DNA from: Candidatus Bathyarchaeota archaeon
Lineage (GTDB): Archaea; Thermoproteota; Bathyarchaeia; Bathyarchaeales; Bathycorpusculaceae
Direction of reading: 5' to 3'
NCBI GenBank assembly: GCA_026014585.1
Contig: JAOZIA010000025.1
Coordinates: forward strand, 1-49,788
DNA length: 49,788 nucleotides
Shown: piece after piece, positions 1-49,788 of the stretch
Numbering within the stretch: position 1 is the stretch's first letter
Layout: the number at the start of each line of letters is the position of its first letter
The notes under the pieces: generated by a model
Databases searched by the model: none
The model's input: the letters and a program-made list of their open reading frames with translations, nothing else
Told to the model about the DNA's origin: nothing
Position numbers and translations under genes: made by a program

Positions 1-300
1 GCATGCCTTTAGGTTTTTGGCTTTGTTGTGATAAAAGCCTGTTGAGTGGATGTCTTTTTCGAGTTCTGTTATGTCGGCGTTGGCGTAGTCTTCTGGTTTT
101 TGGTATTTTTTGAAGAGGGTTTTGGTGACGTTGTTGACTTGGGCATCGGTGGTTTGGGCGGAGAGTATGGTGGCTATTAGCATTTCAAGGGGGGTTGTGT
201 AGTGGAGTGCGGTTTTGGCTGTTGGGTATATTGTTTCTAGTGTTTGGATTATTTTTGTGCATCTTTCTTGGGGTGTGAGTTGTGTTTTTGGTGTTGTCAA
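1..300 (-). CDS. nth: Endonuclease III, N-terminal part (cut by window edge)
   Basis: This is the first 100 codons of an endonuclease III-type DNA glycosylase/AP lyase, which removes oxidised pyrimidines in base excision repair. The reading frame contains the family block ILSAQTTDAQVN followed by an STGFYHNKAKN segment, both typical of the Nth helical domain. The catalytic HhH Lys/Asp and the FeS cysteines would lie beyond the window edge. The start is a TTG at 300 preceded by AAGGA; the frame is closed by a TAA at 333-331 with no ATG or GTG in between. Family assignment is firm. Specificity cannot be judged from this fragment. Confidence 0.85.
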   Translation of the reverse strand, partial: MTTPKTQLTPQERCTKIIQTLETIYPTAKTALHYTTPLEMLIATILSAQTTDAQVNNVTKTLFKKYQKPEDYANADITELEKDIHSTGFYHNKAKNLKAC

Positions 301-483
301 TTTGTTTTCCTTTTCTTGGCGGTTCTCTTTTTATTTATTGTTGGGAGTGGTAAAATAGTTTTTGAGGGCGTGGTTGGGGGTTTGCCCCTGATGCCGGGTT
401 GGCGTGTTTTATCGAGTTTTTTCGATTATTATTGGCTGAGTGTACAGTTTTTATTATTTTTTATGAACAAATCTTAACTATGT

Positions 484-491
484 TTATATTA
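484..491 (+). promoter_or_regulatory. TATA-like box upstream of a small ORF
   Basis: The sequence TATATTAT in an A/T-rich stretch lies about 40 bases before the ATG at 531. This spacing fits an archaeal promoter with a short leader. No BRE element is obvious. Confidence 0.4.
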
Positions 492-530
492 TGTTGAACG
501 TATAGTGATTCAACGGAAAAGGTGAAAGAC

Positions 531-620
531 ATGATTGAAATAATTGCCCTACTCTCAGTCGCGCTATACCTAATCAACAGTGTCTACTTAGCCAAAAAGC
601 TAACCCCAAAAAGGCACTAA
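531..620 (+). CDS. Possible 29-residue single-span membrane peptide
   Basis: An ATG is preceded by GAAAAGGTGAAAGAC, a good archaeal ribosome-binding site, and by a TATA-like box. The product is one hydrophobic helix (about residues 3-19) followed by a basic tail ending TPKRH. No family is recognised. Such peptides can be real regulators or membrane subunits, but a frame this short can also arise by chance. The SD and TATA together make translation plausible. Confidence 0.4.
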   Translation: MIEIIALLSVALYLINSVYLAKKLTPKRH

Positions 621-648
621 ACCCGCCAACCAAAACACTTCTGAAATC

Positions 649-656
649 AAAAAAAA
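649..656 (-). terminator. Oligo-T terminator after the redox operon
   Basis: Read on the minus strand, a run of eight T follows the TAA stop of the ferredoxin:thioredoxin reductase gene almost directly. Oligo-T tracts are the usual intrinsic terminators of archaea. Confidence 0.5.
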
Positions 657-657
657 G

Positions 658-1197
658 TTAACCATTAAACTCCACTTCAACTTCTACTTCTGAAAACATT
701 TCCCGCTTAGCCTTACAAATCGGACAAATATACGGCGGATCCTCACGGAAAGCCACATACCCACATTGCTTGCAGTACCATAACTTCTTCTTAACCCCTA
801 TCGTTTCCTGTTTGGGTGCTTCAGGCTTTTCTTGCTCTGGTTGCGGTGTTGCAGGTGTCCCGTATGCTCTTGCCATTTTCTCTGGTGGTCTTCTTTCGGG
901 GACTTCAGGTAAGTTTTTGCTTTCATAAACAGCCTTGCTAACGTAAAGTCGGCAATAGCATGCTCCGTATTGTGCTACGTCTGGGTCACGGTAGTCGCAG
1001 GGACAAATTATGTCTCGGTCAAACTCAAATTTTCCTGAAGCCAGCCTGCATGGGCACAGTGGGTAGCCGTATCGGTCTTCATTGGTTTTTAATCCTTCAA
1101 AAAACGCCTCTAAAAGTTCGAGATCAGGAGTCAAATAGTAACCGTTGGTTTTGGCGTCGGCTTCTGCTCGTTTGCGAACCGCATCAAGACTGGTCAA
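658..1197 (-). CDS. Ferredoxin:thioredoxin reductase catalytic domain fused to rubredoxin
   Basis: The N-terminal domain (about residues 1-90) carries the cysteine pattern of the FTR catalytic beta subunit: CPC at 48-50, CPC at 65-67 and CYC at 80-82. These hold a 4Fe-4S cluster next to a redox-active disulfide. A Pro/Glu-rich linker (about 110-135) leads to a rubredoxin-type knuckle domain with cysteines near 142, 145, 158 and 161. It probably passes electrons from ferredoxin or rubredoxin to a protein disulfide. The TTG start overlaps the TGA stop of the upstream glutaredoxin-like gene (TTGA), so translation is likely coupled. Related FTR-rubredoxin fusions are known in methanogens. The disulfide partner here is inferred to be the neighbouring glutaredoxin-like protein. 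Confidence 0.85.
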   Translation of the reverse strand: MTSLDAVRKRAEADAKTNGYYLTPDLELLEAFFEGLKTNEDRYGYPLCPCRLASGKFEFDRDIICPCDYRDPDVAQYGACYCRLYVSKAVYESKNLPEVPERRPPEKMARAYGTPATPQPEQEKPEAPKQETIGVKKKLWYCKQCGYVAFREDPPYICPICKAKREMFSEVEVEVEFNG

Positions 1198-1478
1198 AGT
1201 TGTAGTTCCTCTTTTAGACGGTCTTTTCGGAAACCCGTAATCAAAACATTATCGTCGATAATTGTGGTTGGGTAGCTGAGACTTCCGCCTTTGCTTTGGA
1301 TTGTCTGGTGGATTTTTTGCCTATCTCCATCGTCACAGAGGTCAACGTCCACGTATTCGTATTCGATGTTGTTGTCTTTGAGAAACTGCTTAGTCATCTT
1401 GCACCATACACAGGTACTAATAGCATAAAGGAAGACTTTGTGTTTACTGTTCTTTCCAGGCACTTTAGAAATATTCAA
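1194..1478 (-). CDS. Glutaredoxin-like thiol redox protein
   Basis: This is a 94-residue thioredoxin-fold protein with the redox motif CVWC at residues 23-26 and a cis-Pro segment SYPTT near residue 70. The sequence between them (NNIEYEYVDVDL) is typical of the archaeal glutaredoxin-like family. The TTG at 1478 is the only standard start. The frame stays open for 26 more codons upstream without ATG, GTG or TTG, into the 3' end of the disulfide reductase gene, so the true N-terminus is not certain. It sits between a flavoprotein disulfide reductase and FTR, which suggests a relay of reducing power among the three. Confidence 0.8.
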   Translation of the reverse strand: MNISKVPGKNSKHKVFLYAISTCVWCKMTKQFLKDNNIEYEYVDVDLCDDGDRQKIHQTIQSKGGSLSYPTTIIDDNVLITGFRKDRLKEELQL

Positions 1479-1545
1479 AACAAAGTCACCACTAAACCAT
1501 TCTTCTGCATCAATATATCCTTTTATGCAAGCCTTCTTGGCGCTA

Positions 1546-2919
1546 TCACACTGGTTTTAAGGCTCCAAAAGCATTTTGAATCACTTCTGGCAGGGCAGGA
1601 TGAATATGCATTGCTCTGGCAATCGGACCAAAATCTCCACTACCAGTTACCATCGCATTAATTATTTCCTGAATCAACATTGAAGCTTCAGGACCAATAA
1701 TGTGCGCACCCAAGATTTTTCCTGTTTCCCGCTCAACAATCACTTTAACAAATCCTTCTGGTTCCCCCATAGCAGCACCCATCGCAGTGTCTTTGTATTG
1801 TGCTACCCCGACGAGAATGCTGTATTTTTGGTCTTTAGCTTGCTGTTCTTTTAAGCCTACAGAAGCGATTTGTGGATGGGTGAAAACTGCATGTGGCACT
1901 GCAAAGTAATCCATTTTTGCTTTATGATCATGGTTTGCATTGTGCCAAGCTAATCCTGCCTCATAATTGGCTGCATGCTTGAACATGGCTTTGCCAATCG
2001 CATCGCCCAACGCCCAAATATTCTTTTTACCCGTTTCTAAGTACTCATCAACTTTTATGAAGCCCCGCTCATCCAATTGTAGCCCTGTTGTTTCAGGTTT
2101 CAAAATGTCCGTGTTGGGAACTCTTCCAGCTGCAACCATGATTATCTGTGCTAAAAATTCCTTTTGGCTCCCGTCCGCCAAGTTTTTGGCAACAACAATT
2201 TTTGAGGAACCCACCTCTTTTGCCTCCAACACGTCATATCCAGTGTAAATATCCATCTTCCTTGACACCTCTGCTTTTAGCAAATCTGAAATTTCAGGTT
2301 CCTCATTTTGCAAAAGCTTGTCGGCTCTTTGAAGCACAGTGACTTTTGTTCCCAATTCTGCAAAGAAATGTGCATACTCCATGCCCACATAGCCACCGCC
2401 AATAATTATGATACTTTCAGGTTGCTTTTGTAGGTCCAAAACGGTGTCGCTGGTGAGGTAGCCAACATTTTCTAATCCTTTTATTGGTGGAATTGCTACT
2501 CTTGCGCCTGAAACAATGAAAATTTTGTCTCCACTTATTTTTTCTGTGCCGACCTGCATGGTGTAGTCTGAGATGAACTCGCCTGTTTCTTTGAACCATT
2601 TAAGGTTAGGCGTGGCTTCAACTGCTCTGGCCTGCATTCCAGTATCGGTGTTAACCAGCGTGTGCATTCTTGTCATGATGTTGCCAAAATCAATAGAGTT
2701 CACAGATGCGTTTATGCCGATTTTTTGTGCAGCTTTAAGAGCAGCGATAACGTCGCTGGGGTAAATCAGCATTTTTGAGGGTACGCAACCCCTGTTTATG
2801 CATGTTCCGCCCATTGTGCTTTTTTCGACAAGTGCAACTTTTAAGCCCTGCTCAACTGCTTCAGAAACGATAAGCATTCCAGAACCTGAACCAACTACTA
2901 TAATGTCAAAGTGCTCCAA
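1546..2919 (-). CDS. FAD-dependent pyridine nucleotide-disulfide oxidoreductase (class I)
   Basis: This 457-residue flavoprotein has an N-terminal FAD-binding GxGxxG (residues 10-15), the redox pair C40/C45 in GGTCINRGCVPSK, a second dinucleotide fold GGGYVGMEYA near residue 175, and the C-terminal dimer-interface motif HxHPxxxE (about 438-445) that supplies the catalytic base. This is the full set for lipoamide dehydrogenase or mycothione-reductase-type enzymes. No lipoyl-enzyme genes are nearby, so the substrate is probably a low-molecular-weight or protein thiol. The start is a TTG preceded by TTGAGG. A TATA-like TTTATTTT lies about 45 bases upstream. Confidence 0.85.
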   Translation of the reverse strand: MEHFDIIVVGSGSGMLIVSEAVEQGLKVALVEKSTMGGTCINRGCVPSKMLIYPSDVIAALKAAQKIGINASVNSIDFGNIMTRMHTLVNTDTGMQARAVEATPNLKWFKETGEFISDYTMQVGTEKISGDKIFIVSGARVAIPPIKGLENVGYLTSDTVLDLQKQPESIIIIGGGYVGMEYAHFFAELGTKVTVLQRADKLLQNEEPEISDLLKAEVSRKMDIYTGYDVLEAKEVGSSKIVVAKNLADGSQKEFLAQIIMVAAGRVPNTDILKPETTGLQLDERGFIKVDEYLETGKKNIWALGDAIGKAMFKHAANYEAGLAWHNANHDHKAKMDYFAVPHAVFTHPQIASVGLKEQQAKDQKYSILVGVAQYKDTAMGAAMGEPEGFVKVIVERETGKILGAHIIGPEASMLIQEIINAMVTGSGDFGPIARAMHIHPALPEVIQNAFGALKPV

Positions 2920-3016
2920 GCTAAAAACCTCAAGAATAGTTAATCTGGTTAGGTGAAAATAAACTTTTCAGGCCTTAGGGATAGATGTGTGTAAAAGTAA
3001 ATAAGTGAGTTGGAGA

Positions 3017-3034
3017 TAGATTAAGAGCAATCTA
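3017..3034. promoter_or_regulatory. Inverted repeat upstream of the membrane coiled-coil gene
   Basis: TAGATT and AATCTA form a perfect 6-bp inverted repeat with a 6-base loop, 17 bases before the TTG start at 3051. It may be an operator or a small hairpin in the leader. The ribosome-binding site GAGGGG follows it. Confidence 0.4.
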
Positions 3035-3050
3035 TGCTTGAGGGGTTAAA

Positions 3051-4850
3051 TTGAAGAGAATCATCGCAGTATTGGCAATAATTGCGCTTTTAGGTGTTTT
3101 CATTTACCCAACAATGTTTACTTCAAACGTTTATGCACAAACCAGCTACCCAATCTCAACTGTTGGCCACACAGTTGAAATCATGTATTCAGGACACATA
3201 GCAATCACTGACATTATACGTTTTGGCAGTTCCAGTAGCAGCGTCAATAATACTTTGCCAAGCACGTTCACGATGGCTTTACCTGTTGAATTTGCCCAGC
3301 ACTTACTTAAGGTCAGAGCCTTTACAAACGACCTTACCCTGCCAGTAACACAAAATGTGCCCATTGATGGCCACTCTGAACTCTACGGGTTCCGCATTGA
3401 TTTAGCTGGTGCAGAAGGCGATAACTTTAGAATTGTATTCATCTTTGAAAATTCCCTAATAAGCCAAAATGAAACTACCTACACAATGAGTTATCCAGCG
3501 TACCCCATCTTTACCCAAGATGTTGGAGGTTTTGTCTCCTCTGAAATAGAACTGCCATCCAGCATAACTCCCACTAACATGACCATAATTAAAAGTGATG
3601 GTCAAGTAAATCAAACTACTTACAGGGTGTCCTCTTTGGCTGCTTTTACTAATATTCCAGCTACAGCAGAATTTTTCTTGACCTCTGGAAGTCTCCAGTT
3701 ATCACAGGTGCCAACACTGACCCGTAAAGTTACAATTAATCCATCTGGTGTTTTAGATATAATTGATACCTATAAAATTGTTAACAACTCACCAGAATCA
3801 ATAGCTACCTTCCAGTTGGGTGTGCCTCTTTCTGCTTCAAACATTATTGTTAAAGATGGGTCTGGTCGTGAATTATCCTTTAATAATCCTTCAATCTCTG
3901 GTTCATACCAACGGCTCAACGTTAGTTTACCTTCTCCGCTGGTCACTGGTCAATCCCTAAGTTTGACAGCTCAATATAACTCGCAAGAAGTTGCGGAGTC
4001 CGGGTCAATTTACCTCGTAACTGCAGAAGTCTTCCCCTACTTTGAATATTACGTTGACTTAGCAACAGTGTCTTTTTATCTTCCCACAGGTGCTCAGATA
4101 CTTTCTCCCTTAGTTAATGAGGCAGATGAGGCAACATTAACAAACCAAGGTTACCAACAAATATTGACAATAACTATTCAAGGAGTAAGCTTTGAAGACC
4201 ATAGTGTTCCAAACGACGGCATCATAAGCTACGGTGTAATCCCGCTGGTTTATGCCTATAATATCATCTGGTCATCTTTTGAAGCAACCTTTGTTGCTTT
4301 CATAGGTATCTCGATTGTAGTTATTATCGTGATTCTTTTAAGAAAACGTCAAGCTTCCGCTTCCGAGCGTTCCATGCAAAAAATTGCGCCTGAAAAGAAA
4401 ACTGGCGAACACCCAACAGCAGGTCAAAAGTTACATGACAAAATTGACTCCTTAACCGATGCATACGAAGAAAAAACAACAATAACTGAAGAAATAAAAG
4501 CCTTAAACTATCGTGTCCAAAAAAACAAGATTCCACGAAGACAATATAAAACGCAACATCAGGCTCTTGAACACCGTCTTGAGAATCTTAACAAGAGAAT
4601 CGAAAATATCAAAGGTATCCTGCGTAACTCAGGTTCTGACTATGCTACCTTAATGCGGCAACTTGACCGTGCTGATGAAAACTTGGCTGATTCTGAGGCA
4701 GATTTAACAAAACTTGAGGGTCAAAAGGCACGGGGCGAAATTTCTCTTGATACATACCGTGAATCCCAAAGTAAATATGAGAAAGAGAGGGATAAAGCAC
4801 AAGGTACAATCAACGGAATCCTGCTTAGGTTACGTGAAAAAATGTACTAA
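3051..4850 (+). CDS. Membrane-anchored protein with large outer domain and cytoplasmic coiled coil
   Basis: This 599-residue protein is not recognised as a named family. It has an N-terminal signal peptide or anchor (residues 1-29, ending VYAQ), an outer region of about 370 residues rich in Ser/Thr/Asn and beta-prone sequence, one transmembrane helix (about 405-428, ending LLRKRQ), and a charged tail of about 170 residues predicted as two or three coiled-coil stretches with many Lys/Glu/Gln. The positive-inside rule puts the tail in the cytoplasm. The start is TTG with GAGGGG six bases upstream. It could link the cell envelope to an internal scaffold, but that is only inferred from topology. 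Confidence 0.75.
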   Translation: MKRIIAVLAIIALLGVFIYPTMFTSNVYAQTSYPISTVGHTVEIMYSGHIAITDIIRFGSSSSSVNNTLPSTFTMALPVEFAQHLLKVRAFTNDLTLPVTQNVPIDGHSELYGFRIDLAGAEGDNFRIVFIFENSLISQNETTYTMSYPAYPIFTQDVGGFVSSEIELPSSITPTNMTIIKSDGQVNQTTYRVSSLAAFTNIPATAEFFLTSGSLQLSQVPTLTRKVTINPSGVLDIIDTYKIVNNSPESIATFQLGVPLSASNIIVKDGSGRELSFNNPSISGSYQRLNVSLPSPLVTGQSLSLTAQYNSQEVAESGSIYLVTAEVFPYFEYYVDLATVSFYLPTGAQILSPLVNEADEATLTNQGYQQILTITIQGVSFEDHSVPNDGIISYGVIPLVYAYNIIWSSFEATFVAFIGISIVVIIVILLRKRQASASERSMQKIAPEKKTGEHPTAGQKLHDKIDSLTDAYEEKTTITEEIKALNYRVQKNKIPRRQYKTQHQALEHRLENLNKRIENIKGILRNSGSDYATLMRQLDRADENLADSEADLTKLEGQKARGEISLDTYRESQSKYEKERDKAQGTINGILLRLREKMY

Positions 4851-4913
4851 AATACCTAAATCCTTTTATTTGTCAAATCTGCTTTCAATGAAACTTAATA
4901 GAGGTAAAATAAA

Positions 4914-5093
4914 ATGGTAAAAATTGTTGTTGATGCGAAATGTACCGGATGCGAAACATGCGTTAACACCTGCCCAGTAGGTGTCTACGAAATGAAAGAC
5001 GGTAAATCAGTGCCTACCAAAGAAAGCGAATGCCTAGTCTGCAGAGCATGCGAAGCTCAATGCCCTGAAGGCGCAATCCAGGTAATCGAATAA
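4914..5093 (+). CDS. 2[4Fe-4S] ferredoxin
   Basis: This is a 59-residue ferredoxin with two classical clusters: the first set is CTGCETCVNTCPVG (about residues 10-23) and the second is CLVCRACEAQCPEG (about 41-54). Each gives CxxCxxCxxxCP spacing. The ATG at 4914 is preceded by GAGGTAAAATAAA. It is a single gene between the membrane coiled-coil gene and an oppositely oriented asparagine-synthetase-like gene. It is a plausible electron donor for many partners, including the FTR-rubredoxin protein upstream, but no partner can be named from sequence. Confidence 0.9.
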   Translation: MVKIVVDAKCTGCETCVNTCPVGVYEMKDGKSVPTKESECLVCRACEAQCPEGAIQVIE

Positions 5094-5170
5094 ACAAAAT
5101 TTCGCTTACAAAGACCGAAAGTAATCTCTCAACAATGAGAGGTCACTCCCTTCTTTTACTTTTAAAAAAT

Positions 5171-6592
5171 TTACTTTTGAAATAACTCTTCTATGTATTG
5201 ACTCACGGTTTTACCGTGCTTTTTAGCTATCCTCTTAACAGCATTATTTATGCCCGTGGAGTACTGCACTGCCTTCTTAGGCTTCTCCACCATCAACGTT
5301 GGCAAACCCAAATCCAAAGCTGCCCTACGCAAAAGAATTTTCCGCTCAGAATCCGCCACAGCATTAAACTTTAACTCACAAGGCAGACTCATGGCGAACC
5401 GTGCCAGCGCAAACTCTCCAAAAGGTACTCGCAGTTCTACATCGTGGTAGCCGCAGATTTTGAGGTCCCGCTCCAGATTGCTCTCGTGAATCCCAACTAC
5501 ATCATTGAACATGGTTTGTCTTACTTTGTCCTCGTTGTACTCGCAAAGCTCAGTGACGTAACGTTGGTAACCACCAAACAACTCATCCGCGCCCTGACCA
5601 GCCAGCATCACCTTAAACCCAGCTTCCGCGGCAGACTGCGCCGTCCAGAAAAATGGAACACCAATACTTGCCTTAACTGGGTCCGCTTCTTCGATTAGCT
5701 CCACAACATTGGGCAAAACTGCTTCAACATCAGACTCCTTAAACAAGCTGACTTGCAAAGGTAAATCCAATAACTCCGCCGCCTTGATTGCCTCCTCCGT
5801 TTCAGGCTGATTCTCCAAGCTCACATGAAACAATTGCACTTTAACCCCTAGCTTCTTAGCTAAAAAAGCCACTAAACTGCTGTCCAATCCCCCAGAAAAA
5901 GCCACAGCAACCTCACTTACGCCCTTAAGCCTGCTCTTAACTGACTGTTCAAGAAGGCTTTGCAGTTTTGCTGAGGCATTCTCAAGCGTTATCTGCTGCG
6001 GTGGCGTGTACGACAGCTTCTTTATGGGTCTGAATTGGATGCCTTCTTTGCTGATGACTGCCAAGTTTCCAGGCGGGAAAGAGATGGCGCGTTCGATACC
6101 CAGTTTCCAGAGTGCTCTGCGGTTTGACGCCAAAGCCACAACCTCACTGTTTTCGCCGTAGTATAGGGGTCTAACGCCAACTGGGTCTCGCGCCGCCAAA
6201 ATCCAGTCCTTGTGCAGTAGGAAAAACGTGTAGTCGCCGTCAGCTTGCGCAATAAAATCCTGCAGTATTGCCTCGCAAAAAACCGTCTGCTTAGCCAGTG
6301 TTTCCAGCTCGTTTGCGTGTTCAAGAGGTGCATAAATTGTACCGTCAAAAACCATGGTTGAATCACTCAAAACCAAATATTTAACGCCGCTTAGGGCTTT
6401 AGTGTCTGAACCAGCCAACGCCGCCGCCACGGGTGCCTCTGTGGTTTGCCGTGTTATTTTCTGTGGTTCTTTTGCGGGCAAAACCAGCTTTAAGACCTTT
6501 GAGTTTTCTGGGTCTATTGTTTTGAGTGCGTTTATTACGGGTTCAACGGCGTCTTTTCCTTGCTTGTTTAGCAGGGCGATTGCGGATTTCAC
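5171..6592 (-). CDS. Asparagine-synthetase-like protein without the N-terminal glutaminase cysteine
   Basis: The C-terminal half is a PP-loop synthetase domain with SGGLDSS near residue 231 and GQGADELFGGY, as in asparagine synthetase B. The N-terminal half keeps the glutaminase fold (DGDYTF, ARDPVGVRPLYYG, ALASNRRAL) but has no Cys2. The best start is GTG at 6592, because TTGAGG lies nine bases upstream and MKSAIALLNKQG then aligns with the usual MCGIxGxL start. A longer frame up to 6679 would overlap the purB start. It may use free ammonia or catalyse another amidation or adenylation; true AsnB activity is uncertain. Predicted length is 473 residues. Confidence 0.8.
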   Translation of the reverse strand: MKSAIALLNKQGKDAVEPVINALKTIDPENSKVLKLVLPAKEPQKITRQTTEAPVAAALAGSDTKALSGVKYLVLSDSTMVFDGTIYAPLEHANELETLAKQTVFCEAILQDFIAQADGDYTFFLLHKDWILAARDPVGVRPLYYGENSEVVALASNRRALWKLGIERAISFPPGNLAVISKEGIQFRPIKKLSYTPPQQITLENASAKLQSLLEQSVKSRLKGVSEVAVAFSGGLDSSLVAFLAKKLGVKVQLFHVSLENQPETEEAIKAAELLDLPLQVSLFKESDVEAVLPNVVELIEEADPVKASIGVPFFWTAQSAAEAGFKVMLAGQGADELFGGYQRYVTELCEYNEDKVRQTMFNDVVGIHESNLERDLKICGYHDVELRVPFGEFALARFAMSLPCELKFNAVADSERKILLRRAALDLGLPTLMVEKPKKAVQYSTGINNAVKRIAKKHGKTVSQYIEELFQK

Positions 6593-6672
6593 GGTTTTTT
6601 GCCTCAACTTACCGTATTGTATTGGTAAAACATTAATGTTTAATCTGCATAACGCTACTTGAGGAACACTCA

Positions 6673-8010
6673 TTGCCAATCCTACCCATAGATACTGGAA
6701 GATATGGAACCCCCCAAATGCTCAAAATTTTCGATGAAGAAACCCGCACCCAAAAACTACTCGACGTAGAAGCTGCCCTAGCATACGCACACGCACAAGT
6801 CGGCAACATACCCAAGGCTGACGCGGAAGTTATAGCGGAGAAAGCCTCCACCCAATACGTCAAAGTTGAGCGGGTAAAAGCCATTGAGAAAGAAATCAAA
6901 CACGACATCATGTCTCTTGTTCGTGCGTTAACTGAGCAGTGTGGTGAGAGTGGTGCGTATGTGCATTTTGGCGCAACCAGCTATGATATTGTGGATACGG
7001 CTAATGCTCTCCAGTTAAAAGACGCTATAGCTGTCCTTGAAAATCGCCTCACAGACTTCAAGGGTATTCTGCAAAAGCAGGCAGGTACATACAAGGACAC
7101 AGTTATGATTGGCAGAACCCACGGACAACACGCCCTCCCCATCACGTTGGGCTTCAAATTTGCGGTCTGGGGCTACGAAGTAAACCGCCACCTGCAACGC
7201 CTCGATGAATGCAAAAAACGTGTAATCGCAGGCAAAATCAGCGGTGCCGTCGGCACACAAGCAGGTCTTGGCGAGCATGCTCCAGAGATACAGGCGCTTG
7301 TCATGAAGAGGCTTGGCATTAACGCAGCCGAAATTTCCACCCAAATCGTGCAGCGCGACCGTTACGCCGAACTAATTAGCATCTACGCCATGATTGCCAC
7401 ATCACTTGAGCACTTCGCCACTGAAATCCGAGAGCTCCAGCGCCCCGAAATCGCAGAACTCTTTGAATCCTTCGAGGCAAAAAAGCAGGTTGGCAGCTCG
7501 ACTATGCCTCATAAGCAGAACCCTGAAATCTGCGAGCGTGTCTGCGGCTTAGCCCGAATTGTGCGCAGTCTGGAATTGCCTGCGCTTGAGGATATGGTTA
7601 CTTGGCATGAACGTGATTTAACCCAGTCATCCACCGAACGCTTTGTTCTGCCAGAATCAAGTATACTGCTCGACTACATTCTAAACCTCATGGTCAACAT
7701 CGTCGCTAATTTGCGCGTGGACAGCCAACGCATGCAAGCCAACCTATCCATAACTGAGGGACGCTCAATGTCAGAATCCGTCATGATAGCTCTCGTTAAG
7801 AAGGGCGCGAACAGGCAGGAAACCCACGAGTTGCTTAGGCAATTAACCATCAAAAGTGCAGTTGAAAAAAAACCCTTCAAACAAACCCTCATGGAAGACC
7901 CAGTGGTTAGCAGCAAACTCTCACCAAAAGAAATCGAAGCTGCATTGGACCCCAAAAACTATCTGGGAACCGCGGTAGCTCAAGCAGAACGATTCGCTAA
8001 TTCTGCTTAA
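6673..8010 (+). CDS. purB: Adenylosuccinate lyase
   Basis: This 445-residue member of the fumarase/aspartase superfamily splits SAICAR and adenylosuccinate in purine synthesis. It contains the signature SSTMPHKQNP (about residues 275-284) and the conserved GRTHGQHALPITLG and TSYDIVDTA segments. The start is TTG with TTGAGG ten bases upstream, giving the standard N-terminus PILPIDTGRYGTPQM. It is transcribed divergently from the asparagine-synthetase-like gene with about 80 bases between starts. Its stop overlaps the stop of hel308 by four bases. Confidence 0.95.
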   Translation: MPILPIDTGRYGTPQMLKIFDEETRTQKLLDVEAALAYAHAQVGNIPKADAEVIAEKASTQYVKVERVKAIEKEIKHDIMSLVRALTEQCGESGAYVHFGATSYDIVDTANALQLKDAIAVLENRLTDFKGILQKQAGTYKDTVMIGRTHGQHALPITLGFKFAVWGYEVNRHLQRLDECKKRVIAGKISGAVGTQAGLGEHAPEIQALVMKRLGINAAEISTQIVQRDRYAELISIYAMIATSLEHFATEIRELQRPEIAELFESFEAKKQVGSSTMPHKQNPEICERVCGLARIVRSLELPALEDMVTWHERDLTQSSTERFVLPESSILLDYILNLMVNIVANLRVDSQRMQANLSITEGRSMSESVMIALVKKGANRQETHELLRQLTIKSAVEKKPFKQTLMEDPVVSSKLSPKEIEAALDPKNYLGTAVAQAERFANSA

Positions 8011-10283
8011 AAATCAAAGAGTCCTTTTTGTTGGGGCTCCTCAGGTGCTTTTTTGAGGTTTTCCCAAGTCTCCAATTTTACGTGTCCGCCGACTTGTTCT
8101 TTGATTTTTCTGGCTAAACGCGCCCCAACTGTGGGCAAATCAGTCAACTCCTCAACGGAAGCGTGTTTGAGGTCTTCAAGTGTTTGGTAACCAGCATTAA
8201 AGATTATGCGTCCACGCACCCTACCCACGCCTTCTAACGCCACAATCGGTAGCAGTTCCCGTTTGATTCCTTTGCCCACACGTTCCACAAGTTCATGGCT
8301 CAGTGCTGCGAATTCCTTGTTTTTGGTGACAGCCGGAGAGATTTCCTCAGTTGCGTGCAGTAGCCATTTGGCGGTTTCGATGATGCGGTAGAGGTCGCCG
8401 GGTTGCACGTTGAAGCGTGCCATGATTTTGTCTTCGGGAAGTTCTTCTATCCAATTGTTCATGACCATGGCGGTTTTGACTTCGCCCAAAAATTCTGCGT
8501 AGCCGATGTGGTCGTCCCATTCGTTGGGGGGTAGGATGAAGAGTTCTTGTTTGTGTTCTTCGGTTTGTATGGCGAGCTTGTCCATTTCACGCTGATAGGG
8601 GCGCATTATGGGTCCCATATCCGGCGTGTGACTGATTAGGTGGAGTAGGCTGAATTCACTAAGCAAAGGCACCTTGCTCTTTAACGCGTCGCGGAGGATT
8701 ACGCCTGAGAGGGGGTCAATGTAGAGTTCGCTTATGCGCCTGCCAAAATCCGTCGCCATAATCCTGTCCCCAACAACCACAATCATTTCCTCATCATGCA
8801 GAAACCGCAGGATTTTATCTACGACGCTTTTGATGGCTTTAACGTCAAACTGGTAAGCGTAAAAGGTTTTGTTGAAGAACTCGTACACGCCCTGCTCGCT
8901 GCTTGCGAACCCTGAGGCAATCGTGGCTAAGACGTGTCCGCGCATGATGCGTTCCACCGCCAGCTTGCTCCATATCCGCTCAGGTTTCGCCAGCACGTAG
9001 CCGTCCATAAGATAGTCGGCTTCGTCGGCGGTTTTGGCTAAAATGACGGATTCACCGTGTTTGTCATATTTGGGTCTGCCTGCCCTGCCTGCCATCTGCT
9101 TGTAGTCGAGCACGCTGATGGGGTAGTTGCCGTAGCCTGCCTCAAAGCGGCGGTAGTCTTGGATGATGACGGTTCTTGCAGGTAAGTTGACTCCCCACGC
9201 CAGCGTGGGTGTTGCGGTTAAGACTTTGATGGTTCTGGATTTGAAGCCGTCTTCAATGATTTTTCGGTGGGCTCCTGACAACCCTGCATGATGAAAGGCT
9301 GTAGAGCAGGAAACCAACGTTGCGAGCTCATCACTGAGCTGGGTTCTTTCTCCTGCGTCAAGAATTTTTTTTGCTTCAGCATCCAAAACCTTACGGGTCT
9401 GTTCCTCTTGGGAGCGCTTAACCAGTTTTGAGCCTGACTTAGGCAAAAGCACTTTATCCATGTGCGACGCCACGGTTTTAGCTGCGGAAACCGCGTTTCG
9501 CCTTGTCGACGCAAAAATCAGTGCCTGCCCCCCATTCTTAACTGTGTCTAAGACAAGGTTGACGACAGGTAGGCGGGTTGGCTGCTCAATTTTTCTTGAA
9601 CTGCCATCGTTGAATTGGATTTCGTCTTGCAAAATGACGCCTTCTTTTAGGTTGATTGGGCGCCACTCAGTCGTGATGTATTTAGCGTTTATCCAGCCAG
9701 CGATTTCATCCACATTGTTAATCGTCGCGCTCAGCGCAAGGACTTGGATGTGAGGGTTAACCTGTAAAAGTCTTGCCAGCACAATCTCCAAAGTGGGTCC
9801 ACGTCCTGCATCATTGAGCAGGTGCACTTCGTCGGCGATTACTACGGAGATGCTGTCCATCCATTTGGCTCGGTGCCGCAGAAGCGAATCCGCTTTTTCG
9901 TTGGTGGTTATGATGATGTCGTAGCGTTCCAGCCAATTGTCCGCGCTGTCAAAGTCGCCTGTGCTAATGCCCACGCTGACCCGTCTGCCATCTGATTTGC
10001 GGATTTTGGTGTATTTTTGGAACTCCTCAAACTTTTCACTTGCCAACGCCCGAAGCGGCGAGAGATAAATGGCTTTTCCGCCCCGTTCAAGCACGTGCTT
10101 TAAGGCGCAGAGTTCAGCGATGAGGGTTTTTCCTGATGCGGTGGGGCTGGCGAGCACGATGTTTGCGCCGTCGAGTAGTCCTGCTTCTATGGTTTCCTGT
10201 TGGGGAGGAAACAGTTTTGTAATCCCCAAGCCCGTCAGCGCGTCTTTGACTTCTTGAGGAACCACTAAACCCGAAATATCCAA
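8007..10283 (-). CDS. hel308: Hel308 (Ski2-like) DNA helicase
   Basis: This 758-residue superfamily 2 helicase has Walker A SPTASGKT (46-53), the DEVH box (151-154), motif VI QMAGRAGRP (around 395), a winged-helix and ratchet region, and a C-terminal helix-hairpin-helix (LEGVGRVRGRIIF). This layout is Hel308, which unwinds forked DNA at stalled replication forks. The last residues QKGLFDF fit the short PCNA-binding PIP-box pattern QxxLxxF. The start is TTG. It converges on purB with a 4-base overlap. Confidence 0.93.
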   Translation of the reverse strand: MDISGLVVPQEVKDALTGLGITKLFPPQQETIEAGLLDGANIVLASPTASGKTLIAELCALKHVLERGGKAIYLSPLRALASEKFEEFQKYTKIRKSDGRRVSVGISTGDFDSADNWLERYDIIITTNEKADSLLRHRAKWMDSISVVIADEVHLLNDAGRGPTLEIVLARLLQVNPHIQVLALSATINNVDEIAGWINAKYITTEWRPINLKEGVILQDEIQFNDGSSRKIEQPTRLPVVNLVLDTVKNGGQALIFASTRRNAVSAAKTVASHMDKVLLPKSGSKLVKRSQEEQTRKVLDAEAKKILDAGERTQLSDELATLVSCSTAFHHAGLSGAHRKIIEDGFKSRTIKVLTATPTLAWGVNLPARTVIIQDYRRFEAGYGNYPISVLDYKQMAGRAGRPKYDKHGESVILAKTADEADYLMDGYVLAKPERIWSKLAVERIMRGHVLATIASGFASSEQGVYEFFNKTFYAYQFDVKAIKSVVDKILRFLHDEEMIVVVGDRIMATDFGRRISELYIDPLSGVILRDALKSKVPLLSEFSLLHLISHTPDMGPIMRPYQREMDKLAIQTEEHKQELFILPPNEWDDHIGYAEFLGEVKTAMVMNNWIEELPEDKIMARFNVQPGDLYRIIETAKWLLHATEEISPAVTKNKEFAALSHELVERVGKGIKRELLPIVALEGVGRVRGRIIFNAGYQTLEDLKHASVEELTDLPTVGARLARKIKEQVGGHVKLETWENLKKAPEEPQQKGLFDF

Positions 10284-10373
10284 GCCTTTCGCCCTAAGTA
10301 TGCTGTTATTTTGAGTTGCTTTGGGTTATTAGAATTTTTAGTTAAAGAAAAACTTGTTTTCTCAGTGTTCTCT

Positions 10374-10427
10374 TCTATTTGGAGCCTAATAGCCAACTTA
10401 TGCAGAAACGATAGAGAGAGGTCAAAG
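10374..10427. repeat. Dispersed intergenic repeat, unit A copy 1
   Basis: This is a unit of about 54 bases that starts TCTATTTGGAGCC, continues with TAATAGCCAAC and TATGCAGAA, and ends GATAGAGAGAGGTCA. The same unit recurs near 33230. The ends TCTAT and ATAGA are complementary and could pair. It directly precedes a related unit B. Short Met-Gln peptides can be read in it, but the copies differ by single-base indels, so it looks non-coding. Confidence 0.8.
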
Positions 10428-10478
10428 TCTATTTGGAGCCTATTAGAAAGTCAATGCAGAAACCATAGAGGGGAGGTC
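10428..10478. repeat. Dispersed intergenic repeat, unit B copy 1
   Basis: Unit B is the diverged partner of unit A: TCTATTTGGAGCC, then TATTAGAAA, TGCAGAAAC and ATAGAGGGG. It lies in tandem with A at a 54-base period. The segment GGGGAGGTCCATAATGG after it resembles GGGGAGGACACTAATGG after the third locus near 39972. Confidence 0.8.
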
Positions 10479-10534
10479 CATAATGGTGTGTTTTCAAGCC
10501 TTAAATGGTGAAAACCAGTTTGTATACAAAAGCA

Positions 10535-11365
10535 TCAACCAAACACAGTCCGAAGCTGTCCCACCAAGCCCAGATAGGTTCCGTCCAGCAGGTAAACCTC
10601 GCCAGCCGCCACATCCACCGCGTCCGAACGTAAAACAGGTCCAATTAAACCTTCGCTGTCTTGCTCGTTTATAGGTCGTCCGCCTAGGAAGTCGTTGAAG
10701 CTGGGCATTATGAAGAGTTGGGTGGTTTTGGGTTTGATTTTGAAGTGTTCCCAAAGTGTTTGCTGTGGCGTACCCGTGATTTTGATGTTGTTTTTCTCCA
10801 GCACAACTTGTGCCAGTTTTTGGGGATTGCAGGGGATTTTGAGCCAGACTTGCCGTGTGAGTTTGAAGCCTGCGGGGTCACGAAGGACAACAACGGGGTG
10901 CAGGTGCCCCATAACCCACAACTTACAAACCAAAAGCTCAGGGCTGGGCCATTTGTGCCCGTGAAACACGCCCACATCACCGATGACTGCACCGCTTGCT
11001 GGAAGCATGCGGGTTTTGGGGGTTAAGAGGGGTTCAAGGTTGGCGTCGTGGTTGCCCCGCACAATTTCGATGCTGCCCACTGCATCCTCAATTTTTTTAA
11101 GAAACACGGGAACATCTTGCCACTCGCCCAAACCGCTTTTGGTGACGGTGTATTTGACGTCGCCCAGAATTATGAGGTGGTCGGGTTTGGTTTTGGTGAT
11201 TATTTTGAGAAGTTTCTCCTCAAGTTTGGGGGTTTGAGAGGGCACGTGGATACCTTTTTGTTGGAGAGCGTGTTCCCATCCGATGTGCAGGTCAGCTATG
11301 AGGAGCACTCTGGCGTTTGGGGTTTTCACGATGGCTGCGGGATTGGGCAGGAGCAGTTTGAGCAT
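10535..11365 (-). CDS. Calcineurin-like metallophosphoesterase
   Basis: This 276-residue protein has the metal-binding motifs of the family in order: DLHIG (about 25-29), GDVK (about 68), GNHD (about 104), GHKW and GHLHP (about 155). It is an archaeal phosphoesterase of the kind found beside helicase and ligase genes; the substrate may be a nucleotide or DNA end. The ATG start overlaps the stop of the upstream inositol-phosphatase-type gene by one base (TAATG), so the two are co-translated. Confidence 0.85.
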   Translation of the reverse strand: MLKLLLPNPAAIVKTPNARVLLIADLHIGWEHALQQKGIHVPSQTPKLEEKLLKIITKTKPDHLIILGDVKYTVTKSGLGEWQDVPVFLKKIEDAVGSIEIVRGNHDANLEPLLTPKTRMLPASGAVIGDVGVFHGHKWPSPELLVCKLWVMGHLHPVVVLRDPAGFKLTRQVWLKIPCNPQKLAQVVLEKNNIKITGTPQQTLWEHFKIKPKTTQLFIMPSFNDFLGGRPINEQDSEGLIGPVLRSDAVDVAAGEVYLLDGTYLGLVGQLRTVFG

Positions 11366-12186
11366 TAGGGCGCAACCAGACCAAGGATTTCTTTGTGAAT
11401 CTGCAGGTTGCCTGATGCCACAAAATCCAAAGTCTGCAACGGATCCAACTTCACATTCACTTCTTTTCCGTCTGGAGCAGTTACCAAGCCACCCGCCTCC
11501 TTAACAATCAAAAAGCCCGCGGCAACGTCAGTGGTTCGGATTTTTGCACGAATATCCACAAATGCATCCGTCAACCCATGCGCTACGTAGCAGATTTCCA
11601 AAGCATTAGCGCCAAAATGTCGCAGGTGCTTGGATTTCTCGATTAGCCCGATGAGTTTGGGGGCGATTTGGCGGATTTTGTAAGTGTTCAAATCCATACC
11701 CACCACGGCATCGCCAAGGCTGCTTTGTTGGGAGGTTTGGATTTTTTTGTCTTCAAAATATGCGCCCATGCCTTTTTGGGCGATGTATGTTAGGTTGCGT
11801 GAGAGGTCGCTGACCATGCCAGCGTAAACATCACCGAGTTGGGGGGTTTTGGATATGGCAATTGAGGTAGCATAGAAGGGCAACCCGTGTGTCAGATTGG
11901 TTGTGCCATCCACAGGGTCCACCGTAACAAAACAGTTTTCAGGGCAGTCGCCAAAGCTTTTGAAACCTGACTCCTCACTAATCAACGAAAATGAAACCCC
12001 GTTTTCCTGCAGCGCGTCCACAATGGCGGTTTCCGCGGCTAAATCCACGGGTTTCATTGGGTCGCCGCCTGCGCCTCGTCCAAGGTTGGGCAAGGGTTGG
12101 TTGGGGGTTAGGTGTGGCTGGATTGCAGTGTGAACGTTTGTTTGGCATTGTTTTAGAATTTTAAACCAGTTGGGCTCTGTGCTCAT
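11365..12186 (-). CDS. Inositol monophosphatase / fructose-1,6-bisphosphatase family protein
   Basis: This 273-residue enzyme carries the Mg-dependent phosphatase motifs: ISEESG near residue 70, DPVDGTTNL near residue 91 and TTDVAAGFLIVKEAGG near 210. Archaeal members can act on inositol phosphate and on fructose-1,6-bisphosphate, so the main substrate cannot be fixed from sequence. The start is ATG and the gene is coupled to the downstream metallophosphoesterase by overlapping stop and start. Confidence 0.88.
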   Translation of the reverse strand: MSTEPNWFKILKQCQTNVHTAIQPHLTPNQPLPNLGRGAGGDPMKPVDLAAETAIVDALQENGVSFSLISEESGFKSFGDCPENCFVTVDPVDGTTNLTHGLPFYATSIAISKTPQLGDVYAGMVSDLSRNLTYIAQKGMGAYFEDKKIQTSQQSSLGDAVVGMDLNTYKIRQIAPKLIGLIEKSKHLRHFGANALEICYVAHGLTDAFVDIRAKIRTTDVAAGFLIVKEAGGLVTAPDGKEVNVKLDPLQTLDFVASGNLQIHKEILGLVAP

Positions 12187-12251
12187 AAGGGTACCTCACT
12201 GTCTTATTGCACAGACAAATTGATAAAGGCATTCACAAAGAAAATTTTGGG

Positions 12252-13571
12252 TTAGGGTGTTAGTCTGATGCGGTCTCTTGGGTACAGTGTGACTTCGCGG
12301 ATGTTCTTTTTACCCGTCAAAATCATCGTTAATCGCTCCAGCCCGATTGCCCAGCCAGCGTGAGGTGGCATGCCGTAGTCGAAGGCTTGCAGGTGATTTT
12401 TGAAGGATTCAGGGTTTAAGCCTTTTTCTTTGAGGCGACTGATGAGCAGGTCTTTGTCACAGATGCGGGTTCCGCCTGAAACCAGTTCGATGTAGCGCCA
12501 CATCAAATCAAAGCCCTCGCAGATTTTGGGGTTGTCTTCGCAGGGTTGGATGTAGAAGGCTTTGGCGTGTGTTGGCCAGTCAGTTACGAAGTAGAAGTAT
12601 GGGTAGAGTTTGCCGAGTTCGCGGAAGGCTTCGGTAGGTATGTCTTCGCCCCAGGGAATGTCTATGCCTTTGGCTTTGAGGCCCTCAAGAACCTGGTCAT
12701 ACGTTAAACGTTTGAAAGGCAACTCAGGCACATCAACGTGATAGCCCAAAGTGTGCAGTTCAGTGGTGCATTTTTCTTTGACAACTTTGCAGGCGTGATG
12801 AATAACTTGTTCTAGTAGTGCCATGACGTCTTTGGCGTTGGCAAATGCCTGCTCAATGTCAACTGAGGTGAACTCGCTTAGGTGACGTCTGGTGTGGGAT
12901 TCTTCAGCTCGGAAAAACGGGCCAACCTCAAAGACTTTCTCAAAACTTAGGGTTAATTCTTCTTTGTATAGCTGTGGACTCTGGGCTAAGTAAGCTTTTT
13001 GTCCAAAATAGTCTACGCAAAATAGTTCCGCGCCGCCCTCAGTTGCTGAAGCAATGATTCTTGGGGTGTGAACCTCCAAAAACCCATTCTCAAAGAGGTA
13101 ATCGCGGATTGCTGATAGCGCGGTGTGTTGGATTTTGAACGCTGCAAGGTTCTTGTCAAGTGTTAAGTCAAGAGCTCGCGCGTCCAGCCTTGCCTCGATT
13201 AGGGCAGGGGTTTTTCCTGTGATATCTAGGGGTAACTGCTGGCTTGCTGAGCTTAGAAGTTTGATTTCTTGGGGAATGATTTCGATGCCGCGGCTGGTCA
13301 TGTTGGTTTTTTTCACGGTGCCTTTTACGGCGAGGCTGTAGCGTTTCTGAAGAGATTCAACCTTGGATAACACTTCAGGGCTAGCTTTCTTTTTTAGAAT
13401 GGTAACTTGGGCGGTACCTGTTCGGTCTTGCAAAATTAGAAAACTAAGTGCACCAAGATTGCGGATGTCTTGGATCCAGCCGAAAAGCGTGACGTCTTTG
13501 CCGTCGAGCTCAGGGGTGAGGTTTGCACTATAGTGTGTTCTAGTCCAGTCGCCGATGGAATCAAACTTCAT
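12252..13571 (-). CDS. aspS: Aspartyl-tRNA synthetase (archaeal type)
   Basis: This 439-residue class II synthetase has an N-terminal OB-fold anticodon-binding domain (residues 1-about 105), motif 2 FRAEESHTRRHLSEFTS near residue 217, and motif 3 GWAIGLERLTMIL near residue 408 followed by YPRDRIRLTP. It lacks the large bacterial GAD insertion, as expected for an archaeal enzyme. Many archaeal enzymes also charge tRNA-Asn (non-discriminating). Whether this one does cannot be read from the window. A KH protein gene lies 15 bases upstream on the same strand. Confidence 0.95.
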   Translation of the reverse strand: MKFDSIGDWTRTHYSANLTPELDGKDVTLFGWIQDIRNLGALSFLILQDRTGTAQVTILKKKASPEVLSKVESLQKRYSLAVKGTVKKTNMTSRGIEIIPQEIKLLSSASQQLPLDITGKTPALIEARLDARALDLTLDKNLAAFKIQHTALSAIRDYLFENGFLEVHTPRIIASATEGGAELFCVDYFGQKAYLAQSPQLYKEELTLSFEKVFEVGPFFRAEESHTRRHLSEFTSVDIEQAFANAKDVMALLEQVIHHACKVVKEKCTTELHTLGYHVDVPELPFKRLTYDQVLEGLKAKGIDIPWGEDIPTEAFRELGKLYPYFYFVTDWPTHAKAFYIQPCEDNPKICEGFDLMWRYIELVSGGTRICDKDLLISRLKEKGLNPESFKNHLQAFDYGMPPHAGWAIGLERLTMILTGKKNIREVTLYPRDRIRLTP

Positions 13572-13586
13572 GCTTATGCAACCTGA

Positions 13587-14096
13587 TTAGTCTGCGAATT
13601 CAACACGCAAAGACATCTTGCGTACTTGCCGCGCGATTTCTTTTAAGGCGGTTAGGTCAAAGGGCAACTGTGTTCCACGTTTGCGCTTCAGAATCACACG
13701 TGTCTCTGTGCTTCCATCTGGGAGCCAGATTGTGTTAATGGTTAAGATGCTGAAGGGCACAAATAGATCTTCGAGGAATTTGCGGTCATCAACTCCATAC
13801 TCGAGGATTTTGATGTTTTTGCCGCTTTCATCGCCAAGTGCCTTAACAATTTTGCCGCCGTACCCTAGCAGGCGTGGTACATCGCCGTGACCGACAATTA
13901 CTGCGAGGGTTTTCTCTACGTCGACGGCTTTGTAGAAGCAGACGTTTTGCAGGGAAGGATATTTTTCTTCCAGATTCAGAAGTAAACGAGCGATTTTTAA
14001 ATCTAAGTCGCTGATTTCTCCGGCTTTTACTTTAGCTGAACATTTTTGGCATAGCATACCGCTTTTTAGACAGAAACTGCATAGTTCGGTTTTCAT
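13587..14096 (-). CDS. Zinc-knuckle plus KH-domain RNA-binding protein
   Basis: This 169-residue protein starts with a four-cysteine knuckle (C6, C9, C16, C19). The middle holds a KH/NusA-like module with the GYGGKIVKAL loop near residue 80. Archaeal proteins of this kind are annotated as NusA-like transcription or RNA-binding factors. The role is inferred only from the domain. It is 15 bases upstream of aspS and likely co-transcribed with it. Confidence 0.65.
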   Translation of the reverse strand: MKTELCSFCLKSGMLCQKCSAKVKAGEISDLDLKIARLLLNLEEKYPSLQNVCFYKAVDVEKTLAVIVGHGDVPRLLGYGGKIVKALGDESGKNIKILEYGVDDRKFLEDLFVPFSILTINTIWLPDGSTETRVILKRKRGTQLPFDLTALKEIARQVRKMSLRVEFAD

Positions 14097-14153
14097 TTAC
14101 TTTTTTGCTCTCCTGCAATAAAGGAGCCGCGAAATTATGGCTGAGCGGATGGT

Positions 14154-14429
14154 TTAGCGTTTGAGGGTTATTTCTATGGAGCTTATGTTTGAGAGTTGGT
14201 CGCTTTCTTCGTGTTGAACCTGCTCAGTTGCGATGCTTATGGATTTAACTTTGACATCGGGCAGGAATCTTCGTCTAACAACTTCCGCCACGTCTATTGC
14301 TCTGCAGATGGATTTGCCGCGTGCTTTGATGCTGACTTCTTTTGCTCCGCCGTGGAAGAATGTGATGCATGCAAGAACGTAATTCATTATCGGTTTTTTC
14401 CCGATTAACACCGCGTTAATTTCAGACAT
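14154..14429 (-). CDS. albA: Alba chromatin/RNA-binding protein
   Basis: This 91-residue protein matches the Alba family: [17 protein letters not shown] at the N-terminus, then [21 protein letters not shown], and a C-terminal beta strand [10 protein letters not shown]. The lysine used for DNA contact sits in the GKKP loop. Alba dimers coat DNA and RNA in archaea. The start is ATG. It is a single gene between the SecB-like and KH genes. Confidence 0.93.
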
Positions 14430-14534
14430 CGCTCTTCGCTAACTCCTAGTACTTAAATGGGCTTCACTAGAGCTTTTTTCGGGTAATAAATAGATTGTGG
14501 TGTGACCTTTCATTTTTGTCTGAAAGACACTTTT

Positions 14535-14543
14535 AAAAAAAAA
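14535..14543 (-). terminator. Oligo-T terminator after the possible SecB-like gene
   Basis: Read on the minus strand, nine T follow the TAG stop (14547-14545) after one base. This is a typical archaeal intrinsic terminator and separates the gene from albA. Confidence 0.55.
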
Positions 14544-14544
14544 T

Positions 14545-14973
14545 CTACCGGCTGTAGTCTCTTCCTTCAATTTTTTTGCTTGGCATTTTTCCTGCTTCGG
14601 CGATTTGGGGCAGAGGAATCGGTGGAGGAATATTTAGGGTTCGGGAAACAATAACGGATTCGATGAAAACCATGTTGGAAATGGATTGAATCACTATTGG
14701 CGGCGGGGTTCTCTTTTGCTCGAATTCTTTGAGGGTTTTTTCGAGTTCTTCCTTATCACCCATAACTATAGCGCTGCCTTTGAGGCTCATCTGCGCCACT
14801 GAAGGGTTGTAACCTATGGATAAAACAAAGGGAACTTCCAAAGAGTCATCGGTTTTTTTCTCCATACCGATAACGTTAATGTTAGTGTTAATTTGAATGG
14901 GCGGGATAGGCTTTCTGATATCCCAGAAACGCTCTGCTGAAACGCTTGTTACTAATACGTTGACTCGTAGCAT
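14545..14973 (-). CDS. Conserved archaeal protein, possibly SecB-like fold
   Basis: This 142-residue protein is alternating beta-rich with a helix DKEELEKTLKEFEQ (about 77-90). It ends in SNMVFIESVIVSRTLNIPPPIPLPQI, which resembles the helix and proline-rich C-terminal strand of SecB-type chaperones. I suggest a SecB-like fold with low certainty; the sequence shows no catalytic motif. It is the last gene before the eS31/eS24 cluster and has its own oligo-T terminator. Confidence 0.55.
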   Translation of the reverse strand: MLRVNVLVTSVSAERFWDIRKPIPPIQINTNINVIGMEKKTDDSLEVPFVLSIGYNPSVAQMSLKGSAIVMGDKEELEKTLKEFEQKRTPPPIVIQSISNMVFIESVIVSRTLNIPPPIPLPQIAEAGKMPSKKIEGRDYSR

Positions 14974-15019
14974 AGCTAATCATCAGAGAAACAGTACGGT
15001 TAGCAGAATTTAAAACTGC

Positions 15020-15241
15020 TTATTTCTGCTTGTAGCGGGTGAAGCCGCAGTGACCGCAAGTGTACCTGTTATGGTGGTCTGCCATGAAGTATCCTGGTCC
15101 GCAACGTTCACAGGTTGGACGTGCCTTTGTAACTTTGCTGCCTTCAACTTTGTACATTGTATGAATGCCGTCAGCGCCTTTTTGGGCTTTGGCTTTTGCT
15201 GGTGCTGCTTTAGCATCTGCTTGTGATGGCTTTTTTGACAT
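15020..15241 (-). CDS. rps27ae: Ribosomal protein eS31 (S27ae)
   Basis: This 73-residue small-subunit protein has a Lys/Ala-rich N-terminal extension and a C-terminal zinc finger CERCGPGYFMADHHNRYTCGHCGF (cysteines near 50, 53, 65 and 68). It lacks the ubiquitin fusion seen in eukaryotes. The start overlaps the stop of rps24e (TAATG). It is part of the conserved Rpo7-Spt4-eS24-eS31 cluster. Confidence 0.95.
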   Translation of the reverse strand: MSKKPSQADAKAAPAKAKAQKGADGIHTMYKVEGSKVTKARPTCERCGPGYFMADHHNRYTCGHCGFTRYKQK

Positions 15242-15546
15242 TATGCATTCTCCTCTTTGGGCTTTGGTGGACTGTTACGTTTTTTGATGTATTCGGGTTC
15301 AATTTTGTTGGCGTCGTCCACTTTTTGGTAAACATTCGCAATTCCCTGCGTAATGTTTGTTCCTGTTTTTGTGTTCATTTTTTTGATGAAGACAACCTCG
15401 TCGCCGACTTTCATTTCGATAGCTACTGCTTTTCTTGCGGCTAGGCGTTCGGGGGTTTTCTCTTTTGAAGCATGAACTATTGTAAAGCTTACTTCTTTGC
15501 GTTTCAGAAGCGGGTTTTCCTTAATTGATACTATTTTGATTTCCAT
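15241..15546 (-). CDS. rps24e: Ribosomal protein eS24
   Basis: This 101-residue protein has the eS24 core: KENPLLKRKEVSFTIVH near the N-terminus and TNITQGIANVYQKVDDANKIEPEYIKKRN at the C-terminus. It lies downstream of the dephospho-CoA kinase gene and is translationally coupled to eS31. The start is ATG. Confidence 0.95.
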   Translation of the reverse strand: MEIKIVSIKENPLLKRKEVSFTIVHASKEKTPERLAARKAVAIEMKVGDEVVFIKKMNTKTGTNITQGIANVYQKVDDANKIEPEYIKKRNSPPKPKEENA

Positions 15547-15592
15547 TGGAATTCACTTGTTAGAGCATTGAAGCATACAATTTGCTTCTTAT

Positions 15593-16120
15593 TTAGCTTT
15601 TCGTGGAAATTTGCATCGCTTCTAAGAAATCTGTAGCTTCTGCTTTTTTCTGAGGCGACGCTCTAACTAAAACTATGCCCTCGTAAGGCTGTCCATACAC
15701 TATCAGAGAGTTTTCAGGCGCAACAGAAACAGCAACCAAAGTGAGCAAGTCTTCTTCGCCGTCCACAACCACGTAAACGTGCTCATTGCTTTCTAAGGCG
15801 CGTTTTATTGCAAAAACTGCTTCGTCAGTTATTGTGCCTTGAGGATTTTTGGCATAAACTGCTTGCCCAGTGATTTTTTGGGGTTGCAGGTTTTTGCGCA
15901 TACACTTGTTATCTATAACTGAAACGTTAACGGGAACATTGTTTTCGTGAATGTTTTTGGTTACGGTGTCTCCCACAGAAATAAGTTTGGGCGGTTTTTC
16001 TTTTAATAGAATCTCTTTTAGCTGCATCATAGTCTGCTCTGGGCTGCCTTTGATAAGGGTGCCGAAAGGTTGCTTTAGTTTAACGCGCAGTTCCACCGTG
16101 ATTTTGTGGGTGACAGCCAT
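15593..16120 (-). CDS. GTP-dependent dephospho-CoA kinase (DUF359)
   Basis: The protein contains the DUF359 core: KQPFGTLIKG, SVGDTVTKNIHENNVP, VIDNKCMR, NPQGTITDEA and VVVDGEEDLLTL. The family phosphorylates dephospho-CoA with GTP and completes archaeal CoA synthesis. The ATG at 16120, with GGAAG eight bases upstream, is preferred to a TTG at 16135 that would add five residues. Predicted length is 175 residues. It sits between spt4 and rps24e, its usual archaeal position. Confidence 0.9.
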   Translation of the reverse strand: MAVTHKITVELRVKLKQPFGTLIKGSPEQTMMQLKEILLKEKPPKLISVGDTVTKNIHENNVPVNVSVIDNKCMRKNLQPQKITGQAVYAKNPQGTITDEAVFAIKRALESNEHVYVVVDGEEDLLTLVAVSVAPENSLIVYGQPYEGIVLVRASPQKKAEATDFLEAMQISTKS

Positions 16121-16153
16121 CACTTTGGCTTCCAAAAACCCTAAAATGGGGGA

Positions 16154-16339
16154 TTATCGGACTTTTAGTGCGTATCGTCCTTTTTCTTTAATGTTCATGG
16201 CTTGTGCAATGGCTGACTCTTCAGGGTCAAACATTACAACTAACCCGCTAAAGTCCTCGCTAAAGTTTGTGGATTTGCATTTGGGGCACACGTTTTCTTT
16301 AGTGATAAAATGGCAGTTTGCACATGCTTTTTCGCTCAT
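16154..16339 (-). CDS. spt4: Transcription elongation factor Spt4 (RNA polymerase subunit E'')
   Basis: This 61-residue zinc protein has CANC (residues 6-9) and CPKC (18-21) followed by the Spt4 core FSEDFSGLVVMFDPEESAIAQAMNI. It pairs with Spt5 to clamp RNA polymerase for processive elongation. It lies ten bases after rpo7, the usual arrangement. Confidence 0.95.
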   Translation of the reverse strand: MSEKACANCHFITKENVCPKCKSTNFSEDFSGLVVMFDPEESAIAQAMNIKEKGRYALKVR

Positions 16340-16349
16340 TCAATTCACC

Positions 16350-16925
16350 TTATTCTGCTTTTGCTTTGGCTTCTTCAGCTTTCTTTTCGGGACTTTCTTT
16401 AAGCCAGTCAAGTTTGCCAAGGAAGGGTTGTCTTGCGGTTACACCGATTTTGCCGCTGCTTCCAGCTCTGCCCATTGAAACTGCTGTTATTCTGACGCGC
16501 ACTTGGTCGCTGCTGGTTAGTTTGCGTTTGGTTTCTTTGCCAAGCAGAACGCCTTGTTTTTCGTCATAGGAAATGTAATCATCCATTAGCTGTGAAACGT
16601 GGAGTAAGGCGTCGACTGGCCCGATGCGTACAAAAGCGCCAAAGTCTGCGATTTCAACCACGTCGCCTTCTACGACTTCTTGGATTATTGGGTAGAAGGT
16701 GAGTAGTGAAAAGTTTACTTTGTGGTATGTTGCGCCGTCACCTGGAATGATTTTGCCTATAGGACTTACTTCTATTGCTGTTACGGCTATAACGTAGCCT
16801 AATTCTTCGTCCACTATTCCTTCATATTTTGCTTTAACCTGTTCCCTGCCCACTGTCTCTAGTGGGTTGCCAAAGGTTTCAGGTGGAATACGGATAGTAT
16901 CCTGCAACGTAATGAGTTTAAACAT
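16350..16925 (-). CDS. rpo7: DNA-directed RNA polymerase subunit Rpo7 (E')
   Basis: This 191-residue stalk subunit starts with the tip RNP domain (FKLITLQDTIRIPPETF) and continues with an S1/OB domain containing GDVVEIADFGAFVRIGPVDALLHVSQ (about 88-113). Its C-terminal tail is Lys/Glu/Ala-rich. The start overlaps the PIN gene stop (TAATG). With Rpo4 it forms the polymerase stalk that helps promoter opening and RNA binding. Confidence 0.96.
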   Translation of the reverse strand: MFKLITLQDTIRIPPETFGNPLETVGREQVKAKYEGIVDEELGYVIAVTAIEVSPIGKIIPGDGATYHKVNFSLLTFYPIIQEVVEGDVVEIADFGAFVRIGPVDALLHVSQLMDDYISYDEKQGVLLGKETKRKLTSSDQVRVRITAVSMGRAGSSGKIGVTARQPFLGKLDWLKESPEKKAEEAKAKAE

Positions 16926-17344
16926 TATATCAACCCGTCAAGTTCTAATCGCGATTTTTGCCTCACATAAATAACCGTCACACTTATATCTCTTAGCTTC
17001 TGCCTCAGTGCGCTATCATTGGTGAAAACAGGCAAATGCCAATCTTTTGCAACCTTAGCGATGACATCATCAACTTGCATCGATTTTGGCGCATCCACGG
17101 CCACAAATTTGCATTTCTCAGCAAGCTTCAGCGCATAAAAAGCTTTTTTTTGGGCTTGAGGCGAACCCTTTGCTGTGAGAAAGCCAAGCTCCTCTTTGAC
17201 AGCAGAAAGCAAAATAAACTCTACATTACGATTCAGAAGCCGCCGCACTTCCTCAAAAATGTCAATTCTGAACTGGAGCGGAACAAACAAGGCATTAGAG
17301 TCCAAAATAACCTTAAGCGGTTCTTTCTTTGGCGCAACTGACAT
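16925..17344 (-). CDS. PIN-domain protein, Fcf1-like
   Basis: This 139-residue PIN nuclease-fold protein keeps acidic metal ligands: DSNAL near residue 15, an Glu in VKEELG near 49, DD in QVDDVIAKVA near 93, and FTNDSAL near 111. PIN genes at this place (between aIF2-gamma and Rpo7) are a standard archaeal arrangement and resemble Fcf1/Utp24 rRNA-processing nucleases rather than VapC toxins; no antitoxin gene is adjacent. It is translationally coupled to rpo7. Confidence 0.8.
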   Translation of the reverse strand: MSVAPKKEPLKVILDSNALFVPLQFRIDIFEEVRRLLNRNVEFILLSAVKEELGFLTAKGSPQAQKKAFYALKLAEKCKFVAVDAPKSMQVDDVIAKVAKDWHLPVFTNDSALRQKLRDISVTVIYVRQKSRLELDGLI

Positions 17345-17497
17345 TTCCTTTTGCTCCTAACTGTTTTTTATGAGGATTCTGGTTTTAAACTGTTTGCTAC
17401 TATAACTTTTAGCAGTTTCGTGTTTTGGGTTGCTTGTTTATTTTGCTTGAATTTACATTTACTTTAAATAACACTTACTTAAAGATTCAAGCTGATA

Positions 17498-17941
17498 TTG
17501 GTGATTTATGTGCTCAACGAAAAATCCTGTGGTGCAGTAGTATTTTTTAAAAATCAAGAAGAAACAAAATATTTACTTTTACATTACGAGGCTGGGCACT
17601 GGGATTTTGTTAAGGGTAATGTTGAGGTAAATGAAACCGAAAAAGAAACCGTTCTGCGAGAACTTAGAGAGGAAACAGGCATTGTTGATGCACAATTCAT
17701 TGACGGTTTTAGAGAAAGCATAACCTATTACTATCGACGACAAGGCGACACCGTGCACAAAGAAGTCGTGTTTTTCCTAATTCAATCTCAAACAGAGAAG
17801 GTTCAATTATCCTTTGAACACGTTGGCTATATCTGGCTAAACTATCAAGACGCCATGCAAAAGTTAACATTCAAAAACGCCAAAAGCACTCTGCAGAAAG
17901 CCTGCAATCACCTGAAGGCAAAAGAAATAATCAAGGCTTAA
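17498..17941 (+). CDS. Nudix hydrolase, Ap4A-hydrolase-like
   Basis: This protein of about 147 residues has a complete Nudix box at about 40-62 (G, E and REL-EE-G residues all present). The surrounding AVVFF, LLLHYEAGHWDFVKGNVE and KEVVFFLI segments match the NUDT2-type diadenosine tetraphosphate hydrolase group. The start is unsure: TTG at 17498, GTG at 17501 and GTG at 17510 are in frame. It is inverted between the PIN and aIF2-gamma genes, which are normally co-directional neighbours, and its stop overlaps the stop of eif2g. Confidence 0.85.
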   Translation: MVIYVLNEKSCGAVVFFKNQEETKYLLLHYEAGHWDFVKGNVEVNETEKETVLRELREETGIVDAQFIDGFRESITYYYRRQGDTVHKEVVFFLIQSQTEKVQLSFEHVGYIWLNYQDAMQKLTFKNAKSTLQKACNHLKAKEIIKA

Positions 17942-19188
17942 CTTTTTACTAAGCCATAACCGATAAGGCGCCAACGCGCAGTAATCTTTCGGCTAATAGC
18001 AACTCGGCTGTCTGGAAGTGCGCAGATGGGTCTTGTCAACTGGAGTTTTATTACGTTCTGCTTTATCCCGATAACTTTGCCAACGTTCACTGCTGCACCA
18101 ACGTGCAAAAGCAAGGTTTCGTCAGGGTTAATTTTTTCAACTTTTAGCTGCTCTTTTGTGCCGACAGCCCGCTCCAAAACATGAGTTTCCAACGTTAACT
18201 CTTTAACGATTGGCGGAAGCATACCAGTTTTGCCAACTATGCTACCTGTTAGACCATCAGCTTTAGAATATGCAGGGTCAAGCTGGGTTCCAACACCAAC
18301 TAGTCCACCGCAGGTTGCTTCTTTCACTTCTTGTGCACCTGCGTGTAGGCTGACGATTTCGCTGATTAATGGGTTGTAAACGGTTTTGCCTTCGCGTTCC
18401 ATGCTGACGCCTGGGCGTATCTCGATTTCTTCGCCGACAACAAACTTGCCCTGCGCAATTGTCCCACCAATAATTCCTCCTTCAAGCTCATCAATCATGG
18501 TTCCTGGCTTGTTCACATCAAAAGATCTAATCACGTACATTAGGGGCGGTTTGGTTTCGTCGCGTTTGGGAGTTGGAATAATCTGCTCAATAGCGGTGAG
18601 CAAAACGTCAATATTGATGTTACGTTGAGCTGAAAGTGGGATAACTGGAGCGTTTTCAGCTACGGTGCCTTTGACAAAATTTTTGATTTCGCGGTAACTT
18701 TCAAGTGCACGCTTCTCATCGACTATGTCAATTTTGTTTTGTACAATAATTATGTTCTTTATTCCGCTGACTTCTGCTGCGGCCAAGTGCTCCCGAGTCT
18801 GTGGTTGAGGGCAGGGTTCATCAGCGGCAATAACCAAGATTGCGCCATCCATGATAGCTGCTCCAGAAAGCATTGTTGCCATCAAGGCTTCGTGTCCTGG
18901 AGCATCAACAAAACTGATTGCCCGCTCAAAAACTGCTTCTGAATTGCACCGTTCACAGATTGGGTTTATAGTGTAATTGCTTGGGGGTTGGCAGTTTGGG
19001 CATTTATATATTGGCATGTCTGCGTAGCCAAGTTTAATGGTGATGCCTCGTTTGAGTTCTTCACTGTGACGGGAAGCCCACCGTCCAGTTAACGCTTGAA
19101 CTAACGTTGTTTTTCCGTGGTCAACGTGACCTATAGTGCCAATGTTGACCTCAGGCTGCTTGGGCAAGACTTTACTTGGGCTACTCAT
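17938..19188 (-). CDS. eif2g: Translation initiation factor aIF2 gamma
   Basis: This 416-residue GTPase has the P loop GHVDHGKTT (19-27), the DAPGHE switch motif, NKID, and a zinc knuckle (CPNC, then CERC) between them. It forms the core of the aIF2 heterotrimer that delivers initiator Met-tRNA. The alpha subunit gene is elsewhere in this window (45179-45970). It lies about 80 bases after the eS6 gene, a conserved order. Confidence 0.96.
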   Translation of the reverse strand: MSSPSKVLPKQPEVNIGTIGHVDHGKTTLVQALTGRWASRHSEELKRGITIKLGYADMPIYKCPNCQPPSNYTINPICERCNSEAVFERAISFVDAPGHEALMATMLSGAAIMDGAILVIAADEPCPQPQTREHLAAAEVSGIKNIIIVQNKIDIVDEKRALESYREIKNFVKGTVAENAPVIPLSAQRNINIDVLLTAIEQIIPTPKRDETKPPLMYVIRSFDVNKPGTMIDELEGGIIGGTIAQGKFVVGEEIEIRPGVSMEREGKTVYNPLISEIVSLHAGAQEVKEATCGGLVGVGTQLDPAYSKADGLTGSIVGKTGMLPPIVKELTLETHVLERAVGTKEQLKVEKINPDETLLLHVGAAVNVGKVIGIKQNVIKLQLTRPICALPDSRVAISRKITARWRLIGYGLVKS

Positions 19189-19270
19189 AGTACCTTTTCC
19201 ATAATACTTAATGAATTATCACAAATAACTATAGAAGTTAATAAGTTTTAAGATACCCAAAAAGAAAGTT

Positions 19271-19663
19271 CTATGCTTTTACTTCTTCTTGAGGAGCCTT
19301 GGCTTCCTGAGCAACAGCAGGCTTTTCAGTGATTTTCATGTTTATTTGAACAATCTCGTCAGTGATGACATCACCGCGGACAGTCTTACGTTTACGGTCA
19401 CCCTTCTTTTTAGGCTTAAAACCTGTGCCACTACTCAATATGACATTTCGGCGGACACCACCATGAACGTTGCTACGCATTGGTGCACCGTCGCTATCTG
19501 AGCCACCTGTAATTTGTACTTTGTGAGCTGGCAGGTCAACTGCTGCGCCATCTAAGGTTTCACCGATTTTTCTGCCGATCAGTGGTGTTGCGCGTGCTTC
19601 TTCAAGCTCCACTATCTTTGAGGTTCCGTTTGGGTCTGAAACTATTACCTTGAACTTTGCCAT
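19271..19663 (-). CDS. rps6e: Ribosomal protein eS6
   Basis: This 130-residue protein matches eS6: AKFKVIVSDPNGTSK at the N-terminus, then LIGRKIGE, ITGGSDSDGAPMR and GVRRNVILSSGTGFKPKKKGDRKRKTVRG. The ATG at 19663 is chosen because it gives the usual N-terminus; a frame extends 13 codons further up to 19702 with no homology. GGAGAG lies upstream of this ATG. The C-terminal tail is Ala/Glu/Lys-rich. Confidence 0.95.
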   Translation of the reverse strand: MAKFKVIVSDPNGTSKIVELEEARATPLIGRKIGETLDGAAVDLPAHKVQITGGSDSDGAPMRSNVHGGVRRNVILSSGTGFKPKKKGDRKRKTVRGDVITDEIVQINMKITEKPAVAQEAKAPQEEVKA

Positions 19664-19758
19664 TGAAATTATTCTCTCCAGCGGAGATATGAAGTTGGGC
19701 ATCTCTCTATTAAGTATTATCTGAAAAAACCACGTTTAGCTTTGAAATAGTCAGAAAA

Positions 19759-19805
19759 GACCTAAAAGTTTAACATAAAACATGCTTGACCTACAAGTAT
19801 AACAT
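19759..19805. repeat. Imperfect 18-base direct repeat
   Basis: GACCTA[A/C]AAGT[T/A]TAACAT occurs at 19759-19776 and again at 19788-19805, with two mismatches and a 29-base period; a CATGC follows both copies at different distances. The spacing is close to three helical turns and suggests a paired protein-binding site in the eS6 upstream region. Confidence 0.55.
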
Positions 19806-20039
19806 GCAAAATTTGGCAAAAAACTGTCGCACTATTTTTGAAAATATAACAATCTTCATTTCGGCAAAAGTTGAGTGTTTTCAGAGATTTAATAATTCAA
19901 CATTTTTTTAGAGGGATGGTGCACACGAACAAACTTGTATAGGAAATGTTTCGAAGAAATGATTTCAAAGCTGATTTCTCGGGCATTTTTGGAATGGAAA
20001 CTGGGACAGCATCAACATAAGATATGTTGCTCTATCGAA

Positions 20040-20087
20040 TTAACAAAATGTAAACAAAAAATAAGAAAAAAGCAAAAATTTTGTTAA
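20040..20087. repeat. Perfect 10-base inverted repeat in the MFS upstream region
   Basis: TTAACAAAAT (20040-20049) and ATTTTGTTAA (20078-20087) are exact reverse complements separated by 28 A-rich bases. It could be a dimeric operator or a long hairpin, about 100 bases before the transporter start. Confidence 0.5.
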
Positions 20088-20185
20088 AAAATAAAGCATT
20101 AAAACAACAGTATTTTTTGCTGAGCTCACTTTTTTTAGTAACAATAGGCAATGTTTTAATCTAACTGTGAAATCTGCCTTTTGCT

Positions 20186-21409
20186 ATGTGGCGCCTTCCG
20201 TTCTTCTTTCATGATATGTCATGGGGACTACTCACGGTTTTCATACCGTTATACGTAGTAGCCTTCCAAGACACAGGCATACTAGGTGGACCGCTACTTG
20301 CACTAGGAGTCATGTCTTCCATTGCGATTTTCTGCTCCATCCCAGCATCGTTTTTATGGGGCTACCTTTGCGATAAAACACGCCACTACAAAAAATTCAT
20401 CCTAATCTCGTTTGCATCCATAGCCATCATCCTTTTCCTTATGACACTGTCCTTTGCCCAAAACTTGATTGTTTTTGTCATCCTCTACATTATTCTGCAA
20501 GTGCTACATGTTGCTCATGAATCACCAAAAAACGTGCTAATCACTGAGCATTACAGCCGTAGAGACTGGGAAAAATCCTTTGGTTTCTATGAAGGACTCA
20601 CTGAAATCGGCTTCATAATAGGTTTAGCTGCTGGAATGATTATTTTTGCGTCATCACTTAGTTTTGCTGTCATGTCAGCTTACGCGTTTTATTTTTGTTG
20701 TATCCTAAGCGTGATAGCATTTGTATCAGCAATTGCAATGGTTGCAGACCCCTTAATGGTTTTTGAGCGTCGTTTAGTAGGCATAGAAAGAAAAATAGAG
20801 TACACCTGTCGCGGTATAGAATGCTCAACACGACTAATGGATGGGTTACGCGGGAAGGGTTCGCTTAAACAGGACAGTTTTAGAGGGTTTGCAGTTGCGA
20901 TAATTTTGTTTTCTTTGGGTTCAAGCCTGTTTTTCACGCCTTTGCCAGTGTATTTAAAAGAGGCTTTTGGGGGACTACAACAATTCGTGTACCTTGCATA
21001 CATTCTCAATTCTGTGGGAGCAACTATAGGATATTTTGTGATTTACAAAAAAGCAGAAACCCTAAACACCAGAAAACAAATGCCACGCTACATACTTTTA
21101 AGAAGCCTACTTGTTTTTGGGTTATTTGGTGCAGTGTGGTTTTCAATTGCGCCTACAATTGTGATTTGTGTTCTTCTGGTCTGTCTGGGCTTTGCTTTTG
21201 CCATGTTCTTTATCATGATGACATCTTTGGCTATGGAGATTATTCCGCAGGGAAAATCAGGGTTCTTTGACGGAATGGTAGGTTTAGGCACTGGCATAGG
21301 TGCGTTTCTTGGACCTTACTTAGCCAGCAACCTAAGTTTTGTTTGGATGTTTCTGATAGCTGCAGTGATCTTCCTGGCTGCGTACATAGGACTAAAAGTA
21401 TTCCGTTAA
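20186..21409 (+). CDS. Major facilitator superfamily transporter
   Basis: This 407-residue protein has about 12 hydrophobic helices in two halves split by a charged loop (about 200-240). The first half carries the MFS loop motif WGYLCDKTRHYKKF (about 59-72), and the second half ends with GLGTGIGAFLGPYLASN. It is a secondary transporter of the plasma membrane; the substrate is not evident. It stands alone behind a long regulatory region and is convergent with the fae-hps gene. Confidence 0.85.
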   Translation: MWRLPFFFHDMSWGLLTVFIPLYVVAFQDTGILGGPLLALGVMSSIAIFCSIPASFLWGYLCDKTRHYKKFILISFASIAIILFLMTLSFAQNLIVFVILYIILQVLHVAHESPKNVLITEHYSRRDWEKSFGFYEGLTEIGFIIGLAAGMIIFASSLSFAVMSAYAFYFCCILSVIAFVSAIAMVADPLMVFERRLVGIERKIEYTCRGIECSTRLMDGLRGKGSLKQDSFRGFAVAIILFSLGSSLFFTPLPVYLKEAFGGLQQFVYLAYILNSVGATIGYFVIYKKAETLNTRKQMPRYILLRSLLVFGLFGAVWFSIAPTIVICVLLVCLGFAFAMFFIMMTSLAMEIIPQGKSGFFDGMVGLGTGIGAFLGPYLASNLSFVWMFLIAAVIFLAAYIGLKVFR

Positions 21410-21453
21410 AAAAAGAAAATGTTGGAGCCAAAAAAGGGCTCAGCTTAGAATGC

Positions 21454-22896
21454 TTATTCTGTGTGAACTCTGTAGAGGTCGATGTCTTCGCGCATGCTTG
21501 GTGTTAGTTCAAGGAAGTCGCGTACTGAGCGTTCAATGTCGCGTGACTGCGTAACATATCTGCCAACGATGAGGATGTCTGCACCTTGCTCTAAGGCTTC
21601 TTTGGCTGTTTCTGGCACGATGCCGCCTGCAACTGCGATGAGGTATTTCTTGTTTGGGAAGGCTTGACGTATCATTTTTATGCGTTCAAGACCACTGCTT
21701 CTGCCTGTTTCTTGGTCAATGCCCCTGTGAAGTATGACGATGTCTGGCAAGTCTTTGAGTGATTTGAGTTTGGCAAGAACATCTTCAACATTTAGCATGT
21801 CGATGACTGCGTAGATTCCTAGGCGTCTGGCTTCTTGCACTGTTGCATCAAGAGTTTCTGGTGGTGCAAGACCTGCTGCGACAACTGCATCTGCAGTGTC
21901 TTCATAGGCTATGTCGACTTCAACTTTGCCCACATCCAAGGTTTTCAGGTCGGCGATGACGAATTTGTCTTTGGCTGCTTGGCGTATTTCGTTGATGACT
22001 TTTGTGCCGTAGCGTTTAATCATGGGTGTTCCGACTTCAACGATGATTCTGTCACTTCCAGGTAGCTCCGCGAGAACTTTCTTTGCACCTTCAAGGTTTG
22101 GTGCATCAAGCGCTATTTGGAGGTATGGTGGTCTCCAGAGGCGTGGAACTTTGAAGCCCATAATGGGGTGCTTTGCACGGTCTTTGTCATAGTTTACCTT
22201 GTCAATTGATGGGTACTTCTTGAGTGCTCGTTGTAGCGCCATCTTGGTTGCACCGTAGTTGTACTGGTAGATTTTGCGGTAATCAGTTGCTTGTGGGTGT
22301 ATGAAAACGCTGCAGATAATTACCCAATCGTCAAGTTTGTCAACTGGGATTACGCCTTCTTCTGCTGCGTCTGCTATTGCTTTTGCAACGGCTGCTTGTG
22401 CTGGACCGAAAATTTTGCCTGTGTCTTCCATGTTTTTAACGGTGACTTTTGGAACAATAAGCGTGTGTGGTTTAGGTGGAAGGTTTGGCCTGATAACTGC
22501 GAGCAAGGGTGTGTGCCCTGCGGAGAGGCTGGTCATGCCGTTGGCAAAGGCTAACCCTACTGGACCTGATTTGTCACCTACCATGAGGTCTACGTGGGCG
22601 ACTTCGTTTCCTTCACCCACTAAAGCTTCGCCTATGAGGTATGCGTTTCCTGAGGTTTGTGGTGTTTCATCTGCAAGTAGTGTCGGTGCGTAGTCAATGA
22701 TGTCTTTAAAATCGACATTAAATTCTTTTAACCATGAGTAAAGTGTGTCACGGTGAATGTCCATTTCTTTTGCGGTTCCGATTATTGTCGGTTTTGTCGG
22801 CTTATTTTTTAAGCTAATTTCCTTTTTTGCTGCTTCGTTGAGGATTTTGATAAATTCTTCTCTTGTTTCTGGCTTTTTAACATCTGTTCCCGACAT
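21454..22896 (-). CDS. Bifunctional Fae-Hps with an extra N-terminal HTH-like domain
   Basis: Residues from about 84 to 250 are formaldehyde-activating enzyme ([30 protein letters not shown], with the catalytic His in EVAHVD). Residues from about 265 to 475 are 3-hexulose-6-phosphate synthase ([32 protein letters not shown]). In archaea the fusion makes ribulose-5-phosphate from hexulose-6-phosphate and captures the released formaldehyde on tetrahydromethanopterin. The first 83 residues are unusual: a Lys/Glu-rich helix and then a segment ([19 protein letters not shown], about 41-59) that reads as a Fis/resolvase-like helix-turn-helix. The start is ATG, with a TATA box TTAAATA about 35 bases upstream. 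Confidence 0.9.
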
Positions 22897-22930
22897 TTAG
22901 TTGTCCCCTTCGGTTTCTGTAGAGCAGCCT

Positions 22931-22939
22931 GTATTTAAG
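22931..22939 (-). promoter_or_regulatory. TATA box of the fae-hps gene
   Basis: Read on the minus strand, CTTAAATAC lies about 35-43 bases before the ATG at 22896, a good archaeal TATA box position for a leader of about 10 bases. Confidence 0.55.
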
Positions 22940-23096
22940 AGTGTCGGAGATAGTGTTGATTATTTAGGTCACATGTTACAGGTTTTAACGCTTTATTGTC
23001 GGAGCAAATTTCCATTCAGGGACGAAGCGTTTTTTATCATCAAACGTATATCCTTAAGGTTCAATGGTCAGTAACAGAAAATTGGGGTAGAATCAA

Positions 23097-23291
23097 ATGT
23101 TATGGATTAATTGGGCATGTTTAGGCGCATTTATTGCAGGGTTCATTTTATTTGTTTACGGTGCCAACGCTTATGATGCATTCGTCGGCTGGACTGGAGT
23201 TTTTATAGGCATCGGCGGGATTGCAGTGTTTATTGTTTATCACGTGTACAAGGAATTAACTAAAGAGCAGCCTCCAATTCAAAAACCGTAA
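23097..23291 (+). CDS. Small two-helix membrane protein
   Basis: This 64-residue protein has two hydrophobic helices (about 5-21 and 31-50) and a charged C-terminal tail KELTKEQPPIQKP. It has an ATG start with GGGG upstream, and the last 13 bases overlap the 3' end of the carboxypeptidase gene on the other strand. No family is recognised. Confidence 0.6.
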   Translation: MLWINWACLGAFIAGFILFVYGANAYDAFVGWTGVFIGIGGIAVFIVYHVYKELTKEQPPIQKP

Positions 23292-24811
23292 AGTTCACCA
23301 TATTTTTCCTCAAGATACCGCAAGTAAGCTTTAGAGTCAACGGATGAGCCAGTGATTTTTTTGATTAAATCCTGTGGGTCATACAGGTCGCTTTGGCGGT
23401 GCACGTTTTCTTTGAGCCAACTGTTGATGTTTTTGAGGTTTCCATCTTTGAGTTGACTTTGCCAGTCGGGCAGGGTTTTAGCCATAGCCGCCATTATTTG
23501 ACCACTGTAAATATTACCCAACGTATAGCTTGGGAAATACCCAAACAAGCCACTTGCCCAATGCGTATCCTGCATCACACCCTCCGAATCATCCAAAACA
23601 TCCACTCCAAGATAATCCTTGTATTTTTGGTTCCAAACCATCGGCAACTCATCCACGCTGATTTTATCTGCAAAAAGGTCACGTTCGATTTCAAAGCGGA
23701 TAATTATGTGAAGACTGTAAGTTACTTCGTCGGCTTCAATTCGGATTTTAGAAGGTTCAACCCTGTTTATTGCGTGGACAAATGGTTCCAGTTCAATGTT
23801 GGCAAGGCTTGGCGCGGCAGCTTTTAGTTTGGGCAGAAAACCTGTCCAAAAAGCCCGTGAGCGCCCAACAATGTTCTCGTATGTTCTTGATTGAGATTCA
23901 TGAATGCCATAGGAACAAGATGAACCAACGGGTTGCCATTGCCATTCAGGAGCAAGGTTTTGGTCATAGAGCGCGTGTCCTGACTCGTGCAGTACTGAAA
24001 AGATTGAGCTAGCATAGTTGTTTTCGTAGTAATGGGTTGTTATACGCACATCATCATAATATCCAGTTGTAAACGGATGCTCAGTTTCGTCAACTCTGCC
24101 GCCAGCAGAAGACGACGTGGTATCATAACCCAAGGTTTGAGTGAGTAGTTGGGTGATTTTGCGTTGATTCTCAACAGGCACGGGCACATGAAGAATTGAA
24201 GTGTCAATGGGGGTTTTGCTGTTTTGGATTTTTTGCAGAAGCGGCTTTAACCCCGTCAACAGCTGGTTAAATGTGTGGGTTATTGCTGAAGTTGACATTT
24301 GAGGTTCAAAATTATCAATTAAAGCATCATAAGGCGTTTTGACCTCTTTGACAGGCATCAAAAGCTCAGCAGCCTGCTTACTTAAATCCAAAAGTTTTTG
24401 CAAATCACCTTTAAAAGTGTCAAAGTTTTTTTGGGCTTTAGCTTTTTTCCAAACATTAACAGTTAAGGCTTCCTGCTTTGCCAAGTCAGACACCAACTGG
24501 TCAGGAAGTCTTATTTGTTCACGGTAACTTTTTTTGGCAAGGTAAATGTTACGTTTTTCCACTTGACCTAAATTGTTATACTGAAGGTCTGTGGTGATTT
24601 CATCTAAAAGTTTGCCTATTTCGGGGTCAGTGCTCATTTTGTGCTGCACACGGCTCATTAGAGCTAATTGGAGACTACGTTGCTCCACAGCTTTGGGAGG
24701 CATCATGGTTTCCATGTCCCAGTGAATTATGCCTAAAGCTGTTCCAAAAACCAGGGGATTCTTGATTTTTTCAAGCAAACGGGTATAAGATAAGTTTAGT
24801 GAGGTTGACAA
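23279..24811 (-). CDS. M32 family metallocarboxypeptidase (carboxypeptidase Taq)
   Basis: This 510-residue protein carries the M32 zinc site HESGHALYDQ (about 275) followed by the family segments GIHESQSRTYENIVGRS and RIEADEVTYSLHIIIRFEIE. M32 enzymes trim C-terminal residues from peptides in the cytoplasm. The start is TTG. Family assignment is firm; peptide preference is not known. Confidence 0.93.
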   Translation of the reverse strand: MSTSLNLSYTRLLEKIKNPLVFGTALGIIHWDMETMMPPKAVEQRSLQLALMSRVQHKMSTDPEIGKLLDEITTDLQYNNLGQVEKRNIYLAKKSYREQIRLPDQLVSDLAKQEALTVNVWKKAKAQKNFDTFKGDLQKLLDLSKQAAELLMPVKEVKTPYDALIDNFEPQMSTSAITHTFNQLLTGLKPLLQKIQNSKTPIDTSILHVPVPVENQRKITQLLTQTLGYDTTSSSAGGRVDETEHPFTTGYYDDVRITTHYYENNYASSIFSVLHESGHALYDQNLAPEWQWQPVGSSCSYGIHESQSRTYENIVGRSRAFWTGFLPKLKAAAPSLANIELEPFVHAINRVEPSKIRIEADEVTYSLHIIIRFEIERDLFADKISVDELPMVWNQKYKDYLGVDVLDDSEGVMQDTHWASGLFGYFPSYTLGNIYSGQIMAAMAKTLPDWQSQLKDGNLKNINSWLKENVHRQSDLYDPQDLIKKITGSSVDSKAYLRYLEEKYGELYGF

Positions 24812-24971
24812 GACTGCTTTCGCCTAAGAAGGGTTATGGCTTTGGAGGTTTATTTACTGTTTGCAACATTCTGCGGATTTATTTTCTGAAGTGGAAAATT
24901 ACCATGCTTTTGACTTAAAAATGTACTAAAAGCGTATAAACCCCTTTTTATTTTATGTCAGAAACATCAGG

Positions 24972-24981
24972 GACAAAGGGG
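24972..24981 (+). other. A AAG GGG heptamer and SD-like sequence before purF
   Basis: From ATG 24955 the zero frame reads M-S-E-T-S-G-T-K-G-T and stops at TAA (24985-24987). The heptamer A AAG GGG lies inside it. A -1 slip there would join this ATG to the purF frame and yield a 13-residue N-terminal extension. The same bases GGGG could also act as an SD for a non-standard ATA at 24990. Confidence 0.5.
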
Positions 24982-24989
24982 ACTTAAAC

Positions 24990-26480
24990 ATAGGCTGCGG
25001 TATCTTTGGAGTTATAAACTACGATAACCAACCGGTTTTCCCGTACGTTTACTGGGGTCTTAGAGCGCAAAACCATAGGGGACACCAATCACACGGATTT
25101 TTAACCTTAAAAGATAACAAATATTACATTTCAAAAAGTCTAGATTTAGTACCAAGAATAAAAAGCAGAGACATAAACGGGTGGCTTGACCGCCTACCAG
25201 GCTCCATCGGCATCGGCAATGTCCGCTACACAACCTCAGGCAAATGCGATGATGAATCACTCATCCGCGGAACCCAACCGGTCATGGGGTCAACAGACAA
25301 AATCCAGTTAGCCCTCTCATTTAACGGCAACATCGTCAGCACCGCGCACCTAAAAAAAGAGATGCAGGAAAACTTTTCTAATTTTAAGTACACCTGCGAC
25401 TCCGATATTGTGTGCCATAAACTTTTGCTTGGACTAAAAAACGGCAAAAGCCTATCCGAAGCCGTCCACGATACCATGTTAGCTTTGGATGGAGCCTTCT
25501 CCGTGACAGGCATAACTGGCGATGGAAGGTTTTTTGCTTTCAAAGACCCCTACGGAATAAAACCCCTCTGTGCAGGCCATGACCCACACAACAAAACTTT
25601 TGCCTTTTCATCTGAAACAGTCAGCTTAGACATGAACGGGTTTGAGCGAGACTTTGAATTACACCCAGGCGAACTGGTCACAGTCTCAAAAGACGGCTTC
25701 ACCCGTGAACAAATCATAAAAAATCCCCACCACGCATTCTGCTGCTTTGAATACGCTTATTTTGCAAGACCCGACTCACGCTTTAACGGCAAATACGTGT
25801 ATGAAATCCGTGAAGAGTTCGGAAGAAACATCGTTAGAGAGTGCCCTGAAATCTCCAAGGATGCAGACATTATTTTATCAATTCCTGAAACTGGCGATGA
25901 CCCCGCTATGGGTGTTCATGAAGAATCAGGATTACGATGGGAACGCGCGTCTAGGCGGCACCGTTACGTAACCGAAAGAGCTTTCATACTTTTAAACAAT
26001 GAACGTTTCAGCACAATTGACAAGAAAATCAACATTTTAGGCAACAGAGTCAAAGGCAAAAGAGTAATCATAACTGAAGACAGCGTCGTGAGAGGCGACA
26101 CCACAAAAGTAATCATCGAAAAACTGCGCAAGTCAGGAGCCACAAAAATCCATGTTTTCATAACTTTCCCAAGAATCATTGGACCCTGCTTCTATGGCAT
26201 CGACATGTCAACTTATGGGCAACTGGTCGGTTCCAGAAATACTCCTGAACAAATCGCAAAAATTATCGGTGCAGACACAGTTTGCTACCAATCTATTGAT
26301 GCCATGGTGAAAGCTACCGGACAGAAGCGTGACGAATTATGTATGGCATGCATTACGGGCAAGTATCCAACACCGCTGGCTCAGCAGATGGCTGATGAAA
26401 TGAAAAAGAAGTTCCTTGAAGGCTACAAAGAGAAAGCCCGAATCTATGAAGACGAGGAAAAAACAGGCACTGAGCAGTAA
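24990..26480 (+). CDS. purF: Amidophosphoribosyltransferase (PurF), start unresolved
   Basis: The frame encodes a class II glutaminase beginning CGIFGVINYD (Cys at 24996), the PurF residues LRAQNHRGHQSHG, and a PRPP-binding VIITEDSVVRGDTT, plus CFYGIDM. It makes phosphoribosylamine, the first purine step. The Cys must become N-terminal, so a true start lies just before it. However, no ATG, GTG or TTG is in frame between the stop at 24927 and the Cys; only ATA (24990) is. The substitutions HRGHQ for HRGQE and ED for DD in the PRPP loop make it a divergent PurF. First gene of the purF-purD-HAD-ftr-pfkB run. Confidence 0.85.
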   Translation: MGCGIFGVINYDNQPVFPYVYWGLRAQNHRGHQSHGFLTLKDNKYYISKSLDLVPRIKSRDINGWLDRLPGSIGIGNVRYTTSGKCDDESLIRGTQPVMGSTDKIQLALSFNGNIVSTAHLKKEMQENFSNFKYTCDSDIVCHKLLLGLKNGKSLSEAVHDTMLALDGAFSVTGITGDGRFFAFKDPYGIKPLCAGHDPHNKTFAFSSETVSLDMNGFERDFELHPGELVTVSKDGFTREQIIKNPHHAFCCFEYAYFARPDSRFNGKYVYEIREEFGRNIVRECPEISKDADIILSIPETGDDPAMGVHEESGLRWERASRRHRYVTERAFILLNNERFSTIDKKINILGNRVKGKRVIITEDSVVRGDTTKVIIEKLRKSGATKIHVFITFPRIIGPCFYGIDMSTYGQLVGSRNTPEQIAKIIGADTVCYQSIDAMVKATGQKRDELCMACITGKYPTPLAQQMADEMKKKFLEGYKEKARIYEDEEKTGTEQ

Positions 26481-26541
26481 CAAAGCAAATTAAGTGTTGA
26501 TGCATTTTCTCTTAACCAAGATACGAGTAGGTGGGCTTTGA

Positions 26542-27957
26542 ATGGAAAAGATAGGTGTACTAGTGGTTTCTTATGGCTCAAGAGAAGCCGCCATGGTTGA
26601 CGCGCTCTCCAGAAGCACAAAATATCAAGTAGAACTCTACATTGCCGATAAACAACAAAACCCCTTCAACGCAGAGAGGGCAACCAAACACGCAATAATT
26701 CCAAGTTTGGACGCGGGCGAAATCACCAAGTTCGCTCTGGCAAACAAGGACAAAATCCGCTTCGCCCTGGTTGGCTCAGAAAAACCTATCATAGAAGGCA
26801 TCCGAGACCAAATCGAGCAGCAAACAGGCATCCCAGTAATCTGCCCCAAACAAAAATACGCCATAGAACTCAGCAAAGTAGAACAACGCCTGCTATTCCA
26901 AGAAATCGCACCTGAAGCCAACCCACGCTTCAAAGTATTTAACCCTCAAGACTACACAAGCCAAGACTCCGTTAAAACCGACGTTTACAGGTGGCTAGAC
27001 GAACTCAATAATCAAGCGGTGGTTAAACCTGACAAGCCAGCTGCGGGAAAAGGTGTTGGTGTCTGGGGTGACCACTTCACCACGCGAGAGCAGCTTTTTG
27101 AGCATTTCATGTCCAGCTTCAAATACGGCTCAGTCATCATCGAGGAAAAAGTTGACGGAGAAGAAACCAGCTTCATGGCGTTTTGCGATGGCAAACACTT
27201 CATTGCCCTTCCAGACACCCGAGACTACAAACGCGCCTTCGACGATGATGCAGGACCCAACACGGGCGGCATGGGCTCATACAAAGGCGTAGGCGATCGT
27301 TTACCCTTCATATCTGCCGCTGAACGCGAAATGGCACTTGAGTTAGGCAACAAAATTTTCAGCAAATGGCAAGCAAAAATCGGCGACGACACCGCCCTTC
27401 GTGGTGTGCCATTGTATCTTGCGTTTATGCACACGGGAAAGGGAATCAAAGTTTTAGAAAACAACAGCAGACCTGGAGACCCCGAAATCATGAACCTGCT
27501 ACCAATTATCAAGGATGATTTTGTTGATGTGTGCTTTAAGATGATTGAGGGCAACTTAACAAAAATTCAACTTGAAAAATCAGCCACCGTCTTAACCTAC
27601 AAGGTTCCCGCGGATTATGGCGGCTATAGCGAAGTGTTCCCAGGCAAAGTTGACAAAACCAAAACTAACACGCCAGTTGACCTCACCAAAGCGTATGGAC
27701 TGCAAAGTAAATACGGCGATAAAATCCGCATTTACCCAGGCTCAATGGAACTACGCAATGGCAAAAACTATGCGCTTAAGTCGCGGGCGGTTGGGGTTTT
27801 AGGTGTTGGTGAATCCATTGAGGAAGCCAGACAAATCAGTCTAGAGGGCATAGCGGCTATTGTTGGTGGGGAACTTTGGAGTCGAACTGACATTGCCGCC
27901 CAAAAACACATTGACCGAAGCATCGCGCACATGGAGAAGCTGAGGCAGAAAGCGTGA
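26542..27957 (+). CDS. purD: Phosphoribosylamine-glycine ligase
   Basis: This 471-residue ATP-grasp enzyme joins glycine to phosphoribosylamine. It has KPDKPAAGKGVGV (about 155), EEKVDGEETSFMAF, the signature FDDDAGPNTGGMGSY (about 233-247) and ENNSRPGDPEIMNLLP. The ATG is preceded by GGTGGG. It follows purF by 61 bases, and its last four bases overlap the GTG start of the HAD gene. Confidence 0.95.
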   Translation: MEKIGVLVVSYGSREAAMVDALSRSTKYQVELYIADKQQNPFNAERATKHAIIPSLDAGEITKFALANKDKIRFALVGSEKPIIEGIRDQIEQQTGIPVICPKQKYAIELSKVEQRLLFQEIAPEANPRFKVFNPQDYTSQDSVKTDVYRWLDELNNQAVVKPDKPAAGKGVGVWGDHFTTREQLFEHFMSSFKYGSVIIEEKVDGEETSFMAFCDGKHFIALPDTRDYKRAFDDDAGPNTGGMGSYKGVGDRLPFISAAEREMALELGNKIFSKWQAKIGDDTALRGVPLYLAFMHTGKGIKVLENNSRPGDPEIMNLLPIIKDDFVDVCFKMIEGNLTKIQLEKSATVLTYKVPADYGGYSEVFPGKVDKTKTNTPVDLTKAYGLQSKYGDKIRIYPGSMELRNGKNYALKSRAVGVLGVGESIEEARQISLEGIAAIVGGELWSRTDIAAQKHIDRSIAHMEKLRQKA

Positions 27958-29033
27958 AGCGCATCTTTGTAACTGACTGCGAAGGCCCAATCAGCAAAAA
28001 CGATAACGCCTACGAGTTAGCAGCCCAATTCATCCCAAACGGTGGCAAGCTCTTTAGCATATTAAGCAAGTACGATGACGTTTTAGTGGACGTGTTTGAG
28101 AAGCCCGAATACACTGCGGGCAGCACGCTTAAGCTGATTTTGCCCTTCTTCAAAGCCTACGGCATCACCGACACCCAAATGGAACAATTCTCACAAGAAA
28201 ACATTGTCTTAATCGCAGACACCCAACAAACCATGCAACACATCCAAAACCTAACCGACACCTTCATCGTAAGCACAAGCTACGAACACTACATCAAGGC
28301 ACTTTGCAACACCATAAATTTCCCCTTCAAAAACACGTACTGCACCAAATTACGCCTCGACCAATTCAGCATGACCGATATAGAAAAAGAGGACCTCAGA
28401 GAGGTAGCGCAGGAAATCGCGGGCATGTGCATAATTGAAATCCCGCCTGGCGCAAAAGACTATGAACCCTTCTGCGAACGCGACATGATCGCGGTGAATC
28501 GTCTGGATGAGATTTTCTGGGACCAAATGAAAAGAAAACACTCAGGAAAAATAATCAATGACGTAGTCACGGTTGGCGGAGAACAAAAAGCAGAATCCAT
28601 CAAAGACGCCGCAGAAAAATTAGACGTTAACCTCGGGGATGTTATGTATGTAGGCGACAGCATAACCGATGTGGAAGCCTTTCAGCTTGTTAGGGAAAAC
28701 GGCGGCTTAACTGTCTCGTTTAACGGCAACAGCTACGCGGTTCGCAATGCGGAAGTGGCGGTTTTGGCTGAGAGTAATTTGGTGACGGCGGTTTTAGCGG
28801 ACCTGTTTGTTAAGAAGGGTAAAGAAGAAACCCTAAAAGTAATCACCGCATGGAACCCGCAGACACTGGAAAATAGCGGCGTAGACAAAGCATTGCTAAA
28901 ACTGTTGCTGTCAAACCCAGATGGGTTGCCGAAGGTTCAAATAGTTACATCTCAGAATATCCAAACATTAGAAACAGAAAGCAGCGCATTTCGTAAGAAA
29001 GTGCGTGGAGTAGCAGTTGGAAGGTTAGGTTAA
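27954..29033 (+). CDS. HAD-superfamily protein similar to EhaR
   Basis: This 359-residue protein has a HAD phosphatase-like start VTDCEGPISKNDNAYELA (Asp8 as nucleophile position) and the fourth motif VGDSITDVEAF near residue 233. The N-terminal sequence and length resemble the EhaR-type HAD proteins of methanogens, which are named after the Eha hydrogenase; no hydrogenase genes are present here. The start is GTG with a 4-base overlap with purD, and the ftr ATG follows the stop directly. Its substrate is not known. Confidence 0.75.
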   Translation: MKRIFVTDCEGPISKNDNAYELAAQFIPNGGKLFSILSKYDDVLVDVFEKPEYTAGSTLKLILPFFKAYGITDTQMEQFSQENIVLIADTQQTMQHIQNLTDTFIVSTSYEHYIKALCNTINFPFKNTYCTKLRLDQFSMTDIEKEDLREVAQEIAGMCIIEIPPGAKDYEPFCERDMIAVNRLDEIFWDQMKRKHSGKIINDVVTVGGEQKAESIKDAAEKLDVNLGDVMYVGDSITDVEAFQLVRENGGLTVSFNGNSYAVRNAEVAVLAESNLVTAVLADLFVKKGKEETLKVITAWNPQTLENSGVDKALLKLLLSNPDGLPKVQIVTSQNIQTLETESSAFRKKVRGVAVGRLG

Positions 29034-29939
29034 ATGAGTAAAATTGAAGTTGAAGACACATTTATTGAAGCATTCAGTGGCATCTACTGCCGAGTAATCA
29101 TAACCGCAGATGACCAAGAAACCCTGCGCAAGGCAGCTGAGCACGCCACCGCAACGCCCTCCGTTGTCATTAACAGGGTCGAAGCAGGAATCGAGCGGTA
29201 CCTCAAACCAGAAGAAACCCCTGACGGCAGAGTCGGCGCGCTGTTGCAGTTTTGGGGCGGATTAAACCTGAAAACCTTTGAGGATTCCCTGCGGAAGTTC
29301 CAAAATGAACTCTCGTATCGCATCCGCCAAGACATCCTTGTCAAGCCCTTCACCGCCGTGTATGATGCGCTCCCGAATCCCGAGGGTAAACTGGACATGA
29401 TGGAGACCGTTGGGCACTGCGGCGACGGCTACGAATGGGTTGAGCAGCGGCATGGCAGAGAAGTCATCGTTGTGCCGCTTATGGTTCCCGATTTTGTAAT
29501 TGAGCACTATTTGGGCTGGGCACATGGGGTTTCAGGCGGCAACTTTTGGATCATGTGCACAACTAAGCAGGCGGTTAAGGAGGCGGGACAAAAAGCCCTC
29601 GACGCAGTCCACAGCGTGGATGGCGTGATTACTCCGTTTGATGTGTGTTCTGCTGGCAGCAAACCCGAAACGCATTTCCCCAAGATTGGCCCCACAACCA
29701 ACCACTACTACTGCCCAAGTCTTAAGGAGCGTTTGGGTGAGGAGTCTAAGGTTCCTTTGGGGGTAAACTATATTGCCGAGGTAGTGTATGACGGTGTCTC
29801 CTTAGAAGCTGTAAAAGCAGCCACTAAAGCGGGAATCCAAGCAGTCCTCGGTGTTGAGGGCGTGGTGCGGGTTTCAGCGGGCAACTACGGCGGCAAACTC
29901 GGAGAATACAAAATCCAATTAAAAGAGTTGTTGATATGA
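29034..29939 (+). CDS. ftr: Formylmethanofuran:tetrahydromethanopterin formyltransferase
   Basis: This 301-residue enzyme moves a formyl group between methanofuran and tetrahydromethanopterin in the methyl branch of archaeal C1 metabolism. Conserved blocks include TPSVVINRVEAGIE, VGHCGDGYEW, YLGWAHGVSGGNFWIM and CSAGSKPETHFPKIGPTTNHYYCPSL. The ATG is directly after the HAD gene stop, and the stop overlaps pfkB by 4 bases. It is part of one transcription unit with purF and purD. Confidence 0.96.
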   Translation: MSKIEVEDTFIEAFSGIYCRVIITADDQETLRKAAEHATATPSVVINRVEAGIERYLKPEETPDGRVGALLQFWGGLNLKTFEDSLRKFQNELSYRIRQDILVKPFTAVYDALPNPEGKLDMMETVGHCGDGYEWVEQRHGREVIVVPLMVPDFVIEHYLGWAHGVSGGNFWIMCTTKQAVKEAGQKALDAVHSVDGVITPFDVCSAGSKPETHFPKIGPTTNHYYCPSLKERLGEESKVPLGVNYIAEVVYDGVSLEAVKAATKAGIQAVLGVEGVVRVSAGNYGGKLGEYKIQLKELLI

Positions 29940-30850
29940 CAAAATTTGATGTTATCGGTTTTGGAGCCCTAAACGTTGATTCGCTCTTTAAAGTAGACAA
30001 AATCGCAGGCGCAGAAGAAGAAAGCTCCGTTATAGACTACTCAGAATCCTGCGGAGGCTCCGCGGCAAACGTGATGGTTGGCTTAGCACGGTTGGGCTGC
30101 AGAACAGGCTTTATTGGCAAAGTTGCGGATGACCGCGAGGGCAAAATGCACCTTGACGCTTTCAAAGCCGAAGGCGTAAACACAGAGGGCATCACGGTGG
30201 CTAAGCAGGGCAGAAGCGGCTTAGTCATGGGCTTTGTGGACAAGAAGGGGCAACGCGCACTCTACATTAACGCCGGCGCTAACGATTTTGTGGAGCCCCG
30301 AGAAATCAAATGGGAATACGTCAGCCAAACCAAACTACTCCACTTAACATCCTTTGTTGGCGAAAAATCGCTTCGAACCCAGAAGAAACTGGTTGGTTCG
30401 CTGCCGCAGGGCGTGGAAATCAGCTTTGACCCCGGCTCAGTATACGCACAAAAAGGCTTCGCAGCAATTGAACCCCTAATCAGAAACGCCTCAGTCATGA
30501 TGCCAAACGCCCTAGAACTGGAACTACTCACGGGCGAATCCGACTATCAAAAAGGTGCAAGAGTACTAATTGATGCGGGTGTTAAAATTGTCGCGGTTAA
30601 ACTTGGCGCCAAAGGCTGCTACGTAACAGATGGCACCGAGCAATGCAGAGTTGAAGCCTACAAAGTCAACGCCACCGACACCACAGGCGCAGGCGACGCA
30701 TACTGCGCAGGCTTCCTATACGGAATAATAAACCAAAAAACCCTAACCGAATGCGGACGACTAGGCAACTGGGTAGCATCAAGAAAAGTAACAAAAACAG
30801 GAGCAAGAACAGGCTTACCATACGAAAAAGATTTGGCAACATTTGGTTGA
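29936..30850 (+). CDS. PfkB-family carbohydrate/nucleoside kinase
   Basis: This 304-residue ribokinase-fold protein has GGSAANVMVGLARLG (about 40-54) and the C-terminal anion-hole motif DTTGAGDAYCAGF (about 242-254) with the catalytic Asp. The substrate may be a sugar or nucleoside (ribose and inosine/cytidine kinases are in this family). Being last in a purine and C1 operon suggests a nucleoside or ribose salvage role, which is inference. The ATG overlaps the ftr stop by four bases. Confidence 0.88.
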   Translation: MTKFDVIGFGALNVDSLFKVDKIAGAEEESSVIDYSESCGGSAANVMVGLARLGCRTGFIGKVADDREGKMHLDAFKAEGVNTEGITVAKQGRSGLVMGFVDKKGQRALYINAGANDFVEPREIKWEYVSQTKLLHLTSFVGEKSLRTQKKLVGSLPQGVEISFDPGSVYAQKGFAAIEPLIRNASVMMPNALELELLTGESDYQKGARVLIDAGVKIVAVKLGAKGCYVTDGTEQCRVEAYKVNATDTTGAGDAYCAGFLYGIINQKTLTECGRLGNWVASRKVTKTGARTGLPYEKDLATFG

Positions 30851-30960
30851 ACTAACGCCTGATAGAGATGAACTGCTGACAAACTAAGGCAACAAATTCA
30901 AGAGTACAATAACAAAACTCACTATAATCATTTAAAGCAAAGGCTAACTATTGATGCAGT

Positions 30961-31677
30961 ATGGATAGCTTACAAAACGTTGGAAGAGGGTCATCCGAAA
31001 ACAAACCAAAATCCAAATACACACCAAGTATTCCTGATAATGGTGTACCAGCAAACGCTCCATGCCAGTGCCCTTATTGTAGAACAAAAACCACTGCAAC
31101 AGCTATTGAATGGACTTCAGACAAGTGGATTTGTAAGTGTGATAACGGCAAATGTGGAAAAACATTCTTTGCAGATGTAGAATACAATAGTGCAATCCAA
31201 GATTATGATGATAAAATCACACTTTATTTTGACATTCTCGCAACCTATCCCAAAGTTGTGGCTGAAAAACATGTTAGCATCCCCGAAAACATATGGGCTG
31301 ACTACGCAGAGGCATCAAATTGCTTCAATGCTGATTCATACAAAGCAACAGTCGTTATGTGCCGTAGGACACTCCAAAATGTCGGCGTTAAAAAAGGCGC
31401 TACAAAGAAGTATGTAAAAGGTGGTTGGATTCCGCTTAAAGAACAGATAAAGTCAGCTTTTCCACAAAAAGAATATCCACTAATCAATCAACTTACCGAT
31501 GCAATAAAATTCTTGGGTGACTATGGAGGGCACCCTAACGATGACGGCATAGACCAAGTAACAAAAGAAGATGCAGAAACAATACTAGATTTTACTTTTC
31601 AAATTCTGAAGATAGTATTTATTCAACAATGGGAAATTCAGAAAATCCTTGACAAAAAAACAGCCTCAAAAAAATAA
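30961..31677 (+). CDS. Zinc-ribbon plus DUF4145 protein
   Basis: This 238-residue protein has a zinc-ribbon-like part (CQCPYC near 35-40 and CKCDNGKC near 60-66), followed by an all-helical DUF4145-type domain containing YKATVVMCRRTLQNV, LINQLTDAIKFLGDYGGHP and DAETILDFTFQIL. DUF4145 is often found near restriction and other defence genes, but its activity is not known. It has an ATG start and a TATA-like TTTAAA about 35 bases upstream. It heads an accessory cassette between two purine operons. Confidence 0.75.
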   Translation: MDSLQNVGRGSSENKPKSKYTPSIPDNGVPANAPCQCPYCRTKTTATAIEWTSDKWICKCDNGKCGKTFFADVEYNSAIQDYDDKITLYFDILATYPKVVAEKHVSIPENIWADYAEASNCFNADSYKATVVMCRRTLQNVGVKKGATKKYVKGGWIPLKEQIKSAFPQKEYPLINQLTDAIKFLGDYGGHPNDDGIDQVTKEDAETILDFTFQILKIVFIQQWEIQKILDKKTASKK

Positions 31678-31790
31678 TCAAAACACTATTTCTTAACATC
31701 CACTCAATTGATACCCAAATATAAAGAGCACTGTTGTTTTTACGAGTTAAGCCCGAATTTTAATGGCGGGGGGTTCTGTTAGGTTTTAGT

Positions 31791-31943
31791 TTAGTTTTTG
31801 TATTGGAAGGTGTAGTGGGTTTGTTTTTTGTTTTGGTGTTTTATGAATGCTTTAAAGCCTGCTTGGTTGATGCATTTGATGAATAGTTCGCGCTGCTGAC
31901 TGGGCGTCAGGTCTGTTACGTCATACTGCTTGGCGCTCTGCAT
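31791..31943 (-). CDS. 50-residue basic protein
   Basis: The frame starts at ATG 31943, overlaps the 3' end of the upstream small gene by about 28 bases, and reads MQSAKQYDVTDLTPSQQREL through to HYTFQYKN and TAA. The protein is hydrophilic, with a helix (residues 12-30) and a possible terminal beta hairpin. No family is recognised. The tight overlaps suggest a three-gene unit rather than chance frames. Confidence 0.5.
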   Translation of the reverse strand: MQSAKQYDVTDLTPSQQRELFIKCINQAGFKAFIKHQNKKQTHYTFQYKN

Positions 31944-32098
31944 TTCTCAGACCCACTTTTTTCGAGAACTGTTACTTTTTGGGTTTTTAGCAACCAATCG
32001 CACTGAAGGCTTTGGCTGATTTCTTCTTCTATTTGGCTGTTTGATATGTTTTCGGCTTCTGGAACCAAGTTAATGGTGATTATGGCTATTTTGTTCAT
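31916..32098 (-). CDS. 60-residue small protein of the cassette
   Basis: The ATG at 32098 overlaps the TGA of the zinc-ribbon gene (ATGA). The product MNKIAIITINLVPEAENIS... starts with a beta strand, then an acidic helix (about 21-32) and a short beta strand KVTVLEKSG. No family is recognised. A longer frame up to 32158 would overlap the zinc gene needlessly. Confidence 0.5.
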   Translation of the reverse strand: MNKIAIITINLVPEAENISNSQIEEEISQSLQCDWLLKTQKVTVLEKSGSEKCRAPSSMT

Positions 32099-32277
32099 GT
32101 TTTTTTCTCCTGTTGGGTTTCTTTTGGGTTTACATATTGGGCAACTACCCTGCCGCATTGTGGGCAGTGCACGTGGTAGCCTTTGGGATAGCTTGGGTCA
32201 CCTGATACTTTTGCGCTTTTTTTGGGGATTATGCAACCGCAAGGACAGCTCCAAGCTTTTGTATTTTTTATGGGCAA
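32095..32277 (-). CDS. Small zinc-ribbon protein
   Basis: This 60-residue protein has five cysteines: C11, C13 and C15 near the N-terminus and CPQC at 38-41. The ligand spacing suggests a zinc ribbon. It is the first of three overlapping small genes; the promoter would lie in the 32278-32413 region it shares with the ribbon-helix-helix gene. It may be a nucleic-acid-binding or adaptor protein. Confidence 0.6.
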   Translation of the reverse strand: MPIKNTKAWSCPCGCIIPKKSAKVSGDPSYPKGYHVHCPQCGRVVAQYVNPKETQQEKKT

Positions 32278-32329
32278 TTGGGGCAGGTGTATCTTTGTGG
32301 ACGGCTGCGTTTTTATCCACCACTACAAA

Positions 32330-32350
32330 TAGTATTACTTAGTAGTATTA
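32330..32350. promoter_or_regulatory. Direct repeat in the divergent cassette promoter
   Basis: TAGTATTA occurs at 32330-32337 and 32343-32350 with a 13-base period, in the 136-base gap between the zinc-ribbon gene (minus) and the ribbon-helix-helix gene (plus). Such paired short sites are typical operators of RHH autorepressors. Confidence 0.45.
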
Positions 32351-32413
32351 AAGATTTTATAGTAAGAAAAAGTAGAAACAATACTTAAACTACAAGCCAA
32401 GCCATAATCAACC

Positions 32414-32566
32414 ATGCCACGAAAAGCAAAAAAGAAAATCAGCCTATCAATCGACTCTGGCTTGCTTGAATGGATAGACCAAAACGTCTCAAACTTCACG
32501 TTCCAAAACCGCAGCCACGCAATCGAGCAAGCAGTTTGCCGTATGAAAAAAGAAATGAATCAATAA
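32414..32566 (+). CDS. Ribbon-helix-helix (CopG-like) DNA-binding protein
   Basis: This 50-residue protein has a basic N-terminus, a beta strand KKISLSIDSGLLEWIDQ and the second helix of the RHH fold NRSHAIEQAVCRMKKEM. It should bind DNA as a dimer. It starts at ATG 32414 and lies divergent from the small-gene operon, so it is a candidate repressor of that cassette. Confidence 0.75.
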   Translation: MPRKAKKKISLSIDSGLLEWIDQNVSNFTFQNRSHAIEQAVCRMKKEMNQ

Positions 32567-32648
32567 TTCTTCTATTTTGTGATTTCTGTATGGTGTTTTT
32601 TGGTGTTGCCGTTATTATTTCTTAACTTATTCTTAACTTGTTATTAAC

Positions 32649-32657
32649 TTTTTTTAT
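32649..32657 (+). promoter_or_regulatory. TATA-like box for the winged-helix gene
   Basis: TTTTTTATATC lies about 41-49 bases before ATG 32698. Its position argues against a longer reading of the gene from 32638, because that start would be upstream of the promoter. Confidence 0.45.
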
Positions 32658-32697
32658 ATCTTTACATGAGCTTCTGCTCTACGGAAGCAACCCAAAC

Positions 32698-32958
32698 ATG
32701 GATTGGCAAAAATACGCATGGGTAAAGCGAGGCAGCAGGCGCCAAAAAACATTGGAGCTATTTAGCAAAACAAGCAACCCATTGTCGATAAATGATGTGC
32801 ATGAAAAATCCAAAATCGCCATTGCCCAAGCATCGGTGACCATAGCCGAGTTGGAAACTGCTGGACTAATCAAGTGCCTAAACACTCAAGATAAAATCGG
32901 AAAACTCTACCTCATAACGGAAGAGGGAAAAGAAATAATTACAAAAATAAACGCCTAA
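32698..32958 (+). CDS. Winged-helix transcription regulator
   Basis: This 86-residue protein (MDWQKYAWVKRGSRRQ...) is a winged helix: helix RRQKTLELF, helix SINDVHEKSKI, recognition helix IAQASVTIAELETAGLI, and a wing GKLYLITEEGKEII. Archaeal members of this type commonly regulate neighbouring genes. ATG 32698 is chosen from the TATA box position. Confidence 0.75.
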   Translation: MDWQKYAWVKRGSRRQKTLELFSKTSNPLSINDVHEKSKIAIAQASVTIAELETAGLIKCLNTQDKIGKLYLITEEGKEIITKINA

Positions 32959-32985
32959 ATATGCTGTTGAGCTGGGTCACATAAA

Positions 32986-33174
32986 ATGTTGGAAAGCGAA
33001 AGCAAAATAGTAAACCGACCAACCCAAACAGGGGGAAAACAGTACGACAAAATATTCATCTATGTCCCCACAGAAGTCGCCAAAGACAGCGCATTCCCCT
33101 TTACGGCAAACCAAAAAGTCAAAGTAAGAATTGACCCAGAAAACAAACGCCTAATAATAGAAAAAACCCAATAA
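32986..33174 (+). CDS. Small AbrB-like protein
   Basis: This 62-residue protein has the beta-rich pattern of SpoVT/AbrB swapped-hairpin DNA-binding domains: KIFIYVPTEVAKDSAFPFTANQKVKVRIDPENKRLIIEK. It has an ATG start and lies 27 bases after the winged-helix gene, likely co-transcribed. It may pair with the upstream regulator or act as an antitoxin-like factor; no toxin is adjacent. Confidence 0.6.
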   Translation: MLESESKIVNRPTQTGGKQYDKIFIYVPTEVAKDSAFPFTANQKVKVRIDPENKRLIIEKTQ

Positions 33175-33229
33175 CCCCTCTTCATTTTGTTTGCAGCTTG
33201 AGGCAATTCCTGCCCAAATTTACAACATT

Positions 33230-33284
33230 CATATTTGGAGCCTAATAGCCAACCTATGCAGAATGATAGAGAGAGGTCACCGTT
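33230..33284. repeat. Dispersed intergenic repeat, unit A copy 2
   Basis: CATATTTGGAGCCTAATAGC, then CAACCTATGCAGAA and TGATAGAGAGAGGTCA: the same unit A as at 10374, with a few differences including one indel. It again precedes a unit B at a 55-base period. It lies between the accessory cassette and the purQ stop. Confidence 0.8.
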
Positions 33285-33333
33285 TCTATTTGGTGCCTAT
33301 TAGAAATTCTATGCAGAATCTATAGAGGGGTAG
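33285..33333. repeat. Dispersed intergenic repeat, unit B copy 2
   Basis: TCTATTTGGTGCCTATTAG, then AAATTCTATGCAGAATC and TATAGAGGGG: unit B in tandem after unit A copy 2. The outer TCTAT and ATAGA ends are again complementary. Confidence 0.8.
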
Positions 33334-33343
33334 AGTGGGGGGT

Positions 33344-34162
33344 TTAGGTTTTGGTTAGGTTGTCGATTATGCTTTGGAATATGAGTTTGCCATCGCCATA
33401 CATCATCATTTGCTGCTGACTTGTCCAGTTGGGTTCTTGCCACCAGTACATTGCCCGTTCGGGATGCGGCATTAAGCCGAAGATGTTGCCTTCGCGGTTG
33501 CATACGCCTGCGATGTCATAGAAGCTGCCGTTGGGGTTAGTGGGGTACTTGCCGTCTGCGGTTTCGCCGTTTTTGTTGCAGTAGCGGAAAACCAGCATAT
33601 CCTCATCAACCAGCCGCCGAAGAAGCGCGTCTTCTTTTTCTTTTGCAAACAGCCAGCGTCCTTCCCCATGCGCAATCGGCATAGAGAGCACTTTGCCTTG
33701 CGGAATCTTGTTGGTGAAGAGGCATTTGCCGCGGTTTTCCAATTTGAGATGTATCCATTCGCACTTGAAACCCGAAGGAATGTTGGTGGTTAATGTAGCC
33801 TCGGGAATTGGGCTCATGCCTTCAAATCCTGGCAGAAGTCCGTATTCGACAAGGATTTGGAAACCATTACAGATGCCCAATATGGGTCTGCCCTCGTCAA
33901 TGAAAGCACGCATCTGCTTACCCAATAGTGCATCAAGGTGCCGAGCGAAAATCACGCCAGAACGCACATAATCGCCAAAGCTGAAGCCGCCGGGGAAAAC
34001 CAGTGCGTGATAATCCATCAGGCTACGTTTGCCTTTGACCAGTTCGTTAACGTGTACGACTTCTGCTTGGGCGCCTAGTTCGGTGAATGCTCTTGCGGTT
34101 TCGGCGTCGCAGTTGGTTCCGCCCACACGCATCACGCAAACTTTGATTTGTTCGGGGTGCAT
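33344..34162 (-). CDS. purQ: Phosphoribosylformylglycinamidine synthase, glutaminase subunit PurQ
   Basis: This 272-residue class I glutaminase carries VFPGGFSFGDYVRSG, the nucleophile motif ILGICNGFQIL (Cys near 96) and the catalytic HxE near the C-terminus in MPHPER. It supplies ammonia to PurL. The ATG overlaps the purL stop (TAATG). Last gene of the purM-purS-purL-purQ run. Confidence 0.96.
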   Translation of the reverse strand: MHPEQIKVCVMRVGGTNCDAETARAFTELGAQAEVVHVNELVKGKRSLMDYHALVFPGGFSFGDYVRSGVIFARHLDALLGKQMRAFIDEGRPILGICNGFQILVEYGLLPGFEGMSPIPEATLTTNIPSGFKCEWIHLKLENRGKCLFTNKIPQGKVLSMPIAHGEGRWLFAKEKEDALLRRLVDEDMLVFRYCNKNGETADGKYPTNPNGSFYDIAGVCNREGNIFGLMPHPERAMYWWQEPNWTSQQQMMMYGDGKLIFQSIIDNLTKT

Positions 34163-36549
34163 TAGGCGTTCACCTCGCTGTTTAGGGTGCGTTTCCAGCT
34201 ATGCATTAGCTCGGGTAGGGATGCTTCCACGATTGTTTCTCCGTTTAAGCCTGTGATTTTGAGCTTGGGTTCTTTGGTGACTACGCCGATTTGGCTGCAT
34301 ACTTTGCCTTTCATTAGGGCTTCAAAGTCGTTTCTGTCTTCAGGAACGATTTCGATTAAGAATCGGCTGTTGGACTCCGAGAATAAGATGAAATCGTTGC
34401 GCTCTAAATCTTTACCTAAAACCTCACGCAAATCAAGCGCCAAGCCTAAGCCGCCTGCAAACGCCATCTCCGCAGCCGCCACTGCCAAACCGCCCTCGGA
34501 GAGGTCATGACAAGACCGCACCATGTTTTCGTCGATGGCTGCTGTTACAGCTTTGAAGGCGCGTTTGGCTTTTGCGCCGTTGACTTTGGGCACGCTTGCG
34601 CCTAAAAAGCCCTTTAAGCGGTAGTATTCGGAGCCGCCCAACTCGTTATAAGTGTCACCGACGAGATACAGCAGGTTGCCTTCGGCTTTAAGCTCCATGG
34701 AAGTCACCGATTGAATGTTTGGAACCACACCAACACCAGTGATAAGCAGAGTTGGTGTGACGGGCCCCAATGGGGATTCATTGTAGAGGCTGTCTTTGCC
34801 CGAAATAAACGGCGCCTTAAACTCTTTAGCAAACTTGTAACACGCCTGACAAGCCCTAACCAGCGAACCCAAACGCTCAGGCTTCTCTGGGTTACCCCAA
34901 GTGAAATTATCCAACAAAGCCACACGACGCCCACCAACCGCGATGTTGTTTCGCATTGCCTCATCAATCGCCGAAGCCGCCATCCAATACGCATCAATCT
35001 TGCCATACTGCGGATTCATGCCACACGAAATCACCAACCCCTTCAACGAATCATCCAGCGGTTTGAGCACTGCGGCATCGTTTGGTCCCGCGTACTCACC
35101 CTGAAGCGGTTTGAGGGCGGTGTTGCCTTTGACTTCGTGGTCGTAGGTGCGAATGACGCTTTCTTTACTGGCAATGTTGGGTGCCGCGAGTAGTTGTAGT
35201 AGGATTTCTTTGAGGCTTTTGGGTTCCTCAAACTCGGGCTCAACCTGTTTGGGGGCTTCGATAACTGCGACCTTTGAGCTTTCGCAGGGGTTAAACAGGA
35301 AATCCATATCCATATCCGCAACGCATTCGCCGTTGTGGTTGAGTTTTAGCCTGCGCTCGGTGGTGAGGGTTCCAATCGCGGTTGCTGCCACATCTTCTTT
35401 CTCAAAAATTGCCATAACGGCGTCGAGGTTTTCGGGGGGCACGGTGATTAGCATGCGTTCTTGGGATTCACTGATGTATATTTCCCACGGAGCTAACCCC
35501 GCATGTTTGAGAGGGATTTTGCTCAGGTCAACTGTTACGCCACAGTTGTATTTTTCTGCGGTTTCACCTACTGCTGAGGACAAGCCACCACCTCCAAGGT
35601 CAGTGGTTGCCGAGGCTAAACCTGAGTCGCGAATTTCGATGATAGCACGTTTGACTTTTTCTTCCTCGATGGGATCGGCAATTTGAACTGCTGGACGACT
35701 GATTTCTTCGGATTTCTCTGTTAGTTCGGCTGAGGCAAAGGTTACGCCGTGGATGCCGTCGCGTCCTGTTTTGCCACCCGCAATCACTATGTAGTGTCCT
35801 ACGGTGGCGTGTTTGGTGAATTTGTCAAGGGGCAGAGTGCCGATGCATCCACAGTAAACAATCACGTTGCCCGTGTAGGAATCGTCAAAGTAGATGGCTC
35901 CGTTGACGGTTGGGATGCCCATGTTGTTTCCGTAAGCGCTGATGCCCGCAGTGACGCCTCGATAAACGTACTTGGGGTGCTTAACGCCATTGGGCAACTT
36001 GTTATAATCATAATCCAGTGGACCAAAGCCCAGCACGTCTGTGCATGCGATGGGGTCAGCCCATACGCCCAAAATGTCGCGGATAACACCGCCAACGCCC
36101 GTGGCTGCTCCGCCAAAAGGTTCCACTGCGGATGGGTGATTGTGAGTTTCAACTTTTGCTGCAATTCCTACGCCTTTGTCGAATTTGACTATGCCCGCGT
36201 TGTCCTCAAAGACGCTAAAGCACCATGGGGCACGGATTTCTTGGGTGGCTTTGGCTATGTAGCTTTTGAAGAGGCTCTCGATTTGCGTGTTGCCGATTTG
36301 GATTTTGTCTTTAAACGTTTTGTGGCAGCAGTGTTCGCTCCAGGTTTGGCTGATGGTTTGGAGTTCCACATCAGTTGGGTTACGGTTCTGGCTGGTGAAG
36401 TAGGTTTGGATATCTTTCATTTCGGGTAGGCTTAGTCCGAGTGCGAGTTCGTTGCTGGCTTCTATGAGTTGCTCATCTGTGGCTGTGGCTATGTTTAGTT
36501 CGATGATGTCGGGGCGGGTTTTGTTGCGGACAAAGAGGGCAGGGTTCAT
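34162..36549 (-). CDS. purL: Phosphoribosylformylglycinamidine synthase, synthetase subunit PurL
   Basis: This 795-residue small PurL converts FGAR to FGAM with ATP. It has SEHCCHKTFK (about 69-78), KVETHNHPSAVEPFGGAATGVGGVIRD (about 132-158) and DLGGGGLSSAVGE. At 795 residues it is somewhat longer than many archaeal PurL proteins. It overlaps both neighbours by a few bases. Confidence 0.97.
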   Translation of the reverse strand: MNPALFVRNKTRPDIIELNIATATDEQLIEASNELALGLSLPEMKDIQTYFTSQNRNPTDVELQTISQTWSEHCCHKTFKDKIQIGNTQIESLFKSYIAKATQEIRAPWCFSVFEDNAGIVKFDKGVGIAAKVETHNHPSAVEPFGGAATGVGGVIRDILGVWADPIACTDVLGFGPLDYDYNKLPNGVKHPKYVYRGVTAGISAYGNNMGIPTVNGAIYFDDSYTGNVIVYCGCIGTLPLDKFTKHATVGHYIVIAGGKTGRDGIHGVTFASAELTEKSEEISRPAVQIADPIEEEKVKRAIIEIRDSGLASATTDLGGGGLSSAVGETAEKYNCGVTVDLSKIPLKHAGLAPWEIYISESQERMLITVPPENLDAVMAIFEKEDVAATAIGTLTTERRLKLNHNGECVADMDMDFLFNPCESSKVAVIEAPKQVEPEFEEPKSLKEILLQLLAAPNIASKESVIRTYDHEVKGNTALKPLQGEYAGPNDAAVLKPLDDSLKGLVISCGMNPQYGKIDAYWMAASAIDEAMRNNIAVGGRRVALLDNFTWGNPEKPERLGSLVRACQACYKFAKEFKAPFISGKDSLYNESPLGPVTPTLLITGVGVVPNIQSVTSMELKAEGNLLYLVGDTYNELGGSEYYRLKGFLGASVPKVNGAKAKRAFKAVTAAIDENMVRSCHDLSEGGLAVAAAEMAFAGGLGLALDLREVLGKDLERNDFILFSESNSRFLIEIVPEDRNDFEALMKGKVCSQIGVVTKEPKLKITGLNGETIVEASLPELMHSWKRTLNSEVNA

Positions 36550-36797
36550 TTTTGCTCCTCAATTGTAATGGTGAAGTTGTCTTTGGTTGGATTAGCCAAA
36601 AGGCGTTTGCTCATTTCTTCAGCTTTCGCTTTGGCTTCTGCGGGGCTTTTTGCTTCAAAATTTATTGTGTAGACTTTGCTTACGTCTACGGTGGTGACGT
36701 TGTAGCCTAATTCTTTGAGAAGGTTCGCTGTGGTTTCGCCTTCGGGGTTGCTGTGTCCCGGTTTGAGGCTGACTTCGATTTTTGCAGCGTAGTTCAT
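36546..36797 (-). CDS. purS: Phosphoribosylformylglycinamidine synthase subunit PurS
   Basis: This 83-residue protein joins PurL and PurQ. It has the PurS core KIEVSLKPGHSNPEGETTANLLKELGY and a second half KSPAEAKAKAEEMSKRLLANPTKDNFTITIEE. Its stop overlaps the purL ATG (ATGA). Confidence 0.95.
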   Translation of the reverse strand: MNYAAKIEVSLKPGHSNPEGETTANLLKELGYNVTTVDVSKVYTINFEAKSPAEAKAKAEEMSKRLLANPTKDNFTITIEEQK

Positions 36798-36852
36798 AGC
36801 CGATAATGGCTATATTTGAGATTTAAACGCTTTCATCACATAAAATGCAAAA

Positions 36853-37932
36853 TTAGGCTAAGAGCAATTTCTTGCCCTTGTGCTGCACTGTGATTTTTTG
36901 GTTGTCAGTTACTTTGCCTATGATTTCGGGTTTTTCGCCTGCCTGCTCCAGTGTCATCATTGCTTTGTCGGTTTCGGATTTGTCAATTATTATGCCAAAG
37001 CCCCAGCCCATGTTAAACGTAGTAAACATTTCCTCATCCGTTATAGTGTAGCCCAGTTCCGCTGCGGTTTTCTGGATTACGCCGAAGATGGGTTGTGGCT
37101 TGAAATTGTTGAATTCAAAGCCGATGCCTTTTGAGTAGTTGAAGAGGTTGCCGAATTTGGTGTAGGCGTCTCCTGTTATGTGTACGGCGGCTTTCACCTT
37201 CACTTTACGCAGAAGCGCAAGGAAGGGTTTGACGTAGATTTTTGTGGGCTCCAACACTTCCAAACCCACCTCACGGCTTAAACCTTCAGGGGTCTCCTCG
37301 GGCAGGTATTTGCCGCCCCAAGCCTTAAAGAGGATTTTTCTGACCAGTGTGATGCCGTTGCTGTGCACTCCACTGCTGGCTAAGCCGATGATTGGGTCAC
37401 CAGCGTTTATGCCTTCGCCTGTGACAATGTCTTGCTTTTCCACTTGCCCAATTGAAGCAACGACCATGTCAAAGCCCGTGCCCGCGTGCAAGCCGTTGAT
37501 GATTTCTGCTACGTCCCCTATTTCGCCGCTGACGATGGGGCACTCGGATTGGACTGCTCCGTCAATTACGCCTTTAAGCCAGTCCTTAACTAATTGGGGG
37601 TTGCTGGCTTGAGCATGAATATTATCGGAAACTGCAAGGGGAGCTGCACCGCTACGAATAACGTCGTTAACCGCCATTGCGACCGCATCAACGCCGATAG
37701 TGTCGTACTTGTCCATGAGTTCCGCGAGCAGAACCTTGGTGCCTACGCCTTCAATGGTGAGGTCTAAGTACGTGTTTGGGGTTTGTTGGAAAATGTTGCT
37801 ATACGGCAGGTGCACGACGGGTCCAAACTTGTTAAACTGGTAAGTGTCCTTTAGCATTGAGAGGGCTTTTTTGGATTCGTGACGCTGGTCTCGGTCAACG
37901 CCCGCGTCGGTGTAAGTGTAATTTTTCGGCAA
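36853..37932 (-). CDS. purM: Phosphoribosylformylglycinamidine cyclo-ligase
   Basis: This 359-residue AIR synthetase has YTDAGVD at the N-terminus, IEGVGTKVLLA, GVDAVAMAVNDVIRSGA and GLASSGVHSNGITLVR. The TTG at 37932 is the best start, because AAGGAG lies nine bases upstream; the frame could run back to a TTG at 37983, which would add 17 residues without homology. First gene of the minus-strand purine block. Confidence 0.95.
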   Translation of the reverse strand: MPKNYTYTDAGVDRDQRHESKKALSMLKDTYQFNKFGPVVHLPYSNIFQQTPNTYLDLTIEGVGTKVLLAELMDKYDTIGVDAVAMAVNDVIRSGAAPLAVSDNIHAQASNPQLVKDWLKGVIDGAVQSECPIVSGEIGDVAEIINGLHAGTGFDMVVASIGQVEKQDIVTGEGINAGDPIIGLASSGVHSNGITLVRKILFKAWGGKYLPEETPEGLSREVGLEVLEPTKIYVKPFLALLRKVKVKAAVHITGDAYTKFGNLFNYSKGIGFEFNNFKPQPIFGVIQKTAAELGYTITDEEMFTTFNMGWGFGIIIDKSETDKAMMTLEQAGEKPEIIGKVTDNQKITVQHKGKKLLLA

Positions 37933-38070
37933 CCCAGATTTCTCCTTGTTCACACCTATTTTCGGATAAGTTAGAGATAACAATTATGCTTGCGAGAAGA
38001 AATAATACGCACTGAACACAAAGACAAAACCAAATTTGGACAATCAATGAGGTTGATTTACCTTTCAGCC

Positions 38071-38088
38071 TTTGCTTTGAAAAGCAAA
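38071..38088. promoter_or_regulatory. Perfect palindrome directly upstream of a TATA box
   Basis: TTTGCTTT-GA-AAAGCAAA is a perfect 8-bp inverted repeat with a two-base centre. The TATA-like TTAAATTTA (38092-38100) begins three bases after it, and the ATG at 38120 follows 20 bases later. A repressor bound here would overlap the BRE site and block transcription factor B. Confidence 0.6.
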
Positions 38089-38119
38089 AGCTTAAATTTA
38101 GACAGATATAAAAACCAAA

Positions 38120-38497
38120 ATGGCTTCTGCCAGCAGAGATGAAAGTAATATGGACATAAACATGAGCATGAACCCAAGTGATATAGGAAGTTTGGTTGTG
38201 CTTCCGGTTATCTTTTTGGTTATATGCATTATTAGGTCAAGAAAACCGCAAGGTAGCATTATTTTTGGCTTAATTGCAGTTGTTGCTGGAGCACTTGAGC
38301 TTATTTATGTCAGCGCAGGTGCATTGTTTGTCGTTGGTTTATTGTTAAATCCAAACCCTCCAAGTCTTAATGGTACAACTTCGCTTGATTATTATGGCTT
38401 AACATTATTCCTTCCAATACTTGTGGTAATAGCAACTGCTTCATTAGCGCTCGGCACTTGGTCGCTGGCTATGAAAGCAAAACAAAATGTCCGCTAA
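38120..38497 (+). CDS. Small membrane protein with about three helices
   Basis: This 125-residue protein has a Met/Ser/Asp-rich N-terminus and three hydrophobic helices (about 24-40, 48-75 and 92-116). No family is recognised. The TATA box only about 20 bases before the ATG suggests a leaderless or nearly leaderless message, and a palindrome sits just upstream of it. Confidence 0.65.
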   Translation: MASASRDESNMDINMSMNPSDIGSLVVLPVIFLVICIIRSRKPQGSIIFGLIAVVAGALELIYVSAGALFVVGLLLNPNPPSLNGTTSLDYYGLTLFLPILVVIATASLALGTWSLAMKAKQNVR

Positions 38498-38589
38498 AGT
38501 AAATTTTTAACAATCTTTTCCTATGTTTGGATTTATAGTCTCCATAAATCTTCAGCATGGTTTCTGGCAGCATTTGCTGAGCAAGGTTT

Positions 38590-39462
38590 TTGTTTGTCAA
38601 CTGCAGATATCCTGTGATTAGTTTGCCCACCCCAAAATATCACATCTACATACAATACGCCGAAGCTGAGAAGACCGGGTTTCGCTTCAACCTAACTCAT
38701 GAGGAACTCAACCGCACCTTTACCGAATACTATTCAGCCAGCAAACCGTTTTGGTTCATGGGCAGACTCCTAAATCCCAGCAAAGTCATAAAAGCAGTCA
38801 TCTTCTGGTCCTATGAAACAGCCGACAAACTAAAGTTGCCCAACGGGGAAAGTCTTGTTGCCTGCAAAGACAAAAAATACCAAATTGAAAACATCCTCAA
38901 AAGCAAAGTCATGGGCACGTATATGTGCACGGAACAATTTGTACAACCAACCCAAACCCCAGAGCCCAATTTTCCAAAAGAAGCAACTGCGACTACTCCC
39001 CGTAAGCGTCAGAGACTGTTTGTGGTTGCAGGCAAAGACCAAATGATGAGCCAAGCCGTGACGGGCGCGTTGACGAAGCTTTTTTTGGTGCCTGTGGTTT
39101 TGCAGGAGGAGCCCAGTCATGGAAGAAAAGTCTTGACCAATTTCACAAGTTATATTGATATGAAATTTGCTGTGGTTTTGCTGTCGCCAGATGATTGCGT
39201 GTATCCAAGGGAGGATAAGACAACAAAGAGCAAGCTTAAGCCGCGTCAAGACATAATTTTCCTGCTCGGGTACCTGCTGGGTAAGCTTGGCATGGAAAAA
39301 GTGTTGGTGTTGTTTAGGGAGAGCTCAAACTTTGAAATCCCCAATGATTTTGAGGGAATAAAATTTGTTGCCTTTGATGACCGCGGCAGTTGGAAACAGG
39401 CTCTTGTACGGGAACTAACCGCTAATGGTTATGGCATTGAGGGAGAAAGAATCCTAAAATAA
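38590..39462 (+). CDS. TIR-like nucleotide-binding domain protein
   Basis: The N-terminal 130 residues are an unrecognised domain. Residues about 142-285 match the TIR-like family found in bacterial defence proteins: RLFVVAGKD (for the usual VFIVHGHD), LQEEPSHGRKVLTNF, FAVVLLSPDD, RQDIIFLLGYLLGKLG and VAFDDRGSWKQALVREL. In active members I expect FELGY at this point; here F224 is followed by Leu225 where the catalytic Glu should be. The start is TTG 38590 or GTG 38614. It is near tRNA-Gly and other accessory genes. Confidence 0.75.
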   Translation: MFVNCRYPVISLPTPKYHIYIQYAEAEKTGFRFNLTHEELNRTFTEYYSASKPFWFMGRLLNPSKVIKAVIFWSYETADKLKLPNGESLVACKDKKYQIENILKSKVMGTYMCTEQFVQPTQTPEPNFPKEATATTPRKRQRLFVVAGKDQMMSQAVTGALTKLFLVPVVLQEEPSHGRKVLTNFTSYIDMKFAVVLLSPDDCVYPREDKTTKSKLKPRQDIIFLLGYLLGKLGMEKVLVLFRESSNFEIPNDFEGIKFVAFDDRGSWKQALVRELTANGYGIEGERILK

Positions 39463-39528
39463 CTTCAACAGCAAAGTTTCTATACCAAATGAACCATTTC
39501 CAATAGTCTTGCATGCAATGTTGTGTTT

Positions 39529-39604
39529 GCGGTTGTAGTCTAGCTTGGTAGGACATCAGGTTCCCAACCTGACAACCCGGGTTCAAATCCCGGTAACCGC
39601 ACCA
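39529..39604 (+). tRNA. tRNA-Gly (anticodon CCC), CCA encoded
   Basis: The sequence folds as a cloverleaf: acceptor GCGGTTG pairs with TAACCGC, with a G-U wobble at its inner end; the D arm has GTC/GAC; the anticodon stem is TCAGG/CCTGA with loop TTCCCAA (anticodon CCC); the T arm is CCGGG/CCCGG with TTCAAAT. A discriminator A and an encoded CCA follow. No intron is present. Confidence 0.95.
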
Positions 39605-39648
39605 ACACAAAAGAAAAATTGAACCAACCACCATTGAATACTGGGTGA

Positions 39649-39867
39649 AACATAATTTTTTCAGCTTCAATCCTGTTTCCCATTCCATCGAGCACTCAAT
39701 ATGTTACCTGTCCAAGATGCGGTTCACAAGTAACCTCCATTTCCAATTATTGCAACTACTGCGGAGCCAACCTACACCAAACAGTACTGCTAAAGATATG
39801 CCCCCGATGCAAAAACAAAATCCCAGCCCAAGCCCATTTCTGCCCAGAATGCGGACAAAAACAGTGA
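39649..39867 (+). pseudogene. Double zinc-ribbon reading frame without a standard start
   Basis: The frame contains two CxxC pairs of a first ribbon (CPRC, CNYC) and two of a second (CPRC, CPEC), spanning about 39709-39867, and ends in TGA. It opens after a TGA at 39646 but holds no ATG, GTG or TTG before the first cysteine (only CTG at 39673). A GTG at 39645 in another frame would enter it if one T of the six-T run at 39655-39660 were absent. So it is either a frameshifted gene, a gene with a rare start, or one affected by a base-calling error. Confidence 0.5.
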
Positions 39868-39907
39868 CTTGAGCGCAAACATCTGCTTAGACAAAGTCTA
39901 TTTGCTG

Positions 39908-39955
39908 CCTATTTGGAGCCTATTAGAAACTCCATGCAGAAACTATAGAGGGGTC
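39908..39955. repeat. Dispersed intergenic repeat, unit B copy 3
   Basis: CCTATTTGGAGCCTATTAG, then AAACTCCATGCAGAAAC and TATAGAGGGGTCAAAG. It is preceded by AAAGTCTATTTGCTG, which looks like the truncated end of a unit A or the start of an interrupted unit. GGGGAGGACACTAATGG follows about 20 bases later. Confidence 0.75.
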
Positions 39956-40030
39956 AAAGAAACCCTAAGAGGGGAGGACACTAATGGCTAATTTCCTGCT
40001 TAGCATGTTGAATTTTTAATTATAGTCTTA

Positions 40031-40070
40031 GTCAAGAAAGTTTGACTTGGCTTAGTCAAGAAACCTTGAC
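40031..40070 (+). promoter_or_regulatory. Two tandem palindromic operator-like sites
   Basis: GTCAA-GAAAGT-TTGAC (40031-40046) and GTCAAG-AAAC-CTTGAC (40055-40070) are inverted repeats, each preceded by CTTA, with a 24-base period. They lie directly upstream of a TATA-like CTCTTAAATCC (40076-40086) and about 48 bases before ATG 40118. This looks like a double operator for a dimeric winged-helix regulator. Confidence 0.6.
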
Positions 40071-40117
40071 AAAAACTCTTAAATCCAAAATTCAGCCACC
40101 AAAAAATGGTGTAGCTA

Positions 40118-41440
40118 ATGAAAAAAATGCTTGCCGTGCTGATTGGGGCAATTTTGGTTTTTTCTGGTTTTCTAGTTTTTGTATCGCCTGTATGTGCTGA
40201 ATTTGAAGAGTCCCAGAAAGTCATCACTGTTCCTGATGATTACCAAACAATTGACGAAGCTATACATGCTGCTGAAAGGAGGAACATAATTTTTGTTAGG
40301 AATGGAACTTATGATATGCCAGATAATCGGGAAGTAATCATTAACAAGCCCATCTCGATAATCGGGGAATCCGTCCAGAACACCACAATTGTGTTTCATC
40401 CAAACTATACTGTTGTAAACCCTTACAGTTACAAACCAACATACAGGTACTCTCACGCGTTAACCATTTTTACAGATAATTTCCAATTAAGCGGAGTTAA
40501 CCTGCAAATCACGCAGGGCGGCTACATTAACGGATTTGGCGATAACATCCAGTTAATAGGAAACAGTTTTTCAGGCTGCCAAAACCTAACCATTAGAGGC
40601 TCCTACTGTCAAATAATCGACAACGACATCGGCTCCGCAGTAAACCTTGCAGTGTCTTTTACTGAATTCTCAAGAAACACCTTCTCAGGTTTATTCCTCT
40701 ATGAGGGACACACAAATGATATTCACGAAAACACCTGCAGCGCAGTAAGCATCCACTGTAACTTTAACAATTTAATTGTGGGAAACAAAATTATTGGCTC
40801 GGGATATGTGGGTTTAACTTTAGGATGGTCAAATAATAATTTCTTTTATAGAAATCAGATACGCGGATTTGATAATGGCATAAAATTTGTAGGTACAAAT
40901 AGCAACGTTTTTGTGGCGAACTCGATTTCGTTCGTTAGTAGAATGCATTTTTACAACTCGCAAAATAGCATTTTCTATTACAACAATTTCCTCAACAATT
41001 TTGGACCAGACGGGTTCACTCATCCAACAATCAAAGATGACCACTTCAAAGACAGCAATATTCCAATTTCAGTTAATTTCTGGGACAACGGGACAGCCGG
41101 TAATCGCTGGCATGGAACAAAAATTGCAGACAACAATGGTGACGGCATAGGGGAGTTACCATACGAGATAGACACAAACAACATAGATAATCACCCGTTA
41201 ACTGATACCGTAAAAACCGATGAGATCAATGTAGAGATACCTGCTTGGGCACTGAACACCACAAATCTATATCCAAAATTACCTGTAACACCAATAACAA
41301 TGTCAAGTACACCAGAAAACCACTTTAATGAAGCAATAATAGTTCTAACAAGCATAATCATTGCCACACCATTGATAACAGGTACAATCCTGACATTGTT
41401 CTATAACAAAAGAAAAAAGCAAAAAGCCTATATTCCCTGA
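40118..41440 (+). CDS. NosD-like right-handed beta-helix surface protein
   Basis: This 440-residue protein has a signal peptide (residues 1-27, VSPVCAEF), then VPDDYQTIDEAIHAAERRNIIFVRNGTYD, the start of a NosD/pectate-lyase-type parallel beta helix. Many short repeats follow (GNSFSGCQNLTIRG, NNLIVGNKIIG, and similar). A C-terminal transmembrane helix (about 408-430) and a basic tail RKKQK anchor it in the membrane, so the beta helix faces outside. It may bind glycan or ligand; NosD copper loading is not implied. Confidence 0.82.
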   Translation: MKKMLAVLIGAILVFSGFLVFVSPVCAEFEESQKVITVPDDYQTIDEAIHAAERRNIIFVRNGTYDMPDNREVIINKPISIIGESVQNTTIVFHPNYTVVNPYSYKPTYRYSHALTIFTDNFQLSGVNLQITQGGYINGFGDNIQLIGNSFSGCQNLTIRGSYCQIIDNDIGSAVNLAVSFTEFSRNTFSGLFLYEGHTNDIHENTCSAVSIHCNFNNLIVGNKIIGSGYVGLTLGWSNNNFFYRNQIRGFDNGIKFVGTNSNVFVANSISFVSRMHFYNSQNSIFYYNNFLNNFGPDGFTHPTIKDDHFKDSNIPISVNFWDNGTAGNRWHGTKIADNNGDGIGELPYEIDTNNIDNHPLTDTVKTDEINVEIPAWALNTTNLYPKLPVTPITMSSTPENHFNEAIIVLTSIIIATPLITGTILTLFYNKRKKQKAYIP

Positions 41441-41609
41441 AGGAAGCAGAAACAATCAAATTTTTGTAATTTTTCAAGTAACAGGTTTTGATACTTACTT
41501 AGGGATTAAAATTTTCGTGTCCAAACAACTTAAAATACTTTGACTGGTATCTGTTGAATCCCGCGGGAACGGAAAAAGTGGGGTTTGGGAGAGTAAGCAA
41601 GCGTTGACA

Positions 41610-42158
41610 ATGGAAATTTGCACTTTGGATTTCTGCTTTGAAAATTCACTAGTCAAAATTGTTGCCAACCGTAACTGTCCAGAAATCAAGCTTGCAGGAC
41701 TCAAAGTTGGACCTTTTGATGAGGGCAACGATTACGAAGTTTATTTTTGGGTAGCTAAAGAACTTGCTAACGCTGGAATGGTTCATTTCCGAGAAGAGGA
41801 CATTTTAGATACCACCAAACTATTCAAAGCCCAATGGAAAGAAGGCGTACAAATCCCAGGGCAAATATCAGAGTTACCAGAGAATTTTTATCCTAAACTA
41901 CGACGCTTCATCTCTGACCTAAAAGAGCAAGCCTCCAAAGAATCCGAAAAATATCAAGAATACGACAGGGCAAGACAGCTTGCGCGGGACATCGTAAATT
42001 CTAGACTAAAAAAACTTGTTGCCTTGTCTGCTGCTCCAACTCAAAGTGAACAGGTTCTCAAAAAGTTCACCAGTGAAGAGCGAATCATTTACGAGCAGTT
42101 GGTCAAGATTATTTCTGAGTGGAAAACCAAGATTTTAGCAAACGGGGAGCGGCAGTAA
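41610..42158 (+). CDS. gins23: GINS complex subunit Gins23
   Basis: This 182-residue protein begins with a small beta-rich B domain (NCPEIKLAGLKVGPFDEGNDYEVYFWVAKELANAGMVHF), then a helical A domain (LPENFYPKLRRFISDLKEQA, RARQLARDIVNSRLKKLVALS). The B-then-A order fits Gins23; Gins51 has the opposite order. It lies immediately before mcm, as in other archaea. ATG 41610 is preferred over TTG 41604. It is part of the CMG replicative helicase. Confidence 0.85.
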   Translation: MEICTLDFCFENSLVKIVANRNCPEIKLAGLKVGPFDEGNDYEVYFWVAKELANAGMVHFREEDILDTTKLFKAQWKEGVQIPGQISELPENFYPKLRRFISDLKEQASKESEKYQEYDRARQLARDIVNSRLKKLVALSAAPTQSEQVLKKFTSEERIIYEQLVKIISEWKTKILANGERQ

Positions 42159-42159
42159 C

Positions 42160-44196
42160 TTGGCTAATGAGCAGGAAACAATTGACCCCCAGCAGCATTT
42201 TCAGGAGTTCTTCAAGAAAGAAAAGTATCGCCAGCGCATCAGCCAGTTAGCCATCTCAGGTAAAGGCAGCTTAAGTATTGATTTTGAGGACCTCTACGGG
42301 TTTGACCCCGAACTTACCGAGTTACTCCTAAACAAGCCAGAAGAATACCTGCAACACGCTGGAAAAGGAGCATACGAACAACTACGCATTGAAGATGCTG
42401 AATACGCAGAGAAGATTGAGAAAATAATTGTCCGCGTCTTCGCATTGCTGGGCAAAGAGCAGTTGCGTAGGCTTGGCGCTAAACAGATGGCTAAGCTGGT
42501 GATGGTTGAAGGCATCGTTGTCCGCGCCACACCCGTGCGCCCAATGGTTCAAATCGCAGCTTTCAAATGCAAACGATGCGGCACAGTAAACCACATTGAA
42601 CAAACAGGACAATTCCTTAAAGCACCAGCTATTTGTGGGGCGCCTGACTGTGGCAGAGATGGCCCTTTTGAGTTTGTTCAGGAAGAATCCAGATTTATTG
42701 ATTCACAGGATTTGAGGTTACAGGAAAAACCAGAGGATTTGCCGCCTGGACAGTTACCAAGAACATTAGCGGTTAAACTGATTGGCGACGAAATCGTTGA
42801 TTTAGCAAGACCAGGAGACCACGTTTCAATCGTGGGCATTGTCCGAGCTTTTGCACCATCACTAATGGGGATGGGAAAACTTCGCACATTCATTCTTCAA
42901 CTTGACGCCAACTCTATCGAACTCCTTGGCAAAGAACCTGAATCCTCACCGCCGACGCCAGAGGAAGAAGCAAAAATCTTAGAGTTATCCAGAGACCCAG
43001 AAGTTCACAAGAAAATCATGCGTTCCATAGCACCATCCATTTTCGGCAACGAACATCTCAAAGAAGCCGTAATGTACCTGCTCTTTGGCGGAGTCTCAAG
43101 AAGTCTGCCAGACGTAAACATCAGAGGCGAAATGAACGCGCTCATCATCGGTGACCCAGGCACAGCCAAATCTCAAATGCTCCAGTACGTTTCCCGCATC
43201 GCACCCAGAGGCTTATACACTTCAGGCAGAGGAACAACCGCTGCGGGTTTAACTGCTGCTGTGGTACGTGAAAAAGGAGGCTCAATGTCACTAGAAGCAG
43301 GCGCGTTAGTGCTTGCAGACAAGGGAATCGCCTGTATTGACGAAATGGACAAGATGCGCCCTGAAGACCGCGTTGCCATACACGAAGCCATGGAACAACA
43401 CACTGTTTCAGTTGCAAAAGGAGGCATCGTGGCAACCTTAAACGCGAGAACAGCCGTGCTTGCAGCCGCCAACCCGTCACTGGGCAGATATGAGCCTAAC
43501 AGAACTGTGGCTGAAAACATTTCGTTACCAGTAACAATCTTGTCAAGGTTTGATTTGATTTTCGTTTTACGTGACGTGCCAAACAAGGATTCAGACAGCA
43601 AAATGTCTAGGCACATTTTGGAAATTCATCGCAAAGGAATAAGCCCAGTGGAAGCCCAAGTGGATGTGGATTTGCTTAAAAAGTATGTGAGTTATGCTAA
43701 GGGAGTTAGACCTGAATTAAGCAACGAGGCACTCAATAAACTAAGCGAATTCTACTTAGCTATGCGTTCAGCAAGCGAATCCGAAGGCTCCCCTGTTGCA
43801 ATCACCGCACGACAGCTTGAATCACTGGTACGTATTGCTGAAGCAAGAGCCCGTGTTGCGCTTCGCAAAGAGGTCAGTGCAGCAGACGCGGAAGCAGCCA
43901 TCGCGATTATGAAACGTTCACTTGAAGAAGTAGGAATTGACTTATCCTCGTATAAAGTTGACATTGACATTATCATGACTGGACGACCCAAGAGCATCCG
44001 TGACAGACTAAGCATTGTACTCTCAACATTGATGGATATGGAGCGAGTTACAGGCATAGTTGAAAGAGACGCCTTTGTTGAAGAACTAGAAACCAAACAT
44101 AAAATCTCCAAAGCTGAAACAGAACGAATGCTTAGCCAACTACTACGTGAAGGCACAATTTATGAGCCAAGAGAAGGATGCCTAAAGAAAACCTAA
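42160..44196 (+). CDS. mcm: Replicative helicase MCM
   Basis: This 678-residue AAA+ helicase has an N-terminal domain with zinc cysteines (CKRC, CGAPDC; about 126-155), Walker A GDPGTAKSQ (near 331), Walker B CIDEMDK (near 392), arginine finger SRFDLIF (near 462) and a C-terminal winged helix. It unwinds DNA at replication forks. The TTG start comes one base after the gins23 stop, with GGGGAG about eleven bases upstream, so the two are co-translated. Confidence 0.97.
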   Translation: MANEQETIDPQQHFQEFFKKEKYRQRISQLAISGKGSLSIDFEDLYGFDPELTELLLNKPEEYLQHAGKGAYEQLRIEDAEYAEKIEKIIVRVFALLGKEQLRRLGAKQMAKLVMVEGIVVRATPVRPMVQIAAFKCKRCGTVNHIEQTGQFLKAPAICGAPDCGRDGPFEFVQEESRFIDSQDLRLQEKPEDLPPGQLPRTLAVKLIGDEIVDLARPGDHVSIVGIVRAFAPSLMGMGKLRTFILQLDANSIELLGKEPESSPPTPEEEAKILELSRDPEVHKKIMRSIAPSIFGNEHLKEAVMYLLFGGVSRSLPDVNIRGEMNALIIGDPGTAKSQMLQYVSRIAPRGLYTSGRGTTAAGLTAAVVREKGGSMSLEAGALVLADKGIACIDEMDKMRPEDRVAIHEAMEQHTVSVAKGGIVATLNARTAVLAAANPSLGRYEPNRTVAENISLPVTILSRFDLIFVLRDVPNKDSDSKMSRHILEIHRKGISPVEAQVDVDLLKKYVSYAKGVRPELSNEALNKLSEFYLAMRSASESEGSPVAITARQLESLVRIAEARARVALRKEVSAADAEAAIAIMKRSLEEVGIDLSSYKVDIDIIMTGRPKSIRDRLSIVLSTLMDMERVTGIVERDAFVEELETKHKISKAETERMLSQLLREGTIYEPREGCLKKT

Positions 44197-44239
44197 AACA
44201 AATTTTTAGAAACAAGGAAAAATAAAGAAGTGATTGAGC

Positions 44240-45013
44240 CTACGAGATGTAGGTGGTTTTCTTGTCCTCTTGCTTGCGAGTTTCCTCTTCCTGCAAGGCA
44301 CGTTTCTCTTCAATTTGTTGAAGACGAGTAACCATGACTTGAGCCCGAGAAATTTCCTCATTTAACCCTGACAGGTCAAGCTCAAAACCAAAGGTTGACT
44401 TCAAAATTTCCAAAACACTCTTTGCCGCTAACGGGTCTGGAAGGTAACCGCGCGTTTCACCTAGAAGACAGAGGGCTTCCATCTTTTTGAGGCGTGCCAA
44501 CCCAAGGATTAATCCTGCCGTGCCCACAATTGGGCTACCTGAACTGCTAACAACCGCGCCCGCAGCTATTGCTTTATCGAGAACTTCTTGGCTTGTTGCT
44601 GCAATGTAGACCCCGGGTTTTTCTTTGGGTTCCATGCGGTAACCGCCGATTGTTGCGATGGTTTTAACGTTGTATTTTTGGGAGAACTCTAGCATTTGGT
44701 CTGCGATTTCGTATTGTCCCTCAATTGTTTGGGATTGACTATCGCCAGTAAAGAAGAGCAGGTCATTTCCTCCTGCAGGGTTTTTCCAGAAGTAAAATGT
44801 TCCACGTAAAAGCCTAACATTGCCCTTTTTGTTTACAAGAACAAAGTATGGGAAATGTGGTGAGTACAGGTACGCGATTTTTTTGGCTTTTAATTGTTTG
44901 ATTAGGTAGCGGATGGCGATTTTTCCTACAAGTCCAAGTCCGGGGAGCCCTTCAATTAGGACGGGATTGTTTGCTTCAATTGGGGTGAATTCTTTAATGT
45001 ATGTTTCTTTCAT
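44240..45013 (-). CDS. PAC2-family proteasome assembly chaperone homologue
   Basis: This 257-residue protein has the PAC2 features EGLPGLGLVGKIAIRYLI, LYSPHFPYFVLV, IATIGGYRMEPKEKPGVYIAAT and GSPIVGTAGLILGLARL, followed by a coiled-coil tail rich in Glu/Lys. Archaeal members are thought to help assemble the 20S proteasome; that role is not tested here. Its ATG overlaps the nop10 stop. Together with nop10 and eif2a it forms one run. Confidence 0.85.
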   Translation of the reverse strand: MKETYIKEFTPIEANNPVLIEGLPGLGLVGKIAIRYLIKQLKAKKIAYLYSPHFPYFVLVNKKGNVRLLRGTFYFWKNPAGGNDLLFFTGDSQSQTIEGQYEIADQMLEFSQKYNVKTIATIGGYRMEPKEKPGVYIAATSQEVLDKAIAAGAVVSSSGSPIVGTAGLILGLARLKKMEALCLLGETRGYLPDPLAAKSVLEILKSTFGFELDLSGLNEEISRAQVMVTRLQQIEEKRALQEEETRKQEDKKTTYIS

Positions 45014-45177
45014 TGGGAACCGCTCCTTTTCATAGCCATTCGATACTTTAAATATTTATCATCAGGCGAAAACTTGGGTGGATGAGGAATACGAACAGGT
45101 CCGCCGCAGTAGGGACAGGACGTTTTGTTTAGAGTGTAGTGGTCGCAGTTTGCACATTTTCGAAGTTGCCAAACCAA
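45010..45177 (-). CDS. nop10: H/ACA ribonucleoprotein component Nop10
   Basis: This 55-residue zinc protein has WQLRKCANCDHYTLN and CPYCGGPVRIPHPPKFSPDDKYLKYR, the Nop10 pattern. Nop10 holds the pseudouridine synthase Cbf5 in the H/ACA particle. TTG 45177 starts one base after the eif2a stop and has AAGGG upstream. A longer frame to 45237 would overlap eif2a without homology. Confidence 0.92.
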   Translation of the reverse strand: MVWQLRKCANCDHYTLNKTSCPYCGGPVRIPHPPKFSPDDKYLKYRMAMKRSGSQ

Positions 45178-45178
45178 A

Positions 45179-45970
45179 TTATTTTTCCCTTCTAAAGGTG
45201 CCTTGTCCGCCAACTTTGGTAATGTTTGATATGACATTGTCGGCTGCTTTCTGCAGAACCTCTTCAGCCTTCTTGTAATTTTCAGCTAAGGCTTCAATGC
45301 TGTATTTTGGCGCTGCAATAACATAAAATCGGACTTCGGAACCTTTAATTTTTTCTGCTTTAACCTTCGCGAAAGCTTCCTTGATTAGTTTCACACCGTT
45401 TGGTTTCATGCAGTGGATTTCAAGTACGCCTTTAACTTTAACCATTTTAACGTGAATACGTTCTTGCGCTACTTCAACAAAAACTTTGGCAATATTTTCA
45501 GGTATACCAATTTTTGTGAGAACTTCAGGTCCTTCTTTAACTGCTTTTTCAAAACCCTCATACAAACCAAAAAATTTGTCATCCATAGCTATAGCGGCCT
45601 TTTCTATGGCATCATCTTCAGGTGGCAGAGACAACTTTTCTGCTACACCACGAAGCAGGGCTTCTGCTTTGCGCTCTTTTTTCCAGGAAAGAACTTTTTC
45701 GATTCGTTCCCTTTTCGTTACTCGCCTTAAGGAAAGGTCAATGTGTCCTTTTTCAAAGTCTACGCGGAGAACTTTGAGGACAACTTTTTGTCCTTCACGC
45801 ACAAAATCGCGGATGTTACGTATCCAAGAAGAAGAAATTTCGGAAACGTGAAGCAACCCACGTTTATCATATTCGTCAAGTTTAGCATAAGCACCATAAT
45901 CAGTTACAGTCTCAACTGTAGCAATTACAAGATCGCCAGCTTCTGGCCATTCGGGCTTACGCTCAGCCAT
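45179..45970 (-). CDS. eif2a: Translation initiation factor aIF2 alpha
   Basis: This 263-residue protein has an N-terminal S1 domain (GDLVIATVETVTDYGAYAKLDEYDKRGLLHVSEISSSWIRN), a helical middle and a C-terminal alpha/beta domain. It is the initiator-tRNA-side subunit of aIF2; the gamma gene is in this window at 17938-19188. It follows eS27 by 13 bases, a standard archaeal order (eL42-eS27-eif2a-nop10). Confidence 0.96.
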   Translation of the reverse strand: MAERKPEWPEAGDLVIATVETVTDYGAYAKLDEYDKRGLLHVSEISSSWIRNIRDFVREGQKVVLKVLRVDFEKGHIDLSLRRVTKRERIEKVLSWKKERKAEALLRGVAEKLSLPPEDDAIEKAAIAMDDKFFGLYEGFEKAVKEGPEVLTKIGIPENIAKVFVEVAQERIHVKMVKVKGVLEIHCMKPNGVKLIKEAFAKVKAEKIKGSEVRFYVIAAPKYSIEALAENYKKAEEVLQKAADNVISNITKVGGQGTFRREK

Positions 45971-45983
45971 TTAATTATTCCTC

Positions 45984-46181
45984 TTACTCATAAACTGCTT
46001 GAACGTCACCGTTAATTTTGGTTTTTCCGCCTGTTGGTGATGCAAGCATTTCACCGCAAACATTGCAGGTTACTTTGTTCACTGCGTTACTGAAGATTAA
46101 CTGTTCATTGCCACATTTTGGGCATTTTACCCGCAGGAAGTTGCTGCTTGGTTTGGGAATGAGTTTATTCCAGTCTGACAT
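45984..46181 (-). CDS. rps27e: Ribosomal protein eS27
   Basis: This 65-residue small-subunit protein has a four-cysteine zinc finger: CPKC near 20-23 and CNVC near 39-42, with LIPKPSSNFLRVKC before it. It lies between eL42 and aIF2 alpha. Confidence 0.95.
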   Translation of the reverse strand: MSDWNKLIPKPSSNFLRVKCPKCGNEQLIFSNAVNKVTCNVCGEMLASPTGGKTKINGDVQAVYE

Positions 46182-46196
46182 ATTTTTTTCCTCAGA

Positions 46197-46481
46197 TTAT
46201 TGTATAGCTACTTTTCGTAGGCGGATGCCTTCTTTGTGACGCATAAAACCGCAAGTTTTGCATTTTAAGCGGAAGGTTTGTTTTTTTGTGGTTTTGGTGA
46301 ATTCTCTTTGCAGGGGATATTTCTGGCCACCGTAACCTTTCTTTTCTCGTTTGTGGTGGCGTTCGCCAACTGCCAAGGCTCTTCTTTTTCCAGCCTTGTA
46401 GAGACTAACAGCGTGAGCTTGATGAGTTTTACATTTCGGACAGTAAGTCTTTACTTCTTTGGGAACGTTCACTTTTTTCAC
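46197..46481 (-). CDS. rpl44e: Ribosomal protein eL42 (L44e)
   Basis: This 94-residue large-subunit protein has TYCPKCKTHQAHAVSLY and CKTCGF zinc pairs and the basic segment REKKGYGGQKYPLQREFTKTTKKQ. GTG 46481 is preferred; a frame up to 46508 starts within about ten bases of the TATA-like box. The product binds the ribosomal E site region. Confidence 0.93.
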   Translation of the reverse strand: MKKVNVPKEVKTYCPKCKTHQAHAVSLYKAGKRRALAVGERHHKREKKGYGGQKYPLQREFTKTTKKQTFRLKCKTCGFMRHKEGIRLRKVAIQ

Positions 46482-46512
46482 GACCAGCTTTGCATAAAAG
46501 AAACACACATAC

Positions 46513-46522
46513 TCTTATACTT
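46513..46522 (-). promoter_or_regulatory. TATA box for the eL42 run
   Basis: Read on the minus strand, AGTATAAGAG is a strong archaeal TATA box; it is about 32-41 bases before GTG 46481. It implies that eL42-eS27-aIF2alpha-nop10-PAC2 has its own promoter after uS19. Confidence 0.55.
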
Positions 46523-46585
46523 TTTCGCTTTTATGACACAATCTTTGTTTTTCAATCTTTTCAATAAAGGGGTAGTTGGGTGTGC

Positions 46586-46990
46586 TTATTTCAGCGGCAC
46601 ATACATTGATGACCGTGAAGCACCGATACCTGGAGTTCCGTGACGCACTGGCTTGTTAGTGATTGCAAATTCACCTAGATAGTGACCTATCATGTCAGGC
46701 TTTATTTCGATAGCAACGAATTCTTTGCCGTTGTGCACGTTGATTTTTGTTCCAACCATTTCGGGTAGGACAATCAAATCGCGAACGTGTGTTTTGAGAC
46801 TGGCGTCTTTGCCGTTCTGCTGGGCTTCTTTGACTTTGCGCAGTTTCTCTAGTAGTATGCGTTGTTCTGGTGTTAGTCCTCGCTGTAGGCTTCTTCGTTG
46901 GCGGGAAGGAAGCAGGTTGATGAATTCATCCATTGACATGCCTGCTAAGCTTTCCAAGCTGTGTCCGCGGTAACTAAATTCTTTTGGCAT
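46586..46990 (-). CDS. rps19: Ribosomal protein uS19
   Basis: This 134-residue protein matches uS19: [56 protein letters not shown] in the C-terminal half, with the archaeal/eukaryotic N-terminal region [20 protein letters not shown]. It is the last gene of the S10-type operon in this window; uL22 does not follow. Confidence 0.96.
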
Positions 46991-47006
46991 TTTTCATTCT
47001 CCTTTT

Positions 47007-47747
47007 TTATCTTATTGCACGTTTCTTTTTCTGTCCTGGTCCACGGGCTGCGATTAAACCGACTTTCTGTCCTGGTGGTGCACCATGTGAAGTTGTTGTT
47101 GTACGTCTTGCACTGCGTTTGCTGCTACCATAGGGGTGAACAGCTGGAACCATTTTGCGACCGCTGGTTCTTGGGTACTTGTGACCTTTGGCTTTCATCA
47201 TGTGGAATTTTTCGCCTGCTTTAAGGAACGGCTTGTCAATTCTGCCTGAAGCAGAAATTACGCCGATGGTTGCCATGCAATAATCATTAATGTATCGGTT
47301 TCTTCCAGAAGGAAGCCGTATCATGGTTCCCTGTGGGGTGTGACCGACAACTGTAGCGTACGCGCCTGAGGAACGTGCCATTTTGCCTCCGTCACCGGGT
47401 CGCAGTTCAAGGTTGCAGACCAAGGTTCCTTCAGGGACTTTTCCCAAGGAGACAATGTTGCCTATTTCTGAAGTTGCGTTTCCACCATATTGGACTTGCT
47501 GTCCTGTAAAAACGCCTTCAACAGCCACAGTGTAAAATGATAATCCATTTTCAAAGTTTACCAAAATAAGTGGTGAACCTCTTCCTGGATCATGAACCAT
47601 AGAGTCAATTGTGCCTTTAACTGAAGTTACAAATGCTTCTTTAGGAGCAATAGCGGGGTACTTTGCTGGGGCTACACGCTTATGAGTTGAAGCGCGGAAG
47701 TTCTGTCCGCCACGCCCTCTTCTTTGTACACGAATACGTTTTCCCAT
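47007..47747 (-). CDS. rpl2: Ribosomal protein uL2
   Basis: This 246-residue peptidyl-transferase-region protein has GKRIRVQRRGRGGQNFRAST, the middle OB-type domain, and the C-terminal HPYG-containing segment VPAVHPYGSSKRS. Genes before and after are uL23 and uS19. Confidence 0.97.
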   Translation of the reverse strand: MGKRIRVQRRGRGGQNFRASTHKRVAPAKYPAIAPKEAFVTSVKGTIDSMVHDPGRGSPLILVNFENGLSFYTVAVEGVFTGQQVQYGGNATSEIGNIVSLGKVPEGTLVCNLELRPGDGGKMARSSGAYATVVGHTPQGTMIRLPSGRNRYINDYCMATIGVISASGRIDKPFLKAGEKFHMMKAKGHKYPRTSGRKMVPAVHPYGSSKRSARRTTTTSHGAPPGQKVGLIAARGPGQKKKRAIR

Positions 47748-47760
47748 AAATCATGCCTTC

Positions 47761-48021
47761 TTAGAGTATTCCAAGTTTAATTGCCACGTCTGATGCGCGG
47801 AATTCAGGAGTCAGTTTCACGAAGGCTTTTTTTGTGCCTTGCGCGGTTATGAGCAGGTTAATTTTATCAACTTTTACCTCGTAGAGTTTCTCAACTGCTT
47901 CTTTTATGTCGCTTTTTCCAGCTTTGAGGCTGACTGCAAAGATTAGTTTGTTGTCGCGTTCAACCATGACGCTGGCTGACTCTGTCATTAGTGGGTACTG
48001 TATTACTTCGTTGGGATCCAT
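47761..48021 (-). CDS. rpl23: Ribosomal protein uL23
   Basis: This 86-residue protein has IQYPLMTESASVMVERDNKLIFAV and KADIKEAVEKLYEVKVDKINLLIT-like core segments that build the peptide-exit-tunnel docking site. Its ATG overlaps the uL4 stop. Confidence 0.95.
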   Translation of the reverse strand: MDPNEVIQYPLMTESASVMVERDNKLIFAVSLKAGKSDIKEAVEKLYEVKVDKINLLITAQGTKKAFVKLTPEFRASDVAIKLGIL

Positions 48022-48800
48022 TAGTTTTCTGCTCCTTTATAGATTTCATTTAACTGAGCGATTGCACCGCTTGTCCAAACAGTTAATCTTCCTGGGTGTG
48101 TTCCTGGCGCAAGCATTTCAGTGTTAAGGTTCTTAACAGTGGTAACTTCAACGCCTGAAAGGTTACTTGCCGCGTTGGAAACATTTGTTTTGTCAACAAC
48201 AACGAAAAGTGGACCCACGGCTTGCTTCATTTTTCTTCCACGATGCTTGCCTTTGCCTGCACGGATTTTTCTGCTTTCTTTTACACGAGTCACATCTGGT
48301 GAAACGCCTAAGCTGATAAGCGCGTTTTCAACGTCTTGTGCTTTGGTTAAACCTTCCAGTGTATCTTCAACAATCAATGGGAACGCTAAAACATCTTCGG
48401 TTTTATGTCCTCTTGCAGTAACGGTTTCTTTTTGTGCTGTTGCTGCAATTGCAGATTGTAGGGCAAGTTTTGCCTCTTTCTTGGGGATGTTTTTTACAAT
48501 GATTTTTTCGGTTTTTGGTGGGTGAGGTTGTCTTCCGCCAACTGTGCTTGGAGCAAATGCTGCTCTTCCGCTTCCCCCTTTAACTCTGGGGACTCTTGCG
48601 ACACCGCTACCTGTTCCTCGTGATTCCGCTGATGTTTTTTTGCCTGCCATCAGGGCTCTTCCTTGTGGTTGAAGCCTGTTGGATTGGATGGCTAGAACTG
48701 CGCGTTTTATCACGTCTGGACGCAGGGGTGTTTGGAAAACAGATGGAAGGTCAACTTTTCCTGTTACTTTTCCTTGTAAGTCAAATATTTCTGCGGGCAT
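48021..48800 (-). CDS. rpl4: Ribosomal protein uL4
   Basis: This 259-residue protein has KVDLPSVFQTPLRPDVIKRAV at the N-terminus, the long basic loop containing RGTGSGVARVPRVKGGSGR, and the C-terminal TVWTSGAIAQLNEIY. The loop lines the exit tunnel. Confidence 0.97.
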   Translation of the reverse strand: MPAEIFDLQGKVTGKVDLPSVFQTPLRPDVIKRAVLAIQSNRLQPQGRALMAGKKTSAESRGTGSGVARVPRVKGGSGRAAFAPSTVGGRQPHPPKTEKIIVKNIPKKEAKLALQSAIAATAQKETVTARGHKTEDVLAFPLIVEDTLEGLTKAQDVENALISLGVSPDVTRVKESRKIRAGKGKHRGRKMKQAVGPLFVVVDKTNVSNAASNLSGVEVTTVKNLNTEMLAPGTHPGRLTVWTSGAIAQLNEIYKGAEN

Positions 48801-48802
48801 TT

Positions 48803-49774
48803 CTATTTACCTTTTCCCTGTGTGGATTTTAGTGATATGTAGGTTACTTGTGGTGGCGCTTCTGGCGCTTCGGTTGGTGGACGGGCTGGTACACGGAGGC
48901 GTATGTGGCGTTTTTCTGTGCCTGGAACACTTCCTTCGATTAGGATGTAGGGTCCTTTTACTTCGCCGTAGCGGACAAATCCGCCTTTAACGGTTACTTC
49001 TTTGCCGTCTTTACCGATTTTGAGAATGCGCTTGTTGAATTCGAGTCTTTGATGATAACCCATTTGTCCTGCTCTTGCAACGGAGTACATGAGGTGGTGG
49101 GGATTCCATGGACCTAAAGTGGCGATTCCACGTTTGGTTTTCCTGCCTTTATGCTGCAGTTTAGTGACTCCCCAACGTTTAACTGGACCTTGATAGCCCT
49201 TGCCAACGGTGATTCCTGCGATGTCAATGTATTGTCCATCTTTGAAGACTTCTTCAGAAGCCACTGTTTTGCCTAAAAGCTGCTTGGCATATTCGAGTTG
49301 CTGCTCGATTGTTCCGCCGCCGATTTGAATTTCTTGGACCTCGGGTTTTTTCTTTGACAAGCCTGTTTGGCTGGGCTGGGTTGCAGCTACCACGCGAATG
49401 GCTACTGTGTGTTCAAGGTTTTCTTGAACTTTCTGTAGCATCGCTTCTGTGTCAAAGTTTTCTGGCAAAACCAATGCGCGGTCTAGTATTGCTGGGGGTT
49501 CTTTCATCCAGACCTCGGTTAGGTTTTGTAGTCCATAGGGTGTTTTCATATAAGTTTTAAAGCCACAAATCAGCATTGGTGGCGTTTCTAGTATGGTTGC
49601 TGCCTTCATGACTTCTTTCCCAAGGTGTGGGCTACGTTTTTTGTCTTCAATTGTGAAGACATAAGTCATGCCTGCTTTGTAAGCTGATAAACCTAAAAGC
49701 CTTGGTGCGTCAGAGTTAATTTCTGGCCAGTAACGTATACGTGCCACTGGACTCTTGGCGCGTTTCCTAGGCAA
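48803..49774 (-). CDS. rpl3: Ribosomal protein uL3
   Basis: This 323-residue protein has LGLSAYKAGMTYVF at the N-terminus, the archaeal block VGKGYQGPVKRWGVTKLQHKGRKTKRG, and GPWNPHHLMYSVARAGQMGYHQR. The start is TTG. It is the first gene of the S10-type ribosomal operon seen here; any promoter lies near or beyond the window edge. Confidence 0.96.
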   Translation of the reverse strand: MPRKRAKSPVARIRYWPEINSDAPRLLGLSAYKAGMTYVFTIEDKKRSPHLGKEVMKAATILETPPMLICGFKTYMKTPYGLQNLTEVWMKEPPAILDRALVLPENFDTEAMLQKVQENLEHTVAIRVVAATQPSQTGLSKKKPEVQEIQIGGGTIEQQLEYAKQLLGKTVASEEVFKDGQYIDIAGITVGKGYQGPVKRWGVTKLQHKGRKTKRGIATLGPWNPHHLMYSVARAGQMGYHQRLEFNKRILKIGKDGKEVTVKGGFVRYGEVKGPYILIEGSVPGTEKRHIRLRVPARPPTEAPEAPPQVTYISLKSTQGKGK

Positions 49775-49788
49775 ATAAGCTAGTGAAC

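Follow-up and report, generated by a model that had tools for sequence, protein, structure and literature searches.

The question raised by this locus is what fills the gap between two convergent purine operons of a Candidatus Bathyarchaeota archaeon, and whether the genes found there belong together. Within the window (the whole stretch of DNA analysed, 49,788 nucleotides), the purF-purD-HAD-ftr-pfkB operon on the plus strand and the purM-purS-purL-purQ operon on the minus strand face each other; PurD, HAD, Ftr, PfkB, PurQ, PurL, PurS and PurM are all supported by Pfam, and the Pfam match of purF is confined to its glutamine-amidotransferase half. ORF positions and Pfam matches confirm the layout given in the preliminary description, with small genes placed between the operons, in an interval bounded by the stop codons at 30850 and 33344. 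The features are as follows.

29936..30850, plus strand: pfkB-family kinase closing the purF-purD-HAD-ftr-pfkB operon, left flank (Pfam PfkB, 1.1e-57)
30961..31677, plus strand: zinc-ribbon DUF4145 (HEPN-type) protein, 238 aa (Pfam DUF4145, 2.1e-11)
31791..31943, minus strand: tiny1, 50 aa, last gene of the small operon (20 credible loci in 12 genomes)
31916..32098, minus strand: tiny2, 60 aa, middle gene of the operon (five copies in its own genome)
32095..32277, minus strand: tiny3, Cys-rich, zinc-ribbon-like, 60 aa, TTG start, first gene of the operon (intact in the L087 and L088 copies)
32278..32413, no strand: divergent promoter and presumed operator region between tiny3 and the ribbon-helix-helix (RHH) gene (91.9% identical to the L087 copy)
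32414..32566, plus strand: RHH protein, 50 aa, which presumably represses the operon (weak RHH profile matches)
32698..32958, plus strand: winged-helix protein, 86 aa (DprA_WH, E 8e-4)
32986..33174, plus strand: AbrB-like protein, 62 aa (weak structure matches; relatives at L089, L091 and L238)
33230..33335, no strand: units A and B of a dispersed intergenic repeat, in tandem (45 or more genomic matches)
33344..34162, minus strand: purQ, closing the purM-purS-purL-purQ operon, right flank (Pfam GATase_5, 1e-67)

Eight genomes of the same genus keep this operon arrangement. The site is empty in three of them (G013, G003 and G018), where the 3' ends of purQ and pfkB overlap, and the gap of the other five (G023, G005, G009, G007 and G019) holds 0.2-4 kb of differing content. 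Two of the latter, G023 and G005, carry at this junction a pair of the AbrB/VapC type, which was tested with Pfam in G023 (MazE_antitoxin 0.0028, below the cut-off; PIN 3.3e-13) and assigned in G005 by sequence likeness to G023. This VapBC-type pair (AbrB/MazE-like plus PIN) is likewise small, accessory and placed at this junction, but it is co-directional, and the small genes of the window have no match to the junction genes of these two genomes. These differences support the proposal that the interval is accessory; the further expectation that it is present or absent as a unit was not borne out, since for the operon with its RHH gene, the winged-helix gene, the AbrB gene and the repeat, relatives lie in each case at unrelated places. 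The content of the gap is a mosaic and not one cassette. Conservation of the same genes at this place with core-like codon use had been named as the pattern that would speak against an accessory origin: the position is not conserved, whereas codon use in the small genes is ordinary (third-position G+C 0.43-0.59), only the DUF4145 gene being low (0.30, tied with the lowest of the 35 ORFs in the window). We hold with moderate confidence that insertions are tolerated at the purine-operon junction and that small accessory modules, unrelated to one another, have entered it on several occasions; the junction, vacant in some relatives, offers a natural test site.

One component of the mosaic is the three-gene small-protein operon with its divergent RHH gene, which is copied intact elsewhere in the genome. 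The three genes overlap on the minus strand (32277-31791), the stop of tiny3 overlapping the start of tiny2, and an 86% copy of the segment comprising operon and RHH gene (31782-32599), in which none of the four frames is broken, lies elsewhere in the genome, so the arrangement is more than chance. Against the L087 copy, the RHH protein and the promoter are better conserved than the operon: the RHH protein is 100% identical (6/6 base changes synonymous), and the region 32278-32413 is 91.9% identical, with a 39-base identical stretch, compared with 80.8% across tiny1, tiny2 and tiny3 (Fisher p 0.0017). Profile matches for the RHH protein are weak (NikR, E 0.0012; PHROG repressor, E 0.0017). Besides its five copies in this genome, tiny2 has relatives in further genera of the order, with weaker matches, while tiny3 has a relative at L121 and a looser one at L271.

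For the tiny1 protein, 20 credible copies were counted, spread over 12 genomes that all belong to one archaeal family. Its presence is patchy (13 of 256 genomes of the class at E<=0.001, one of them a rejected weak match). The 20 loci were retained from 22 places, two of which (G019:C5, E 2.4e-4 over 14 positions, and G155, E 5.6e-4) were dropped as chance matches, and L124 (E 3.6e-8) was kept. Between copies dN/dS is 0.17-0.52, that is, tiny1 is under purifying selection. Inspection of ORFs places tiny1 divergent to a small DNA-binding gene at 18 of the 20 loci (RHH at seven, AbrB/MazE at four and winged helix at seven), the partner at seven or eight of them having been read by eye after the neighbours were listed; the exceptions, with no divergent partner, are L109 and L113. 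Four of the partners read by eye, at L090, L092, L119 and L121, were seen only in a second listing with shorter ORFs, and those at L119 and probably L121 were later supported by Pfam. Pfam-supported DNA-binding genes lie upstream at 11 or more of the 20 loci, that of L109 not being the adjacent divergent gene, compared with none among the 102 upstream ORFs of 20 intergenic anchors drawn at random from the same genome. A small regulator also lies downstream at 4/20 loci (11/20 upstream; p 0.048), so regulators are common around tiny1 loci in general. HxlR regulators number just one to four per genome, yet are directly divergent to five tiny1 genes. Thus tiny1 is the constant member and its regulator is exchanged between loci.

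Some of the shared promoters carry a conserved sequence specific to the regulator type. The sequence AAATAGTAC is common to all five HxlR-type promoters, and a TAGTAC-n3-GTACTA palindrome stands next to a TATA-like sequence in four of the five. For the RHH-type promoters, shuffled sequence mostly yields palindromes at least as good, and palindromic operators as a general rule were dropped, being not significant in most RHH- and MazE-type promoters. Profile searches with tiny1 gave no significant match to a toxin or other family, and its AlphaFold model, made without an alignment, is poor (pLDDT 67.5). A HicA-like fold was considered and rejected, as the histidine is not conserved. The scan for tRNAs covered the tiny2 locus L091 and the 19 tiny1 loci other than that of the window, with L094 in place of L110; two of the 20 stretches had a tRNA anywhere, with no pattern, and tRNA-linked insertion was rejected.

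We give about an even chance to the reading that the core of the gap content is a self-repressed small-protein module resembling a toxin-antitoxin system. The divergent regulator, here the RHH protein, would bind the shared promoter and keep the zinc-ribbon/tiny2/tiny1 operon nearly silent; once it is titrated, has been lost or is switched off by a signal of its own, synthesis of the small proteins would begin, and tiny1, as the constant part, may be the effector, perhaps with a toxin-like action. At other loci the same effector would stand under AbrB/MazE or winged-helix repressors, and such different repressors could let copies coexist without cross-control. The likeness to type II systems lies in a small constant protein with a small RHH, AbrB/MazE or HTH-type DNA-binding partner, in two small adjacent genes of which one is DNA-binding (18/20 tiny1 loci by inspection), and in patchy, multi-copy occurrence with exchanged partners. 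The differences are that tiny1 has no significant match to a toxin family, that its partner is divergent at 18/20 loci rather than in a co-directional operon, and that each regulator consists of a bare DNA-binding domain on which no effector-binding extension is visible. Most type II antitoxins carry such an extension beyond the DNA-binding domain, which speaks against the comparison. One survey of type II systems describes the mapping of co-directed neighbours (PMC2701414), so divergent pairs could be missed there.

More tentatively, tiny1 might be the founder of a new class of effector modules that are divergent and swap partners, in which a protein of about 50 aa is silenced by interchangeable RHH, AbrB/MazE or winged-helix repressors, each with its own operator, with several insulated copies per genome; here at least three copies would have been added to an older zinc-ribbon/tiny2 operon. 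In uncultured archaea many tiny genes stay unannotated, and our literature search found no account of tiny1, a protein without a name to search by. The indication of a regulated module comes from pairing rather than from homology, one small protein being met again and again beside exchanged repressors. If the proposal is true, it adds a divergent architecture overlooked by searches for co-directional pairs and gives a simple rule for further finds, namely to look for small DNA-binding genes that have a small-protein gene divergent to them.

The absence of effector-binding extensions would suit a stress- or signal-response module, in which tiny1 is a harmless small effector (e.g., a chaperone or nucleic-acid-binding adaptor) reached by different signals through different regulators. 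HxlR and other winged-helix proteins are typical signal-sensing regulators, and purifying selection on tiny1 is also consistent with this explanation, but patchy presence and multiple copies per genome fit selfish or conflict genes better than housekeeping stress genes, and we consider it possible though somewhat unlikely. That the gap is instead a graveyard, where neutral small-gene debris gathers between permissive 3' ends with no joint function, appears improbable: the overlapping purQ and pfkB ends of relatives mark the gap as dispensable, the winged-helix and AbrB genes stand here without effectors and a dispersed repeat lies nearby, but the frames are intact, the dN/dS of tiny1 is low and the RHH protein shows no amino-acid change between copies.

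The DUF4145 gene is probably independent of the other modules, a recent horizontal acquisition of HEPN type. Its Pfam score (44.1 bits) passes the curated cut-off of 23.1, and PHROG 1305 matches residues 33-236 (2.8e-22), whereas the PADLOC match to PD-T7-4 is weak (E 9.2e-6, 23.3 bits, profile positions 15-180 of 211, with no cut-off given). Only two distant homologs occur among 80 other genomes. One study places DUF4145 in the HEPN family, linked to defence, and lists its fusion to a zinc ribbon and its occurrence in archaea and dsDNA viruses (PMC3710099). The window protein likewise combines a zinc ribbon with DUF4145, as in this group of HEPN proteins, to which the PD-T7-4 defence family belongs; its HEPN motif is altered, the R-x7-H of both archaeal relatives being K-x7-H here, so that the histidine is kept and the conserved R...H ribonuclease motif is not. 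A link of this gene to defence is possible, suggested by the family and weakly by PD-T7-4, but the motif is altered. Together with the empty sites in three relatives, such a link would favour a single mobile defence cassette that entered the junction in one piece, the view implied by the preliminary description. We regard that explanation as very improbable. Its parts are found separately elsewhere, no integrase or transposase appears among the family matches of the interval genes (one transposase-domain match, E 0.23, is at chance level), and the two module copies lack terminal repeats and common flanks, comparison of the flanks by eye giving no common repeat; a whole-cassette mobile element was rejected on these grounds. 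IMG/VR scans with tiny1, tiny2, AbrB, DUF4145 and the repeat motif gave no viral relatives, and viral origin was likewise rejected, one phage record holding a 30% relative of DUF4145.

In appearance the winged-helix and AbrB genes are regulators of small-protein modules of this kind that have lost their own effectors. Among 60 other genomes, one has a close relative of the winged-helix gene (L094/L264, 78% identity), and that relative is paired divergently with a tiny1 gene. The AbrB-like protein has no family match; its predicted fold (pLDDT 84.8) gave weak matches to MazE, VapB, Sso7c4 and AbrB structures, none at E<=0.001. Matches to it, many of them weak, occur in 50 of the 81 genomes searched, its own included, and its relatives (L089, L091, L238) are divergent to zinc-ribbon/tiny2 or tiny2/tiny1 genes, or stand alone. 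Repeat units A and B, also noticed in the preliminary description, proved real, with a lower bound of 45 matches in the genome from 40 scored candidates of 105. An RNA element was rejected (no covarying pair in 21 copies and no Rfam match worth keeping, one being at E 0.97). The repeat has no linked transposase, terminal repeat or RNA structure, and resembles REP/MITE-like dispersed repeats in its units of about 50 bases, often paired and in many copies, which were intergenic in all 30 cases examined.

The genome that holds the window (contig C24; archaeal, 2.31 Mb in 25 contigs) has the plus-strand genes purF-purD-HAD-ftr-pfkB converging on the minus-strand genes purM-purS-purL-purQ. The interval between them, bounded by the operon stop codons at 30850 and 33344, contains a zinc-ribbon/DUF4145 gene, a winged-helix gene, an AbrB-like gene, a pair of repeat units and a small-gene operon with its ribbon-helix-helix (RHH) neighbour:

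32277-31791, minus strand, overlapping small genes transcribed in the order tiny3, tiny2, tiny1
32414-32566, plus strand, RHH gene, divergent from the tiny3/tiny2/tiny1 operon
32698-32958, plus strand, winged-helix gene
32986-33174, plus strand, AbrB-like gene
33230-33335, A/B repeat, intergenic (also in the window at 10374-10478 and 39909-39954, both intergenic)

The preliminary description of an accessory region between the purine operons is upheld by the variable purQ-pfkB gap among same-genus genomes. The sequence beyond the end of purQ was taken from 20 such genomes: eight have pfkB facing purQ as in the window, and in the other 12 either pfkB is not next to purQ in the stretch taken or the contig runs out. 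In three of the eight (G013, G003 and G018) the gap is absent and the purQ and pfkB 3' ends overlap by about 18-21 bases. The remaining junctions hold 219 bases (G009), an AbrB/MazE-like gene and a PIN gene (G023 and G005, the PIN being profile-supported in G023), a single 1196-aa protein (G007), or some 4 kb containing histidine-kinase-like, VapC-like, RHH-like and other ORFs (G019, where the VapC-like ORF is profile-supported and the kinase and RHH names come from ORF reading). As the differing content of these five gapped relatives shows, unrelated material has come to occupy this junction more than once. The G007 ORF (L077:1295-4885) resembles, by eye, a secreted right-handed beta-helix repeat protein.

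A single cassette, present or absent as a unit, was not borne out; the interval is a mosaic whose parts have copies or relatives at separate places. The DUF4145 gene has no second copy and just two relatives in 80 other genomes (31 and 34% identity), and its third-position G+C of 0.30 ties with the minimum of the 35 window ORFs of at least 150 aa (mean 0.46), the small genes of the interval having 0.43-0.59. Almost the whole protein aligns with PHROG 1305 (2.8e-22), and there is a weak match to the PD-T7-4 model. PMC3710099 assigns DUF4145 to the HEPN superfamily; a conserved catalytic motif is often present, zinc-ribbon fusions occur in some cases, and the domain is also recorded from archaea and dsDNA viruses. 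The residue eight positions ahead of the conserved H is R in both archaeal relatives and K in this protein, making its activity uncertain.

The A/B repeat, a unit of about 50 bases often in tandem pairs and opening with the imperfect palindrome CTATTTGGnnCCTAATAG, has at least 45 matches in its own genome, and all 30 copies placed lie between ORFs of at least 90 aa. Matches also occur in other genomes of this genus and in one further genus of the same family; RNA covariation was looked for in the repeat and none was found. At five tiny1/tiny2 loci (the window, L087, L090, L091 and L092) it lies 17-246 bases past the regulator stop, and at L088 and L089 it is not at the corresponding place; the majority of copies are located away from such loci.

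The worth of the region rests on the module around tiny1 (50 aa), which swaps its partners. A profile built from 18 tiny1 proteins was run against 256 genomes of the class and matched 13, namely the genome of the window, ten more of its genus and two of another genus in the family, one of the latter (G155) being a weak match. Of 22 places, two were set aside as chance, and at 18 of the 20 kept, tiny1 or the operon containing it is immediately preceded by a small DNA-binding gene on the other strand:

RHH partner: window, L087, L088, L090, L092, L111, L124
AbrB/MazE partner: L089, L114, L119, L120
Winged-helix partner: L094, L112, L115, L116, L117, L121, L253

At L109 an RHH gene is upstream and co-directional, and L113 is without a divergent partner and has a MazE-PIN pair downstream of tiny1. 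These loci are partly non-independent, the window and L087 being near-copies, L116 and L117 having common neighbours, and the partners at L114, L119 and L120 being alike. Pfam support (E<=0.01) exists at 11 or more of the 20 loci (nine named, two inferred from member counts), including L109 through a gene other than the adjacent divergent one; the remaining partners were called by reading the sequence, four with the aid of family alignments.

The 138 ORFs upstream of tiny1 gave five HxlR, three MazE, two RHH_1 and other HTH matches in Pfam, and the 89 downstream ORFs three PadR, one MazE and one PIN, taken as four of 20 loci; comparing 11 with 4 loci gives p 0.048, so regulators are frequent on both sides of these loci. 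As a control, 20 random intergenic anchors were set in the own genome, and none of the 102 ORFs upstream of them matched a DNA-binding regulator family; zinc-ribbon and other families were matched by single members. Each of the 12 genomes with tiny1 has only one to four HxlR-type matches, so that five tiny1 genes with a directly divergent HxlR are far beyond chance (about 4e-11, assuming a reach of 900 bases, three copies per 2.2 Mb and independent loci).

The winged-helix protein of the window has one relative in 60 other genomes (78% identity), and this G013 protein is itself the divergent partner of a tiny1 gene. Several Candidatus Bathyarchaeota assemblies are among the named relatives of the AbrB-like protein; in the own genome its relatives lie divergent to zinc-ribbon/tiny2 or tiny2/tiny1 genes (L089, L091), in Bathyarchaeota BA2 the divergent neighbour is a zinc-ribbon/tiny2 operon (L238), and further relatives stand alone. 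The zinc-ribbon/tiny2 operon with its divergent AbrB-like gene, common to the own genome (L091:2711-3428) and BA2 (L238:2438-3204), probably represents an older sister module.

The sequence AAATAGTAC is common to all five HxlR-type divergent regions. Four of them, including the one from another genus, carry the palindrome TAGTAC-n3-GTACTA adjoining TATAAATA or a near form (CATAAATA at L117); we infer that a site of this kind would stand in the way of the archaeal TATA-binding step. Palindromes in the RHH- and MazE-type regions were mostly no better than shuffles. The divergent regulator would occupy the shared promoter and keep the module self-repressed, and derepression would release the constant small protein as an effector. 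A toxin-like role for this protein is the leading, though unproven, reading, and its main rival is a benign, signal-responsive effector; the single-sequence AlphaFold model of tiny1 was poor. The partner-swapping module is likely a new variant of the regulator/effector (toxin-antitoxin-like) kind.

Judged from its copies, the tiny3/tiny2/tiny1 operon is real and under selection. The stretch 31782-32599 (operon and RHH gene) recurs at C2:293283-294101 with 86% identity and, in part, at other places; all three frames are intact in the window, L087 and L088. Between copies, tiny1 dN/dS was 0.17-0.52 in five comparisons, each value being rough at about 50 codons. The window and L087 encode the same RHH protein, the six base differences between the two genes all being synonymous, and the divergent promoter region (91.9%, 125/136 columns) is better conserved than the three small genes (80.8%, 396/490; Fisher p 0.0017). 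In other families of the order, tiny2 has more remote relatives (L137:1504-1916; L130 and L132, about 1125-1660), and these adjoin RHH-like or PadR-type genes. At L271:1961-2234 in G048, which belongs to a different family of this order, an RHH match has a tiny3-like small zinc ribbon and an unassigned 41-aa ORF nearby.
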